From Rhizoclosmatium globosum (taxonomy: Eukaryota; Chytridiomycota; Chytridiomycetes; Chytridiales; Chytriomycetaceae): a DNA stretch of 64,000 nucleotides. This document shows positions 1 to 64,000 of the stretch, piece after piece. The translations under genes were made by a program, and so were the position numbers. The notes below the pieces were generated by a model. The model worked only from the letters and a program-made list of their open reading frames with translations. It had not been told where the DNA came from and did no database searches. The DNA lies in the NCBI GenBank assembly GCA_002104985.1, contig MCGO01000013.1:310001-374000 (forward strand), given 5' to 3'. How positions within the stretch are numbered: position 1 is the first letter of the stretch; each line of letters opens with the position of its first letter.

Positions 1-2974
1 GGTCCGTAGTAACACAATACCCATCTCCAGTATGGCTTCAACCCACGGCTGTCTTCATCGTCATCAGACCCATCATCGCTTCTTGTTCCAGGATCAGTCA
101 GCTTCTTTCCGCGCGCAATAAACTTGTCAATTAAGTCATCTAACTCAGGTGTAGACTTTGGTTCAGCTGGTTTCAAGTCAGAATTATCAACAAGGTCGTG
201 AAATCGTTGTGCCCAGACAGTTCCTCCTCTAGTCTCGCGGTGATGAGCAGCCCACTCGACAAAAGATTTAAACTCAACAAAGACATGCGGGTTTGCGGAA
301 TCTTTTGTTTCTCTCACACAGGTCCGTTGCTCTGTATCCCAAACACTCTTTTCGGACTCATACTTGACTTTGTCAGAGTTTTCGAGCAGGTAGAAGTAAG
401 TTTCAGCAACAGGAATAGTGGAATTGAGGCGTAGGTCACGGCGGTACATTTTATCTGTTTTGCCCTCAACAGACTTCCGTGATGCCATCAAATTGATGAA
501 GGGGTTCTCAAGCCCCAATCCTCCCGCAGTGCTAAACAATTATATTAGCTTGAATTGAATGATTAATAAAGAGAAATACTCACATTGGCCAATGGAACCA
601 AGCGTCCGGAATTTTCTCATTGCTTAGCGAAGGGAAACGTTCCTTAATCATCGCCTCTACGACTGAGATGGGGTTAGGAAATTCACTCTCATCCTCAGCC
701 AGAGCAAACACAGCATCCTTAAACGCAACAGAATACACAGTCTTCATCGCAGCCATAATTTCGTCAATATGCTTCAACCCAAACACAGGACTCATCTTTC
801 CAAAGTTTCTCAAAAAAAAACTCGTGAATTTGTTGAAGACATTGACCCAAATAATGACAGACTTGCACGCACGTAGCTTTTGACGCATGATTTCCGCGTA
901 GAAGAGAAGCTTACGAGTGCTTACGTGAAAGTGGCCGTCAGAACCTAAAATGAGGAAACCCCATTCACAGGAGAGCTGTGGTAAAGGTGTTGAGCCTGGA
1001 ATTACTTTCACTGTTCCAGCGGTTATCTTGTGTTCCGTCATTGTCAAGCTTTTGATTCCAAGGAGCGCGGTAGGGTGATAAATCGACACAGAACCGCTCT
1101 TGCCCAAGTTGAAGGATACACCAAAAAGTCTCGCGAATTTGTTCATGGATTCCCAGGCACGTATGGCAGTCTCCTCTTCACGTGTCCAAAACCAAATGTC
1201 ATCGTGAATTCTGTGTAACAATACACCACCCAATTTTTCAGTACCCGTCTGGCGGTTTACGTATAAATCCATCAGAGTCAAAACAGCCTCTCCCATTAGC
1301 CGGGAAATCAAGTGGGCAATATGAGTTCCCTGCTTGCAAGTTCTGGTTTGTCCAGAGATAGTGATTGGCGCTTCAAGGTATGTGCGGAAGAACTTGAGCC
1401 AGGTTGGTGGGAGTTGGAAGACCTCAAGGACAGCAAGAACAACATCATGGTTGAGGGACAGTCCAAACGACGCCAAATCTGTTTTGACAACAGTGAAAGG
1501 CTGTGTGAAATGATTGAGGATTAGATTGAAATTTAAACACGAAATCAAACGTGTACCTTGTCCTTGTAAACGGCTTGATGCCATTTTGCCTCAGTCGCAA
1601 TCAACAGCATAAGCTTTTGCATTGGCAATGAGCTAATTTTATCCTCATTTTCCCCTCGCAAGTCATCATACATTCCAGGCGTGTCCGTCACATCACCCGC
1701 AGAAGCCGGAAGCATATTCAAAAAATAGTCATCCAGGAATCGAACAAACCGTTGATCCTGAATTGCCTCTTGTTTTTTGCCACTGTAAGTCCCAGCTTTG
1801 TTCCATACAGTATCAATCTTCTCTGAAGCGAACTGTGATGGAGTGTACTTGAGGAGATTTGTCATTTCAGTTCGGAATTGAATACACCACTGTAATCCAA
1901 TATACTCCAAGAATATCATGGTGCAGATATCGTAGTCAAGGAAGACACGGTGGCGACCTCCAACAGCGGGTCTCACATCTCCAAAGACTCCAGAACTGGG
2001 CCAAGCCCATTCACCGTTATTCACTTTATCAAGCATCAACGTCAAGATTGCAGCAAATTCATTGAGAATGGTCTCGTTTGACTGAAGGTCTCGTAGAATC
2101 TCACGCTTCTCCAGTGACAACAGATCGTTTTTGAGAAGTGAGGTGACTGCAAGGACCACTTCCTCTTGAGTAACTTTATGATTGATTGAGTTTCTGCGAA
2201 TGTTTTGAGTTGCTGTGGGTATTTACTCAATAACACATTCAAGGAACAGAGTAAACAACTCAACTGCACAGGCTTGATTCCACCTGCTCAAGGCTCCATT
2301 CTCCTTTGGCGTTGTATCGAAATTCAGCAGCTCCGTGTTCACAAATTGCTTCAACGCGTCAATATCAACCACCTCCGCCTTGAACGACCGTTCAACTCAC
2401 CTTAGCCGAATCCTTCGACTCCGGTGCGTATTCTGATACTTCAACAGACTTTCCATCATCAGTATCGCCATCCATCCAAGATCCAGTATCAGAAGTGACG
2501 GCGTTCTCGTAATTCAAGTATTCCGTGAGAAGTCCGCCAAACAGATGCGCAAACTCCCATCGCTTCTCGCAACGTGTGATTTCGGTGGTTAAGTGTTTGA
2601 TCCAGTACTGGAGGAGCGACTTGCTGATGGTTGGATCTGTCTCTGCTTGCTTGATCAAAGCTTCGATGTTGACCATGTGTTCGTGGACATTGGTTCCTGC
2701 GATTGTGAAGTCTACCATTCCGTCGAATAGGATTCGGAGTTTCTCCGTCAGTTTGCTGAGTTAATGCTTTCAATAAATGATAGAGGGCAGATGATGGTGT
2801 TTGCAAAACAAACTTTGTTGAGGCGGCAGAGTCTTTCACAGTCTTGTAATGTGCCAGCATTCTCGCTTGCTGGACCTTAATCTCGTCCAGTTTCATGGTT
2901 GTTACAGTGTGTAACATGTCTTTGTACGGCGACCCAGAGGCATGCACTGCGTCCACCTTATGGGTTGAAAGCAT
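1..2974 (-). CDS. rvt: rvt-type cellular reverse transcriptase (3' end beyond window)
   Basis: Seen: the reverse transcriptase core lies at 580-1584. Motif A-like VVKTDLASFG is followed by QGTHIAHLISRLMGEA (motif B), IHDDIWFW (catalytic motif C, HDD in place of YxDD) and FGVSFNLGKSGS (motif D). An intron (about 534-584) joins FHWP to TAGGLGLENPF, and an open frame continues to base 1. The N-terminal part (1545-2974) is helical with no nuclease or gag-like domain. No LTR, poly-A tail, endonuclease or RNase H is visible. Family knowledge: rvt genes are usually single-copy, host-retained RTs found in fungi, protists, rotifers and some bacteria, with N- and C-terminal extensions and an HDD-like catalytic motif. 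Inference: this is rvt rather than a retrotransposon. Frame changes occur near 2400 and 2770. Start chosen at ATG 2974; upstream exons cannot be excluded. Confidence 0.72.
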
Positions 2975-3197
2975 TTTTTGTTAAGATTTGGTGGTTCGGA
3001 GTGTCCGCCTTTTGAAGAAGGCTTGGGTTGGGAAGGAATTGGAAGGGAAGGGAAATGCGTCACCACATTTTTGATGACAACAAGTCCGCAAGTTATTTGT
3101 GACGTGGAATTGTTCAGCACAGAGAAATAACGTATACTGTGAATAAAAAAATTAAATCTATTGTGTATTTTATTGACATCATACTACTCTCACCATG

Positions 3198-4133
3198 TTA
3201 AGGTCTAGGAAGTGTTAAACCCGGGTTAAACTGAATTATAAAAGATTCAAGCCTTAACATTGTCACTTCCAGAGGGATGTCGCCAATCAAGTGATTATTT
3301 GTCAGAGTCAGAACTTCCAGCCTATGAAGCTGACCCAATTCGCGAGGAATCGTGCCCATTAAATTACAGTTTTCTAAAGCCAGAATGCGAAGATTTGAAA
3401 GCTGTCCAAGTTCTGGAGGAATTGTCCACCGCTGCCCACTCTTCTTCGTGTGAAATCCAAGGATAAGCTCTTGCAAAGCACACAAATTTCCGAATTCCGG
3501 TGGAATTGGGCCTTCCAAACCCATTCCCGAAACTTCCAATCGTTCCAAGCGCAATAATTTCCCCAGTTCTGTTGGTAAACAACCTTTCAGGAGATCGTTG
3601 TCCACCAATTCAAGTGCGCAGAGAAACGTCAAACATCCAATGGAAGCGGGAATAGATCCACTCATATCGCTATACTTAATTCTAAGGATTTGAAGGTTGG
3701 ACAGGAGTCTAACTTCTTCTGGGAGGACCCATGGACTGTTTCCAGAGTCACCCATTATTGATAACCAAGTCAGGTTTCCCAAGTGAGGGAACCATGGGGA
3801 AGGCACTTGTATCTTGAAATTTGAATAAATGATGCGCCAATCGATGGCAGTCAATTGAGTCAAGTATCGCCGCGCATACTCTGATGCGTAAACGGTAGGT
3901 GCATCGCAGCCAAACAAGAGATCCCATTCGTCTGGGTCGTCCAAAGCTTCTGTTCTGCCCTTGTTCGCAGCAGGTACGAATCGTGTGATGTTCAAGGCGG
4001 CAAAGTCAGGAGTCGACAGGAGTCTTTGGAAGGATCTCGACAGTACCCTCAACTTCCAAACGATCTTTGGATGCATCCAGCTCATTATTTGTGAGACCAA
4101 CTCGATGGGAAGATCAGTGATCACTGTCATCAT
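3198..4133 (-). CDS. F-box-like protein with plant-type leucine-rich repeats
   Basis: A single-exon protein of 311 aa. Residues 5-40 (TDLPIELVSQIMSW and following) read as an F-box, the module that binds Skp1 in SCF ubiquitin ligases. About six LRRs fill the C-terminal half in the pattern LxxLxxLxLxxNxLxGxIPxELGxL, for example the repeat around LEGPIPPEFGNLCAL. The GxIP consensus is the plant-specific LRR subtype. There is no signal peptide or membrane segment with this start, so a cytoplasmic adaptor is likely. The frame stays open upstream to 4295, but that part would overlap the divergent RRM gene, so ATG 4133 (ATG ATG) was chosen. Substrate unknown. Confidence 0.75.
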   Translation of the reverse strand: MMTVITDLPIELVSQIMSWMHPKIVWKLRVLSRSFQRLLSTPDFAALNITRFVPAANKGRTEALDDPDEWDLLFGCDAPTVYASEYARRYLTQLTAIDWRIIYSNFKIQVPSPWFPHLGNLTWLSIMGDSGNSPWVLPEEVRLLSNLQILRIKYSDMSGSIPASIGCLTFLCALELVDNDLLKGCLPTELGKLLRLERLEVSGMGLEGPIPPEFGNLCALQELILGFHTKKSGQRWTIPPELGQLSNLRILALENCNLMGTIPRELGQLHRLEVLTLTNNHLIGDIPLEVTMLRLESFIIQFNPGLTLPRP

Positions 4134-4240
4134 GCTTGTGTTCGTGTAAATATTTAGATGTAATATTTCACGCTTTAAGTGAAAGAATTGAAATGAAATA
4201 GAGAATATAGAATTAAAATCCTCACCACACAAAAGTCCGA

Positions 4241-5604
4241 ATGTTGCGACCGTCGCCCAATCCCAATCCACCAGTACCACCAACATCATCGACACTCACG
4301 CTTCTCTTCCAATCGCGGAGCAACGCACCTCCGAGCACAAAACGGGCTGTTCTCTGTGTTGCGAACGTGGCGAGCGAGTTCAGCGAAGGCGACATTTACA
4401 AGTTGTTTGTGCGTTTGCTTTCTCTCTGTCTCTCACTAACAACTCTGATAACGACTCTAACTCTGTAAACAGAGCCCGCAAATCTCGCGCCACGAGCGGC
4501 CCTTCTTTGCCCACGGAATACACGTGCCAATTGACTTGGATTCAGGGTCCTCGCTTGGTTGCTGTTTTGTGGTGAGTGGTGGGTATCGCTTGCGTTGGAA
4601 TACGATCGTAACCCGCAAATAGGAGTTTGAATCGTACTTGGATGCCCTCAATGCTCTTGAAACAACAAGTAAACTGATTCTTCACGGGAATCTCGTCTGT
4701 GTTCGATGGTCGTCGCAACAAGAACTACTCAGCAGCCTCTTTCCAGACTTGAAAGCTCCCCCGCTCGACGCATCTCCTCCTTCTGTGCCTGCCACGAAGC
4801 CCCGCGACCTCATCTTTCTTACGCGACAGAACATAAACAGTTTGCTTCTGCTATGTCGTGAGGCAAATGTGAGCACTACACCTTTCTCTACCACCTTCTA
4901 ACTACTTTTAAATACAGACGCGTTTCGCTGGAAAGTCTGTTGAAAAGCCGTTTCGTTGGGTCATCTCGGTGCTCACCAAAGTTCCATGGCATATGACAGA
5001 GTCGATTTCTACTATCCACCGTGACCATCTCTTTGAAATGCTCAAACGTCTTTTGAGTTTATTGATGTATTCGTGCAGATTGTCTAACTTCGTTTTTGCT
5101 CCATATAGTTTCCCTTGACTATGCCAAGACTTTACTCCAAGACCCACATTCTCAACTCGACCCAGATATTGTGTCCCAACTCATTCGTTGCGCACTTTGT
5201 GTCCCCGGTTTTACTGAAAAGCAAAAAGTTGCCGTTCTCAACGCGTCTGTGAGTGACGAAATAGACTTTTTTCCTTCAACCCATAACTCAATTATTATTA
5301 GGACTCGACTTGTCCTCCAGATCTTGAAAAATTCGTCTTTCTTGAATCCACGATGACTTCTGCTCCATCAACTCCGATAACGCCATACGCGTCGCGTCCC
5401 AGGATGTACCAACCAGGCGGCAAGAGCAAGTTTGGGGCCTACAAGCCTTTCCAATACCAAAAAGCTATTCCAGGCTACAAAAAGTCGTTCTACAAAGCTT
5501 CATCCTCCGATTCGTCACTGTCTCCGTTTGCTCCTACCCATTCTTCTCTCGCTGCTCAATCAAAGCCTTCATCTAGTTCGAGTGCGTTCTTTAAGAATGG
5601 TTGA
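4241..5604 (+). CDS. RRM-domain RNA-binding protein
   Basis: Splicing several short introns gives one protein of roughly 370 aa. Residues about 35-120 form an RNA recognition motif: strand 1 AVLCVANVA, helix 1 EGDIYKLF, RNP1-like GCCFVEFES, helix 2 ALNALETT, last strand NLVCVRW. Introns at about 4408-4471, 4571-4620, 4869-4918, 5050-5108 and 5247-5301 end in consensus GT and AG. The middle is a helical region (VPWHMTESISTIHRDHLFEM and on) that I do not recognise. The C-terminus is basic and rich in Ser, Pro, Tyr and Lys, as in many RNA-binding proteins. It is divergent from the F-box/LRR gene with 107 bp between start codons. Confidence 0.65.
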
Positions 5605-5827
5605 TCACAAGGTGCCTTTAATTCCTTGTTTTACAATCAATAACCCCGCTCTTCAGATCGTGAAATTCCCTGTATTGCATGATCCTGCTTAATCATATTG
5701 CGTTCATATTTACTTTGCTTATCATAATATTTTTCGTCGAAATTATCCTTTGTCCTTTCTTTTTTCAATGAATTTGTATCAATGGACACGCTGTTGTGTT
5801 TGTCCCTTTGTCTTCATAAAAGAAAAC

Positions 5828-7906
5828 AATGCATCGCGTCTACATGATTCTCTTGCTTATATGGATTGCTGCTGTCTGGGCACAAGAAATAGATCTGTCA
5901 ATCCATGAACAGTTTTGGCAAGTCCGCCAAGAAATTAAAGAGTAAGGGTTTTCAAAATATTCACGTTCGACTGAAATCCTTACACAGGTCATGGCAAACA
6001 GAGCAAATAATCACAAGCGCTCAAAACTGGAATTATGCGATCGAAGAACACTACTTTCCACAAATTGTAGATCATTTCGGTACCGTACAAGGCCTCACTG
6101 ACAGCCGATTCAACCAATACTTCCTTCTCATGGATACGTTTTATAAATCCGGAGGACCAGTGTTCTTGTTCGTTGGTGGAGAGTCCGCCCTCAAGACTTC
6201 GGATTTCTATGGACTTGTGTTGGAACTTGCGCAAAAGTACAATGGTCTTTTGTTGGGACTTGAGCATCGATTTTATGGAGCTGGTAGGAAGCCCTCTTTG
6301 AGTTGAGAGATTTTGTTAATTCGTGGGACAGAATATGGTCGATCTGTTCCGACTGGAAGTATCAACTCAATGTCGCTACAACTTTGCACGAGTAAACAGG
6401 CAGTTGAAGACTTAGCGTACTTTGTTGAATCATTTCCGGCGTTGTTCCCCAAATATGGCTTGAACAGAAATACCAAGTGGATCTCGGTGGGTGGAAGTTA
6501 TCCTGGTAAATTTCCATGATTTTCAGTTTCCTTTCTGATTTGTTGTTTTGAATCAGGGGCATTGTCTGCTTGGCTGAGAGTGAAACACCCAGAATCAATT
6601 TATGCGTCTCACGCGTCAAGCGCCCCACTTCTTGCAGTCGAAACTTCTGGAGCTTTTCTTACGCTGTTGAAGAAGCGTTTGATTATTTCTCTGGAAATAG
6701 AGCGTGTATGAATGGGTGGACACGTGCGATTCAAGTTTTGGATCAAAAGCTTATGTCAATTGCTAGTGATAGTTCCGCACTGCTTAAGTTTCAAAACACC
6801 TTCTACGATATTCCAAAAAGTAGTGTTCAGTACATTGCAGACTTACCGACTGTTATTAGTTATATTATTGCTCCGGTAGCCCAATACGGACCACAATTTA
6901 GCTGGTGGCTCTATCAGATGGAAGCTCTATTCGAACACTCGATGCTGTGTGTGATGGTCGATTCTTGCCTGCTTTCACTGACCCCACAGCCACACCTGAC
7001 GCGTTACTGTCTGCATTACAAACATTATTCAAAACCTACACAATATCAGTCGCCAGTGGAAGAAACAAGCGTAAACGAGACGTAAGCAGCACATACAATT
7101 TCTGGATGTATCAAACGTGCAATGAGTTTGGGTTCCAACAAGTAGCTCAAGATCTCAGAATTCATCTCAGCTTTTACGAAGCTATACTGCTTATTCCCAA
7201 TTTATAACCGTTGACTATTGGAGACAAGTGTGTTTTTATCAAGGAAACTTCCATCCACCAAACACAGCCGAGACAAATGAATACTTTGGCGGATTGGACA
7301 TCAAAACACCAAGAATTCTTTTTGTGAATGGCAGATACGATCCTTGGCATTGGCTTTCCGTTTATGGAACTCCGCCTATTCCCAACAGTCAAACAAGCAT
7401 TTTGTATGACGGAGCCACACATTGTAATGATATGCAAGGCCGCGGGTCAGTCCGAACAATGTATCAGCTCAGTGTTTTTGATCAGATCTCTGCTGTGTAT
7501 GATTGTTGGCTTCTGGCTATTTGCGCCAATGTCAATTCTGTTGCTACGACCGCAACTACCAGCGCAGCTAGTACTCAAACAACATCAGTCACAAATTCTC
7601 TGACATTATTCAACTCAATATACACCACAACAAGGACTCCGTGGTTTCAGGCTGTTATCCTGCTTACACACTCTTTAGTAATTACATAGCAGGAGCTTAT
7701 GTATCTTTTGAAGGCCACAACTTTCGTTTCACTGGAGCCAACTGGGCCCAAATATCTTCTTGCAATTCAACTTTGCCTTTGAAATGTTACGATCCATTAT
7801 ATCTGTTGGAAGTTATGGTGTCGGAGTTCAGCTCAGCCAATTTGGAAGAAATTACAAGCTTTCTGATAGCGGATGGATTGATGAAGGCGCATGCACAATG
7901 TACTAA
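5828..7906 (+). CDS. S28 serine carboxypeptidase, copy 1, with carbohydrate-binding-like tail
   Basis: Secreted prolyl-carboxypeptidase-type protease (family S28). A signal peptide MHRVYMILLLIWIAAVWAQ starts at 5828. Core marks are VDHFGT, FNQYFLLMD, LEHRFYGA, the nucleophile motif GGSYPG (Ser, about 6488-6505), CDGRFLPAF, NGRYDPWHW (catalytic Asp) and GATHCNDM (catalytic His). Introns at about 5941-5987, 6284-6332 and 6505-6555 fit. After the catalytic domain comes a Thr/Ser-rich linker (7530-7640), then two short modules with Tyr/Trp and paired Cys (GAYVSFEGHNFRFTGANW; YGVGVQLSQFGRNYKLSDSGW) that resemble chitin-binding type 5/12 domains. Frame changes near 6645, 6903, 7165, 7640 and 7795 break the open frame. 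First of three tandem paralogues and the only one without a membrane anchor. Confidence 0.75.
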
Positions 7907-8002
7907 TGCTTCTCTTCTTTGTTTTATTCCGAAAAAGTAAACAAATTTTAATTCCACAAGCTTTCGTATTGTGTTTTCACATTGTTCAAAGAGAATGTTC
8001 CA

Positions 8003-9783
8003 ATGAAGCACTCCTTCTCTTCATATTCGCGTCCATTGTCATTGCCCAAAACGCGTTTCATGAGCTCGCTACCGCAACTTCGTGAAACCAAGCAGTTGGT
8101 CCGACAGGAAGCCGAAGAGTCGCTATTAACTCATCTTCAGCCGCGGCTGTGGTTTCAAAGGAATTTTTCTTTAAACAGAAGGTGGATCACTTTGGCACTT
8201 GCAAGGCGTAATGGAACCTGGTTCAATCAATATTTCTTGCTGTTGGATGCGTATTATGCCGCAGGTGGACCTGTGATATTGTTTATTGGTGGAGAAGATG
8301 AGATCCGCAGAGAAGATGATGAAGATAATAGTCTACAACGGCAAGTTGCGGAAAGTACGGTGGTCTATTGATTGTTTGGAACATCGTTTCTATGGAGCTG
8401 TGAGTCAAAAATCTGTAAAATCTGGTAATTTAACAACATTTGTAAATTGTACAAAAAGGAAGATCAGTTCCGACAGCTGATCTCTCGAATAATTCGTTGC
8501 GGCTGTTAACAAGTAGCCAAGCTGTCGAGGATATAGCAAACTTTATTCGATCATTTTCAAATGATTCCTCAATACAACACGACTCGGACTCAAAATGGAT
8601 ACTGATTGGAGCAAGTTACGCTGGAGCACTATCAGTTTGGCTCGAGAAAAATACCCAACATTGTTTTGCTGCCCACGCATCAATTGCTCCAGTAGTTCTC
8701 GAGCCCAACTTTTGGAGATACTCATACGCTGTAGAACAGGCAATGAATTTTTCAGTGGTTAAACGCTGTATGAGAGGTTGGACTCGGGCTGTTCGATTGT
8801 TGGACCAAACCATCTCCAGTTTGCAAGGCATAAATAAACTCAAGCATTCAATCAAAATTCTGGCTTAGTCAAATCAACGACTTGGGAGATTTTGGAACCA
8901 TTGTAACAACCAATTTGGATCAACCGCCCAGTACGGCCCCAGCATAAATATGCTTGTACCTTCCGCCAATAGTACTAGTGGTTTAACATACTTGGATGCT
9001 ATTTGTGGTGGAACCTATTTACCAGCATTTACTGATCCAAACGCGAAAGATGAAGACCTTCTTTCTTCACTTCAAAACCTTACAATCACGTTTCTTAAGG
9101 ATAATGGAATAAGTGGGGACTCTGATCCAAGCGTTGGTCTTTGGAATAGTGGTCTATTACTGATAGATCTTTCGATAATGGATGGTTTCTTGGCAGTATC
9201 AAACATGCAACGAATTTGGATATGCGATGACAGCACAGTCTGTAACAGTTCCGGGTCAATTGATTTCTGACTGGAGCGTATATTCCCAGTTTATCACTTT
9301 GGATTATGTGCAATCAATCTGTCAACGCAACAATTATCTGCTGACGGTGTACCGTCCAAGAATTAGATTACAGGGACTAATATTACTGCGTCTCGTATTT
9401 TATGGGTAAACGGCGATATTGATCCATGGCATTGGCTCTCTATCATAAACTCCCCGCCAATCAAGTATTATCTATCAAAATGCAACTCACTGCAACGATA
9501 TGTGGGGAATACGGCCAAAAGATTCAAACTATGTGTCTCTCATCTATCAGCAGATATTTGGTGTTTATGACTTCTGGCTTGGATATGCGGCGACAGCTAT
9601 ACCCCTGTTTTCCATTTTAATACAACATCAACTCAAACTTCCGGAATAAACGTCACAATGAACTCTCCAGAAGATATGAAAAGTCCGTATTCCTTGATTA
9701 TTGGCCTTGCCACTGGGGCCACAGCAATTGTCCTTCTGCTGATTGCAACTTACATTTACTTGAAAACAAGAAAATCAAAATAA
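8003..9783 (+). CDS. S28 serine carboxypeptidase, copy 2, membrane-anchored
   Basis: Second S28 paralogue. Marks in order are FKQKVDHFGT, GTWFNQYFLLLD, LEHRFYGA, GASYAGALSVWL (nucleophile Ser, about 8611-8646), EPNFWRYSYAVEQ, CGGTYLPAFTDP, NGDIDPWHWLS (Asp) and NATHCNDMWG (His). A hydrophobic segment near 9690-9765 (SLIIGLATGATAIVLLLIA) followed by KTRKSK predicts a type I membrane anchor, so the protease would face outside or the vacuole lumen. The frame breaks near 8010, 8200, 8350, 8370, 8850 and beyond. At the start one extra A after ATGAA would give a classic signal peptide (ALLLFIFASIVIAQ), and similar one-base repairs in short A or T runs rejoin LQG, EKY and LEHR. Sequence error is therefore more likely than decay. 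Confidence 0.72.
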
Positions 9784-9820
9784 GCTTGGACAAATAAAGA
9801 AAGAGATGTATATGATTTTC

Positions 9821-11753
9821 ATGAAAATCTCACTTCCCTCTCACTACTTATTCATGTCGCCGCTTCGCTGAAGCAAAGACGCCCGACACTACTTGAATAT
9901 CAAACAGAACAGCTTCAATTAACGAAACGTCTCTGGCGAGAGTACGTAAACGCGATTTTAACCTTAAGGCTTAAGGACTCATAGGCATCAAGCAACGTTA
10001 TCAAACAACGCTGGCCTCAGTATCACTCCAAATTGTTCGTACTTCAAGCAAAACGTAGATCATTTTGGGAATCAACAAGGTGTAAATGGCAGCTGGTTCC
10101 TACAATATTACTGCGTTGTAGATAAATTCTATAAAGTCGGCGCGCCAGTATTTCTTTATATTGAGGGAGAATCCCCTTTAGACGAAGAATCGATAACGCG
10201 AGATTCTCTGATGCGACAAGTGGCCATGAAATATAACGGATTACTTGTATCTATTGAACATCGATTCTATGGTGCCCGTACGTAGTCAAGAAATATGTAA
10301 ATTACTAACTGATTAGGTTTTAGCCTACCAAGGGAGGTCGGTTCCTACAGCAGACCTCTCAAACAACTCGTTACAACTCCTCACCTCTGAACAAGCAATT
10401 GAAGATCTTGCAAACTTTATTCGATACTTTCCGTCAATTCAGCCAGCCTACAAACTTTCAACCTCCACAACAAAATGGATTTCATTCGGAGGAAGCTATG
10501 CTGGTTCGCTCTCTGCTTGGCTTCGTGCGAAACATCAAGACCTTGTCTTTGCAGCCTACGCTTCTAGCGCCCCTGTTCTTCCTGAGCCAAATTTTTGGAG
10601 ATATTCATATTCTGTGGAGGCTGGAATGAATTTCTTCAGTGGCTCCACAAAATGTATGGAAGGTTGGACGAGGGCAGTTAAAGTGTTGGACCAGACACTT
10701 TTGAAGCTGCAAGGAAATCCAACTGCGCTTAAAGACTTTCTTCAAAATTTTGGCTGAGCAGATGAATCATTTGGGAGATGCAACAGTATTATCACCACGC
10801 AATTCGCCTTAAGTGTCCAGTACGGTCCTCAGTACAATTATCTGATACAGCCAAGCAATACTACATCTGGACTTCTATTCTTGGACGCGCTGTGTGATGG
10901 CTCGTTTTTGCCTGCGTTTACGAATTCAAGTTCTTCAGACACAGATTTGATATCTGCAATTAAAAATCTGACAATAACATTCATGCAACAAAATGGGTTC
11001 CAAAGCGACGCAGATCGCGAGATCTCAGGATGGAATACAAACTCTATCAGTGATAGATCCATAGAAAATAATTGGTTTCTGTGGTATTGGCAAGCTTGTA
11101 ATGAATTTGGATACAACCAAGTTGCTCAGAATATATCGGTGCCAGAGCAGTTATTAAGTAGTTGGAGTGCATATTCTCAGTTTATCACTATGGATTATGC
11201 AGAGTGGGCCTGTAGGACTCAATTTGGAATAGCGACTGGGAAAGCAAATGTTAAACAGACAACGGACTATTATGGCGGACTCGATGTCAAAGCTCCTTTC
11301 ATTTTGTGGATCAACGGGGAATATGACCCTTGGCATTGGCTTTCGAATTATGAAACCCCTCCTGATCCTGCAACACAACGCAGTATCTTATTCTTTAATG
11401 CAACGCATTGTAACGATTTGTGGGGTAAAACTAGTGGCATGTCTGTGTACCAGGCAGAATTCTTCAATCAAGTGTTTTCTGTTCTCGATGATTGGATCAT
11501 CAACAATCCAGCTGGACCAAGTTCCAGTGAGTCAAATATCACAAAAGTTGGAATTATAACCGGTGCAACGGCTATTGTGATTTTTGGTATTGCGTTAGTC
11601 GTCATTCGTAGATTCAGGAAAGGCCAATATTCTCAAGTTGTTACAGGCACAATCCCAGAGCCAGACTCAGAATCAGGAACAAAGGGCAAGATGGAGTCAG
11701 TGAGAAGAAATTCGAGCAACATTTTACGAACCAATGAGGTATCACAGGTGTAA
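9821..11753 (+). CDS. S28 serine carboxypeptidase, copy 3, membrane-anchored
   Basis: Third and best preserved S28 paralogue, starting only 37 bp after the stop of copy 2. Marks: YFKQNVDHFGNQQGV, EHRFYGA, GGSYAGSLSAWL (nucleophile, about 10490-10525), PEPNFWRYSYSVE, LDALCDGSFLPAF, NGEYDPWHWLS (Asp) and NATHCNDLWG (His). A continuous frame covers 10881-11753. The C-terminus has one membrane span (VGIITGATAIVIFGIALVVI) and a cytosolic tail of about 50 residues rich in Ser and basic residues. One added A in the A run after ATG 9821 would give a signal peptide (LTSLSLLIHVAAS). Introns sit near 9951-9986 and 10279-10322; another frame change is near 10757. Confidence 0.8.
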
Positions 11754-11757
11754 CAGT

Positions 11758-13289
11758 CTATTTTATATTAATAGAGGACAAATATTCTTTCCACCCCGTT
11801 TCTTTGATTTGCCTATACAATTCCACATATTGCGATGAAATGCTTCGTTCAAAGTCATTCAGTCGAATGATTTCCGTTTTGGGGAATCTTGGAATCAAGC
11901 ACTAAACGCAGATCAGGTCCAAACATGTTCAAAGCCAAACTTACAAAAGGTGTGGTGCTAGTTTCCCATATCCAATTTGTTTCAACGCCAGTAGAATCAC
12001 AGCAGCATACTCATACGTCATAAATTCCTCTCCTTACTTCCATGCTTATTTTTCAACACAGATCCATTCCACCACAGCGGTTTGGCGTATTCATCAGTAT
12101 GATATAATCCACCACAAATAACGTCGCCTTCTCTTTTTTGTATCCAACCGTGCCGCCATATTGTTTCGATGCAAATGCGAAAGGAATCGTAAAACGTCCC
12201 ACGCGAACCACTAAATATGGTATGTGTCAGTAAAAAGACCATATAAAACACTTACAAATGATTCTTTGTCTCCATGTATTTCGTCATAAAGATATTTCGT
12301 TCAGGATGAGAATTCATTTTGCACACCAATAGAAGACCATGTAGAACACCCGGTCGAGCCTTATCCCGACCACAACTCCGGATTCCATTTCATGACTACT
12401 CTTGCGATTCATATATCGCAACGTCTTTACAAAATTTGTTGGATGACGAGTAACGTTTCGAAACCACTTCGCATCCCCTCTTCCGATAGTTCTATCAGGA
12501 TAAAATAGCTGACCGTATTGCTTAAATATTTTCGAGTCGGTAAGGAGGCGGACGGGTCTTGAAAAAATAATGCATCGCATCAACGAATATTACACGTCTG
12601 TTCAAACAACGTTACTCATCAATCGTCAACAAACATCGTCGTCTACCTAAATTTGGAAGCCAGTATAGCAAATGGCTTAATTGCCCATCCAACAATCTTG
12701 GTTCCTTCCTCGCCATAAAATCCAGAACATTGATGACAGTACATTCCTTATAGACTTCAAAACGTCAATCATGTCTGTACTCAAGTCTCCTGGCCCCGCA
12801 TGATGTACTTCAATTGGGAGCGAGCAATTCAGGACATTCCTCAACGAGAGGATCGCGTGCAAACACAGTTCGAAGTGCCAATGGCCCGTTGTAAAAACCA
12901 GCCGTCGCCTCCTGATTCCCAGGTTGTTTGCATATTTCTTATGCTTTTGAAATGATCAGGAACCCATGGATAAAGGGTGTGAGTGCTTTCTTCGACGATT
13001 GAATGGAGGGTTGTCCTATCAAGTCCAAGTGGGTGGGAGTCGTCTTGTACAGGGCCTGGTACGCAATGCGCAGGACCCGCGCACGCGAAACAAGTTGACC
13101 AAAGTCGGTTCGGTTGTATGTCGATGCGATTGTTGGAAGTGCGGTCCAAACACACGAAGGGAAGCCGCTGTTGCGTTGAAGGGGCCGTGGTTTCGGAGGG
13201 ATCCGCCAAACTCGTTTCTGGTTTGGTTTTGTGTTGGTTTTTGATGAAGGAGAATGTGGGGCCTGACCTATTAAGCCCTGTTTCCCCAT
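11758..13289 (-). CDS. GT71-family alpha-mannosyltransferase (Mnn1-like)
   Basis: Golgi-type mannosyltransferase family (MNN1/MNN5). Visible in order on the minus strand: GLVFTTGHWHFE, LRNVLNCSLPIEVHHAGPGD (about 12845-12785), IVGWAIKPFAILASKFR, VIFVDA (start of the DxD region that binds GDP-mannose and metal), LLTDSKIFKQYGQLFYPDR, SSHEMESGVVV, and a C-terminal block with PLWWNGSVLKNK. These follow the family order closely. Frames change several times (near 12700, 12590, 12360, 12020), so the product must be pieced together. The start is uncertain and no clear N-terminal membrane anchor is visible in the chosen exon. The stop lies 4 bp from the stop of S28 copy 3, a tail-to-tail pair. Role inferred: outer-chain or O-linked mannosylation of cell-surface proteins. 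Confidence 0.72.
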
Positions 13290-13516
13290 TCAGAAAGTCC
13301 AGAAGCTGAACTTGAAGGAGAGCGTTGCTAACGGCCGGTTCTGAACCTTCGATAGGTATTTATCAGTAGTATCGTAGCTAGGAATGATCCAGCTGCGAGA
13401 GAAGGGATCGCACTCGGCGGGGAAGTTTCATTATTGGTGTCAATCAAAAAACAAACAAAGAAATAACATTAATGGCCTTGAAGAGTAATTGCATGCTGTT
13501 ATGCAGCATTGGTTAA

Positions 13517-14686
13517 TTAAGATAGATGATGAAATGTAACTCTCACATGTGTTATCATTTCCTGCAACCACTTTGGAGCAGCAATCGGACAAGTAGCCTC
13601 GATAATACTGCGAATAGGATACGACTTGGTCTTGGAAATACCAGATGGTCGAAAGATAGGCACCAACTTCTTTGGTGGTTTTTCTGGCGGTGCCGCACCT
13701 CCAGCAGGCGGCTCAAATGATGGATATTTGTTGATGGTATAGCCACAACACGAAGATGGCTTGAACGGATTTGATATTCCGATCCCTTTTCCTTCTTTGG
13801 TGGAGTTTTTGGGGCCGCCTTTGTGTCAGATCCAATCAACCCTGCGAACGTGTTGAAAAAGTCGAGTCTCGCGCTGCTTGAGATGAAAGCTCTTTCTCCG
13901 ACCATTTTCTTTTTACTCTCAGCGCGGTCTTTCTATGACGTGAAATTTTGGTTAACATTTGTTTCTATTTCACACGTCCCCACACTCACCCGTTCGCATG
14001 AAGGACACTGTCATAAGGCTCAGACATTAATCATACGACTTTCCAATTGTTACATTCGCGTAACCATACCCAGTCCCTTCTTGGGAGGTCTCGTCAAAAA
14101 GTTGGGTTTGGATTCCGGTTTCTGCTTTGGAGGTGCTGGCGGAAGTTCGAGATTCTTGCCCTTATTAGGCAAAGGATACTGTTGTTCAATTGTGCCCCAT
14201 TGCGACCCGGATCCTGAACTAGATTGAATCGGTTAGGAACAATGGCTTGATGGGGATCTTCTCAGAAACGTACGGTTTTGGAGGCACAGAGGATGGTTTG
14301 AATGGCATGGTTACGATGTTCTTTTCTTTTTGATGCAATCGATACCTTCGACGCAAGACTACAAGGTCGGTGTACGGCTCATTCTGGTGTTTCCCAAAAT
14401 TAAGCAATGGTACAAAAGATTGAACAGGTGTTCACCTCAAATAATCTGATAAACTGCTTGTCAAAGTAAACGTCTCTTGTGTCATGTCCGCGTTTGTTGG
14501 GTGAAGTTTGAAACTGCTTTCCCTTGACGCGACTCACGAGGGTGTGTTCTAGAATACTGTCAATACAAGAAGCCCATCAACATCAAGCTCACCATTTCTT
14601 TTGCCCGTGTAAGGCTCGTTCGTCGAGATATAAGAGGCTTCGGTAAAAAGACCAATACGGTCCAAGTCAGGACGTTGGGAAGGCAT
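13517..14686 (-). CDS. CFAP96: CFAP96 (C4orf47/UPF0602) homologue, flagellar protein
   Basis: The N-terminus MPSQRPDLDRIGLFTEASYI matches the family opening (DxxRIGLFxExxY). Later exons give YFDKQFIRLFEGE (about 14430-14415), then MPFKPSSVPPKP (about 14310) and a C-terminal block with KLVPIFRPSGISKTKSYP (about 13650), all in the order seen in vertebrate C4orf47. Family knowledge: CFAP96 associates with centrosomes and cilia, and homologues follow flagellated lineages. Introns with GT-AG ends lie near 14535-14595, 14405-14450 and 14230-14270. The middle has frame shifts, so the exact exon chain is not settled. Head-to-tail with TTC27 upstream. Confidence 0.65.
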
Positions 14687-14769
14687 TGTATCCCAGTGGA
14701 GAAAGATAACAATAGAAACAAAGAAATGGTTTGTAAACTTGCAAGAAAACGATTTTAATAAATGAAAGC

Positions 14770-17700
14770 TTATTCAGACGCGGCAGAAAACGAAGCTAAA
14801 ATCTCCTTCAAGTGATCGTGTTCAGGAGTTCCCTCATATGTATCCTTTGTGCGGCTAATGAAAGTTCGCAAAGCCGTTCGTGCCTGGTATCTCCAATCCG
14901 CACATACTGGAACCAAGACTGGACGCTCTGCTTCGTCGGTTGCACCGTCGACAGCTTCACTATCAAGTCTTGGAGCAGATTCAAGAGGACCAAACTCCCT
15001 GTAACCCTCAGCAAGTCGCTCAGTCACATCTGCACCCAACTTGAAGAGCCGTTCATCGTTGTTCAATTCAGGAGCGTGCAAATATACACGGTACGCTTTG
15101 CCAAGGTACTCTAATGCAAGTTTACTGCTCTTGACTTGTGTAGAACTGGGACAAAGGGTGAAGAGCCTAGCACTGCCGCTCATCTTATTCACGACCCCTT
15201 CAAGCAATGTGTTGATTTGCTTGACGTGTGCTCCAGCAGTCAAACCATCAGCACCTTGAATATCATGAACAACAGCGTGGACCAGAATCTGGAGACATCC
15301 CAAATCAACCAAACTTTCAGGGTTCTTGGACAATTCGCAGCGCGTACAGGACTTGATCGGATTTCAAACACCCTCGTCATGGCTCTGACAGACTCCCAAA
15401 CTCTCCAAGATCCAACGAAATGAAGAGGTAGTTGTCCCAAATCTTGGGATTGTCGTGATGCTGTCTCAAAGCTTCCCGCAAAGCGCGCCACGCCTCGCGT
15501 TTCTTGTTCTGCTTGACGTATACATTGGCAAGGTTGGTCCAAGCTTCACCATTGTCGCTGTTAGCAAAACAGTCTTAAGGAAGGCACGTTGAGCAGTGTT
15601 CCAGTCTTCAGCACGAAGAGCGGCACATCCCATCACGAACCAACTGTTCTCAAAGAGTGGGTTGATGGGAGTGCCAAATCGTAGCACTTGACACTTCAAC
15701 GAAATCACCCTTCGGAAATAGTAGGAACCAAGGGATCTCATTGCTCTTGCATAACGCTGATTAGAGATGGACCATGCTTCGTAGTAATGCTTAGAGTCTC
15801 TAGTAATATCTCCAAGAAGACAGTGAAGCTTAGGGGAATCAGGGGTGCTTTCGAGTTGCTTGCGAACGATTTGCTCAGCTTTTGAGTTCTGTTCCAACAT
15901 TTGGTGACAGAGACGACATTGTCCCAGAGTTCAAGCCGTTCAAAGATCTCGAGGGCAGATTTCACGACTCCAATGGAAACGAGTCGGTCGGCAAGTTCAC
16001 TCTGTGATGATGATGATCAGCAAAACGGAATCATGAGAGCATTGAGGATTTAAAAAGATGATGGAAGAGAATGTTGAACAAAGCGGAGGCACTGAAATTG
16101 CGAAAGAGGCAAAAAGATTCAGTGTACTATGGCTGTGCTTTGGTGTTGGCACCACTGTTATGAGAACCCGAAGGCTCGAGAACACGAGGACTTCAACGAC
16201 CCGACATATCCTCGAAATAAAACACTTCAAGGGGAATGAGAACGGGTGAGAAAAGCATGGTTTATAATAACTCTTCATTCCCTTTGACAGGTCCGAAAGA
16301 GCGTTCAATCCAAAGCCCGCACGGTCGTTTAATCGCAATGCCGATTGTGAAAAGAAGACATAAGGAGGGGGAGGGAAAATGGTGACAACCTCAAGTTCCC
16401 ACTTGGAAGGAATGAAAATGCTGTAGATATGGTTCAAACGCTCAGACGGAGTGGAATCTTGCTCGACAGCCATTTGATCCACAATAGCTTGCAATTGAAG
16501 AACAGAACGCTCTGTTGTACGGGATTTGGCCGCCTCAAGTCTGGAGCGAAGAAGAAGACCCATGGTATGAACCATCCAGTTGTTTGGATTCTCCAAAACT
16601 CTCTGAATCGTTCGTAAGTATTGAGTATCGCCATAGCGCGTAACGAAAAGAGAAAACTCACCGAAACGAAAGGTTTCATTTGTTCCGTCGTCAAACCATC
16701 AGTTGGATTCTCATTCTTGATGTTGAGACTATTCAAATACGTAAGAAACCGGTAAATAATATTAGTTCAACATACCACATCGCCAAAAGGATACATTGGT
16801 CGATGATACGAAGGTTTCCACCCTTTGACTCCAAATCAGTGTAGTCAATAGTTTCCAGAAGAGTATCATCGTTCAAAGCCAGTGTCTCAGGCATAGCCGT
16901 AGTTGTTTCAGCAACTGCAGGTTGCTGTCCAGCAGAGGCATGCAAATCCTTGCTCTCAGCAATCACAACCAACTGCGTCACATCAAACGTCTGGAACTTT
17001 GTTCTCTTTCCGAGAGCACCAGTGAGCTTCCATACTAATTGAGTTGCTTTCTGAGCTCGCGTGAACTCGGCCTATTTTTGGTTGAGAAATGTTGGACAGG
17101 GCAAAAAAGAAAAGCAACAAGATCACCAATGCCTTTGCATTTCGTTCGTAATAATGATGAACGAATCCAAGTTCCAAATAAAATCGGGCACGTAATTCTG
17201 CAACGATCCTCAAGTCTTGTTGTTGAGTAAAGTATTCTGATTCAAGCGACTTTTCCACATGCACTGCAGTCTCCAAAATAGACTCGTTCAAGGTGTTGGA
17301 TTGATTGTCGAGAACACGTTGCTGCACGAAAAGAGTACGGAACTTCCACCAAGGGGCGGTTGGGACGGTGGAAAGAGTGTCTGAGTTGTTGACGAGAATC
17401 AGCTTTGCAAGAACCAAGTGGAAAGGCATGGAGCAAGGTGGTAGACGTCTTCTCCGTCTTCTGAGAGAAGCTTCATGGCTGATTTGTTGAGTGCTGGTTG
17501 GCCCTGAATCCAGTGTTTAGCTTTACGGTGAACAATCGTTTGAACAAACTCACATGGCTCTTGATTGATTCTGGCAGCAAATCCAACAGATCGTAGTCTA
17601 AAGCAGGACCAGTCCAGGCTGTCTGCATGAAGGATCCGAGCAAGGCACTTCCAATTTGAACAACGTCAGATTGCTTCGAAGGAGAAGCATCAGGTCCAAG

Positions 17701-17955
17701 GAACTCAGAGATACAGGCGGAGACGTAAGATGGAAGATCTAAGTAGTGGAAGCAGATTCCAGTCAGTTGCTGTAATGATCACCACTGAGAGAGACGTTTA
17801 CCTAAGCTGTCCGATGTGAATGTTGGCTTGAAGAATGAGCTGTTGGTCGTCATTACGGCCTTGAATGGAGCATAGTTGACTTCGTCTTTGGAGTCGGATG
17901 AATTGAGTTGGTGAATTCGCTGCCATTCGTCAGCGGCTGAAGGTTGTTGGGTCAT
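14770..17955 (-). CDS. TTC27/Emw1-like tetratricopeptide repeat protein
   Basis: The N-terminus at 17955 (MTQQPSAADEWQRIHQLNSS) leads into several exons. Diagnostic parts: WWKFRTLFVQQRVLDNQS (about 17350), ARFYLELGFVHHYYE (about 17190), SALEIFERLELWDNVV (about 15960), ISNQRYARAMRSLGSYYFRR (about 15740), NPLFENSWFVMGCAALRAEDW (about 15650) and the TPR-rich NGEAWTNLANVYVKQNKKREAW (about 15530). This order matches human TTC27 and yeast Emw1 (YNL313C), which are linked to cell-wall integrity and assembly of large complexes. The C-terminal exon (14770-15333) is open and helical. Frames change near 15560, 15680, 16000 and 17420; near 15560 one extra A restores the TPR. Confidence 0.72.
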
Positions 17956-18099
17956 GATTGGAAGGGTGGAAAGTGACTGAGGCAAAAAAGAAAACAATGG
18001 ATTTGATATGCATTGAGTGATTCGCTAATTGCAAGTATAGAAGCTTATTCGTTCTTTATTCTCGATAATAATGTGACAATTTGTCGATTGAATCCAAAC

Positions 18100-19696
18100 A
18101 TGCGAAAGCTACCACTTCGTCAATTCCGTCTATTCATTCGACTCTTGGCAGTTATTGCGGTCATCACGCTTTGGTTAAGGCTGGCACTTGGTGTTCCAAC
18201 CATCCTCAAACCATCTAATATCACTGAGGATTCCATCATCAAACCAAACACAACTGTACCTCAAACTACAGCCCCTGAGCAAATACTGCACCAAGTTCTA
18301 CCCCTACCAACAGCATCGAAGAAAGCACTTATCACGGATTCCGTGAATACTGTCTCAAAAATCACAATGTTTGACAACACCCTCCCTAACACCATCAACC
18401 CATACAAAGTATGCAACATGGAAACGTGTGTCAACAAGACGGCGAAACAGTATTCTTCACTCTCAACGAAGCCATGACGCGTCGCCTAAATCACACATAC
18501 ATCCACTGCTGTCTCCATCCCAACACAACCGAATGTAACGCGCAAAACAAATTCGATACGTTATTCTGTGGCTGTTTTTCACCGGAATCTAAACTCCGTT
18601 TTGAAACCATCTCATCCGCGGACGCTGTTAAATTTGAACCGCAACCAACATGGATGATTTCACAATGGCTTCAAACGAAACGCCACCATATCGCTCATTT
18701 TTCATACTCTGTGATTCAGTTCCATTCCATCCAACTACATAAAAAAGAACTCCGTCTCCCGGATCAGTTTGAAACCATCGTGTTCCAGGACGGATCTGAT
18801 ACGTTTAATGTGTTTGAACAGGATATGTGGGATATTATTGCACATGGCGCGAATGTGTCGCAGCTTTTGGATTTCAGGTTCTTGAGGCGGAGTAAGAAGG
18901 ATCCGAATTATGAAAAGTTGATGAATACACCGATGCCTCGGTATTGTTTTCGGAACGTGCATTCCACTATTCGTGGAGATATTTATGCGACAAGTCCTGA
19001 AGGTAAAGTGAAAGTTGTGTAAAAGAGAAATGAAGTTCATGTGAAAACATAGATCTGGACGCCTTCAAACGTGCTGCTTCAGAGGTTCTTGGGATTGATA
19101 CAGGATCAAATCAATCTTCGCCATGTCCTCCAAGAAAAGCAGCAATCGTTATCAGGCAGTCAGGAATGGGGCTCCGAAAAATCACAAACCTCGATAAGGT
19201 CATCAAAGTCCTGAAAAAAGCGACGAACCTACCCCAAATCGATATCGTTGCTCCTTCTGAGAAACATTCTTTAAGGGAACAAGCGGAAATGTTCTCGTCA
19301 TACGGCCTCGTCATCTCATCACACAGTTCACAACTAGCCAACATGATCTTTGCACACACAAACAGCGTCGTAATTGAAGTTGGACCAATCTACAAACGTG
19401 CATTCCGACATTTGGGTGAAATGTCGCGGTTAAAGTACATCAACAGTTTCCGGCATCGGCCGGTAAATGTCCCTGTTGGGATCTCAAAGCAGTTTGATGG
19501 ATTATTAAAGACATGCGATTTCGAGCGGATGATGCATGAGATGCATTTTCGGTGTAACTTGACGGCGGAGGAACACGTTTTGTTGTCGAGAGCAGATTTC
19601 GTTGTTCATTTGAAACGGTTTCGGGATGCTGTTGAAGAAGGGTTGATGCACTTGAATTCTGTTTGTTCTAGTTCGGGAGGTTGGGTACAGAAATAA
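18100..19696 (+). CDS. GT61-family glycosyltransferase, type II membrane protein
   Basis: ATG 18100 gives MRKLPLRQFRLFIRLLAVIA, a short cytosolic tail and one membrane span, as in Golgi glycosyltransferases. Family marks are KRHHIAHFSYSVIQFHSI, CFRNVHSTI, AIVIRQSGMGLRKITN, and EMFSSYGLVISSHSSQLANM with VVIEVGP, the core of GT61 (EOGT/xylosyltransferase-like). One intron (about 19004-19051) joins SPE to DLDAFKRAA. The frame changes near 18425; one added A in an A run rejoins CNME to NVCQQDGE. Divergent from TTC27, with 144 bp between start codons. Donor and acceptor sugars cannot be read. Confidence 0.75.
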
Positions 19697-20085
19697 AAGC
19701 TTGGGTTTGCTGATATTGGTAATAATGATTAACATATCAAGATTGGTAAGCGAAAGAGCGAAAATGTTCACGAGAAAAACACGTTTGGCAAGGCTCGAAG
19801 CTCATTGGTGTTCAAAACGGGAGATGTAGTTGGGAGATGAGACAGAGTTCCAGACCAATCGATGTGCCTTCTTATCAGTATTTATGTTGAAGACGGCATA
19901 TGGATTAGAGGAAAGAAAAAGATACCTGGTGCATCACAATACGTTCAGGCAACACAGATCAAGCCTCGCCAAAGAATCCGGCCCTCAGCCAAGCATTGAC
20001 CCGCGTTCAACCCAAAAAGTGAAGATTACAATGCTTTGCTGTCTCTGAAAAAATTCAACGATCAAGGAAACGTGTGAGCGGAATG
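19697..20085 (+). other. Intergenic stretch, GT61 to bHLH gene
   Basis: About 390 bp of A-rich sequence between the GT61 stop and the bHLH start. A small open frame at 19830-20048 has no recognisable content. It most likely holds the 3' UTR of GT61 and the promoter and leader of the bHLH gene. Confidence 0.4.
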
Positions 20086-21127
20086 CAAGTCTTTTCGAGC
20101 AACGAGTTCACGTTTGAATCCCTACCCATGATGGAATTCCAGGTCAACGGCGAAGGTCAGCAACAAGAACAAGAATCGAATCCGTTCTCCATGGTTCAAT
20201 GGGAGACTGAACTCATGGGTCGCGAGATTCCGTCACAGGATCACCAAGCGGTTCTACAAGACAAACCGGTTCTGGTTCAATGAATTTGGAAGGAAAATAC
20301 AGTTTTGGGGGACGTGGGGCTGTTGGATCCGATAAGGGAAGGGTGATCGTAACCAAGTCCGGACCACCTCGAGTGCACCGATCTCCGCAGCTTCCCTCTT
20401 GTTTTCCAATGGTGAACGAATCAAGAGAGGAGAATGCAGGGAAGGATATCTTGCGTCTCCGCTGCGACAAGTTGATGACGGGCATATGACCAAAGACACG
20501 TCGACAGACGATGACAGGATCCAGACCCGCAGCAAGATGAACACTACCAGGTATATATTCTCCCTCTCCCTTCCTCAGTACATTAGTCACTGTGGATGGT
20601 TAAGGTAAACGATTGAAAAAGGGCACCATCGGAAAATTCTAGAAAGGAGATTTCAAATTTTCTTTCAACTTTTTCTCCAACAAACCAACCAACCAACACA
20701 GAATGAGTCCCCTCTCAACACCAAAGCGACTGCAGCAAGCGCCCGGGTTCAAGAGCCCTTCCTAGGCCCTGAGTCACCGACACCGCGGACGGTCAACCAC
20801 AAGAAGTCGGACCAGCGACGACGAGAGGCCCTGAAGACGTCCTTCTCCCGCCTGCTCGCCGTTATCCCGCAGGCATCGCCCCTGGCCTCGCCAACGACGG
20901 TTGCGGCCCACTCCGCCTCGCCGCCCTCTCTTGCAGACGACGACGACGACGATGCGGACGAGATGCCCGATGGTTCAAAGGCCCCTAACAGAGTCGAGAC
21001 AATGCAGCTTACTATCAAGTACATCCACTCCCTCAAGGAAAAGAACGATGGAATGGACAATCGAATCAACCAGCTTAGAAGGGAACTCGATCTGCTGCGA
21101 AGTGCTGCTTCTCAGAGGGGTCTTTGA
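20086..21127 (+). CDS. bHLH transcription factor with long loop
   Basis: The last exon (20701-21127) encodes NHKKSDQRRREALKTSFSRL (basic region and helix 1), a loop of about 45 residues rich in Ala, Ser and Asp with six consecutive Asp, then PNRVETMQLTIKYIHSLKEK (helix 2) running into a leucine-spaced coiled segment ending at RSAASQRGL. This is a bHLH, perhaps bHLH-Zip, dimer that should bind E-box-type DNA in the nucleus. The position normally held by the E-box-contacting Glu appears to be Asp. Upstream, 20086-20280 encodes a Gln/Glu-rich N-terminus (from MQVFSSNEFTFESLPMM). An intron at about 20550-20700 joins the parts, with at least one frame change in 20280-20540. Confidence 0.7.
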
Positions 21128-21646
21128 ACACAATCATGGAGATTCGGGGATGGTGGTGATGTCAATGTTGACAGCATCTCTCCCTGAAACTATCTTTGTC
21201 GTTGTTGTTCATTGGTCCTTCGATCCCAGATTGCATTATCCTTTTCCTGTTGGTTGCTTCTTTTTCTGCATTTCGCATCTACACTTATTGCTCACCCCCT
21301 ATCTACTACTACATCTACAACTCCGCTGTCGCCCCCCATTATTTTTTTAATTCACTTAATCATTCCTCTCTCCACTCTCTTTCTTCTCTATCACTCCCCT
21401 CTAGCCTTTCCCCTTTCAGGTGCCTTTGTTTCTTGCACCAGGTTTTTCTACTCATCTATAGACGTTCGCCCCCCTTTATACTACTTCTATCAAAGTAATA
21501 CCTCAAATGATTTTTCATGCTTCTTATTCTGTGCCTATGCTTTTGGATGTGTGCATCCCTTGTGTTGAGTGAAGTAAAGGATCATCTACTTATTTGAATC
21601 TATCGTCTTTTTCTTTCTGTCAACGAGAATCTTCATAAATACGTCT
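21128..21646. other. Pyrimidine-rich tail-to-tail intergenic region
   Basis: About 520 bp between the convergent bHLH and Clr2 genes. The plus strand is rich in C and T (21240-21480). Open frames here have low-complexity Ser/Leu/Phe content and no family marks. It most likely holds both 3' UTRs. Confidence 0.45.
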
Positions 21647-24600
21647 TTATGTCATAACGCTGCAACAAAAGGAGTCAATCCACTTCACCAAGGGATACGT
21701 CGGATAATACCGTCCGATTATATCTTTCCCATATACCTCTACTTTACGTCCATACTTCCACAACCCGCTCACACTTCGGAATCCCCGTTCAGTCCTCTTC
21801 CTGTTTCTTTCCGCCTCAGTCCCAATCCCAAATATAATCGGCTCCAACATATTCCCCAATACATTAGCTGGCAACTTGTCAACCTGATGACACAACACCC
21901 CAACAATCTTAATATCACTCCCACCAACGCAACCGCCGCCGGATCTCGAACAACTCTCCCAATCTTGACAATATACCGCTTCCCACTCCTCTGCACCTTC
22001 ACAACTTCCTGAACCTCATCACCTCATCCTCATCATCCCCATCCGCATCATTCCCACCCACAACAACAACCCCATCAACCAGAACATAATCACCAACCCC
22101 CAAAACCTCACTCCCCTTCAAAACCCCAACTCCACCACTATACCCATCCACAATCCTCTCCTTCCCCCGCTCACCTCAACAACCCGTCTCGCAGTAACCA
22201 AAGCCCGCAAATAACACACAACAGCATAATCATACCCATCCTTCACAGCAAACCCTCCACCTCCACTCCCACCCCCTCCGCCAACACAACACGAATCAAC
22301 ATGCCCAGCACCCAACCCCCGTGGAAACAAACTCCCCGGAACACGAACCATCCGCCACGGCGTAACATACACCTCCGGCAACAAAACATCTCCATTCGCT
22401 ATACACAACAAACTGACTTTATAACTCGGGCGGCGGTGAAGTACCCCAATCCCTTGTCCGCCAGCGCCGCTGGGTTTATAGTCAGACGTTGTGCTTACGG
22501 TTTCGACCGTGTCGCTGAAACACGCGGCCGTGGACATGTTTAGGGTGTTTCCGGGGATGGATTCGATGAGGAGTGGGGTTGTCCAGAGGGGGCCGGTGGG
22601 TTGTCCTGTGTATACGGATTTGACGAGGGCGGGCCAGAAGACGTGGTCTTTGTGGATGGGGGAGATGTCGATTGTGAGGGGTGTGTCTGCAGATGAGGAG
22701 GAAGAGGCTGTGGTGGAGGTGGTAGAGGGAAGGTGAGTTTGGTTTGGGTGGGGAATAGGGATGTGATCAAGACTTCGACAAAGACCATGTCGTTTTGTTT
22801 GTAGATTGGGATTGTTGGGGTTCCTTTTGTGAAGATTGTTGGGGCGTTCTTTTTGGATGTGGATGCAGTGGATTGTTTCTTTTTCTTGGCGGCAGCAATG
22901 TCGGGGACTATCAATGGTTTCTTTTGTTTGGCGGATGTGGATTGGGTGGGTTGCAGTTGAGATGACGGGACCTGTATAGGTTGTCCGTGATTTGTGGTGG
23001 CAGATTCTGCTTGGAAGTAGACTGCTGTATGACAACACGTTGCAAAGGCTTCTGCGATTCAGGTTGTGGCGCGATTGGTCGAACCGGCGCTTGCTGAGAA
23101 TTAGACTGAGACACAGATGCTGTGTGTTGAACAGGTTTTACACTAGGCTGGGGCGCGATAGCTCGCTGCAACGGTTGTTGAGGGGATGGCTTCTGTAACG
23201 ATTCAGTGGACGACGAGGGACGTAACAGCGGGTTCGGCACAGTTTTCTGAGAAACAGGATTTGGAATTGCCATGAAAGGTAGCGACGTCGGTGCTTGTGG
23301 ACGTTGTAGTTGAGGCAATCGAGGTGATTCCTCTGAAACCAAGTCCATCGCTGATGAATCCATGGAAGCACAGATGAAGAAGGTTTTGGTGGTGCAGAAA
23401 TGGAAGCTTTTACTGGATGAGGCATAGGAGGAGATGCATTAGATTGTTGCTGTGCTGACTTTGGTGGAATTATTTTTACGGATGAAGCAGATACAAGTGC
23501 CTGTATGATGCGCCAACTTAGAACAGGGTGAAAATAATAAATTCACCTTACCTCTTTGGATGGTCTAGAGAGAGGATTAAACAGTGGCTTCTGAGCAACT
23601 GGACCATTAGTGACTGAGGTTCAGATGCGGAGGCAGCCTCAGGAACGACTGGTTCTGTCGCCATAACTTTGGTCCCTTCTGTCGACTTTGAGACAGTGGC
23701 TTTGACGGGCAACCGTTTTTCCGTTTCAGATTCCACGATGGAGACTGAAATTATGGGCACTGATGCTGAATTAGGTTGGGGATTCTTCGGTTTCGTGCCA
23801 GATGAGATTGTAGGTTCTGGCAAAGACGGAGAAACTGTATCAGATGGTGATTTTTCCAGCACGGGAATGGTTGCTGGTGGAAGAACTGTTGAAATTTGCC
23901 CAAATGGAGCGAAGATTGACACAGACGCCGCATTCATCTTCGAAGTCGTCGATACAGTCTTTGGCGAAGGCTTTGTAATTTTTGCGACAGAAGCTGGGGC
24001 TGAGGATGATCCATTTGATGGAATAGAAACAGTTGGCGCGACAGATTTGGTTGAAACTGCAGTCTTTGTGGTAGCTGAAGCGTGCGGCATTGATTCAGTT
24101 TGAGTTTGAGTTGGCTTCGGCTTTGCTGCAGGAGATGGATTCTTTGAAAGAGTTTTTTCCAAGTTCTCGTTTAGGTTTCTATCTCGAGCCACATTATCCT
24201 CCGAATCCACATCCATCTCATCTTTTCTCGCGCTATCATTGGTATCTTTTTCCTTTGGCGTTTCAGAGTTTGAGGTTGGAGTAACAGAGAGAGTTTCCTT
24301 TTGTTTCTTTGGTGGAGGAGGCATCATGACTGGAGAAACTGAGCGTGAAGTCGCTTCACTCGAGCCAGAGCTTTCCTCCAATTCAACCACTCGTTATCCG
24401 TAACTGACGAGTTGTAGGTTGTTCGCTTTCGCTTCAAGTCCCCGCCAGAACCACTTCCGCCCACCATCGAGCTGCTTCCAATCGCAGGCAGAGTTTGTCT
24501 GCGCAATGAATCGCCTGGTTCGACCGAACCCTTCCTCTTTTCATCTGTCTTTGCCGTTTGAGGAACAGCGAGTTTCGACTTTGGCGTCACGCCTTGTTTC

Positions 24601-25058
24601 GCCGTTCCGCACAATCGGCATTCGCAGGGGGTAGTTTTATCAGACATGAGAAAGCGGAAGTGAGGAGCAAACTCGTTTGCACTTTGTGTGTTTTGTTGTT
24701 AGCAAGTGAAGTCGGACACTTCATCTAATAGTAAGGACCAAGACAACAAAGCAACGAACCTTCGAAAGCGACCGGCCGAGTGTCCGTACAGATACCGATC
24801 GACGTGGTTTGAGTTCGGTCTCTTTTGGCTGATCAGTTCGTAGCCATTTGGAAGGGCGGCAACGACTTGGTCCGACGGAAGACCGGCCAGCGAACACACT
24901 TTCTTCAGGTACAGAACAAGGTGGTCGACCGGTGTTGCAATCCATTCGGGCCCAGTGGGTCGCGTGAATGGGACGGCGTCAGAGGCGGGCGTTTTCATTT
25001 GTGTTGCGACTACTGTAGAGTCTGTTTGGTGAAAACCTGAACTCCTTCTTCTTTGCAT
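21647..25058 (-). CDS. Clr2-type heterochromatin silencing protein
   Basis: The first exon (25058 to about 24764) ends in LPNGYELISQKRPNSNHVDR followed by YLYGHSAGRFR. An intron with donor GTTCGT joins it to SANEFAPHFRFL and then CECRLCG (about 24625-24605). This Gly-His/Phe-Arg block followed by a CxCxxC knuckle is the N-terminal (transilencing) domain of Clr2. A long Ser/Thr/Pro-rich linker follows (22900-24400). The C-terminal domain has HKDHVFWPALVKSVY (about 22650), VSLLCIANGDVLLPEVYV (about 22400) and VYGKDIIGRYYPTYPLV (about 21690). Family knowledge: in fission yeast Clr2 belongs to SHREC (Clr1-Clr2-Clr3-Mit1), which silences heterochromatin. Frame changes near 22160, 22020 and 21920 interrupt the C-terminus. 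Confidence 0.75.
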
Positions 25059-25608
25059 TCTCTCCGTTTATTGCTCTACTACCTACCGCATACTCTAAGC
25101 TCTTAATCATTATTTATCTGTATTCTTTATTTTGGTATTTATTTGTTTTTCTTCTCTTTTTGTGAGAAAATCACCCGAGCTGCAACAAAAGGAGATGTTC
25201 TCTCTGCACTCTTCTTTTTTTTCTTATCGTTTATAACGCAATCATCATTAACCCAAGCTATTGGCCTGACCTTCAATGTCTTGCTTCTCGTTCATGATTG
25301 CCATAGGAAGGAGGATAAAACGGTACGAGGTCTGATCATTGGCCTCTCGACCACCTGTCTTTCTCCTACATACATCTCCTCAACTACCCTACCTGTCTAC
25401 TGCAACCCAATCAGCTCCTGCTTTCTCACTTGATCTTGCATCTGCGATTCAACTGATAATGTTTATGGAGCTGTTTGGTGTTCAAAAAGGCTATTTCTGG
25501 AATAACTTCCACCAAACTGTTTGCTGATCCACGTCAGTGTAGCAGAGTCTTTCGAATAAATATCGTCACTTCCTTCCATTCGTCTTTAACAAATCCATAC
25601 CAACAACA
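25059..25608. other. Divergent promoter region, Clr2 / oxygenase
   Basis: 550 bp between divergent start codons. The part at 25070-25240 is T-rich with pyrimidine tracts. Open frames at 25143-25527 show no family features. It probably contains both promoters. Confidence 0.4.
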
Positions 25609-26214
25609 ATGTCCCGTCTAACAGCATCTCCAGAGCTATCGCATCCAGTCCACCTGCTCCTGGACAACACCCCATCCAACAAACCCGAACCAATTCCTGT
25701 CTTCAAAGGAACTGATGCTACCTTCCTTGAACAAGGAAAAGAAAAGAGAATTGCATTCGTACTTCAAGACCTTCTCACGGCTGAAGAGTGCTCGAGTCTA
25801 ATTGCAGCAACCGAAGGACTTGGTGACGAACAGGCCTTGTTGAACATTGGATATGGCCGCCAAATCCTTGACGAGTCAGTCCAAGCGTTGCATCGTGGAC
25901 TCTGTTCCACTTGCCAACAAAATATGGGAACGGATCAAGTCATACGTTCCTCAAACTGTTCCGTTTGGAAATAATACCTTGTATGCTTCCTGTGTTAATG
26001 AACGGCTCCGTTTCCTGAAGTACAATCCTGGTGATCGCTTTCTCCCACACCAAGATGGATGTTTCCGAAGACCTGATGGATCTGAGCTCTCTGTTCTTAC
26101 TCTGCAATTATATTTGAATGTTGTTGAGGAAGGTGGAGAGACTACAATGTGGTCAGATAGGGGTGATGTGGAGGTTGCTGTACCTTGTGAAGTTGGGAAA
26201 GCGATTGTTTTTTC
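25609..26214 (+). pseudogene. 2-oxoglutarate/Fe(II) oxygenase (prolyl-4-hydroxylase type), 5' part, cut by transposon
   Basis: The N-terminal exon starts at ATG 25609. RIAFVLQDLLTAEECSSLI is typical of P4H-like dioxygenases. After a one-base frame change near 25855 comes SKRCIVDSVPLANKIWERIK, then RLRFLKYNPGDRFLPHQDG, where PHQDG carries the Fe-binding HxD pair, and LSVLTLQLYLN with GGETTMW. The open frame meets the KDZ inverted repeat at 26215 and stops at TAG four codons after GKAIVFS. The distal Fe-binding His and the 2-oxoglutarate-binding basic residue lie on the other side of the element (32287-32418), so this part alone cannot form an active site. Function before insertion inferred: hydroxylation of protein or small-molecule substrate in the P4H family. 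Confidence 0.85.
26207..26214. repeat. 8-bp target site duplication, left copy
   Basis: GTTTTTTC directly precedes the left inverted repeat and recurs at 32287-32294 just after the right inverted repeat. An 8-bp direct repeat at the borders is what transposase-made staggered cuts leave. Confidence 0.92.
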
Positions 26215-26305
26215 CACCTAGTCTTTTTCACTGATATAATAGAACATCAGAAACAATTTTTCCTATCGCCCATCCCTCATCGGCAGGGAAACGAAAAGCG
26301 CACGC
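26215..26305. repeat. Left terminal inverted repeat of KDZ element, 91 bp
   Basis: Identical to the reverse complement of 32196-32286 over all 91 positions; similarity ends abruptly after GCGCACGC. The transposase ATG lies 34 bp further in, so this repeat probably also supplies its promoter. Confidence 0.93.
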
Positions 26306-26339
26306 AGAAAAACGAAGAGCTCCTGACAACTCCAACACA

Positions 26340-29213
26340 ATGAACCACGGCCGTCACTCACAACAGAACTTCTACTCGTCCAGCAACCCAATCAGCAAAA
26401 GGAAGCATCGAGATCTCAGTAGCGACTCTTCCGACTTGTCAGACGCTGAATCAGAGGAAAGGGCTGAAGCTTGGGCCTTTGTTGAGCGGCAACAAGTGGC
26501 TTCGCTTTCAACTGCAGCAGCCAATATCCCTCTCCCAGTAACATCTGCAGCATCACCGTCCCCGGACCTCTGGGATAATATCACTAACCCTGTGATTGAC
26601 TCTGAGTATGTCTCTGTCCTCATTCCATACTTAATTTGACACATCACTTCCCAGTAGCGACGATTCGGAATCTGGCGAATACGAATATGATTCAGAAGGC
26701 TCGTCAACCAACGATCTTGACGCCAATGATGTCTGGACAGAAGCTCGTAAAACTGAAATCGCTGACTACTTGCGATTCCCGTCCTCGCAGCCATCAACTC
26801 GTACTTCTTGGAAGGAAGAGCGTGCTAATTGGATGAGTGATTCCAATGCCGTCCTCCCCCTCTTGATTCTAGCCGTTGCGTGTTGGGAAACCGTGGATCT
26901 GATTCCAAGCCGTCGTTGCGGTGAACTGTCCTGTCAAACTCCCCCAAGTTTCAAGTGCTACTCTTGTATGGTCACATCTCCTACCGCTTCTCATTTCTGC
27001 AGCATCCATGCAACTCAACATCGATGGAACAGCCACTGTCATCGGGTCCAAGATAAGCAAGACCACCTCCCTCCACTCCTCACAACTCCATCTGGAAAGC
27101 CTCGAGTAAAGAAGATTCGGTGTTGCGACGAAGCTCGTGGAACTGGAAGGAGGGCTCTGCTGCATTCGTTGACTGGATCGGAGTCTGTTCAGCTCGTGAA
27201 CTGCCCAAATCATTCGGACGGACATGAAATGTGTGCAGTACTCTTGAGAGACTATGGATTCCTGCCTTCTCGAGTTCATCATACGGGTAAGATACTCCTG
27301 TCTATCATTTCAGGACTCTAAATCATAATTAGACCATGCATTCTCATATCAGCTTGTGTCTTTGGGTCTTGTTCTGCGGTCTCTTGGAGTTGCATTTCAG
27401 GTGTCCGCGGAAGCCTATTTCGGAACTGACGTCAAGGATCCCAAAGCTTCGGGACTGTACCAACCATACATGGACGCAGTTCGGCAGCTGGCTGTCATTA
27501 AGCATCACACTCATCATGGTACCTTCACTCCTGAGCTGGTTGAGGAGCTTGGAATAGGGCAGACTGTGTGTCCAGCTTGTACAGGTGGCGTTGATCCATG
27601 TGGTCCAGCTGCATTTGTGAGTTCGTTTGTTTATCAACAATGTTTCTTACAATTGTATTGCAGACAATGGATGGCTTTGAGTCAGCTAACAAGAAGTCCA
27701 TGGAGCGCGGCGGAGGAGGGAGTCATGGGAGCTTTCCCTTTACGGAAGTGTACTTCAAAGACCCAGAAGTTCGAGATGTTGTGGCTGATGCAAAGGCAGC
27801 CAAGCAACCTGTCAAGCCAAAACTTGGGTGTGAGGCTCAACACAAGGCTGGAGGTACAAGCGGAGCAAAGACAGCAGGGAAAGACATTGACATGATCATT
27901 CACGTCGATTGCGCGGCACATTCTGTGGTTCAACGTGTTTATGGTGAGGACCTACTCATTGTTCTGTGTTGCTAATATTTGCACAAGATGTCAAAGGCGG
28001 TGAACGTTTGGTGTATGCGGATGATGTGATCAACTGGGGTAAAGAAGCGTTCAAGAAAAGAGGTTTTGTGCTGGGATACGACGTGGCTTGCAAAGAGCTG
28101 TCCCATCTTGACTTCTATGGCCTCCTTCAGTCTATTCTTGGCGCTATCCTGTTTATCTTATTCATTCCCGCCATGCACGTTTATGCTCATGGGAAAGACT
28201 GTCAGAGTCTTTTTAGTCCGCGGTTTTTGATGGGGTTGGGGTTGACGATGGATGGGGAAGGGCATGAGCGAGTCAACAGTTGGTTATCTCGAATTATCGG
28301 CTTAACGCAGCGAGAGACTTTTGAAAACCGGCGGATGGATATAGTCTTGTTTCTGGAGTTCTTCAATTGGTCAAAAATCCGGAGGATGGTGTCATGGACA
28401 CAGGAAAAGCTTTTAACCACGTTTGCAAGGCTTGCAGAAGTGAAGGAAGCTATTGGAAACCAGTGGTGTAAGATAGAACAAATCCGCTACAATGATGTAG
28501 TTGCGGCGATGACAGCTTTGAGACAGCGATTGGTTGATCGTCAACCCAAGGATGTTCCATCAACAAAGGAAGACTTGCGACTGCAAATTGATCAGCTTGC
28601 TCGTTCAATTCTATCTATGGACAAACATCTTAGGTGTGCCCCTGGAACCAAAATGTCGAAACGACTTAATGCCGCTATAAATTCTACTTTTGTTGAGTTG
28701 TACAAGAAGCTTGACGAGTTGAATGGTATTTTATCTTTACTTCTCAGCCTTACTGCTGATCATTTATTTCTAGCATTGGAGCCAAATAACCCGCCGCTCA
28801 CATTTGCTCAGGTAAAAGCAGCACTTGTGCTGACACCTGTTGATCCGAGGCAATCTGATTTTGATTCATTGGTCACACTCTACTTTCGATATTGCGAGGA
28901 TCTCTTTCACCATCAGAACTACTTGAAGAATATGGTTGGATTCTATGAACAGCGCGAAAAGGAGTACTGGGCCGTTGTTGAAGAGAAAGTCAATGGTTGT
29001 GATTATCGATCCAAGGAAGCGTTGATGGGTTTGAGGCGGCGTCGTATGCAAGTGGAGAACGAACACTCACAATCAGCAAAAGAAGCATTACGTGTTTTTG
29101 ATGCAGATGGGGAGTTTGCCTCTTTGTACTTTATAAAGCATTTGAGTGAAATCAAGTTAGCCTTTCAGTCAAAAGACTCAGTATTAAGTCGCCAAAACAT
29201 TAAGAGCATATAA
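26340..29213 (+). CDS. KDZ transposase, 895 aa
   Basis: Five exons (26340-26605, 26655-27286, 27333-27616, 27664-27943, 27988-29213) join without a stop to exactly 896 codons. After an acidic, Ser-rich N-terminus there is a cysteine cluster (RRCGELSCQ, FKCYSCM, SHFCSIHATQH) that resembles the Zn-binding CxC module before KDZ catalytic domains. The RNase H-like catalytic part has TMDGFES (first Asp region), VLGYDVACKELSHLDFYG, PAMHVYAHGKDCQ and GLTMDGEGHERVNSW, close to the family motifs (YDIAC, P-x-FH-x-x-AH-x-x-C, GxxDGExxER). The last 250 residues are helical and coiled-coil-like. It should bind the 91-bp ends and cut and paste the element. The start is the first ATG after the repeat. Confidence 0.9.
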
Positions 29214-30273
29214 ATAAAGTAATTTATTGCGTTTAAGAAAATACTGTGCATATTTTCTTTCGGAGTCTTGAGGCAGTATAAGTTGCACCAACACGTATAC
29301 ACAGACATGCACCATCATTGACACAAACAACTCCGATACACCAAACTTGGCGATTATCTTTATTGATCTAGTATCCAATGAAAATGAACCCTTTGCTAAA
29401 TTTTGTACCAGTGGAATTATGGAAAATAGAGCCGGAATAGAATGTTGCCGCATAAAAAAGCCATGGAACTCCATAGATCATTATTTGTCAGAACATATTG
29501 CCATAAATCAAAAAGCAATCGTTTCTTTGCAGCTTTAAACTTGTCTTGGACTTCGTTGATGGTTGGTTCAATTTGTTTTCCTGCGTCGTTTGCCCCTAAC
29601 TTTCTCAGCTATACAGCAGAATATGATGGCAGCTTAAGAAGAGCGAAAATATTCGTTTTGATTCCATGCTTATTCTGGCCTGTTCTCTGAATGCTGTTTT
29701 GGTTAACCTGTCAGTTGTCTCCTGTCTCTTGCCTCGATCAAGTGCAGGTAGGATACTATTACCAATAGTAGCCTGATCGAGTCAATCACGCGCAACTTAC
29801 ACCTTTCGAAGTTCTTTGTTTTCGTATGATTTAGAAGTTTGATCTGTTCAATGTTGTTGATATCGACAGCTTTGATTATCAACACGAAGTTATGTTTTTG
29901 AGTCACCGTATCGGTACAAAGGTTCCACTATCTCAGCTTGAATGTTGTTAACTTTTTGTAAGTGAATATCCATATTTGCTTTTGAGTAACGGTACTTATG
30001 GTTGAGAGGCAATACGGAGTCACCAACTTTTTTAGAACAAAGAAAGAAAGAAGAACTATGATAGAAAAAGGAACAACGAGATAAAAGGAACGAGTCAGAT
30101 TAAAAAAGAATAGAATCAATCAGTTACAAAGCTTTAAAAGAACAACCACAAGGTATCCTCGCACCCAACATACTTTGTGTGTACCTTCGGCGTCAATTTG
30201 TTGATTCATTCCTCGCACTGTCTTCACGCGTAATATTTGCCACTAAGTGATTGCTTCCCTCTGACGTTCCCAC
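29214..30273. other. Non-coding AT-rich interior of the KDZ element
   Basis: 1,060 bp between the stop codons of the two convergent genes. Only short open frames without family features are present on either strand. It probably holds both 3' UTRs; I saw no internal repeat or RNA gene. Confidence 0.55.
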
Positions 30274-32140
30274 TTAATATGTTTCAATGGCGCTATTGAT
30301 TTGATTAACACTTTGGCTTGTGTCTCCATCGTTATCGTTTGCATTGTTGTCTCTGTTGTTTCCGCACTCCTCGTCGCCATCGTCGCCATTGTCACCATTG
30401 TCACCATCGTCATCGTCGCCATTGAGAATTCCGTCACTGTCTTCATTTCCACCGTCTTCTGTGTCGTTATCTTCGTTTTCATCTTCCTCGTTTATATCCC
30501 CATCTTCATCTGCAGTCTCTTCTTCATCCTTGTCGCTAGACGGCTTCACCAAAACCAAGCGAACTTTGCCTGGGATTTTCAAATTATTCAAAAGTCTGAT
30601 GCATTGCTGTTTTTGATACTTATTATAAGAGGAAAAGGCTCATTACAGGCTTACATTGGAACTTAGACTGGTATACTGTTTGGCGGTAAATCCAAAGCCC
30701 TCCAACCGCACCCCCTGATATCCCTCAGGTCGCAACATCTTGACTATTTGAACAACTTTTGTTGTTTTCTTGTTGAGTCTGATAAGTTCTTCATTGATCC
30801 TCACAAGCATTTCGGATCTCGCTCGAGCGCGCAAGGACGTATTATCTAGTTGACCGGAGATTTCGAGCCTATTTGGCATTGGAGTATTGCTTTTCTTGTT
30901 TTTCAGGTACAGTTCCGCAGCAAACATTGTTGCCGGGTGCGTGGTTAACTTCTTTTCAAGCTCTCTAGAGACTCTCCTCCCAACTTTGCCTGCGCTGATG
31001 TTCATGGACTTTCCTGATTGCAGATCGAACATATATCCCTGAGTTTGAGTTTCATATTTCTCTGTTATGTTAGAATTAGTTTGATGAGCACACACACGTC
31101 AGATTTACCAGCCAGCTTTCTTAGGCGCTCTTTCACACTCTCAATAAGCTTATTTTGTTCACGAACAAATTTGTTTTCCGAAAGCTCTTCGTGTCGTGGG
31201 CCTTGTTGCTTTAACTCCTCAACTTGCTGTTCCCACTGCTTCACCAATGCCACATGCTCGGGAGTTTTCTGCTCCATTATAGTTTGATATAAAGTCTTTC
31301 CATGTTCAAGCTGGTACGCAGCAGTCCATTTGGTGAAATGAAGTGGCACGTACGATGAATCTCCTTCTCCTGCTTGCTTGAGCCCTTCAGCATTTATCTC
31401 TACACAATAGTATCAGTTTGCCTCACTTTCGCCCAACAATACATACTTGAAAGCATCTTGCCAGCATAGTTCAAATACTGATAATATACTCTTGGCGTTT
31501 CAACTTCTCGTACAGCGACGACTTTAGGAATTACAACAACTTCTCTTTCGAGCTTATTAACGCCAGGCGCTTGGATCGCGTTAGAGCTTGCAACAACTTC
31601 ATCGGGACCTGAATGTGGTTGTCCGCCTAGAAATGATGTGGGTTTAACAGACAGAAGAAAAGCAAGGTAGTAATAAATAAACGACTCACTTGATGGGGTA
31701 TTTGTCGTAGGGAGTGTTTGACTGGTTGTCGGTGGTTCAAGTTGTGTGGTCTCAATTCGAACAGGCGGCGTCAACAAAAGCTGGTTTGGGTTGTATGCAT
31801 CGTCGATATTGTAACGCTCCTTTGCGATTCGTTTGATGAGAACCTGATTGCGTGTTGTAAGCTAATTGCAGTGATAGTCTTTGATCCACCAACTCACAGT
31901 GATCTGGTTATACCTGACGCCATACAGCCTCGCAATCGTCTCGTTCATCTTCTTGAACGCATCGGTTGCTTTAATACCAAGCTCATGGACATGATACCGC
32001 AATTGTTGAAGCTGGAATGGAGAGAGACCAAAGTATCCATCGTCTTCTGATCGCTTGCGCTTTGTTCCCTGCGGAGGTTGGGGCTTGGTGTTAGAATTAT
32101 AGTTCAATGCCGCTGGTGATGTTATCAATGCGCCTACCAT
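30274..32140 (-). CDS. Unknown passenger protein of the KDZ element, 541 aa
   Basis: Six exons (32140-31898, 31861-31690, 31626-31447, 31399-31109, 31061-30655, 30606-30274) with GT-AG introns of 36-63 nt join to exactly 542 codons. Not recognised. Visible parts: a basic patch (TKRKRSEDD, residues about 26-34) that could be a nuclear signal; a helical segment from LSPFQLQQLRYHVHELGIKA with MNETIARLYGVRYNQIT that could fold as a small DNA-binding helical unit; a Pro/Thr linker; a long charged helical middle (about residues 210-300) and a second basic block (RVSRELEKK, ARARSEMLVRINEELIRL); and an acidic C-terminal tail of about 90 residues of Asp, Glu, Asn and Gly. ATG lies 55 bp inside the right repeat. 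A role as accessory transposition factor is a guess. Confidence 0.82.
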
Positions 32141-32195
32141 TGTTGCAACCTTTGTCGTTGTGTTGGTGCAGGTTGTCCGAGAGTTTGATTTGTGC

Positions 32196-32286
32196 GCGTG
32201 CGCTTTTCGTTTCCCTGCCGATGAGGGATGGGCGATAGGAAAAATTGTTTCTGATGTTCTATTATATCAGTGAAAAAGACTAGGTG
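32196..32286. repeat. Right terminal inverted repeat of KDZ element, 91 bp
   Basis: Exact reverse complement of 26215-26305. The passenger gene begins 55 bp inside it on the minus strand, so this copy probably serves as that gene's promoter. Confidence 0.93.
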
Positions 32287-32294
32287 GTTTTTTC
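32287..32294. repeat. 8-bp target site duplication, right copy
   Basis: GTTTTTTC, same as 26207-26214. The insertion thus chose a T-run inside the oxygenase coding sequence. Confidence 0.92.
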
Positions 32295-32418
32295 CCATCC
32301 GATTGAGCATGAGGGGAACGAAGTCACACGGGGTGTTAAGTATGTAATGAGGTCGGACATCATGTATTCTCGGCAGCCGCCAGTGGATGAGTCTCCTCAA
32401 CAACCAGATCAGCAGTAG
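32287..32418 (+). pseudogene. 2-oxoglutarate/Fe(II) oxygenase, 3' part displaced by transposon
   Basis: Read in the frame that continues from 26214, this piece encodes SHPIEHEGNEVTRGVKYVMR, then SDIMYSR and a short Pro/Gln tail ending at TAG 32416-32418. HPIEHEG holds the distal Fe-ligand His and RGVKYVMR the basic residue that binds the 2-oxoglutarate carboxylate, exactly the C-terminal half of the double-stranded beta-helix missing from 25609-26214. With the element in place it has no start codon or promoter. Confidence 0.87.
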
Positions 32419-32555
32419 CAACCTCAACAGCTTCCCCCAGTTCAACAAGACAACATAAATCCTTCTTGTCAATTAAGTTAAACTGTGCGTCAACATGAAC
32501 GGCTCTTATCATCTATTGAACGTTATTAAGGACAGGAATAAATACAGCATCCTTT

Positions 32556-33624
32556 TTATTCTTCATCTGAATCTGAGCCATATGCAGCCAACAACGAAAT
32601 TCCAACCGCAGCTTGAGGGGGTTTTGGAGCGGCCTTTTCCTTCCCCTTCCCTTCCGCCTCTGGCTTTACAGAACTGCCAGCTTTCGCCTTCTTGCTAACA
32701 ACAATCAATCCTTCAACACCACCTGTCCTTTTCTTTCCTGAACTCGACGCGGCATTTCCCCATTCCGCCACACTGGCCTTCACATCTACTTTAACAATTC
32801 CATCTAATGCATCCACAGGAGGAACAAACCCGCCAGTCGCTCCAGCCCCTTCGTCATCAACCAACCGCCTCACTGCAAGTCCATCATCCGAAGTTTGGAA
32901 AATCGCCCGCGCAATCGCTTCATCTTCTTCATCCTGCTTCTGCAAAATCCTTTCAACCTGTTTCCTCTGTCGATCCTGCAACCGCCCCAAAACATCCTCA
33001 ACATCAACCCTCTCCGTCGCCGCATTCCGCGTCCGGATTTCATCCAACGCATCCAAGATATCCATCTCGACTTTACTCGCAACAGTTCGGTTCTCAAGCG
33101 CTTTCATGGGATTGTTTTCCTCCTCCTTCTCCTTCTCGGCCTTTTTCAGCTCGTTCACGTCGGTTTCCTCGCGCCAGGGCTCAAAGTTTCGTTGGGCGCC
33201 GTGTTCGCAGGTGTAGTCGGAGTTTTGGGGGTCGGTTTTGAAGGTGATTTCGGCGGCGCATTTGGGGCAGCGGATGTAGAAGCGGAAGATTTGGATGCCC
33301 TTGTTTTTTTGGTTTTTAATGAGAGGGTTAGATGTGAATGGGAGGGAGAGAGAGGAGGTGGTTATGTACCAAGTAGTTTTCGCCTTCGACACGTTCTTTC
33401 CTGGCGTTGAACTTCTTTCCTTTGTAGACGTAGTCTCCACAAGTATCACATCGCATGGAGAAGGGGGCCATGAGACGGACTTTGTGCTGGGCGTCCAGCG
33501 CCATCTTTCGACGGGGGATCTATGACAGACGAGTTAACAAGAGCTTATTGTTCAATTATGTCTGTACCTTTGCTGGATCGAAGTCGGGTGGGAAGTACTT
33601 GTTCAATACTTTACGCTCTGACAT
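32556..33624 (-). CDS. YJU2: YJU2 (CCDC94/CWC16 family) splicing factor
   Basis: Start [19 protein letters not shown] at 33624. An intron leads to [20 protein letters not shown] and a Zn-binding pair of CxxC motifs ([20 protein letters not shown] and [17 protein letters not shown]), followed by [15 protein letters not shown]. This is the CWC16 family signature. Family knowledge: YJU2 joins the Prp19-associated spliceosome and promotes the first catalytic step near the branch site. The second intron is about 33300-33368. The C-terminal half is a charged helix with a low-complexity tail ending in YGSDSDEE. About 330 aa in total, normal for YJU2. Convergent with the displaced oxygenase fragment. 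Confidence 0.9.
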
Positions 33625-33746
33625 GGTGGGTGCGTAGTTTGGGTGTGAAGATGAAGTGATTCAGAGAATGAATTTAACAATGAAGATGAATAGAATATTA
33701 AAAACGTTATATGCTTTCTTTTTTTGAATAATATGAACATGTTTAA

Positions 33747-36662
33747 TTAGTTGCTCCCACTTGCGGAGGGAGGAGCCAGCGGAATAGCATTCTTGATCAA
33801 CCCAAAGAACGAAGTTCCAGCCCCTTCTTGCCCTTGTTGTGCTTTCAACAGATCCGCATAGATCCTGGCCTGTACAACTTCATTCTTTTGTTGCAGCACT
33901 TCCACCACTGAAGATAACGGCATCACCTTCTGATTTGCCTTGACAAACTACAACCAAAGAGAGTTCAGTAAACCAACAGATACAAAATAAACACAATACC
34001 TTATCAAGAGCATCCCAATTCCTCTGCTCCACAAGAGCTTTCACTTTCAACCACGCAAACCGCTTTTCCGGCACCTTCAAATCCGTCTTGACTTTCGCCG
34101 CCCGATTCGCATGCCCCAACACAAGCAACTTATACACCGTCTCAGTCACAGTCATTCCAACAAACATCTCCCCAATCTCCCGTTCAAGCGTTCCCTGGAG
34201 CGCAACAAGCTTCATATGGTCTTCCAACGCTTTGACTTCAAACCCACAATCTTTACTCTCCGCAAACAACCGCTGACTCTCCTTCCATTTATGAATCTGC
34301 TGATTTACTTGTTGTCCTGCCGCCTTCAACTCAAAACTCTCTGCAAGGAATACGCGCGCCATATCGATTTTCCTGTCATCTTGGTAATAAAAGTCTTTGA
34401 GGAGTTGTAAGTCGTGATGGTTCTTGGCGTATGTCTCGACAAGAGCCATAGCGACGGGTTTCCCTTTCAGGAGGCGGAAGAATTCAGCCATGTTGTGTTT
34501 CCGCTTGATATGGAGGATTACGGCGTATGCGAGGTCTGTGTCGCCGCTTTCGATGGCCTTTGTGAGGGCACGGTCGTCTTGGTCCATTGACATCAGAAGG
34601 GGTACTTGATTTGCAGCGATGGGTTCGTGGTCGAGAAGTTTGGCGGCGAGAGGAGTATTTCCGTGTTGATAGGCGGTTTTGGCGATTTGGGTGAATGAGA
34701 TATTTGGGTTGTGGGTTGTACATTGAGCGACAATTGATTCAAGGAGTTGGGTGGTATCGCTGCCTGGTCCGGCATTTTTGATTTTTGTGCAAGCCCAGTG
34801 AACTAAGATGCGTGATGGATTGAGTTTTAGGAAGGTGGAAATGTTGAGGGCGAGAGAGTGGTGGTGACGTTGAGCCAGCCTTCCAATCAAGACTTCAGGT
34901 GTCATGTAACAATATCTAACACCATACAAATTAGATGAAAACTATTGGTGCAGTAGAAACTCAACTGTGCAAACGACAATGGGATTCCGACTTCAAACCT
35001 CCGAACTGCATTCAAAATACGTACAGTTTCACACATGTTTGTAAATTTGGCAGCATCATAGTCATTGACAAAGCATTTTCCAAATGAGGCAGCCTGTATA
35101 AAGTTTTTAATTGAATTGTGGGCTTAAAGCTAACAACCTTCAAAAGTGCCTTTTGTCTCGTTGTATTAAATTCGTTCGCAGCAGCTTCAAGACACGTATC
35201 GACAGCTAAAGTAAGATCTGCTTTGATGCTCCGTATATTTTCGTCTGCCCGGGGACTCTTTCGCTATTGGTGTGAATTAGGCTTTCAAACAATAAAGGAA
35301 ACGCCACGTACAACAAAATGTTCATGAGCATCATATAAAATAGCACCAGGATGAGTAGATCCAATTTTAAAGACTTCATCCGTTGAATCTGGTTTGTTAT
35401 GAGTATCCAATCTTAGATAATATGTCTTACTCACTCGGAACCTTCTGCAAAAACAAACACTTGTCATTCGTAATAATCCGCACTCCGTCCACTTCAGAAA
35501 CCAAATGCACAACACCTTCAAACGCGTATCGAATGCAATCTCCAAACGGTCCTACTACAACCACCGAATCTTCCCAATGAAGCGTGACAGCATCAGATCC
35601 ACACCACGTCATTTGAAGAGGGGGTTGAGAAGTGCCAGTATTGAATTCGGCCAGTTGCTTGGAAAAGTCTGACGATATGACAGAGACTTTCCCTGCTGTG
35701 TTAACGAGAGAAATGAATCTGCCATTTGGGGAAAGAGCTATTGAAATATGAGGACCGGTTTGGAGCCTCTGAATTTGAAGGATAAGGTTGGTTTTGGTCT
35801 GTTGGAATTTGAATATGCGAACCTGGTCAATCACAGTTTGGGCGTTGATAACCAACAAAGTCGATTTAACCGCTAATAATACTTCTGGCTGGTTCGAGGA
35901 TGAGAATTGAGGAGGAACGACGATCCAAGATGTTGGTTTTGAGGATATGCCTATGATCAAGTAAGTTGAACGGCTCAAAACGAAACGTTGAGGCAAAGAC
36001 CTGCATCTGCCAAAAGAACAGGCCGTGAATTGGAGTAATTCTCAATAAGAATGAGTTTGAGGTTCCCCGTGAGAGCCACCAATCCAGAGCCAAAGAAGCG
36101 GCACTCCAGAACACCAAAGTCCTTCGCATCCTACGACAAACAATTCAATTTAATTCTGTGATTGAATCTTTATGAGAACGCACTTGACCGAGCAGCAGGT
36201 GGGAGACGAGTTGGCCCCACAGATCAACAACACGAACCGAGCCCGTCTCAAGGACACACACGAGCTGTTCACAACTGTTCCAGGCCATAGCGACAATGTT
36301 TCCCTTCTCGCACTGACCAATCAACAGTCAGCAACCACTTGCGACTACTTCCAACGAAAGACAAAGAAACCTGTGATTCGCTGACTAGTTTTCCCGCCGC
36401 CGAAAACACGCGCAGAATTGGCTTCGCAGCGACGGCGGCTTGGACCGAAAGCGCACGTGGGTCTGCCCGAACGAGTGCTGGCGTTGGCGTTAGCTGCCTT
36501 GACTCTTGCTGTACACCCAAGTAGAAACAAACCAACGGGCCCGCCGAGTGGTGCCGCCGCAACCAGGTGCTTCGATAGTTCAATATCGCGCCACAAAAGC
36601 GAATACACTTCGACTTTGCGGTAGAAGCGATTGTGAAGGAGCGTCCAGTCCGAGGTGGCCAT
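33747..36662 (-). CDS. VPS16: VPS16, core subunit of HOPS/CORVET
   Basis: N-terminus MATSDWTLLHNRFYRKVEVY with HLVAAAPLGGPVGL is the Vps16 opening. Next come AMAWNSCEQLVCVLETGSV (beta-propeller repeat, about 36270), DFGVLECRFFGSGLVALTG (about 36110) and further propeller exons. The C-terminal helical solenoid from about 34890 (HWACTKIKNAG, FTQIAKTAYQHGNTPLAAKL, AVILHIKRKHNMAEFFRLL, FAWLKVKALVEQRNWDALDK) is the Vps16_C region. The last exon (33956-33747) ends KNAIPLAPPSASGSN. It tethers membranes at late endosomes and the vacuole with VPS11, VPS18 and VPS33. A frame change near 36500 and others in the propeller region interrupt the open frame. Confidence 0.9.
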
Positions 36663-36921
36663 TGATTCACTTTCAACAAACAAATTATTGATTATTTACT
36701 ATACAGCAATGCTATTCTTTGTTGATAACATGTTCTTCCAATTTCGAATATTATTTGAAGTTGACTCCGAAACTCAATTTGATCAGCAATTTGATTCACA
36801 AGCACATATCTAACTGTTGATGAAACGGCTCTCGCGAATGCTCGGATATAAACCTACTCTAGAAACAACACCCATCTTGGATAGATCACAGGATGGATCG
36901 GTTTGAAAGACCAAGAACTGA
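36663..36921. other. Divergent promoter, VPS16 / glutaminase
   Basis: AT-rich, about 260 bp between start codons. A possible upstream ORF (MKRLSRMLGYKP) begins near 36820. Nothing else recognised. Confidence 0.35.
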
Positions 36922-38800
36922 ATGTCACTACCTCAATATCCTGCGCCTCTGCATTCATCAACTCGGTCACGACGCCAGTTCGGTTAATGTCTACGGAATC
37001 AAGTAGATTTCATTTTTGAATGAGCTGGAATGTTGCTAACATCAAACAATAGCCAGTACTCTTGTAATGGATCCTCAAGACCCGAAAATCCGTTCAGACA
37101 ATGCCCCCTCAAAGATTCGCTTTCAAAAGTTGACAATATCCTCTCTGTATTTCTGCCTGATAATATCCACCCAACTGCTTCGGAAGGGTCCCTCGGAAGG
37201 AAACGGGACGAAAAGCCACATCACACAACTTTCCAGAAAGACGCTTCTCTCTTTGGCATTCCAGTCATGCACGATATCCATGATCTGCAAGATTCCTTGA
37301 TTCTTTCTGGCTTCTTGCCTGATGGTAAATCCTTGTCTTTGTGCCTGCCGGCGTTGTTCATTACTGCTGATTCATCCATCCTTCATACCTACAGATCCTC
37401 GTTTTCAAGAAATCTTTGCAATCAAACCGACAACTTCTCCAGAAAGCCCTCGCCTCCAGAAACGTGTAGGCCATGCAGAGGAAGTTGTGACTAGGGCGCT
37501 TCAAGGAACTCTCGCTATTCCTGATTTCCAACGATTCAAACAAGGCGTCAAGGAAATCTTTGAACAAGTCAGAGAGAAGGAGCTGGGCGGTAGTGTTGCC
37601 AAGTACAGTTGAGTCTTGACGTTACATTAGAGAATTGTGATACCAACTCATTCGAAACAGTTCCTCAGTTGGCATCAGTCGATCCTAATCTATTCGCTGT
37701 TTCTTTCTGTTCAATTGACGGACAACGGTTCAATTTGGGAGATGCGGATGTGGATTTCTCCATCCAAAGTTGTTCTAAACCCATTACTTGTGAGTAATCA
37801 TTCCTCCCGTTTATTGCAGCATCCATTTAACGAGACCTATGCACTAGATTCGAGTAAGATTTTTCAAAAGTAACACCTATTAGCTATAACCAACATATTC
37901 TGCATAAAATAGTTGCACTTGAAGAACAAGGTGCTGCAAAAGTTCATTCTCATGTGGGAAAGGAACCATCAGGACAATCTTTCAATCATATGAGTCTTCT
38001 CGTTAAAAGAAAGCTCCCTCACAACCCAATGATCAACGGTACGTATTCGCTACACACCTACTCACCGAATTTAACAACAAACTATCAATTCAGCTGGAGC
38101 TATTATGACATCAAGTCTCATTCAGGTTGGTATGCCTCTATACAAGCGATTCGGAAAGGTTACCGAAATCTGGTCCGAACTCTTTGGTGGCAAGAAAGTT
38201 GGCTTCAACAACTCCGTGTACCTGAGTGAAAAAGATACAGCCGACCGAAACTATGCTCTCGCGTACATGATGAAGGAAGCCGGTGCCTTCCCTGAAAACA
38301 CGAACCTCTATGAAAGCCTTGAGTTGTAAGTTGCAACGATATTCTAATAACGTTCCAATTAAACCTCGTTCAAATTCTCACCTTATAGTTACTTCCAATG
38401 CTGTTCCCTCGAAGCCTCTACCGACAAAATGGCAATCCTCGCCGCAACCTACGCAAACGGCGGAATCTGTCCCATAACAAACACACACGTTTTTGACCCC
38501 TCAACAGTCCGAAACTGTATCTCCCTCATGGCATCCTGTGGAATGTACGATTACTCAGGAGAATGGAACTTCCAGGTTGGACTTCCCGCGAAATCTGGTG
38601 TTGGCGGCGCGATTTGGGTGGTGGTTCCGAATGTGGGCGGGTTTTGCTGTTATAGTCCTCCTGTGGATGAGTTGGGGAATTCGACAAAGGGGTTGGAGTT
38701 TTTCAAGATGTTGAGTGAGAGGTATGCGTTTCATATGATGGAGCCGCAGAGATTGAGGGGGTTGAAGATGGATCCAACAACGAGAGGAGAGAAGGAATAG
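36922..38800 (+). CDS. Glutaminase (GLS-type, beta-lactamase-like fold)
   Basis: Converts glutamine to glutamate and ammonia. After a poorly settled N-terminus, IHDLQDSLILSGFLPD joins DPRFQEIF across an intron, as in animal GLS. Catalytic-core marks are NLFAVSFCSIDGQRFNLGD, QSCSKPIT (Ser-x-x-Lys pair), HSHVGKEPSGQSFN, NPMIN followed by AGAIMTSSL across an intron, GFNNSVYLSEKDTADRNYAL, NGGICPITN, SCGMYDYSGEW, and GLPAKSGVGGAIW with GFCCYSPPVDELGNS. The C-terminus lacks ankyrin repeats. Introns near 37324-37393, 37608-37660, 37789-37920, 38040-38094 and 38328-38388 fit. ATG 36922 is tentative because the first exon and second exon differ by one base in frame. Confidence 0.82.
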
Positions 38801-39115
38801 AGGGGAGGTTTGGTGTTTGCGTCAGCGATATACAATATTATTTACATTATTTACATGCAGCAAAATCTTTCGGTTTGACTTGAATTGATGAATGATTTTG
38901 ACTAATCCCTTTCGACGAACCGCGGAATGTTCAAAAAGACAAGCACTGATAGACGCGATATAACTAGATTCTACCTGGATTTTACTAAATTCGTTCCACG
39001 CAGACATTATAATCAAAGATGGTGGTAAATTAAGTAAGTGAAACTTGACATGATTGCGCGTCTGAAAAGATGAAATTCGTATCATTTCCCTCCAGCGGGA
39101 ACCTCTGCGTAGATT
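38801..39115. other. Intergenic region, glutaminase to coiled-coil gene
   Basis: About 315 bp between convergent genes, AT-rich (poly-T/A and ATTATTTAC repeats near 38833-38850). The minus-strand open frame 38822-39085 has no recognisable content. Probably 3' UTRs. Confidence 0.4.
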
Positions 39116-39689
39116 TCATGAGTTAATGAATTCTTGTGGGTATGGATCAAAACCCTCACCATGCTGCTTAACAAAGGCATCCAACCTAGCATTCTCATTC
39201 CTCAAATCTTCAAGTTTCGCTTCTACTTTTGTCTTTTCGCCTGACAGAATCTCGATTCGTTTTTTGAGGGCCTCGACTTCAGAGAGAGCCGAGGCCTGTG
39301 GTAAAAGTTAATTCGAAACAGCCTATGGAGTGCAGCAAAGCCATACTTGTTCTTTTTCCAGTGCTGTGGCTTCTTTTTCCTAATCACGGGAAGGTAGCAT
39401 GTCAGAAATGACGGTTGGATGTAGTGATGAGATGGAAGTACCTGCAACGAGCATTGTTCCTTCAATTCTGCCGTTACAGCCAGCATTTTCTCAAGTTCTT
39501 CGCGGGCAGTTCGAGTTCTGTCCGTCAGGGCCTGGATATTGTTTGCAAACTTAGTGAAGCTGTGTACGTGAGTTCAAGTGAGTGAGTAGAGAGAGCCCCA
39601 AAAAGAAGCCACAAACCGGGGCACTTTCCATCGGGCGAAAGAGGAGAAAGCGGCTTTGAATCCTGGGCCAGACTAGTTTCAGGATTCAT
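39116..39689 (-). CDS. Small coiled-coil protein, unrecognised
   Basis: About 130 aa from four short exons. N-terminus MNPETSLAQDSKPLSPLSPD; then FTKFANNIQALTDRTRTARE and LEKMLAVTAELKEQCSLQ; then KEATALEKEQASALSEVEAL, KKRIEILSGEKTKVEAKLED, RNENARLDAFVKQHGEGFDP and end YPQEFINS. Most of it predicts one continuous coiled coil, typical of a small subunit of a larger complex (kinetochore, BLOC or dynactin-like), but I could not place it. Its start codon is only 33 bp from the start of the divergent glutathione synthetase gene. Confidence 0.6.
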
Positions 39690-39722
39690 TTTGTTTAATT
39701 TCTTTTCTTTGATTGAATTCAA

Positions 39723-41624
39723 ATGCCACTTACGCCATCGCAGCTCCGCGACATCGCCGTCGACTTTGCTGTTTTAAACGGGCTTGTTCTCGCAACGGAG
39801 AAGTCCGCGTCGCTCCAGCGCCCAATCTCCCACGCGCCCTTTGCCCTGAACCCATCAAACATTCCAAAGAACTGCTTTGAGGCTGCCGTTAAACTGCAGC
39901 CGCTCTTTAACACGCTTGTGCATAAAGTGAGTGAAGATGCCGGGTTTCTGAAGGAGGTTATGGATGGGTGAGTAACTAGAGTGGGGTTGCTGTCAACCTT
40001 ACATGAACTGATCAACTCATCCAGCCTCGCTTCGTCGACTACTTTACCGGAAGGTGCTACGAAATTTATACGCAGACGCAGAAGGAAGGATCTACCCAGG
40101 TATGTCCACAAGCTTGTTTCCGGCCCACTCCGGATGTTATAAACCCTAATTACCAATCCAGCCAATTATTCTGGGTCACCACAGATCCGACTACCTCCTG
40201 CACAAGAATGATTCCGACTCTCACGTTGAGATCCAGCAGGTTGAATTGAATACCATGCTTCGTCGTTTGCCTGTCTTTCGTCAAAGACCTCTGACTTGCA
40301 CAGGTACTAGTCTCTCGTCTCCACCTTATTTTCAATATATGAAGATTCTTACATTGTTCGGCAGGTTCTTGCGTTCCCGTAACGGTGAATCCACAGACCA
40401 ACTCCCGAAAAACAATTCCCTCACCGCCCTTGTTGCTGGTTTCGCGAAAGCCTGGGAGCTCTATGGAAACAAAGATGCCGTCATTGTTATGGTCACTCAG
40501 CCTGGAGAGCGCAATTCGTTTGATCAGCGTTGGATTGAGAATACTTTGTGGCAAGAATATGGTATTAGTCTGATTCGAAAGTCGCTGACAGAGTTAGCGG
40601 ATGAGGGTCGATTGGTTGGAGACAAGAGAAAGCTGGTTTTGTGAGTATTAAAAGTATTGATTGGAAAGAGCTGATGGGGCGGACAGAGTGAGAGGAATGA
40701 GTGATTGGAGCAACCGTGTGCATTGAGATTCCATGAGTGAGAATGTGGATGAGCTTAACAGTGAATTTCATCCGGATCAGGGGCGATCGGTCAAGGACGC
40801 TATTGAAAGACTAGTTCCATACAAAACGCGTGATTTTCATTAAGTTAGTCTGACATTATTCATTAAGGAACGGCAACATCGAAGTCGCAATCACATACTA
40901 TCGCGCTGGATACACTCCACTTGATTACCCAACTGAAAAGGTGCGAATATTTGATCTACGAGTTCAATGTACTTACCTGAACGACAGGAATGGCAAGCAC
41001 GTCTCCTTGTTGAACGTTCACACGCAATCAAGTCTCCGAACGTTGCGTATCACTTGGTTGGCTCCAAGAAGGTGCAACAAATTCTGGCTCAACCCAACAT
41101 GTTGGAACGGTAAAGATATTATCCATCGATTCCAAACTTTGCATAACCAACGACACAACCCCAGTTTCGTCAGCCCCGCAAACGCAGTGCACCTTCGTAC
41201 ATGCTTCACAGGGCTCTTCCCACTTGACCAATCCCCAGCTGGAATCTCAGCCTACGAAGAAGCACTCAAGAACCCAAGTCGCTATGTCGTCAAGCCACAA
41301 CGTGAAGGAGGCGGTAACAACATTTACACTACCGACATTCCAGCTTTCCTGTCTAAATTGTCTGCCACCGAACGTAACGCGTACATTCTGATGGAGTTGA
41401 TTAAGCCTCCTCCAGCCCGCAACTTGCTTGTTCGAAATGGAGAGATTTTGGACGCGGAGGTTGTGAGTGAGTTGGGTATTTATGGGATTTGGATTAGTGG
41501 AGAAGGCGGCGTTGTGTACAAGAACGAGGTGGCTGGGCATTTGCTGAGAACTAAGGTGGCTGATTCCAATGAAGGGGGAGTCGCGGCTGGTTTTGCTGTG
41601 TTGGATTCTCCTCTTTTAGTTTGA
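39723..41624 (+). CDS. Glutathione synthetase (eukaryotic type)
   Basis: Ligates gamma-glutamylcysteine and glycine using ATP. Start [20 protein letters not shown]; then [50 protein letters not shown] (after a frame change near 40262), [76 protein letters not shown] (glycine-rich ATP-binding loop), [20 protein letters not shown], and end [20 protein letters not shown]. All match the GSH synthase family in order; length about 490 aa is normal. Introns near 39969-40023, 40100-40161, 40303-40364, 40641-40867, 40939-40987 and 41110-41163. Confidence 0.88.
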
Positions 41625-41903
41625 GCAAGTGGGTTGACTTCTGATCAATTGGACGAATATAGTTGCGGTTAGGTTGATTAAAAAATAACACACCAAATAC
41701 TTGTAGACCAAATCAAGGCTGTTAGAATTCTATGTATTATGATTTGGAACACAAAGAACTGTTCTTGGCAGAACAATCATCGTGCAAGAGGTTTGAAGCG
41801 AAGTAAGTCATCCATAAAATTGAAGGTTTAATAGTTTAGTCAAAAGCAACAAAGTGTCGTTGCAAAATATCCAAAATCGAGGAGCTGTCAAAAACAACAG
41901 GAA

Positions 41904-42676
41904 ATGCTAACACCGCCCCCACATCCAACTTCAACCCAAACACATCAAAAACGGAAGGCCACCAAACCGCAACGCACGCGTCAATCAATGTCCGCGTCAC
42001 TTCAGCTTGACGTGTTTTCTTTGTTTGAAACGCAACCCGGCGACCTTCTTCTTCGTCCAACTTCAGTCACTGTGGCTTCAACGGCTCCGAATCCGTCAAC
42101 AACTACAAGGCGAAGAACTTTGCGACTTCGTGTTCCAGGTACGTTTCTCTATTCCATACTCACACTGTTGAAACTGACATGCATCCCTTCACATAGCTGC
42201 GTCAAAGAAACACCCCGTACAAATCCAACTGGACCCATTTATCAACTGGCCCCTGCCTCCTTCGCCAACAGACTGCCCGTCTCCCGTTTCAAGTGTATGT
42301 GATGAGTCAGATGAGAAAAGGACTCGACGCGTCTTGTCCAAGAATTTGGACCTTTCACTCGTGATATTCTGCATAGGTCATCAAAGACAAGCCGGTTTTG
42401 TACACTGGATTCACTGAGAAGGAGCCTCTCTTGATACCGGGTAAGTTCTTTTCTTATTAAAGCAACGAATTCAGTCAACGAATTATCGATCCTCGCTCCT
42501 CCCCTTTAAACCATCTTCGTGCAAGCCGTTGTCACTTATTGTCCATCAAATAAACAGGAATCGCTGCAACGAGCTTCTATATTGGTGGAAAGAAACCACG
42601 GTCCATCTTAAATCCATTGTGTTCGAATAGTAGCAGTGGTGAGAGTGTCGAGAAAAGAGTTGCAAGGGTTGCTTGA
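41904..42676 (+). CDS. Hypothetical basic protein, four exons
   Basis: Joining exons 41904-42137, 42197-42294, 42377-42440 and about 42559-42676 with GT-AG introns gives one frame of about 170 aa. The N-terminus is Pro/Thr/Lys-rich (MLTPPPHPTSTQTHQKRKAT) and the middle has LQLDVFSLFETQPGDLLLRP. The C-terminal half has VIKDKPVLYTGFTEKEPLLI and then ATSFYIGGKKPRSILNPLCS. No family recognised. The opposite strand has an open frame at 41836-42060, but splice continuity favours the plus strand. Exon joins are inferred from sequence only. Confidence 0.4.
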
Positions 42677-42857
42677 TGAAAGACCTGTCAAACTCCAACA
42701 CGTGTTATAGAATTGAAGATTACTATGAAAGAGAGGAGAACCAATCATAAGATGTGTTCTTGATAGATTTATCTGAAACATAAATAAACTAATCGAGTTC
42801 CGATCCATTCACTTTGACCGAAGCATTCTTGGAGGCACCTCTGAATTTCTCGCCAAA

Positions 42858-44290
42858 ATGCTACCACCGGTCCTACCACCCGACCCACAAGTTCTTCGAA
42901 TAAGCAAAGAGTATTTGTGGTGGGAGTTGGATGCACCAAATTCCTCAGACCGCTCTCACATTCAAAAGAGTACCATCAACTTGCAAAGGAAGCCGCAGCA
43001 AAAGCTCTCGAAGACTCTCGTATTCCTTACGCCCAAGTCAAAGCTGCTGTAGCATCGTATTGCTACGGCGATCCATCGTAATATCATTATTCCCCAGCCA
43101 TTCTTTTTGATACGTTATGTTTGCAGAAGTGGCCAACGAGCCATGTATGAACTTGGCATGACTGGTATCCCCATCTTCAACTGTAACTCTTACTGTTCTT
43201 CGGGAAGCAGTGCAATCATGTTGGGAAAGAACTTGGTCCAAAGTGGCAACACGATTGTGTTCTCGTCGTTGGCTTTGAAAAGATGCGCAGGAACCTAGAT
43301 GTTTCTTCCCAGAATATGAGAATCCTGGAAAACGTCAGTTTGATCGAGTATTGGAGTTGGGAGCTCAGAAGGTAAATTGTGATTTCACATTACCGCAGCA
43401 TTCAACTAATTGCTTGGTAGGAACTCATGGCCCCTCAACTCAATCAATTCACGTCTGATATAATCAAAATGTTCGTGTACGCGACACGGGAGTATTGCGC
43501 CAAGTATCCAACGGCGAACGCGACGGCTGCATTCCATGCATTGCCCATAAGAACCACAAGCAATCCCAGTGGAATCCAAACGCTCTCCTAACCAAACAAA
43601 TATCGATCGAAGATATAAAGAATCCGGCCAAAAGTATTGGAGACCCGTTGACGACAGCTATGAGTGCACCAACTGCTGATGGTGCGGCGGCACTAGTATT
43701 ATGCTCGCTGACTTTGTGCTTGAGCATGGACTACAACACAACGCCGTAGAAATTCTTGGCCAAGAGATGGAAACAGACTCGCTTCAAACACTTCAGGGAG
43801 GGTACAATGACGTTGTGGAGTGTACCTAGCAGAAAGGGCATCCGCAAGAATTTACAAAGACACTGGTATTACTCCTCAAGATATTGACGTGCTGGAGGTT
43901 CATGACTGCTTCGCAAGCGCAGAGCTCTTCATGTATGAAGCGTTGGGTCTTGCCGGTCCAGGGGAAGGGGCAAAATTGATTGAAAGCGCTGAATGGATTA
44001 AAAGCCGTGGAGGAATAGGTGAGACTGCGTTATTGGGGAATCGGTGGGTTGTAAATCCAAGTGGTGGATTGGAAAGTAAAGGCCATCCGATTGGGGCCAG
44101 TGGAGTTGCTCAAGCTGTGGAGCTTTCGTTGCAACTGCGAGGTGATGCAGGAAATAGGCAGATCTTATTCCGTGACCCAAGAAAACGTGTTGGATTACAA
44201 CATAACTATGGTCTGGGGAGCGCATGTGTGGTTACATTGTATGGGAAGTTTGATGCTACTGACAAATCTGAGGAGGTCAGTAAGTTGTAA
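42858..44290 (+). CDS. SCPx-type thiolase (peroxisomal), no sterol-carrier domain
   Basis: Thiolase of the sterol carrier protein X group, which cleaves branched-chain 3-ketoacyl-CoA in peroxisomes. Marks: VFVVGVGCTKFLRP, QRAMYELGMTGIPIFNCNSY followed by CSSGSSA (nucleophile Cys), LVVGFEKM, FFPEYENPGKRQFDRVLELG, IAHKNHKQSQWNPN, SAPTADGAAALVL, VLEVHDCFASAELFMYEALG, NPSGGLESKGHPIGASGVAQ (catalytic His and GHPIG) and GLGSACVVTLYG. The last three residues are SKL, a peroxisome targeting signal. The stop follows at once, so the SCP-2 domain of animal SCPx is absent. Frame changes near 42895, 43255, 43305, 43540, 43715 and 43815; an intron at about 43079-43128. Confidence 0.82.
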
Positions 44291-44634
44291 AGCAGATAAT
44301 AAATGTTTTCATAAATTTTGTGGTATATCATTTGTTTGCTAAAACATTGTTTCTGCAAAAAATTTTAGAAGAGGCTAGACGCCCTCAAAGTTTGGTATTC
44401 TTGAGTTTATGTTCAGGCCCAGATGCTTCCCTTCACAGGGTAGAAATAGTCATAATAATACTTGTCCATATTCGACTGGGGTAATTTAGCCACAGTACGT
44501 GCAGAGGATGTGAATTTCTTTGTCACTCATCAAGCAGTGCACAACTTACTGTAAGCATGGATGTAGCCTTATAAACCGCAAAAATACTCGTAAAAGGGTT
44601 TTTATAAGCAGAATCGCTGTAAATTTGAGCAAAA
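44291..44634. other. Intergenic region before tRNA-Arg
   Basis: About 340 bp, AT-rich, between the thiolase stop and the 3' end of the minus-strand tRNA. No coding signal or repeat seen. Confidence 0.45.
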
Positions 44635-44707
44635 CGAGCGTACCAGGGGTCGAACCTGGAATCTCTTGATTCGTAGTCAAGCGCGGTAACCATTTTGCCA
44701 TACGCCC
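44635..44707 (-). tRNA. tRNA-Arg(ACG)
   Basis: The minus strand folds as a 73-nt cloverleaf. The acceptor stem GGGCGTA pairs with TACGCTC; the anticodon stem CTTGA/TCAAG encloses loop CTACGAA with anticodon ACG; the T arm is CCAGG-TTCGACC-CCTGG. No intron. Decodes CGU (and CGC/CGA after inosine modification). Confidence 0.9.
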
Positions 44708-44837
44708 ATGAAAGTCGACTAGACTAGTCTTTATGGACGATATTTTAATAACCAAGAGAAGAACACACTCTTTCTCGTTTCTGCACCCACAATGGAGTTT
44801 TATGGGGTTTATTAAAATATCAACACACAATTCAGTT

Positions 44838-47800
44838 TCAACCTGAAATGACAGCCAAAGAAACACCCAAAGGATCCCCACCAAACTCGTCGAAGACAAC
44901 CACTTCCACATCATCAAACTCAGATTCTACAATCCAAGCTGTGGGAACATTGTACCAAGACTGTGAGGCGTATCCACAGCCAACCGCACAACTTTCTCCC
45001 CCTGTCGACGCAGAGTCCGGAAATTTACAGGGAACCGCGGCTTCACAAACCGCCGTTAAGTTCCAATGCCGTCCCACAGCATGTCCGTTGACAAATGCAA
45101 CACCGCGAGTCATACTACCCAAGTGTAAAATAACTGAGGTGATTGGAGTTACGTTACTCATGAGGTTAGGATTTGCGTTGTAAGTTTGAGCGACGAGTTG
45201 TGTTTGGAGTGCTTTCTCGTGGAGAGCCATGACTTCAGATTTAGGAAACTTGATGAGATACCAGCCTAACTCTGTTGGAGTTGACGACTCTTTACAACTA
45301 CGCTTGGGAAGGTTGTCGTCCAATTAACTTGTGACCGGCTACCCAGATGATACTTTTGACAATGGAGTAAAAGAGATTGAATATCAGAGTTCTAGAAGAA
45401 CACTTACCTCCAAGTGCTCGCCCTTCAGCCCAACTTGATGAACCCACTCGCCATCTTTCGAAATGTCCACCTTATCAACTTTCACAGGCCCAAGAATTCC
45501 CTTGGTAATCTTCTCCATGAATGCGCCATAATTCCAGATTCCTGCGACACCCACTAAAATGGCCAATTCATGTTCAATCCCGTCACCTTCCTCGTCATCG
45601 TCTTCATTACCCCCCTTACCCTTCTTTGGTTTCTTTGGAACGGTTCTGGCTTCTTCTTCTTCTTGTCATCTCCCTTTCCTCCCTTCTTCTTTTTCATGTT
45701 GGAAACCATTTCCTCAGTTACTTCAAACTCCAATTCCACAGGCCGCGCGACGGTCTTTCCTTCGTTGGCACTCAAACCCGCACGGACGTCAGTGATTTGT
45801 CCTGTGTGGATCTTGACACCATCAAAGTAAACATATGCAACGTCTTCAACGCGTTCAAGACGGAGTGTAACTTTCTTGTTATTTTTGACGCGGATTCCAC
45901 GGCGCGTGTACCAGAGATAGTCGGTTGTGTCAAGGGTTGCGCGAATTTGTTCAAGTGGGGATGTGGAGTTCAGGGTTTGGGAAGGGGAAACGGATATACC
46001 GATTGGTTCGGGAATGTGGAAAATGTTTGACGGCTGTGCGTTCAAGATTAAATCAGTTTGTTGTGGATGTGAACGCCTGGTTGACAGCCTTTGCAAGTGA
46101 GACAGAGCTCGAAGTCGGGATGCAAATTCCGGAGTTTGGAAGGACGGGTCAAGAGGGGCGAGGAGATGTTGTGGGATACAGGACGGCAGAAGTCGAAAGA
46201 TTGGCTTTCTAGTGGCTGTGTTGTAGATGAGCGAAGACCATTCTGGTCTTTAATATACAGTGAAACGGACCAATGTGGCAATGTGAGTTCCTTGCCGTCA
46301 AATTGAACCGTATCATCAGCGGAAGGGTCATCATTAGAGAGGAACACCAGAGCCCGCGTATTCAAGTCTCCGTAAACATAAGCATCAGCTTTCTTGGAGT
46401 TTAATGAGACAAATACAGGATCATTCTGGAGCAAGAAGTCCTTGAACTGATTCAAAGCGCGATGAAAGTCAGCGACATGAGCGTGTTTAGGATTATTAGG
46501 GAAGCCATATTCGTTCAATAGAGCATCATAATCGTATGAAGCTGTCTTCCAGTCACTCCCCCAACGTCCAAAGTTGGTTCCACCATGCCACATGTAATAG
46601 CCAATATACGTTCCGCCCTTCGAAATAAATCTCGCAGCTGAATATGCAAGATCTTCTCCGTAGCGAGTGTAACGTGGTTGACCAAACTTTTGGAACCAAC
46701 CCGTCCATAATTCAGTGACCATTGCAGGTTGGTCCGGAAAGCGCTTCCTGTGACCTTCAATCCAATTGTCTGCATAAAATCCGTTCTCTGCATTTAATAC
46801 AGTAGGAACATTATCCTGCCGACACATTAACCATGGAAGACCGACGTTCAGGGATTGCGAGTAATCTCCAGCCCATTGAATGTACTTATAGCCTCGAGGA
46901 CCCATTTCATTCGCAATGTTTCCGTACTCGTTTTCTATTTGCAGAAGGATGATTGGGCCACCATTTCTGAAAACAGTAATTTAGATGTGTATACCACCCA
47001 GGAGGAAAACTTACGTTCCAAGATAGTCGTTCACGACATGTAGTGTCTTTTCAATAAACCGGGCCATAGCTGCCATGAAGGGTTGGTTGAGAGTTCGTAG
47101 CTCCATACCAGGCTTGTTTACGAGCCAAAACGGGAATCCTCCAAAGTTCCATTCCGCGCACACATAAGGTCCGATTCTGAGAATAACATAAAGGCCTGCA
47201 TTATGGGCATATCGAAGGAAAAGGGGTAAGTTGGCAATTCCTACAGAATGCAGAAATTAACAACTGGGACATAAAATATAAATACCATTTAGAATACAAC
47301 AACGTCGCTTCATATTCCAGTGTTGAAACGCACTTTCAGTGTACTCACCATTTTCAAAGTCATAGACACCCTCTTCAGGTTCGTGCAGATTCCAAAACAC
47401 GTAGGTATCGATAGCATTATTTCCAGCTTCTTTGATACGTTGCAAGAGCAGAGGCCACAAGGACGGGTCAGAACGAGGGTAGTGAATAGTAGCGACAAGC
47501 AGCAGTTCTGGAACACCGTTCACGTGAACGGCCCTTTGATTATAAGAAACAGTTTTGTTGATAAAGGGTGGTTGCGAGGGTGGCAGTGGAGGATTTGGCA
47601 GCGAAGGCGTCTGAGGCGACGAATGATTCACCCTCACTTCAATGACAAGCACTGCCGCAACAGTAATCAGGACCAAAAGAAGCGCGGCAAAGAAGCGGCG
47701 CGTTAACGTTTTTGCGGAGCGCCGAGTCGTTCGCGGCGGAGTTTGTTGGCGGCAAAGCAACGCCGTTGTTTCTGTCGCCGTCGCCGTCGCCGTTGACGAA

Positions 47801-47889
47801 GTTGCGACGACGGACTCGGATTCGGAATCGGAGGTGTCGAATGCGAATGAAATGACAGGAAGCGGCGCCTTCTTTTGAGGGGGTGGCAT
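44838..47889 (-). CDS. GH35 beta-galactosidase, type II membrane protein
   Basis: Start [20 protein letters not shown] at 47889, a Ser/Thr-rich cytosolic part, then a membrane span ([18 protein letters not shown]). The catalytic domain shows [72 protein letters not shown] (acid/base Glu), [14 protein letters not shown] (nucleophile Glu), and [13 protein letters not shown], the standard GH35 order and close to plant-type enzymes. C-terminal beta domains follow ([28 protein letters not shown]). It should hydrolyse terminal beta-galactosides of plant, algal or host glycans at the surface or in the secretory route. Introns near 46968-47013 and 47238-47283. Frame changes near 46190 and 45610. Confidence 0.87.
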
Positions 47890-48084
47890 TCGTTTCTTGG
47901 TTGCTATCTTTCTTTCTTTCTTTCTTTTCTGGCTTTGGGTGGGAGGCAAAGCAAAGCACTCTCGGAAAATATCATTTGAACTGAGTGGATCAACCGTGCC
48001 TCTTTCTCTTCCTTTTCTTTCTCTAATTCAGTTATTTCCATCTTTCTTTTCTTTTTTCAATCAAACCTTCCCCATTCATCCAAA
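47890..48084. promoter_or_regulatory. Divergent promoter, GH35 / PurM, with TTTC microsatellite
   Basis: 195 bp between start codons. It has a TTTC tandem repeat at about 47908-47931 and pyrimidine-rich stretches up to 48060. Long pyrimidine runs near start codons are common in compact fungal promoters; no defined factor site is recognised. Confidence 0.4.
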
Positions 48085-49442
48085 ATGGCTGACAACAGAT
48101 ACGCACTTCGAGGAGTCTCTGCTGCTAAAGAAGACGTGCACAATGCCATCAAGAATGTGGATAAGGGTCTCTTTCCTCACGCTTTCTGTAAGATTGTCCC
48201 AGATCATTTGACAGGAAGCGAGGATCACTGTGTTGTGATGCACGCTGATGGTGCCGGTACCAAGTCATCCCTTGCCTACATGGTGTGGAAGAAGACGGGG
48301 GATCTGGGTGTTTGGAAGGGTATTGCTCAAGGTATGCGCTCATTGTTCCAACATGTTTTCCAAATATCAACACGTTCAACTTCAGATGCCCTCATCATGA
48401 ATATCGACGATTTGCTGTGTGTTGGAGCTGTGGATAACATCCTCCTCAGGTTGGATTAGTGATGGTTGATGTGCTATTACTCTGACACATACAACAATCA
48501 GCTCAACAATCGGCCGCAACAAATCACTGGTGCCAGGATCAGTCATTGAGGCAATTATTTCGGGAACAGAAGAACTTCTCGCAACCCTCCGATCCCAAGG
48601 CATTCGTATTCACTCAACGGGAGGAGAAACCGCTGATGTTGGTGACCTTGTCCGTACAATTATCGTGGATTCCACTGTCGTTTGCAGAATGAAGCGTGCA
48701 GATGTCATTTCAAACCATACGATTGCACCTGGTGACGTCATTGTGGGCATGGCCAGTTTTGGGCAAGCTACCTATGAAGTAAGTTGTGCTTGCCGGCGTG
48801 TATTGCATTCGTGCGATTGATATCTGAAACTGACTGTATGCTCAATAGAACGAGTACAACGGGGGCATGGGTTCCAACGGTCTCACTTCAGCCCGTCACG
48901 ACGTTTTCCACAATGCTCTTGCGAAGGAATTCCCTGAATCTTTTGATCCTTCCGTCCCATCCAACCTTGTCTACTCCGGTACAAAATCTCTGCTGGACCC
49001 AGTTCCAGGAACCCCTCTATCTGCTGGAAAGCTCGTCCTCTCACCAACCCGAACCTACGCACCCATCATCAAAGCCCTCCTTGACGCGATTCCCCGTGCT
49101 GATATTCACGGAATGGTTCACTGTTCCGGGGGTGCGCAAACCAAAGTTTTGCACTTTGTCCAGGGAGACATTCATATCGTCAAGGATAACCTCTTTGCAA
49201 TCCCACCGCTGTTTGAGTTGATTCAGAAAGAAAGTGGAACAGCTTGGAAGGAAATGTACCAAGTGTTCAACTGTGGCCATCGTATGGAAGTCTACGTGAA
49301 ACCTGAAATCGCTTCCAAGGTTATTGAAATCTCGAAGCGGTTCGGAGTTGACGCCCAAATTGTTGGTATAGTAGAAGCAAGTGCGAGTGGAGCAGGAAAG
49401 AAGCTGACGATCAAGTCTACATACGGGACTTTCACATACTAG
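48085..49442 (+). CDS. Stand-alone PurM (AIR synthetase) of bacterial type with three introns
   Basis: Phosphoribosylformylglycinamidine cyclo-ligase, the fifth step of purine synthesis (FGAM to AIR, ATP-using). Exons 48085-48331, 48386-48449, 48502-48778 and 48849-49442 join without error to 394 codons. Marks: NRYALRGVSAAKEDVHNAIK, VVMHADGAGTKSSLAYM, DALIMNIDDLLCVGAVDN, SSTIGRNKSLVPGSV, HSTGGETADVGDLVRTIIVD, NGGMGSNGLTSARHDVF, HGMVHCSGGAQTKVLHFV, VFNCGHRMEVYV and end STYGTFTY. From memory of the family, this architecture and wording are those of Bacteroidota PurM (about 385-390 aa), not of the fungal bifunctional Ade5,7 (GARS-AIRS). Introns of 54, 52 and 70 nt show it works as a nuclear gene. 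Bacterial transfer is inferred. Confidence 0.88.
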
Positions 49443-49532
49443 GAGAGCATTTCATTTTTCTACAATAAATGACGGAAAGTTGGAAAATAACAAACAAAAT
49501 CCAGTTTACTCGAAAAATTAAATAGTAGTTGG

Positions 49533-52500
49533 CTACATAGCAGCTTCGCTCAGTGGCCGATCTCCAGCCGTCAAGTTTCTGCCCAGGTTAAATCCTCCAC
49601 CGCTAAACTTTGGTCCATTTGACACATTTGGCTTCAACGCCGGTAAACTTGTTGGAATACTATCCTTTGTTGGAGGCATTAGCGAGTAGCCATCCTTGTT
49701 GACTTTCCCCATTCCCAGTGCGCTTCTTTCGTTCAGGACTCCATAACCCACTTGTTCTTGCTCAATACGTAGACGTAACATACGGTCGTCACGGTCCTTC
49801 TTTTTGAGTTCATAGTATCGTTTCTTGAGGTCTTGATATTCCTGGCCGAGTCTTTGAATCTCGTACTTGTATTCGTTCACTTGAGAATGGTACATATTAA
49901 GTTCAGATGCCAATGACTGTTCGCATAAGTATTAGAAACTGTTTGTGTGGAAGACAACTTGGCGCACCTTGCATTCCCTAACTTTCGCTTTCATACTTCC
50001 TTTCAACATACGCAATTCTTCGAGAACTTCAGGTCCAGGTTGTCGTTGAAGTAAGTTCTTAACTTCCAGGTAAAGCTTATCTTTCTGGTTAATGACTGTT
50101 TCCTTTTCTACCACTTCCTCGGTCTTCAAGATCAATCGTTTCTGAAGCGCTTGCATCTTTGTGATTAATTCGAACATTGTTGGGTCAGAGCCGGAGAGTT
50201 TTCGCCATCGATGAATGTTCATTGGAGACTCAAGTTCCTCTGTTTGACATTATCAATTTAACCCACAAGCAATCACGAAATCCTACCTTCAAGAACTTTC
50301 ACACGAGTCCGTTCCTTCAAAACATCTTTGTGAAGTTTAAAGATTTCATTTCTTAAGCCATCCACGTTCTGCGTCTCAGTTTGCAAGATTGCTTTCTCAC
50401 GGCGAAGCTTTTTGATTTCCAATTTCAGAACCCGAATATCTTCAATGCGTTCGTAGTATTGAATTTCTCCTTGATTCAGTGTTGACGTTTGGATCTTGAT
50501 TTTTTCGTATAGAAGCGAGATTTCCTCGTTGCGGCGGATGAGTTGGCTTCCGAGTACGTCCTGACAAGTCATAAGTATCGTAATGGCAGCTTTATGATAC
50601 ATACCCTCGCTTGAACGATGGAATCGTACTCTTTTCTCAGCTTTGCTCTTGCAGCATCTCCTTCGGCAATACAGTGTCTGAGTTTGTTTTCTTCTGCAAG
50701 CCTATTTTTGATTGCAACTTGGGCCTCGTCGAGCTGGTTCTGAAGTTTTGCAATTTGAAGGGAAAGTGCTTCTTTTTCTTTTTCGAGTTTGTTGTGCTCA
50801 AAGTGACCCTTTGCAAGATCTGTCTCGCGTTCATAAATATTTTGATGAAATAGCATTGTGACGTACCTGACTCTTTCACTGAGATCTCTTCCTTCAATTG
50901 CTCGATCTGATGCCCCATAATCTTGAGCTTTCGTTTCAACTCCGTAATTTCATCCTCGCATTCAATCAAATTCTTGGAGTACGTGTTTCGATCGGTTCGA
51001 ACGGTTTCGTACAGCTGCTGTTGCTCTTTTCTCTTGCGCTGAAGTTCTGCAATCTTTTTTTGCCCATCAAACACAAGCATTTGCTTCATTTTGAGTTCTT
51101 CGTCCTTTTCGGCCATATCGGCTTGCATTTTCGCATACTCTGTCATATGATAGTCTCTTTCTTTTTCGAGTGAATAGATGAGCTAAATTGGGTTCAGTAT
51201 AGAATTGCTGACACCTCTCTTACCTTTCTCATTTTGGCTGCTTCCTCCTTGAATCCGACGATTTCATGCTCCAGTGTTCTTTGCGCTTGATCCGACAGCT
51301 TGACCGCATTAAATTGACGTTGAGTCGCTCCTGTCGCCTTGACAAAATTCTTTTGAGCTGAATCTCGCTCTTTCGTCAGCATTTCGATTTGTCGCATACA
51401 ACCATCCAACTGCTTCTTGATACTATCCGTTTCACGAGAAAGGGAATAGTTGGTTCCCTGTCACAATACTTAGCACGACTAAAAATTAGTACACGTACCT
51501 TCACAGCATCGCGCTCAATTTCAGCCGCCAACTTTGCCTCTTCAAATGCTTTCGCTTGCTTTTGATACATGTCATTGGCACGAGTAAGAGACTTGATTTG
51601 TTCTTTGCACTTGTATAGTTCGTGATCCTCGCTTGGGTTATTATGAGCCGCAGCTTCAGACTTTGACTTCGAAAACTTGGTTCGTTGCACTTCCATCTCC
51701 GACTGGATTTGTATGACTCTGGAAATGGCAGCTTGCTTCTCACTGATTTCTTTCTCAACTTTGAGCTTTTCGTCCTTTACCTGCATTTCTAGTCGACTAA
51801 TTATGTCTTTCAACCCTTTCATTTCAACTAGTCTCTCCGTGATTTGCGTATTCTTCTTGTCTATAATGCTGGATTTGTCGTCAATTGCGGCTTCAAGTTT
51901 GTCACGAATACGTGACTCCCTATCTTGCTCTGATTTCTTAGTTTGTAGAAGTTTGTTGACGAGGTCCATTTCATGAATAGCATGCTCCTTGTGTTTCTTT
52001 TCCTCGGAAAGCTTTTCATTCAGCTCACTGATTTCGCCGTTCAAGACTTTAATGTCTCCATGTGCTACTTGATTTTTCTTATTTAGCTCCACTTTATCCT
52101 TTGAAAATATGTTAGGGCGAAGACGTTTTGTTGGAAAAAACAAACCCTCTCCAGTTGGTCAATTTTCATTTGTAGTTCGAGATTCATTTGCACCATATTG
52201 ACTTTCTTTTCGTCTGAGCCCTTCGCATGATATTCATTGCCGGTTGCTTTTGCCAGCTCCTTCTTCAAGTTATCGATTTCAAACTTCAAATTAAAAGCCG
52301 TGTCTTTCGCTTTAAGTTCACGATCCTTGGTCATTTCCACGACGCTCCAAGCCTTTTTAAGCTCCTTTCTTAAGCTTGCAATCACTACACGATCCTCTTG
52401 AAAAATCTTCATTGCCGCCTCCACTTTCGTTGCATTTGAAATGATTTCATTTTTCATATCTCGAAGCTTTTTGACAAGTCCTTGGTTGTTTCTTCGAGCG

Positions 52501-53120
52501 GTAATGAACAGTCGATAGAGATTTTCATATTCCGCTCTCATTCTCACATCAAAGTTCTTATCACCGACTTGAGCGTGACTAAAATCCTCGCTATAGGTAT
52601 TTGGATTGGCGATATTCTCTTGTAAGAACCGGATAGTGTTTTTGACTTGTTGTAGAATCTTTTCGTCCTCCGTCATTTCGCGTTGATCATCCCCTTGATC
52701 AGGCGTTTGAGCCGGCGGATCTTCCAGAGCTATCTTTACTAGTGCCGCGATTTCCTCCTCTTCCTTTGCTTCATCGAACGTGGTGTGTTGCTCAACAATA
52801 GATTGCAAGAGTCCAATCGCCTTGTTTTCGTGTTTTTCGTCAGACTCTTCTGCACCACCATCATTTCCAGATCCAGAAGACTCTCCGGTGGCGGGTTTGT
52901 TGGAATCAGTTGCGTCAGTTTCAGGAACATCCCCACGTTGCTCTCGACGCACTTCAGCAGCAAAGTGAGCTTCCAAATCTTCTGCTGTGATTTCATCGGC
53001 GGCTGGAGTTTCAGGATTCTGACCGTCCTCCATTTTTGAAGTTGCTAATGATTGAGAGGAAATATGAGGTTCTGATGTAAATCTCAATTCCAATTGTCTG
53101 ATTTTCTTGATAGAATGCAT
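49533..53120 (-). CDS. CFAP58: CFAP58 (CCDC147) homologue, flagellar coiled-coil protein
   Basis: A coiled-coil protein of about 1,000 aa from about ten exons with every frame intact. It aligns in order with vertebrate CFAP58: EYENLYRLFITARRNNQGLV, ATKVEAAMKIFQEDRVVIAS, TDRNTYSKNLIECEDEITEL with KRKLKIMGHQIEQLKEEISV, GSQLIRRNEEISLLYEKIKI, IKKLRREKAIL, HRWRKLSGSDPTMFELITKM, LKTEEVVEKETVINQKDKLY, ELNMYHSQVNEYKYEIQRLG, and a C-terminal KFSGGGFNLG matching the family end FTGGGF. Family knowledge: needed for sperm and cilium axoneme and mid-piece structure. The acidic N-terminus (EEITAEDLEAHFAAEVRREQ-like) is extra. Start ATG 53120; ATG 53033 (MEDGQNPE) is an equal option. Confidence 0.9.
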
Positions 53121-53248
53121 TTATTTAATTTACTTTAAACAGATTTCTCGAGCGTTTATAGCTTTATAGCAATTATCGCATCCATGCAAAAAATCGATGT
53201 GATTCCCATTCGATATGCCACACTCATTCTGATGAAATTGTTAGATAG

Positions 53249-54777
53249 CTAACATTTTGATAGTAATTCGTTTGTGAGTTTCCCCAAATTTCTGTTCTTG
53301 AGAGAATGGTTGTAAGCTTCGCAGAGGCTGTTATGAAGACCCGCAGTCATGAGAAGGGATGTATTGGGCAACAGAAACTTGCTGAGCTGCTGTTGATGAT
53401 ATTTCAAGAAATGCAAGAGAGCTAATTCGGTAACATACATGGATGCAAATTCTGTGCCGGATTTTTGGAATCGTTCATTGACAAGGTAATGGATAATCGG
53501 AGAACAAATTTCGTCATCCTCATCAAGATATACTTCAGCAATCAAATGTAACTTTTCAATATTTAACCTTGAGACTGAATTGCCAATGATTTGTTTGAGG
53601 TCCTCATCAGACTCTTCGAGGACGAATCGAGGGATACCGCCTATAACGGAGTATCGAGCTTCAACATCAGTGGGATTCAACTTTGGGAAAAGCGCTGCAG
53701 CTTTCTGCAATTCGTCCAAGGACCATACGGGAAGACAGCGTAAGCTATCAGTCGCACCAAATGTGAGAAATGTACTGTAGTGTTTTCGTGCTGGAGATGA
53801 GACTAAAATCGTAACAGCGTTCACTTCACCGGGACAGGGAGTCAATGTGTCTGTCAGATACCAAGTTGTTGGAATGTCAAGCAGTGGAATGATATCAGTT
53901 TCATTCACAGAACGCCAACAGTGCGTGGGACCGAAAATATAGAGTATTCCATTATCTTTTGCACGATGAAGAATCACGGAGCTGGCACGGTTTTTGTCCA
54001 TTTTTGAGAGTCTCCATAGAATGTAGAAGAGAAATATACTCTTCCCCGTACCAGGGTTTCCAGTAATAGCCATCCGAATTTTACGGGAATCAAAGACTGG
54101 GTCGAGAGTATTCTTGATTCTTTCAAAGAGAAGGAAATAAGATTCCCGTATGTATAGAGCAGTCATATCCGGTGGAAAGAAGGGTGGAATACTTGTGAAT
54201 CTCAACATTTCATTTGGCGGCTCTAGCGAAGGTAATGACTTCCAGAAGGATTCAAGCGATTCATTGACGTAATTATCGCTCATTGACAGGGTATAATTCG
54301 GTGGAACAGATGGGGTAAGTACAACAATGTGATGAAGAGAGGGTGTGAGGTTTTGCGTGTACTCAGAAACGACAGTGGACGAATTCATTGCCTTTAAAAC
54401 ACGATGTAAGCATCATATATAAGTGCAAGAAGAAGTAACACCTTGAAATGGAAGCCGCTGAGCTCTCTGAAAGCTCCCTGTAGAGACTCAAACTGTTGAA
54501 GTTCGTCCTTTTCGATCGCATCCTCAGGGAAAGCGCCAAAAGTGCCGAAGTGTAAGATACTCATGCACGCAATGAGTTGATGTTTGATCAATCCACCTAT
54601 ATCTGCATTCACCACCCGAACAAGGAGGAGCTCTTGTGGCCCCCACCGGTTCAACTGGGGAGCCGCCTTTAAGTGAATTGCAACTTTCAGGTCTTCAACT
54701 TCGATTGATGTGTCAATGTCGACTGAGAGAGTGGCAAGCTGAGGATCGCAGCCAATTGCACACCGGATTCTGGTCAT
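53249..54777 (-). CDS. Crinkler-like (CRN) protein with P-loop NTPase domain
   Basis: Two exons (54777 to about 54443, then about 54391-53249) joined at FHFK/AMNSS give about 490 aa. The N-terminal 75 residues (LSVDIDTSIEVEDLKVAI, GPQELLLVRV) resemble the ubiquitin-like header domain of Crinklers. The rest has a P-loop (TGNPGTGKSIFLFYILWRL), a Walker B-like LDIPTTWYLTD region and a sensor-like VSSPARKHYSTF, matching the Crinkler-RHS-type NTPase. No LxLFLAK motif and no signal peptide. Family knowledge: CRN genes are widespread in oomycetes and expanded in the chytrid Batrachochytrium, and some are secreted host-acting effectors while others act in conflict between genes or cells. Which applies here is unknown. 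Confidence 0.65.
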
Positions 54778-54865
54778 GCTTCTCCTTTTCCCCTCTCTTT
54801 TTAGAATTATGTATAATCAAACGCGTTTATTGTATCTTGAAAGGGAAGAAACTAGTACCAAAAAC

Positions 54866-55684
54866 ATGATCACTCTTTTGCCGCTCTTTGCCCTTGCCGC
54901 CTTTGCGCAACAAATGCCACAGCCACGGCCGCTGACTTGACTCAAGAGCAAGCCCAGTTCTCTGATTTATTCAAAGCCGTGATCTTTGCGCTTCCGGAAT
55001 GCACGTTCAACTGCCTCAAGAGTGTGAGTTGATGAATCATCAAATGAGCAGACGCTAATGTTGCTGGCAGTACGCTCCGACTGCCAATACTCCGTACGAT
55101 GTTGCAAGTCTGTTGTGTGCTGATCAGTCCAAGTTTGTTGCGGTTGAGAACGCCTGCCTTGCTGCCAACTGCACTGCTCCCGCTGACATCGCAACCTCCC
55201 AGACATTCGTGAGTACATTTTGCATCATAATTGCAGTCAAGGCTCATTTTTGATGTAGATCGCCTCTGTTCCAGCGTATTGTGCACAGGCTCAGGCTGTC
55301 TTCCCTGTCCTCACTTCAACTGCAACCACAGTCACTGCTGCCACCATTGCACCAACTGCTGCTGCTACTAACTCCTTGATCGAAACTACAACTGAGAATG
55401 TAGCAACTTTGGTCTCTGTTGCCGTTACCACATTTGCTGACTCAACGTCAACAGTTCTGCCTTCAGCCACCAACGTAAATGCAACTCTCGTCACCGCGTC
55501 ATTCAACTCAACTTCCTCGTCGACTACCACCACCGTGATTCCAACCACTGCAGCTCCTACTAAGCCTCCTGGTGCTGCCGCCCTTACCACGACCGCTGTG
55601 GTCCAAACAACCGTGTCTACATCCAGCAAACACTTTGTTGGCGGATGGGTTGCATTTGGATTCGTCGTTTCCTTCATTCTTTGA
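54866..55684 (+). CDS. CFEM-like GPI-anchored surface protein
   Basis: Start MITLLPLFALAAFA is a signal peptide. A frame change near 54900 leads to DLTQEQAQFSDLFKAVIFAL with LPECTFNC, then SLLCADQSKF, ENACLAANC and PAYCAQAQ, six cysteines spaced like a shortened CFEM domain (fungal, normally eight cysteines). A Ser/Thr-rich stalk follows (55310-55620), then KHFVGGWVAFGFVVSFIL, a hydrophobic C-terminus typical of GPI attachment. Introns at about 55024-55070 and 55210-55258. It is probably a cell-wall or plasma-membrane protein. Divergent from the Crinkler-like gene, 88 bp between starts. Confidence 0.6.
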
Positions 55685-56022
55685 TACTGAAGATCAAATG
55701 GCGCAATGAAATCGTCGAACCATCGCGTTCAAAAATAAAGTAGTTCAGTATCTTACCATAAGCTGGAACGATTTTACTGATAGGCTCTTTGCTGTTGACA
55801 GAGATGATCCAAGTCTCTCAGGTTCTCGAGGCTTTTTCCTTGACCGAACTGTGTTCTAAAAGAACCTGTATTTAATTGTCCAGATACGCGTTATCAAATG
55901 CCAAGCAACAGGTTCTGGACGTTGCTAGGGGGGTCGCGTTTGACACATTAAAAACCATCCCCGTCTTTCCTTCTAACATCATCAAAACAACTTAAACAAC
56001 AACCAACAAATCACATTCAAAA
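55685..56022. other. Intergenic region between surface-protein genes
   Basis: 338 bp, no coding signal. A/C-rich leader just before 56023 (AACAACCAACAAATCACATTC) suits a highly expressed fungal gene. Confidence 0.4.
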
Positions 56023-56400
56023 ATGTCTGCTCCAATTTCCTCTGTCGCTCCAGTTGTTGCTATCGCCACTCAAGGAGCCCTTGCCAACACCCTTGCCTCG
56101 TTACCAACTGTGGTTCCATCTGTCACTGCTCCAAGTGCGAATGTAACTAACGCGTCTGCCGAATCTGGTTCTATTTCTGCTTCCGCGGCTGCAACTGCCT
56201 TGTCATCTATTCCTGCTGTCACTGGCATTACAAAAACTTATGTTCCCCTTGCTGCCACATCAGCTCTCCCATCACCTGTCGCAAAGTCTGACGCTGCTGG
56301 AAACACTGCTGCTTCTGGAAACTCGGCGAATAAGGCTAACGGAGCCGCGGGGCCAATCTTGAGTGTGTTTGGGTTGTTTGGAGCTTTCTTGCTCCTCTAA
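56023..56400 (+). CDS. Small Ala/Ser-rich protein with GPI-like C-terminus
   Basis: A single exon, 125 aa. Composition is Ala, Ser, Thr, Val and Pro with no cysteine. The C-terminus (GPILSVFGLFGAFLLL) is a hydrophobic tail after small residues, like a GPI signal. The N-terminus MSAPISSVAPVVAIATQGAL is only weakly hydrophobic, so a normal signal peptide is not certain. Likely surface coat protein by neighbourhood. No family recognised. Confidence 0.5.
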   Translation: MSAPISSVAPVVAIATQGALANTLASLPTVVPSVTAPSANVTNASAESGSISASAAATALSSIPAVTGITKTYVPLAATSALPSPVAKSDAAGNTAASGNSANKANGAAGPILSVFGLFGAFLLL

Positions 56401-56516
56401 TCTCAATCCTTCCTGTTTCTAATTTCGTGTGCGAAGATCCACACTACAAATAAAAGCATTGCATATTCTCTGTCGCTTTTCCTTTTGAATCCATTCCAAA
56501 TCGAAAAAGTCAAACG

Positions 56517-57415
56517 ATGTCAACACAAGCAACATCATCACAAACCACGCAACTGCCGTCCTTGACCGTGGCACAGGCTCAGTATCTGGACCAGTTTATT
56601 GCGCAAATCGTTGCGCTGCCTAAGTGCGCACAAGCCTGTGTTTTCTTGGTGCGTCAGTTGATTCAATTCGTTGCTCTCTTGCCTCTTTGACTGTTGCGGT
56701 ACTTTCGGCTACTCTTGAATTCTCTTGGTATAGTAGCACGATGCCTGGCCCGTGGTGTTGCTTCCGGACTGCCAACATCCCGCTTGGACCGCGAATATCC
56801 AGACGACAACAACTAATCTTTGCTTCCATATAGTATTCTCCCAGATCTACAGATCCATTATCCATCATCAACTCCATCTGTCAAGACCAGAGGTCGTTTA
56901 TGACGACCTACAATTCCTGCTCGTCTGATAGGACAGATGGTGTTTGGCACCAGGATACAGTGATATGGCATTGGAACAGGCGCAGTCAATTGTGAGTACC
57001 TGTAGTCTCCACCTGCTGTGTGTTTTTTTACTAACGGAATATCAGGTGGATGCGGTTCCCGTTTTATGTGCAGGGCAAGCACATCTGTTCATCGCAAACC
57101 AGACAGCGTTGGGAGCTTTCGCGACTGGTCAAACGTTGACGCATGGCCCACTGCGGACTTGCAACGGTTGACTTGGGGCCTATCCGAACTACCGGGACAG
57201 TAGCACCAAGTAGCACGGTCACAGCCACCAATGTGCGTACATTCGCTGAAACATCTAGTACCGTGTTGATTGGAACCACAAATTCGTTGGGAGGAAATGG
57301 AGAGGCAGGAACAGGAGCCAAGGCTGGAAGTGGCGCGACAATGCATGCATTGAGCTCCTTGGAACATCTTCTTTATTTTATTCCTTTAATCGTCCTCATC
57401 GACTATCTTATGTGA
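56517..57415 (+). CDS. Second CFEM-like GPI-anchored protein, poorly resolved
   Basis: Start MSTQATSSQTTQLPSLTVAQ; then AQYLDQFIAQIVALPKCAQACVF parallels LPECTFNC of the upstream CFEM-like gene. Later pieces are VDAVPVLCAGQAHLF, LATVDLGPIRTTGTVAPSST and a hydrophobic end HLLYFIPLIVLIDYL. Several introns (for example about 56649-56734 and 56992-57045) and frame changes leave the exact product open. Probably a paralogue of 54866-55684 that has drifted far. No N-terminal signal peptide is visible with this start. Confidence 0.4.
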
Positions 57416-57517
57416 ATGAAGATTTAGCAGTCCTCATATTTTCAAATCTCTTTTGTGGACGCCGAATTTCCGTTCCATCAAATCAGAAAGCAGTTCTATT
57501 GTTTGTTTATTACAAAA

Positions 57518-58156
57518 ATGACAGCTACACCTGCTCGCATTGTCACCTTGGATCCACAGCCATCACAGCACTTCTTAAAGCCCACAATGATATCCGCACA
57601 GCCAAGGGAGTTCCTCCACTGGTTTGGGATAAGACGATCGCCAATCACGCGATTGGATGTGTGTATTCTACCTTACAATTAAAAATCTAACCTTCAAAAT
57701 GATAAAATGAATAGGGGCCAATCACTCTATGCAATTCGCCAAATTTCAAGCAACTGACGGAGACCCAGGAAACCCACGTCACGGCGATCACACTGGATAC
57801 GGTCAAAACTTGGCCTGGCAGTACAGCTCCTCGCCTTTTCCGGCCATCCCATACACGTCGCTTGTTGGTCTTTGGAATTCTGAACCAATCCCCACTGCAC
57901 CAGGCACATACAACCACGTTACTCAGGTGACAATATAGACCCGTCTGCATACTTTTAAAATTACTGAGATGTTTTGTTGGACATTTGGAAAACCACAAAG
58001 TCGCTTGGTTGTGCTGTTGCGGCTGGAAAGAACCCGTACCCGGACCCGACCCAGCCCGCGTATCTGAATGATATCATTTTGGTGTGTGACTACTATCCAC
58101 CTGGTAATTGGTATGGTCAGCAGTGGAATACAGCTACCACGTTGACACAACGTTGA
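57518..58156 (+). CDS. CAP/SCP (PR-1-like) domain protein
   Basis: CAP-family marks: LLKAHNDIRTAKGVPPLVWD, TIANHAIG joined over an intron to WANHSMQFA, HTGYGQNLAWQYSSS, YNHVTQ (HxTQ-like), WKTTKSLGCAVAAG and LVCDYYPPGNWYG. These are the four CAP signature regions; the family includes fungal Pry sterol/fatty-acid-binding secreted proteins. The start is uncertain: ATG 57518 needs a one-base shift at about 57575 to enter the domain, and no signal peptide is clear. Introns at about 57660-57716 and 57928-57970. It sits beside two or three surface proteins. Confidence 0.7.
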
Positions 58157-58332
58157 GGGAGCCCTAACTTCAAAGAAAGACACCGAGAACTCAACCTAAT
58201 AAAGGCCGTAATGTATTCTTTCACCGACGTAGAGACGATGCCACCAAAGAGGGCAAAGTGCCAGAGTCGTTTGCAAAATCATACCCACCAACCGCTCATC
58301 ATCATTCAACGTTCCAACACCAGGGAAAAACA

Positions 58333-58414
58333 TGAGCGAAGTGGGGTTTGAACCCACGCCTATTTCTAGAATGCGGCCTAAACGCATCGCCTTGGACCAC
58401 TCGGCCATTCGCCC
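58333..58414 (-). tRNA. tRNA-Leu(TAG)
   Basis: 82-nt class II tRNA on the minus strand. The acceptor GGGCGAA pairs with TTCGCTC; the anticodon stem ATGCG/CGCAT encloses TTTAGGC with anticodon TAG; a long variable arm (about TTCTAGAAATAGGC) and a GTGGG-TTCAAAC-CCCAC T arm are present. Discriminator A, as usual for Leu. Confidence 0.85.
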
Positions 58415-58832
58415 TGTCTGTGAACCATTAATTGTTTATAATTGATTTATCTTTCAATTCTTGGAAGAACTTTGTCTAACTAGTATTATCCTAGAATAGC
58501 CATAAACTATTATCGGACTGCTGTGTTTTTTGGAAAATGATTCTCCAACATTCTGTAGCGATTTTTCAAGCATTCTCCTTCTATCAGGCATTTAAAAAAC
58601 TAGATGTATATTTATTTCACCAGATGCAGTTCACTGGAGGGTCGGTGTTGTAACAAAGTTGACTTGTACTGGTCTCTAGAAGTAATTCTTGTCAGATTCT
58701 GAAATGTGATTTTCATACCACCTATTCTCCAGCTGCTACCAGCTACCCTGTTACTATCATAAAATCACAGCACCATTTCAAATCCATTCAGATTGACACC
58801 TTTTCAAACACAAAAAAAGTCACAACATCAGC
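58415..58832. other. Intergenic region, tRNA-Leu to SDR gene
   Basis: 418 bp, AT-rich, no coding signal or repeat seen. The last part is a likely SDR promoter. Confidence 0.4.
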
Positions 58833-59532
58833 ATGGTCAAGACAGTCATAATCACTGGTTCTTCGCGTGGCATTGGAAAAGCACTTACAGAGCATTACGT
58901 CCAGGCTGGATGGAACGTGATTGCGACAGCGCGAAAGGTGTCAACCTTGGACTTTCTCCCGCGAGCACAACGAAATACAGTCTCGACACCTCATCGGAGT
59001 CTTCCATCAACGCATTCGCAGCATCTCTTGGTAATACACCTGTGGATTTGCTCATCAACAACGCGGGGATTCTGGTTGAACAAATCGACAAGAAGACATT
59101 GATGGACCATTTTGAGACTAACGCCGTTGGACCGTTCTTGCTTGCCAAATCCTCTTTGGAAACTTGAAAGCGGCTGGAGGTACTGCAGTCGTTGCCAACA
59201 TTCGTCGGAGTGGGGTAGCATTGGAGGGAATTCGAGTGGACAACATTATGCGTACCGTGCGAGCAAGAGTGCATTAATTCATACATGAAAAGTCTTTCGT
59301 AAGTGTGGATTTTCGTGTTTGTCTTCTTCGTGAATATTTCATACTTATGTTCGATTCCTTGAAGTCTCGAATGGAATCTGAAAACATTTCTGTCCTCCTC
59401 TTTTGTCCAGGATGGGTGCAAACCGATATGGGAGGAGCTGGTGCCGCTATTACTACTTCCAAGAGTGCAGCTGGGCTGTCGAGTGTCATTGATAAGGCAT
59501 TTGGTGATTTGAATATGACAGGCTCGTATTGA
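58833..59532 (+). CDS. Short-chain dehydrogenase/reductase
   Basis: Start [20 protein letters not shown] carries the TGxxxGIG nucleotide-binding motif, followed by [10 protein letters not shown]. Then [14 protein letters not shown] (NNAG), [31 protein letters not shown] (catalytic Ser, YxxxK) and [14 protein letters not shown] (PGWVxTDMGG). This is a classical SDR of about 230 aa resembling the C-factor/sniffer-type carbonyl reductases. Frame changes occur near 58930, 59155, 59210 and 59275; an intron near 59299-59360 joins MKSLS to the next exon. Substrate cannot be read. Confidence 0.78.
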
Positions 59533-59864
59533 GATACGATGGAAGCAAGATTGAGTGGTGAAGCAGATGAATTAATAAACTGGTAGTTTCTTGGCCACGC
59601 TTGCATCAGTCAGCAGAGCAGATTGAACACATTTCAGGTGGTCTTTTCATTTCAAGTGCTTTTGATCCCTTGTCCGAACCAAGCGAAAAAAACCCACGCG
59701 CAAACACGCAACAACAAGGGGTCTTTCCTGTTTGGATTCGAGAAGGAAGCCACGTATTATACCCTAGCGAGTGAGTGCCTTGTCTATTTGTTTGTCAACT
59801 TCGCCATGAAAGAAAGCTGACAAACCCACTGAAGCCGAGCACCACCCAAACAAACCCCCACCAA
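59533..59864. other. Intergenic region, SDR to LisH-like gene
   Basis: 332 bp, no recognised element. A tract of CAAACACGCAACAACA near 59700 is low complexity. Confidence 0.35.
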
Positions 59865-61692
59865 ATGACGTCATCGACGCGCAGCAAATGGGCCGCATCC
59901 GCCGACATTGCCAATCAAGGCTCTGATCCGCCAAACGCGAGTCGCTTCGGCCGACGACAATTCAGCGACAACTCGCACACAACAGCAACCAGCGCGTCCT
60001 TCTTCCGCCAATCGATCTTCCGCCGCGTCCGAACTCTGGCCACCGCCGCGTCGTCCTCTTCTTTTCTTCTGTCGCGAGGGCCGCCGAAGAAAGCGACCTC
60101 GCATTCAGATCGAGAAACAAAACTATCCTGAAACCACTCTCGCCTCCACCCTCAATTCAGGACTTGGCGGCTCAAAACAGCACCAGCACCGACTCGGTTG
60201 AGCCTGATGCGACCTTGAAGGACGCGCGAGAAAGGGATCGCTTGCAGGCGAAACTCGACAGGGCAAAGAGAAGGGCCGCTCAACTCCAGGTGGAGTGTGA
60301 AAAGAACAGGGATCTCGTCAATTCGATTGTGGCTCTCGATGTATGTTGCCTGCATTCAATTGCTTGGATATTGATGAAGAAATAGACTACCCCTTCGCCT
60401 CAACCTGCCGCTCATTGGACGGCCATTCAATCCATTCTCAGCTACTGCATCGATATGGGTCTTTCCCAAACTGCTGAAATTCTGCAACGAGAAGCTCCTC
60501 CCATTCTCGCGTCCTTCTCACAGCCTCCATCCCCTCCAGGCAAAGACTTCAAGAATATCTTCAACACCATGCATTCAGTGGCGCTATTTATATTGTGCAG
60601 TTGAGTTTTCCTGAAGAATTTATTAAATGCTTACTTCGGCAACACAGAGAAGCAATGGTTTCACCAGCAACAACCCAACATCCAATCGCTGCAATCTTCA
60701 AGAATGTAAGATATATCGTCTCTTATTAATATGTTACCCGAAACTGACGCGAATATAGCTTTTGAAGATCTGTTGTACATCCTCCAAAAATATGCTTTCT
60801 TGGATCGCTTTCAAAACCAGGACTACACGACAGCTTTTCACACACTCAGTTCGTTTATTTATCCCCAGTCCAAATTCAGATGGCCAAAGATTCAACTCGT
60901 GGGGCTTGGTTCTATGAAGGTAAAATTCTATGCATCTCTGGGTGTATTCTAACCAGTACCGTCAGACTATACCATGCTCGAAGGACTGCTACACTCCGTC
61001 TCTTCTCAGTCACAGTACTTTTTGCAACCTTCCGCAAATTCATACATCCATTGGGATTGGGCGCGTGAATTGGAAACATTTTGGTCAAGTGCTATGGGTC
61101 CCAACGTGCCTGGAGTCACCCCTCTGTATGCTCTTGCCTTGAACCACTCTTTTCCTGAAGAGACTATTCCTCCCCATTACCGATTCCAGCTCTTTCACTC
61201 AACTCGAATAATACCGTCGGATTGTTGGATGCTATGGCGGCTCATCAGTTTCGAGATGGTGTGAGAAATGTTGTGGACAGAAGCGGTGTGGTGTCGAACT
61301 ACAGACCCCCGCCGCCAACTGAATCCTCGGTGATAACAACAGCGCCAGCCCCTGTATCTGCTCCTGTAGCGCCAGTCAACTTGCTGCCAGCCAACATACT
61401 CCAACCAGAGATGATTCCTGAACGTCGAGGATCTACACAGTCTACTGGAAGCAGTAGCAGCAGTAGCAACAGCAATACCCTCAACAACAGCAACAACAGC
61501 TACCGCAACGTCAACATCACCCAGCCAACAGCACCTAAAAAGAAAGTGAGCATCGACATGTCACAGACGTGTATTCAGAGCTATAACGTTTCTGAACCAT
61601 CAATCGTTGTTGAAAAGGCAGACCGCGGAAATGGTGACAAACCCAACAAATCTTTCGGGACGACGAAATCTGCCATTCGTAAGCATTGCTGA
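59865..61692 (+). CDS. Possible LisH/CTLH-type protein, frame-broken
   Basis: The N-terminal 120 residues are Ser/Arg-rich and disordered, then a charged helix (ERDRLQAKLDRAKRRAAQLQ). Next come HWTAIQSILSYCIDMGLSQT with AEILQREA, which looks like a LisH dimer motif, then FKNIFNTMHSV and DLLYILQKYAFLDRFQNQDY, a CTLH-like order. WDWARELETFWSS and a Pro/Ser/Asn-rich tail end the protein. The order recalls GID/CTLH ubiquitin ligase subunits (RMND5/MAEA), but no RING is visible and the match is weak. Frames change near 60150, 60710 and 61200. Spans and exon joins are approximate. Confidence 0.4.
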
Positions 61693-61993
61693 TACCGTCC
61701 ATTTTTAACTTATTTTAATTCATTGTGCCTATCCTTACCCAATACTCTATCAATAATCCCTGTTCATTATGTATCTATCAATTTTGTAACCTATTCAATC
61801 AAATCAAATCAAATAATTGGATCCAACTGCTCATGTTTTGAATTATTGATCATCAGCGACTATCGAAGAATTTGATAGGCGCAGCACAGCTTCGTCGAAT
61901 GCGTCCACAACTTTATTGCCGGAGCTTGACGTTTGTTGCAGCTTTGTTGGGCTTATTATTAGATTACTCAACACATTCCAACCCTAGAAACTC
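61693..61993. other. Intergenic region before WD40 gene
   Basis: About 300 bp, AT-rich. A short frame at 61872-62099 has no features. The WD40 ATG follows directly. Confidence 0.35.
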
Positions 61994-63273
61994 ATGCCAC
62001 CTCCATCAAAAGAAACCGAAACTGCAGACTTTGCTCTCTCAACCACATGTGGCCCTGTACTTGGACATATTCGCACACTCGACATCCAACCAACCATGAC
62101 ACCATCCAATCAAATAATTATCGCGACAGCCGGTGGTGAAGACCGACATGACCGCAAAATATCTCTCTGGGATATGAAATCAGGAACGTTAGTCTCCCAC
62201 TCGACAACGGAACCCACAAACCCGTCGTTTCAGTCGTATTCCATCCAACAAACCCAGACTTACTCTTAACCGCCGACATGGAATTTTGCGTGAAACTATG
62301 GGATTGGAAACAAAGCATCCTCGTCCGAAGCTGGAAGAAACACCATTCCCGTGTGATATGGAAAGTCGCATTCGTACCAGGTCGAGAAACATTGTAAGGC
62401 TCTTATCCCCACAGAACGTTAAACACTGTTGCTAAATAGTATGATTTCAGTGCGGCATCCTGCTCTGGCGACCAATCCCTCAAAATCTGGGACACATCCG
62501 ACCCGAAACCAACAATCTCAAGTGTCCACGCAAACGAACCATTCACATCCTTCGTGTTCTGTGGAGACCCCTCTGAACAAACCTTAATCGCGTCGTTATC
62601 GTACACACTCCGGATCTACAAAATGCGGACAATGTCGCTTGTACATACAATTCAACTGAAAGACCTGAAAGTGAACAAAACGCCAGTATATAGTGTGTCG
62701 TCGCATCCATTGTATGACAATTACATCTTGATTTCGTGTGATAACCAGATCCGGTTATTTGATTTATCGTCAGAGACGATGTTGAGAGTGTTTTCGGCGA
62801 GAGAGATCGGGGCTGGGGTGAGAAACCGTATTCTATAGTTGTCGATCTTACTGACGTTTATTTTCCTTTTTTTGTGTGAGGGTAGACAGGATTGAAGGCA
62901 TGTTTAGTCCGTGTGGGACGTTTGTGTATTCTGGAAGTTGTGATGTTCGGTCACTTGCGTCAAATTCTTCTGTTAGGCGGACGTCAGGGATGCAAAATGT
63001 GGTTGACGATGGGAAGAGTGTAGGTGAGGAGGGAGTCAACAGTCGTGGAACTTCACCTGACGCGAAAGGAATCTTTATTGGCGGGTTGCGACAGGGAAAC
63101 TTGAGCGTTCAGAAATGAGGGCTATGGAGTCTGGTGAGAAGCGGATACCTGTGACTGTGTGTAAATGGATCCAAGTGGATGGGAACAGCAAGTCGAATCG
63201 GAAACGGGAGGAAAAGGCAAGGAAAGTTCTCGTTGCTGCGACATTTGCTGGAACTGTGAAGCTATATCTGTAG
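61994..63273 (+). CDS. WD40-repeat protein
   Basis: Start MPPPSKETETADFALSTTCG. Repeats are visible as RKISLWDMKSGTL, LTADMEFCVKLWDWKQSILV, CSGDQSLKIWDTS, LRIYKMRTMSLVHTI, NYILISCDNQIRLFDLSSET, FSPCGTFVYSGS and, after a frame change, VLVAATFAGTVKLYL at the end. That is at least six WD-type blades, so one beta-propeller. Introns near 62393-62450 and 62820-62884; frame changes near 62180 and 63118. No extra domain is seen. Specific function cannot be assigned from the repeats alone. Confidence 0.65.
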
Positions 63274-63363
63274 AAAACATAAATTTAGAAATTGAGAATA
63301 GAGTAAACTCCGGGTGGCGAAGCTTGTTTTTGTCTTGTTTCATTTTCACCACCGAACCATAAA

Positions 63364-64000
63364 ATGTCGTATGGGTCTGACTATCATTGGTGCGACTTTG
63401 ACGAGACGCTCATGAGATACGACAACTATAAGTCTTCGACGCTTGATGAATCCAAGACGTCAAATGTATGGAGTAGACTTGAATTCTCACCAGACCTTTC
63501 AACAGTCATGTTTAAATAGTTGCCGCCATTCCTCCAATTCTCGAGTCCTCCACCCATCCGCAACTTCATACCACCCATTATTCGCGTATGACATTCGAGG
63601 AACAAGAGGAATATCAGTCACAATACGGCACTGACAGTCTGTTCCACAGAACACTCCAAAACGTAGCTCCCAGACTTCTCACTGGCGCCAAACCTGTTCT
63701 TCTTCGACTGCTGCACCGTTGACCACGAATCCGTTACCTCCTTACAAGACAGTCATTTGTCGCGCGTTTTACGCAAAAGGGAAATGTTTCCGAGCCGAGC
63801 CTGATAAATGTAAGGAGTGATACATCACTGAATTTTGTACTGAATAGTTTGTTTCAGGTTGGTTTGTTCACGATATCAGTGAAATGCGTTTGATGGGCGA
63901 TGGAGATCACGGAAGCCTGAATTCGCAACAAAACTACGCACAGCAAAGGCAAGTTCAGCAACAGCAGCAACAGGCGAGCAGTGTATTAGTGCCCAAGCCT
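63364..64000 (+). CDS. CCCH zinc-finger protein, Gln-rich (3' end beyond window)
   Basis: Start MSYGSDYHWCDFDETLMRYD at 63364; an intron near 63466-63517 follows. A later exon has YKTVICRAFYAKGKCFRAEP joined across an intron (about 63815-63857) to CWFVHD, giving Cys-x8-Cys-x7-Cys-x3-His, a CCCH finger that normally binds RNA. It is followed by a CAG/CAA-coded Gln-rich stretch (63935-63975). A frame change lies near 63690. The rest of the gene is outside the window. Confidence 0.65.

Follow-up and report, generated by a model that had tools for sequence, protein, structure and literature searches.

Three KDZ transposons of Cryptococcus neoformans, KDZ1, KDZ2 and KDZ3, have been shown to move (PMC12810828). 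They are 9–11 kb in size, encode a KDZ transposase, carry long terminal inverted repeats (TIRs; 241, 139 and 169 bp) and are flanked by target-site duplications (TSDs) of 8 bp for KDZ1 and 4–8 bp for KDZ2 and KDZ3. They are also reported to carry a CxC1 domain, and the accessible part of that account mentions no second gene comparable to the one described here (PMC12810828). Other fungal KDZ elements—Kyakuja and Zisupton from mushrooms, Dileera from rusts—join the KDZ transposase to a second gene, which codes for a TET/JBP dioxygenase (PMC12730594). According to the same source, these TET-carrying elements have CA..TG ends; Zisupton and the Dileera example Zisupton-1_PGr have 8-bp TSDs, and the Kyakuja families of Laccaria have 7-bp TSDs and no TIRs (PMC12730594). 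Judged by title and abstract, no paper found in the literature on KDZ transposons (fungi and Chytridiomycota) or on Rhizoclosmatium transposable elements describes the element reported below or its second gene.

We analysed a 64,000-nucleotide stretch of DNA from Rhizoclosmatium globosum, an aquatic chytrid of the order Chytridiales (the window), which we infer to derive from strain JEL800. It very probably holds a two-gene KDZ DNA transposon, inserted recently in one of the homologous chromosome copies. Direct support for the insertion comes from paired ends, an 8-bp duplication, an element-free allele, an open KDZ transposase and sister copies elsewhere in the genome. Like KDZ1–3, the element has a KDZ transposase and long TIRs, and its TSD is the length of that of KDZ1; it differs from them in being smaller (6.1 kb) and in being known from sequence alone. 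It shares the CA..TG ends of the TET-carrying elements and the 8-bp TSDs of Zisupton and Zisupton-1_PGr. The Kyakuja group was considered and set aside, since the Laccaria families combine 7-bp TSDs with an absence of TIRs, whereas the window element has 8-bp TSDs and long TIRs.

Architecture of the element and its transposase

The element is 6,072 bp long (26215–32286) and lies between two copies of GTTTTTTC, read at 26207–26214 on the left and 32287–32294 on the right. Its ends start with CACCTAGTCTTTTT and agree at each of the first 91 positions, giving a left TIR at 26215–26305 (plus strand) and a right TIR at 32196–32286 (minus strand); perfect 91-bp repeats and an exact 8-bp duplication had been claimed in a preliminary description of this DNA, and both are borne out. 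When the whole window was scanned for inverted ends 1–12 kb apart, enclosed by an exact 8-bp direct repeat, this pair came out with 25 of 25 end bases matching, against 17 of 25 for the runner-up. Five order-1 simulated windows, scanned as a control, peaked at 15 or 16 matching bases. Inside the ends are two convergent genes, the second running head-on to the transposase gene. The TIR is the same at both ends and precedes the two start codons by 35 and 56 bp, a layout in which it may double as the promoter of both.

The transposase gene has six plus-strand exons (26340–26605, 26655–27286, 27333–27616, 27664–27943, 27988–28725 and 28774–29213, the last closing with the stop codon), which together encode 879 residues with no internal stops. 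Introns were placed by hand and then checked against an annotated relative, P0002. Two longer models were dropped: one of 995 residues from a frame-only splice search, which had poor introns, and one of 896 codons, which retains the last, 48-nt intron absent from P0002. The Pfam KDZ profile (PF18758) matches residues 394–611, encoded across exons 3–5, with an E value of 7.3e-21 and 75.3 bits (cut-off 26.6), upholding the KDZ identity first proposed from the sequence. D397, D519 and E578 are invariant in all eight transposases aligned, family F (below) included, and probably constitute the DDE catalytic triad. None of the six transposases scanned matches a CxC Pfam domain; conserved Cys and His residues lie N-terminal to the KDZ domain, and one source calls relatives 'CxC2-like'. 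Over the region searched, KDZ transposases from Obelidium mucronatum, Rhizoclosmatium hyalinum and R. sp. JEL0117 (P0004, P0005 and P0007–P0010) share 48–66% identity with that of the window, and PF18758 is precomputed for every one of them. Judging from KDZ membership and the duplications, the enzyme would cut at the TIR ends and insert the element where the two target strands are cut 8 bp apart.

Six families of related elements

Fifteen elements with both ends are present in the R. globosum genome, falling into six families. Family A consists of the window copy (C35), C157 and C90; family B of C401 and C113, with the deleted B-like copies C388 and C279; families C and D of one element each (C404 and C1); family E of C361 and C224; and family F of C24, C290, C400 and the internally deleted C9. 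The TIR query gave 17 matches and the transposase query extended the search to further families; one-ended pieces near contig ends (C281 and C24:950) are excluded from the 15. All 15 elements have exact 8-bp duplications, each different from the others, with the qualification that seven (C404, C1, C361, C224, C24, C290 and C400) came from a scan that itself required such a duplication; for each of the seven, a separate search for inverted repeats also spanned these ends. The preliminary description had proposed searching for further copies and for TIR-only derivatives. The former were found, while the TIR-search matches contained none of the latter, only internally deleted copies of 4.1–4.3 kb. 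KDZ-like genes on C2 and C106 had no paired ends in the stretches examined, and no paired ends were found on C418 and C69.

The arms vary in how well they match one another. For families A to F in turn, the perfect left–right match extends over 91, 87, 98, 22, 55 and 21 bp, and the number of matches in the first 100 bases is 95, 94, 98, 83, 99 and 67; family F thus has the weakest likeness between arms, and its C9 copy has an indel in the TIR. Within family F, C290 and C400, which occupy separate target sites, show no difference across 6,139 bp, and C9 shows 99.97% identity across 3,517 bp.

A convergent second gene

The second gene occupies 30274–32140 on the minus strand, and its preferred model encodes 512 residues in seven exons. 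Exon 1 contributes the ATG only (32138–32140) and exon 2 (31898–32068) a basic start and a predicted three-helix domain; exons 3–6 follow (31690–31843, 31447–31626, 31109–31399 and 30655–31061), and exon 7 (30274–30606) encodes an acidic tail, stopping 27 codons before the stop of C157. We prefer this model on account of the annotated protein P0013, which has the same start, and of the models of families B–E. An ATG-only first exon is present in all A–E models; family B then requires a GC–AG intron, and its annotated protein (P0001) has a start differing from that of the ATG-only model. Models of 541 and 535 residues were replaced after comparison across families. In the public annotation, the gene in the window is represented by two separate hypothetical proteins, P0013 and P0016. 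Of the initial proposal of an intact element with two spliced open genes of 896 and 542 codons, the open frames stand, including that of the transposase; the lengths are revised to 879 and 512 residues, and 'intact' needs qualifying for a second gene that ends earlier than its C157 counterpart.

The N-terminal three-helix domain is predicted to resemble homeodomains, and 37 of the 89 residues of the acidic tail are Asp or Glu. For the C-terminal half, the predicted structure has a mean pLDDT of 37.8, giving no usable model. Searches of Pfam and the PDB found no relative of the protein, Pfam yielding no match to a dioxygenase, to any other enzyme or to Myb/SANT. The best Pfam match, iSTAND (E 0.0088), appeared in one of five members and was taken as chance.

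Beyond the preliminary description, the second gene recurs in all six families, in A–E by sequence relatives and in F by profile comparison only. The profile match (probability 95.5, E 1.4e-8) comes from one pair over columns 157–432, lies outside the N-terminal domain and uses F rows that are composites of models. In pairwise comparison, the similarity to family F did not convince: the A query scored 79, and eight shuffled versions of the D query reached as much as 72. By eye, an intron of the F gene interrupts the N-terminal domain at the position seen in the other families. Outside R. globosum, the only relative found is a JEL0117 protein, P0014.

We put at roughly even the chance that the second protein is a DNA-binding helper of transposition. 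In such a role it would bind the TIRs or DNA close to them and aid either transposition or expression of the element, a hypothesis about which we are evenly divided. A broader proposal, in which chytrid KDZ elements form a two-component lineage, is more tentative, and we place it somewhat below even: the transposase would have an obligate, previously undescribed DNA-binding partner, co-evolved over at least six families, and a single TIR would combine the sites of cutting and binding with a promoter common to both genes.

A role outside cutting and joining, in which the second protein protects or expresses the element, for instance by countering host silencing, appears rather unlikely to us. 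An anti-silencing role has been proposed for the TET/JBP gene described in some fungal KDZ elements (PMC12730594), and the acidic tail would also be compatible with a transcription factor, but the second protein matches neither a dioxygenase nor any other Pfam enzyme.

It is less probable still that the second gene is a functionless passenger, captured once. The shortened tail of the window copy, the stops in the second gene of the internally deleted copies C388 and C279, and the faster evolution of this gene than of the transposase would all fit a passenger. Its presence in every family, intron positions that are conserved across the A–E models and a low dN/dS between A and B speak against one. 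The A–B ratio is 0.17 without the tail and 0.20 with it, compared with 0.10 for the transposase, at dS near 1.7; in all other A–D pairs dS was saturated. For both genes, dN increases in the order A–B, A–C, A–D. The second gene of C224 (family E) has stops in its model and was left out of dN/dS; an initial family C model with stops was superseded using another acceptor. A DNA-binding helper is the role that we favour for the second protein.

Insertion in one homologue

As the preliminary description had anticipated, the empty site is definable: C312, a homologous contig of the same assembly, has a single GTTTTTTC at this point, and the flanks of the window element, once joined, match it with the element missing. 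C312 is collinear with window positions 5494–52090 over the 39 kb compared (96.5–97.4% identity), broken only at the element and at about 1.5 kb at 6881–8386. The element interrupts a 2OG-Fe(II) oxygenase-like gene on the plus strand (PF13640, E 2.9e-6), leaving an upstream open stretch at 25844–26214, with the start of the gene probably further upstream, and a downstream part at 32295–32418; the C312 copy aligns through the junction. A 1-bp difference shortly past the junction alters the oxygenase-like frame in C312, and the window gene has a frame change upstream of the junction.

Other alleles were sought at 13 of the 15 sites, leaving out C290 (low complexity) and C9 (recognised later). 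Ten have an element-free allele (the window, C401, C113, C388, C279, C404, C1, C24, C400 and C90; at C113 the left flank aligns over 25 bp only), and at the other three of the 13, C157, C361 and C224, the search yielded no such allele. Nine of the ten empty alleles keep one unaltered 8-bp copy; the allele opposite C90 is without 6 bp at the junction. At C388, C401, C1 and C400, the filled copy is accompanied by two empty homologues, a number higher than expected of a plain diploid; the JEL800 assembly is reported as likely diploid (PMC6757388).

The window copy and C157 differ by 13 substitutions and two deletions in about 6 kb. With C90 as the third copy in the comparison, the window copy accounts for six substitutions over its 6,072 bp, and C157 for seven substitutions and both deletions. 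One of these deletions shifts the C157 transposase frame, and C90 is broken up by two nested insertions, so the window element is the only family A copy with an open, uninterrupted transposase. The recent insertion first suggested from the symmetry of the ends is supported by its six private substitutions, set against a difference of about 3% between the homologous contigs around the element. That the element was instead excised from C312, or that C312 is a duplicated stretch and not an allele, in which case the insertion could be old, is most improbable: data from one genome are compatible with excision, and the four sites with two empty homologues each are unexplained by a plain diploid, but the long collinearity of C312 with the window, the unaltered 8-bp copy in nine of ten empty alleles (6 bp missing opposite C90), the likely diploidy reported for JEL800 and the mere 13 substitutions between sister copies all weigh against it.

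Discussion

With a KDZ element that is young and complete, has an element-free allele in the same genome and is accompanied by sister families, one can test directly whether a partner protein is required for KDZ transposition; the conserved second gene is a candidate for that partner. Insertions that differ between homologous chromosomes also make it possible to trace recent transposition in a chytrid.

Two-gene organization is also a feature of the PIF/Harbinger elements, whose second ORF has a role in nuclear import and transposition. In one account, the role of that ORF is called unclear (PMC4482050). Apart from a DDE transposase, these elements encode a second protein that binds DNA and has a small helical domain (Myb/SANT), and they differ from the window element in belonging to another transposase superfamily and in having 3-bp TWA duplications (PMC4482050). 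Membership of PIF/Harbinger was rejected, since the window transposase matches KDZ and the duplication is 8 bp, not TWA. By analogy, the window element may nevertheless work like PIF/Harbinger two-gene elements. In the TET-carrying elements, the second gene is a TET/JBP dioxygenase (PMC12730594), whereas the second protein of the window element has no dioxygenase match in Pfam; placement in that class was rejected on this ground. The window element belongs to the same superfamily as the TET/JBP-carrying fungal KDZ elements, minus the dioxygenase.

Empty and occupied alleles

Within the window, the 2OG-Fe(II) oxygenase-like gene split by the element was followed over 25543–26214 and 32295–32418, with a frame change upstream of the insertion; its counterpart on C312 (152821–153269), the homologous contig lacking the element, differs by 1 bp shortly downstream of the empty site.

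Two insertions, one of 1,087 bp and one of 8,038 bp, are nested in the family A copy on C90 (C90:184941–200082; L016–L017) and split it; both are bounded on either side by a 10-bp duplication of element sequence. The allele opposite, on C150 (L048), is devoid of the element, and at its junction 6 bp are gone, of which two belong to the 8-bp target; this gap may be a chance deletion or an excision scar.

At four sites (C388, C401, C1 and C400), a filled copy is accompanied by two empty homologous contigs (other alleles L036, L037, L039, L041 and L044–L047), indicating that some stretches of the assembly are represented by three related copies. This contrasts with the likely diploidy reported for the strain in PMC6757388.

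Probable derivatives and relatives

An internally deleted family F copy of 4.1 kb (C9:126818–130906; L027) retains both ends intact and a target duplication, CTCCTCAG, and is likely a non-autonomous derivative. Related copies of a distant KDZ-like gene lie at C2:153396–154121 (L051), C106:67919–69619 (L028) and C57:619758–619943. No paired ends surround this gene in the fetched stretches of C2 and C106, and it is therefore possibly immobile or domesticated.

The second protein of family B has a near-identical equivalent in Rhizoclosmatium sp. JEL0117 (P0014), and P0005 of the same strain is near-identical to stretches of the R. globosum family D transposase. Such near-identity could mean either that the strains are closely related or that the sequences were transferred recently.
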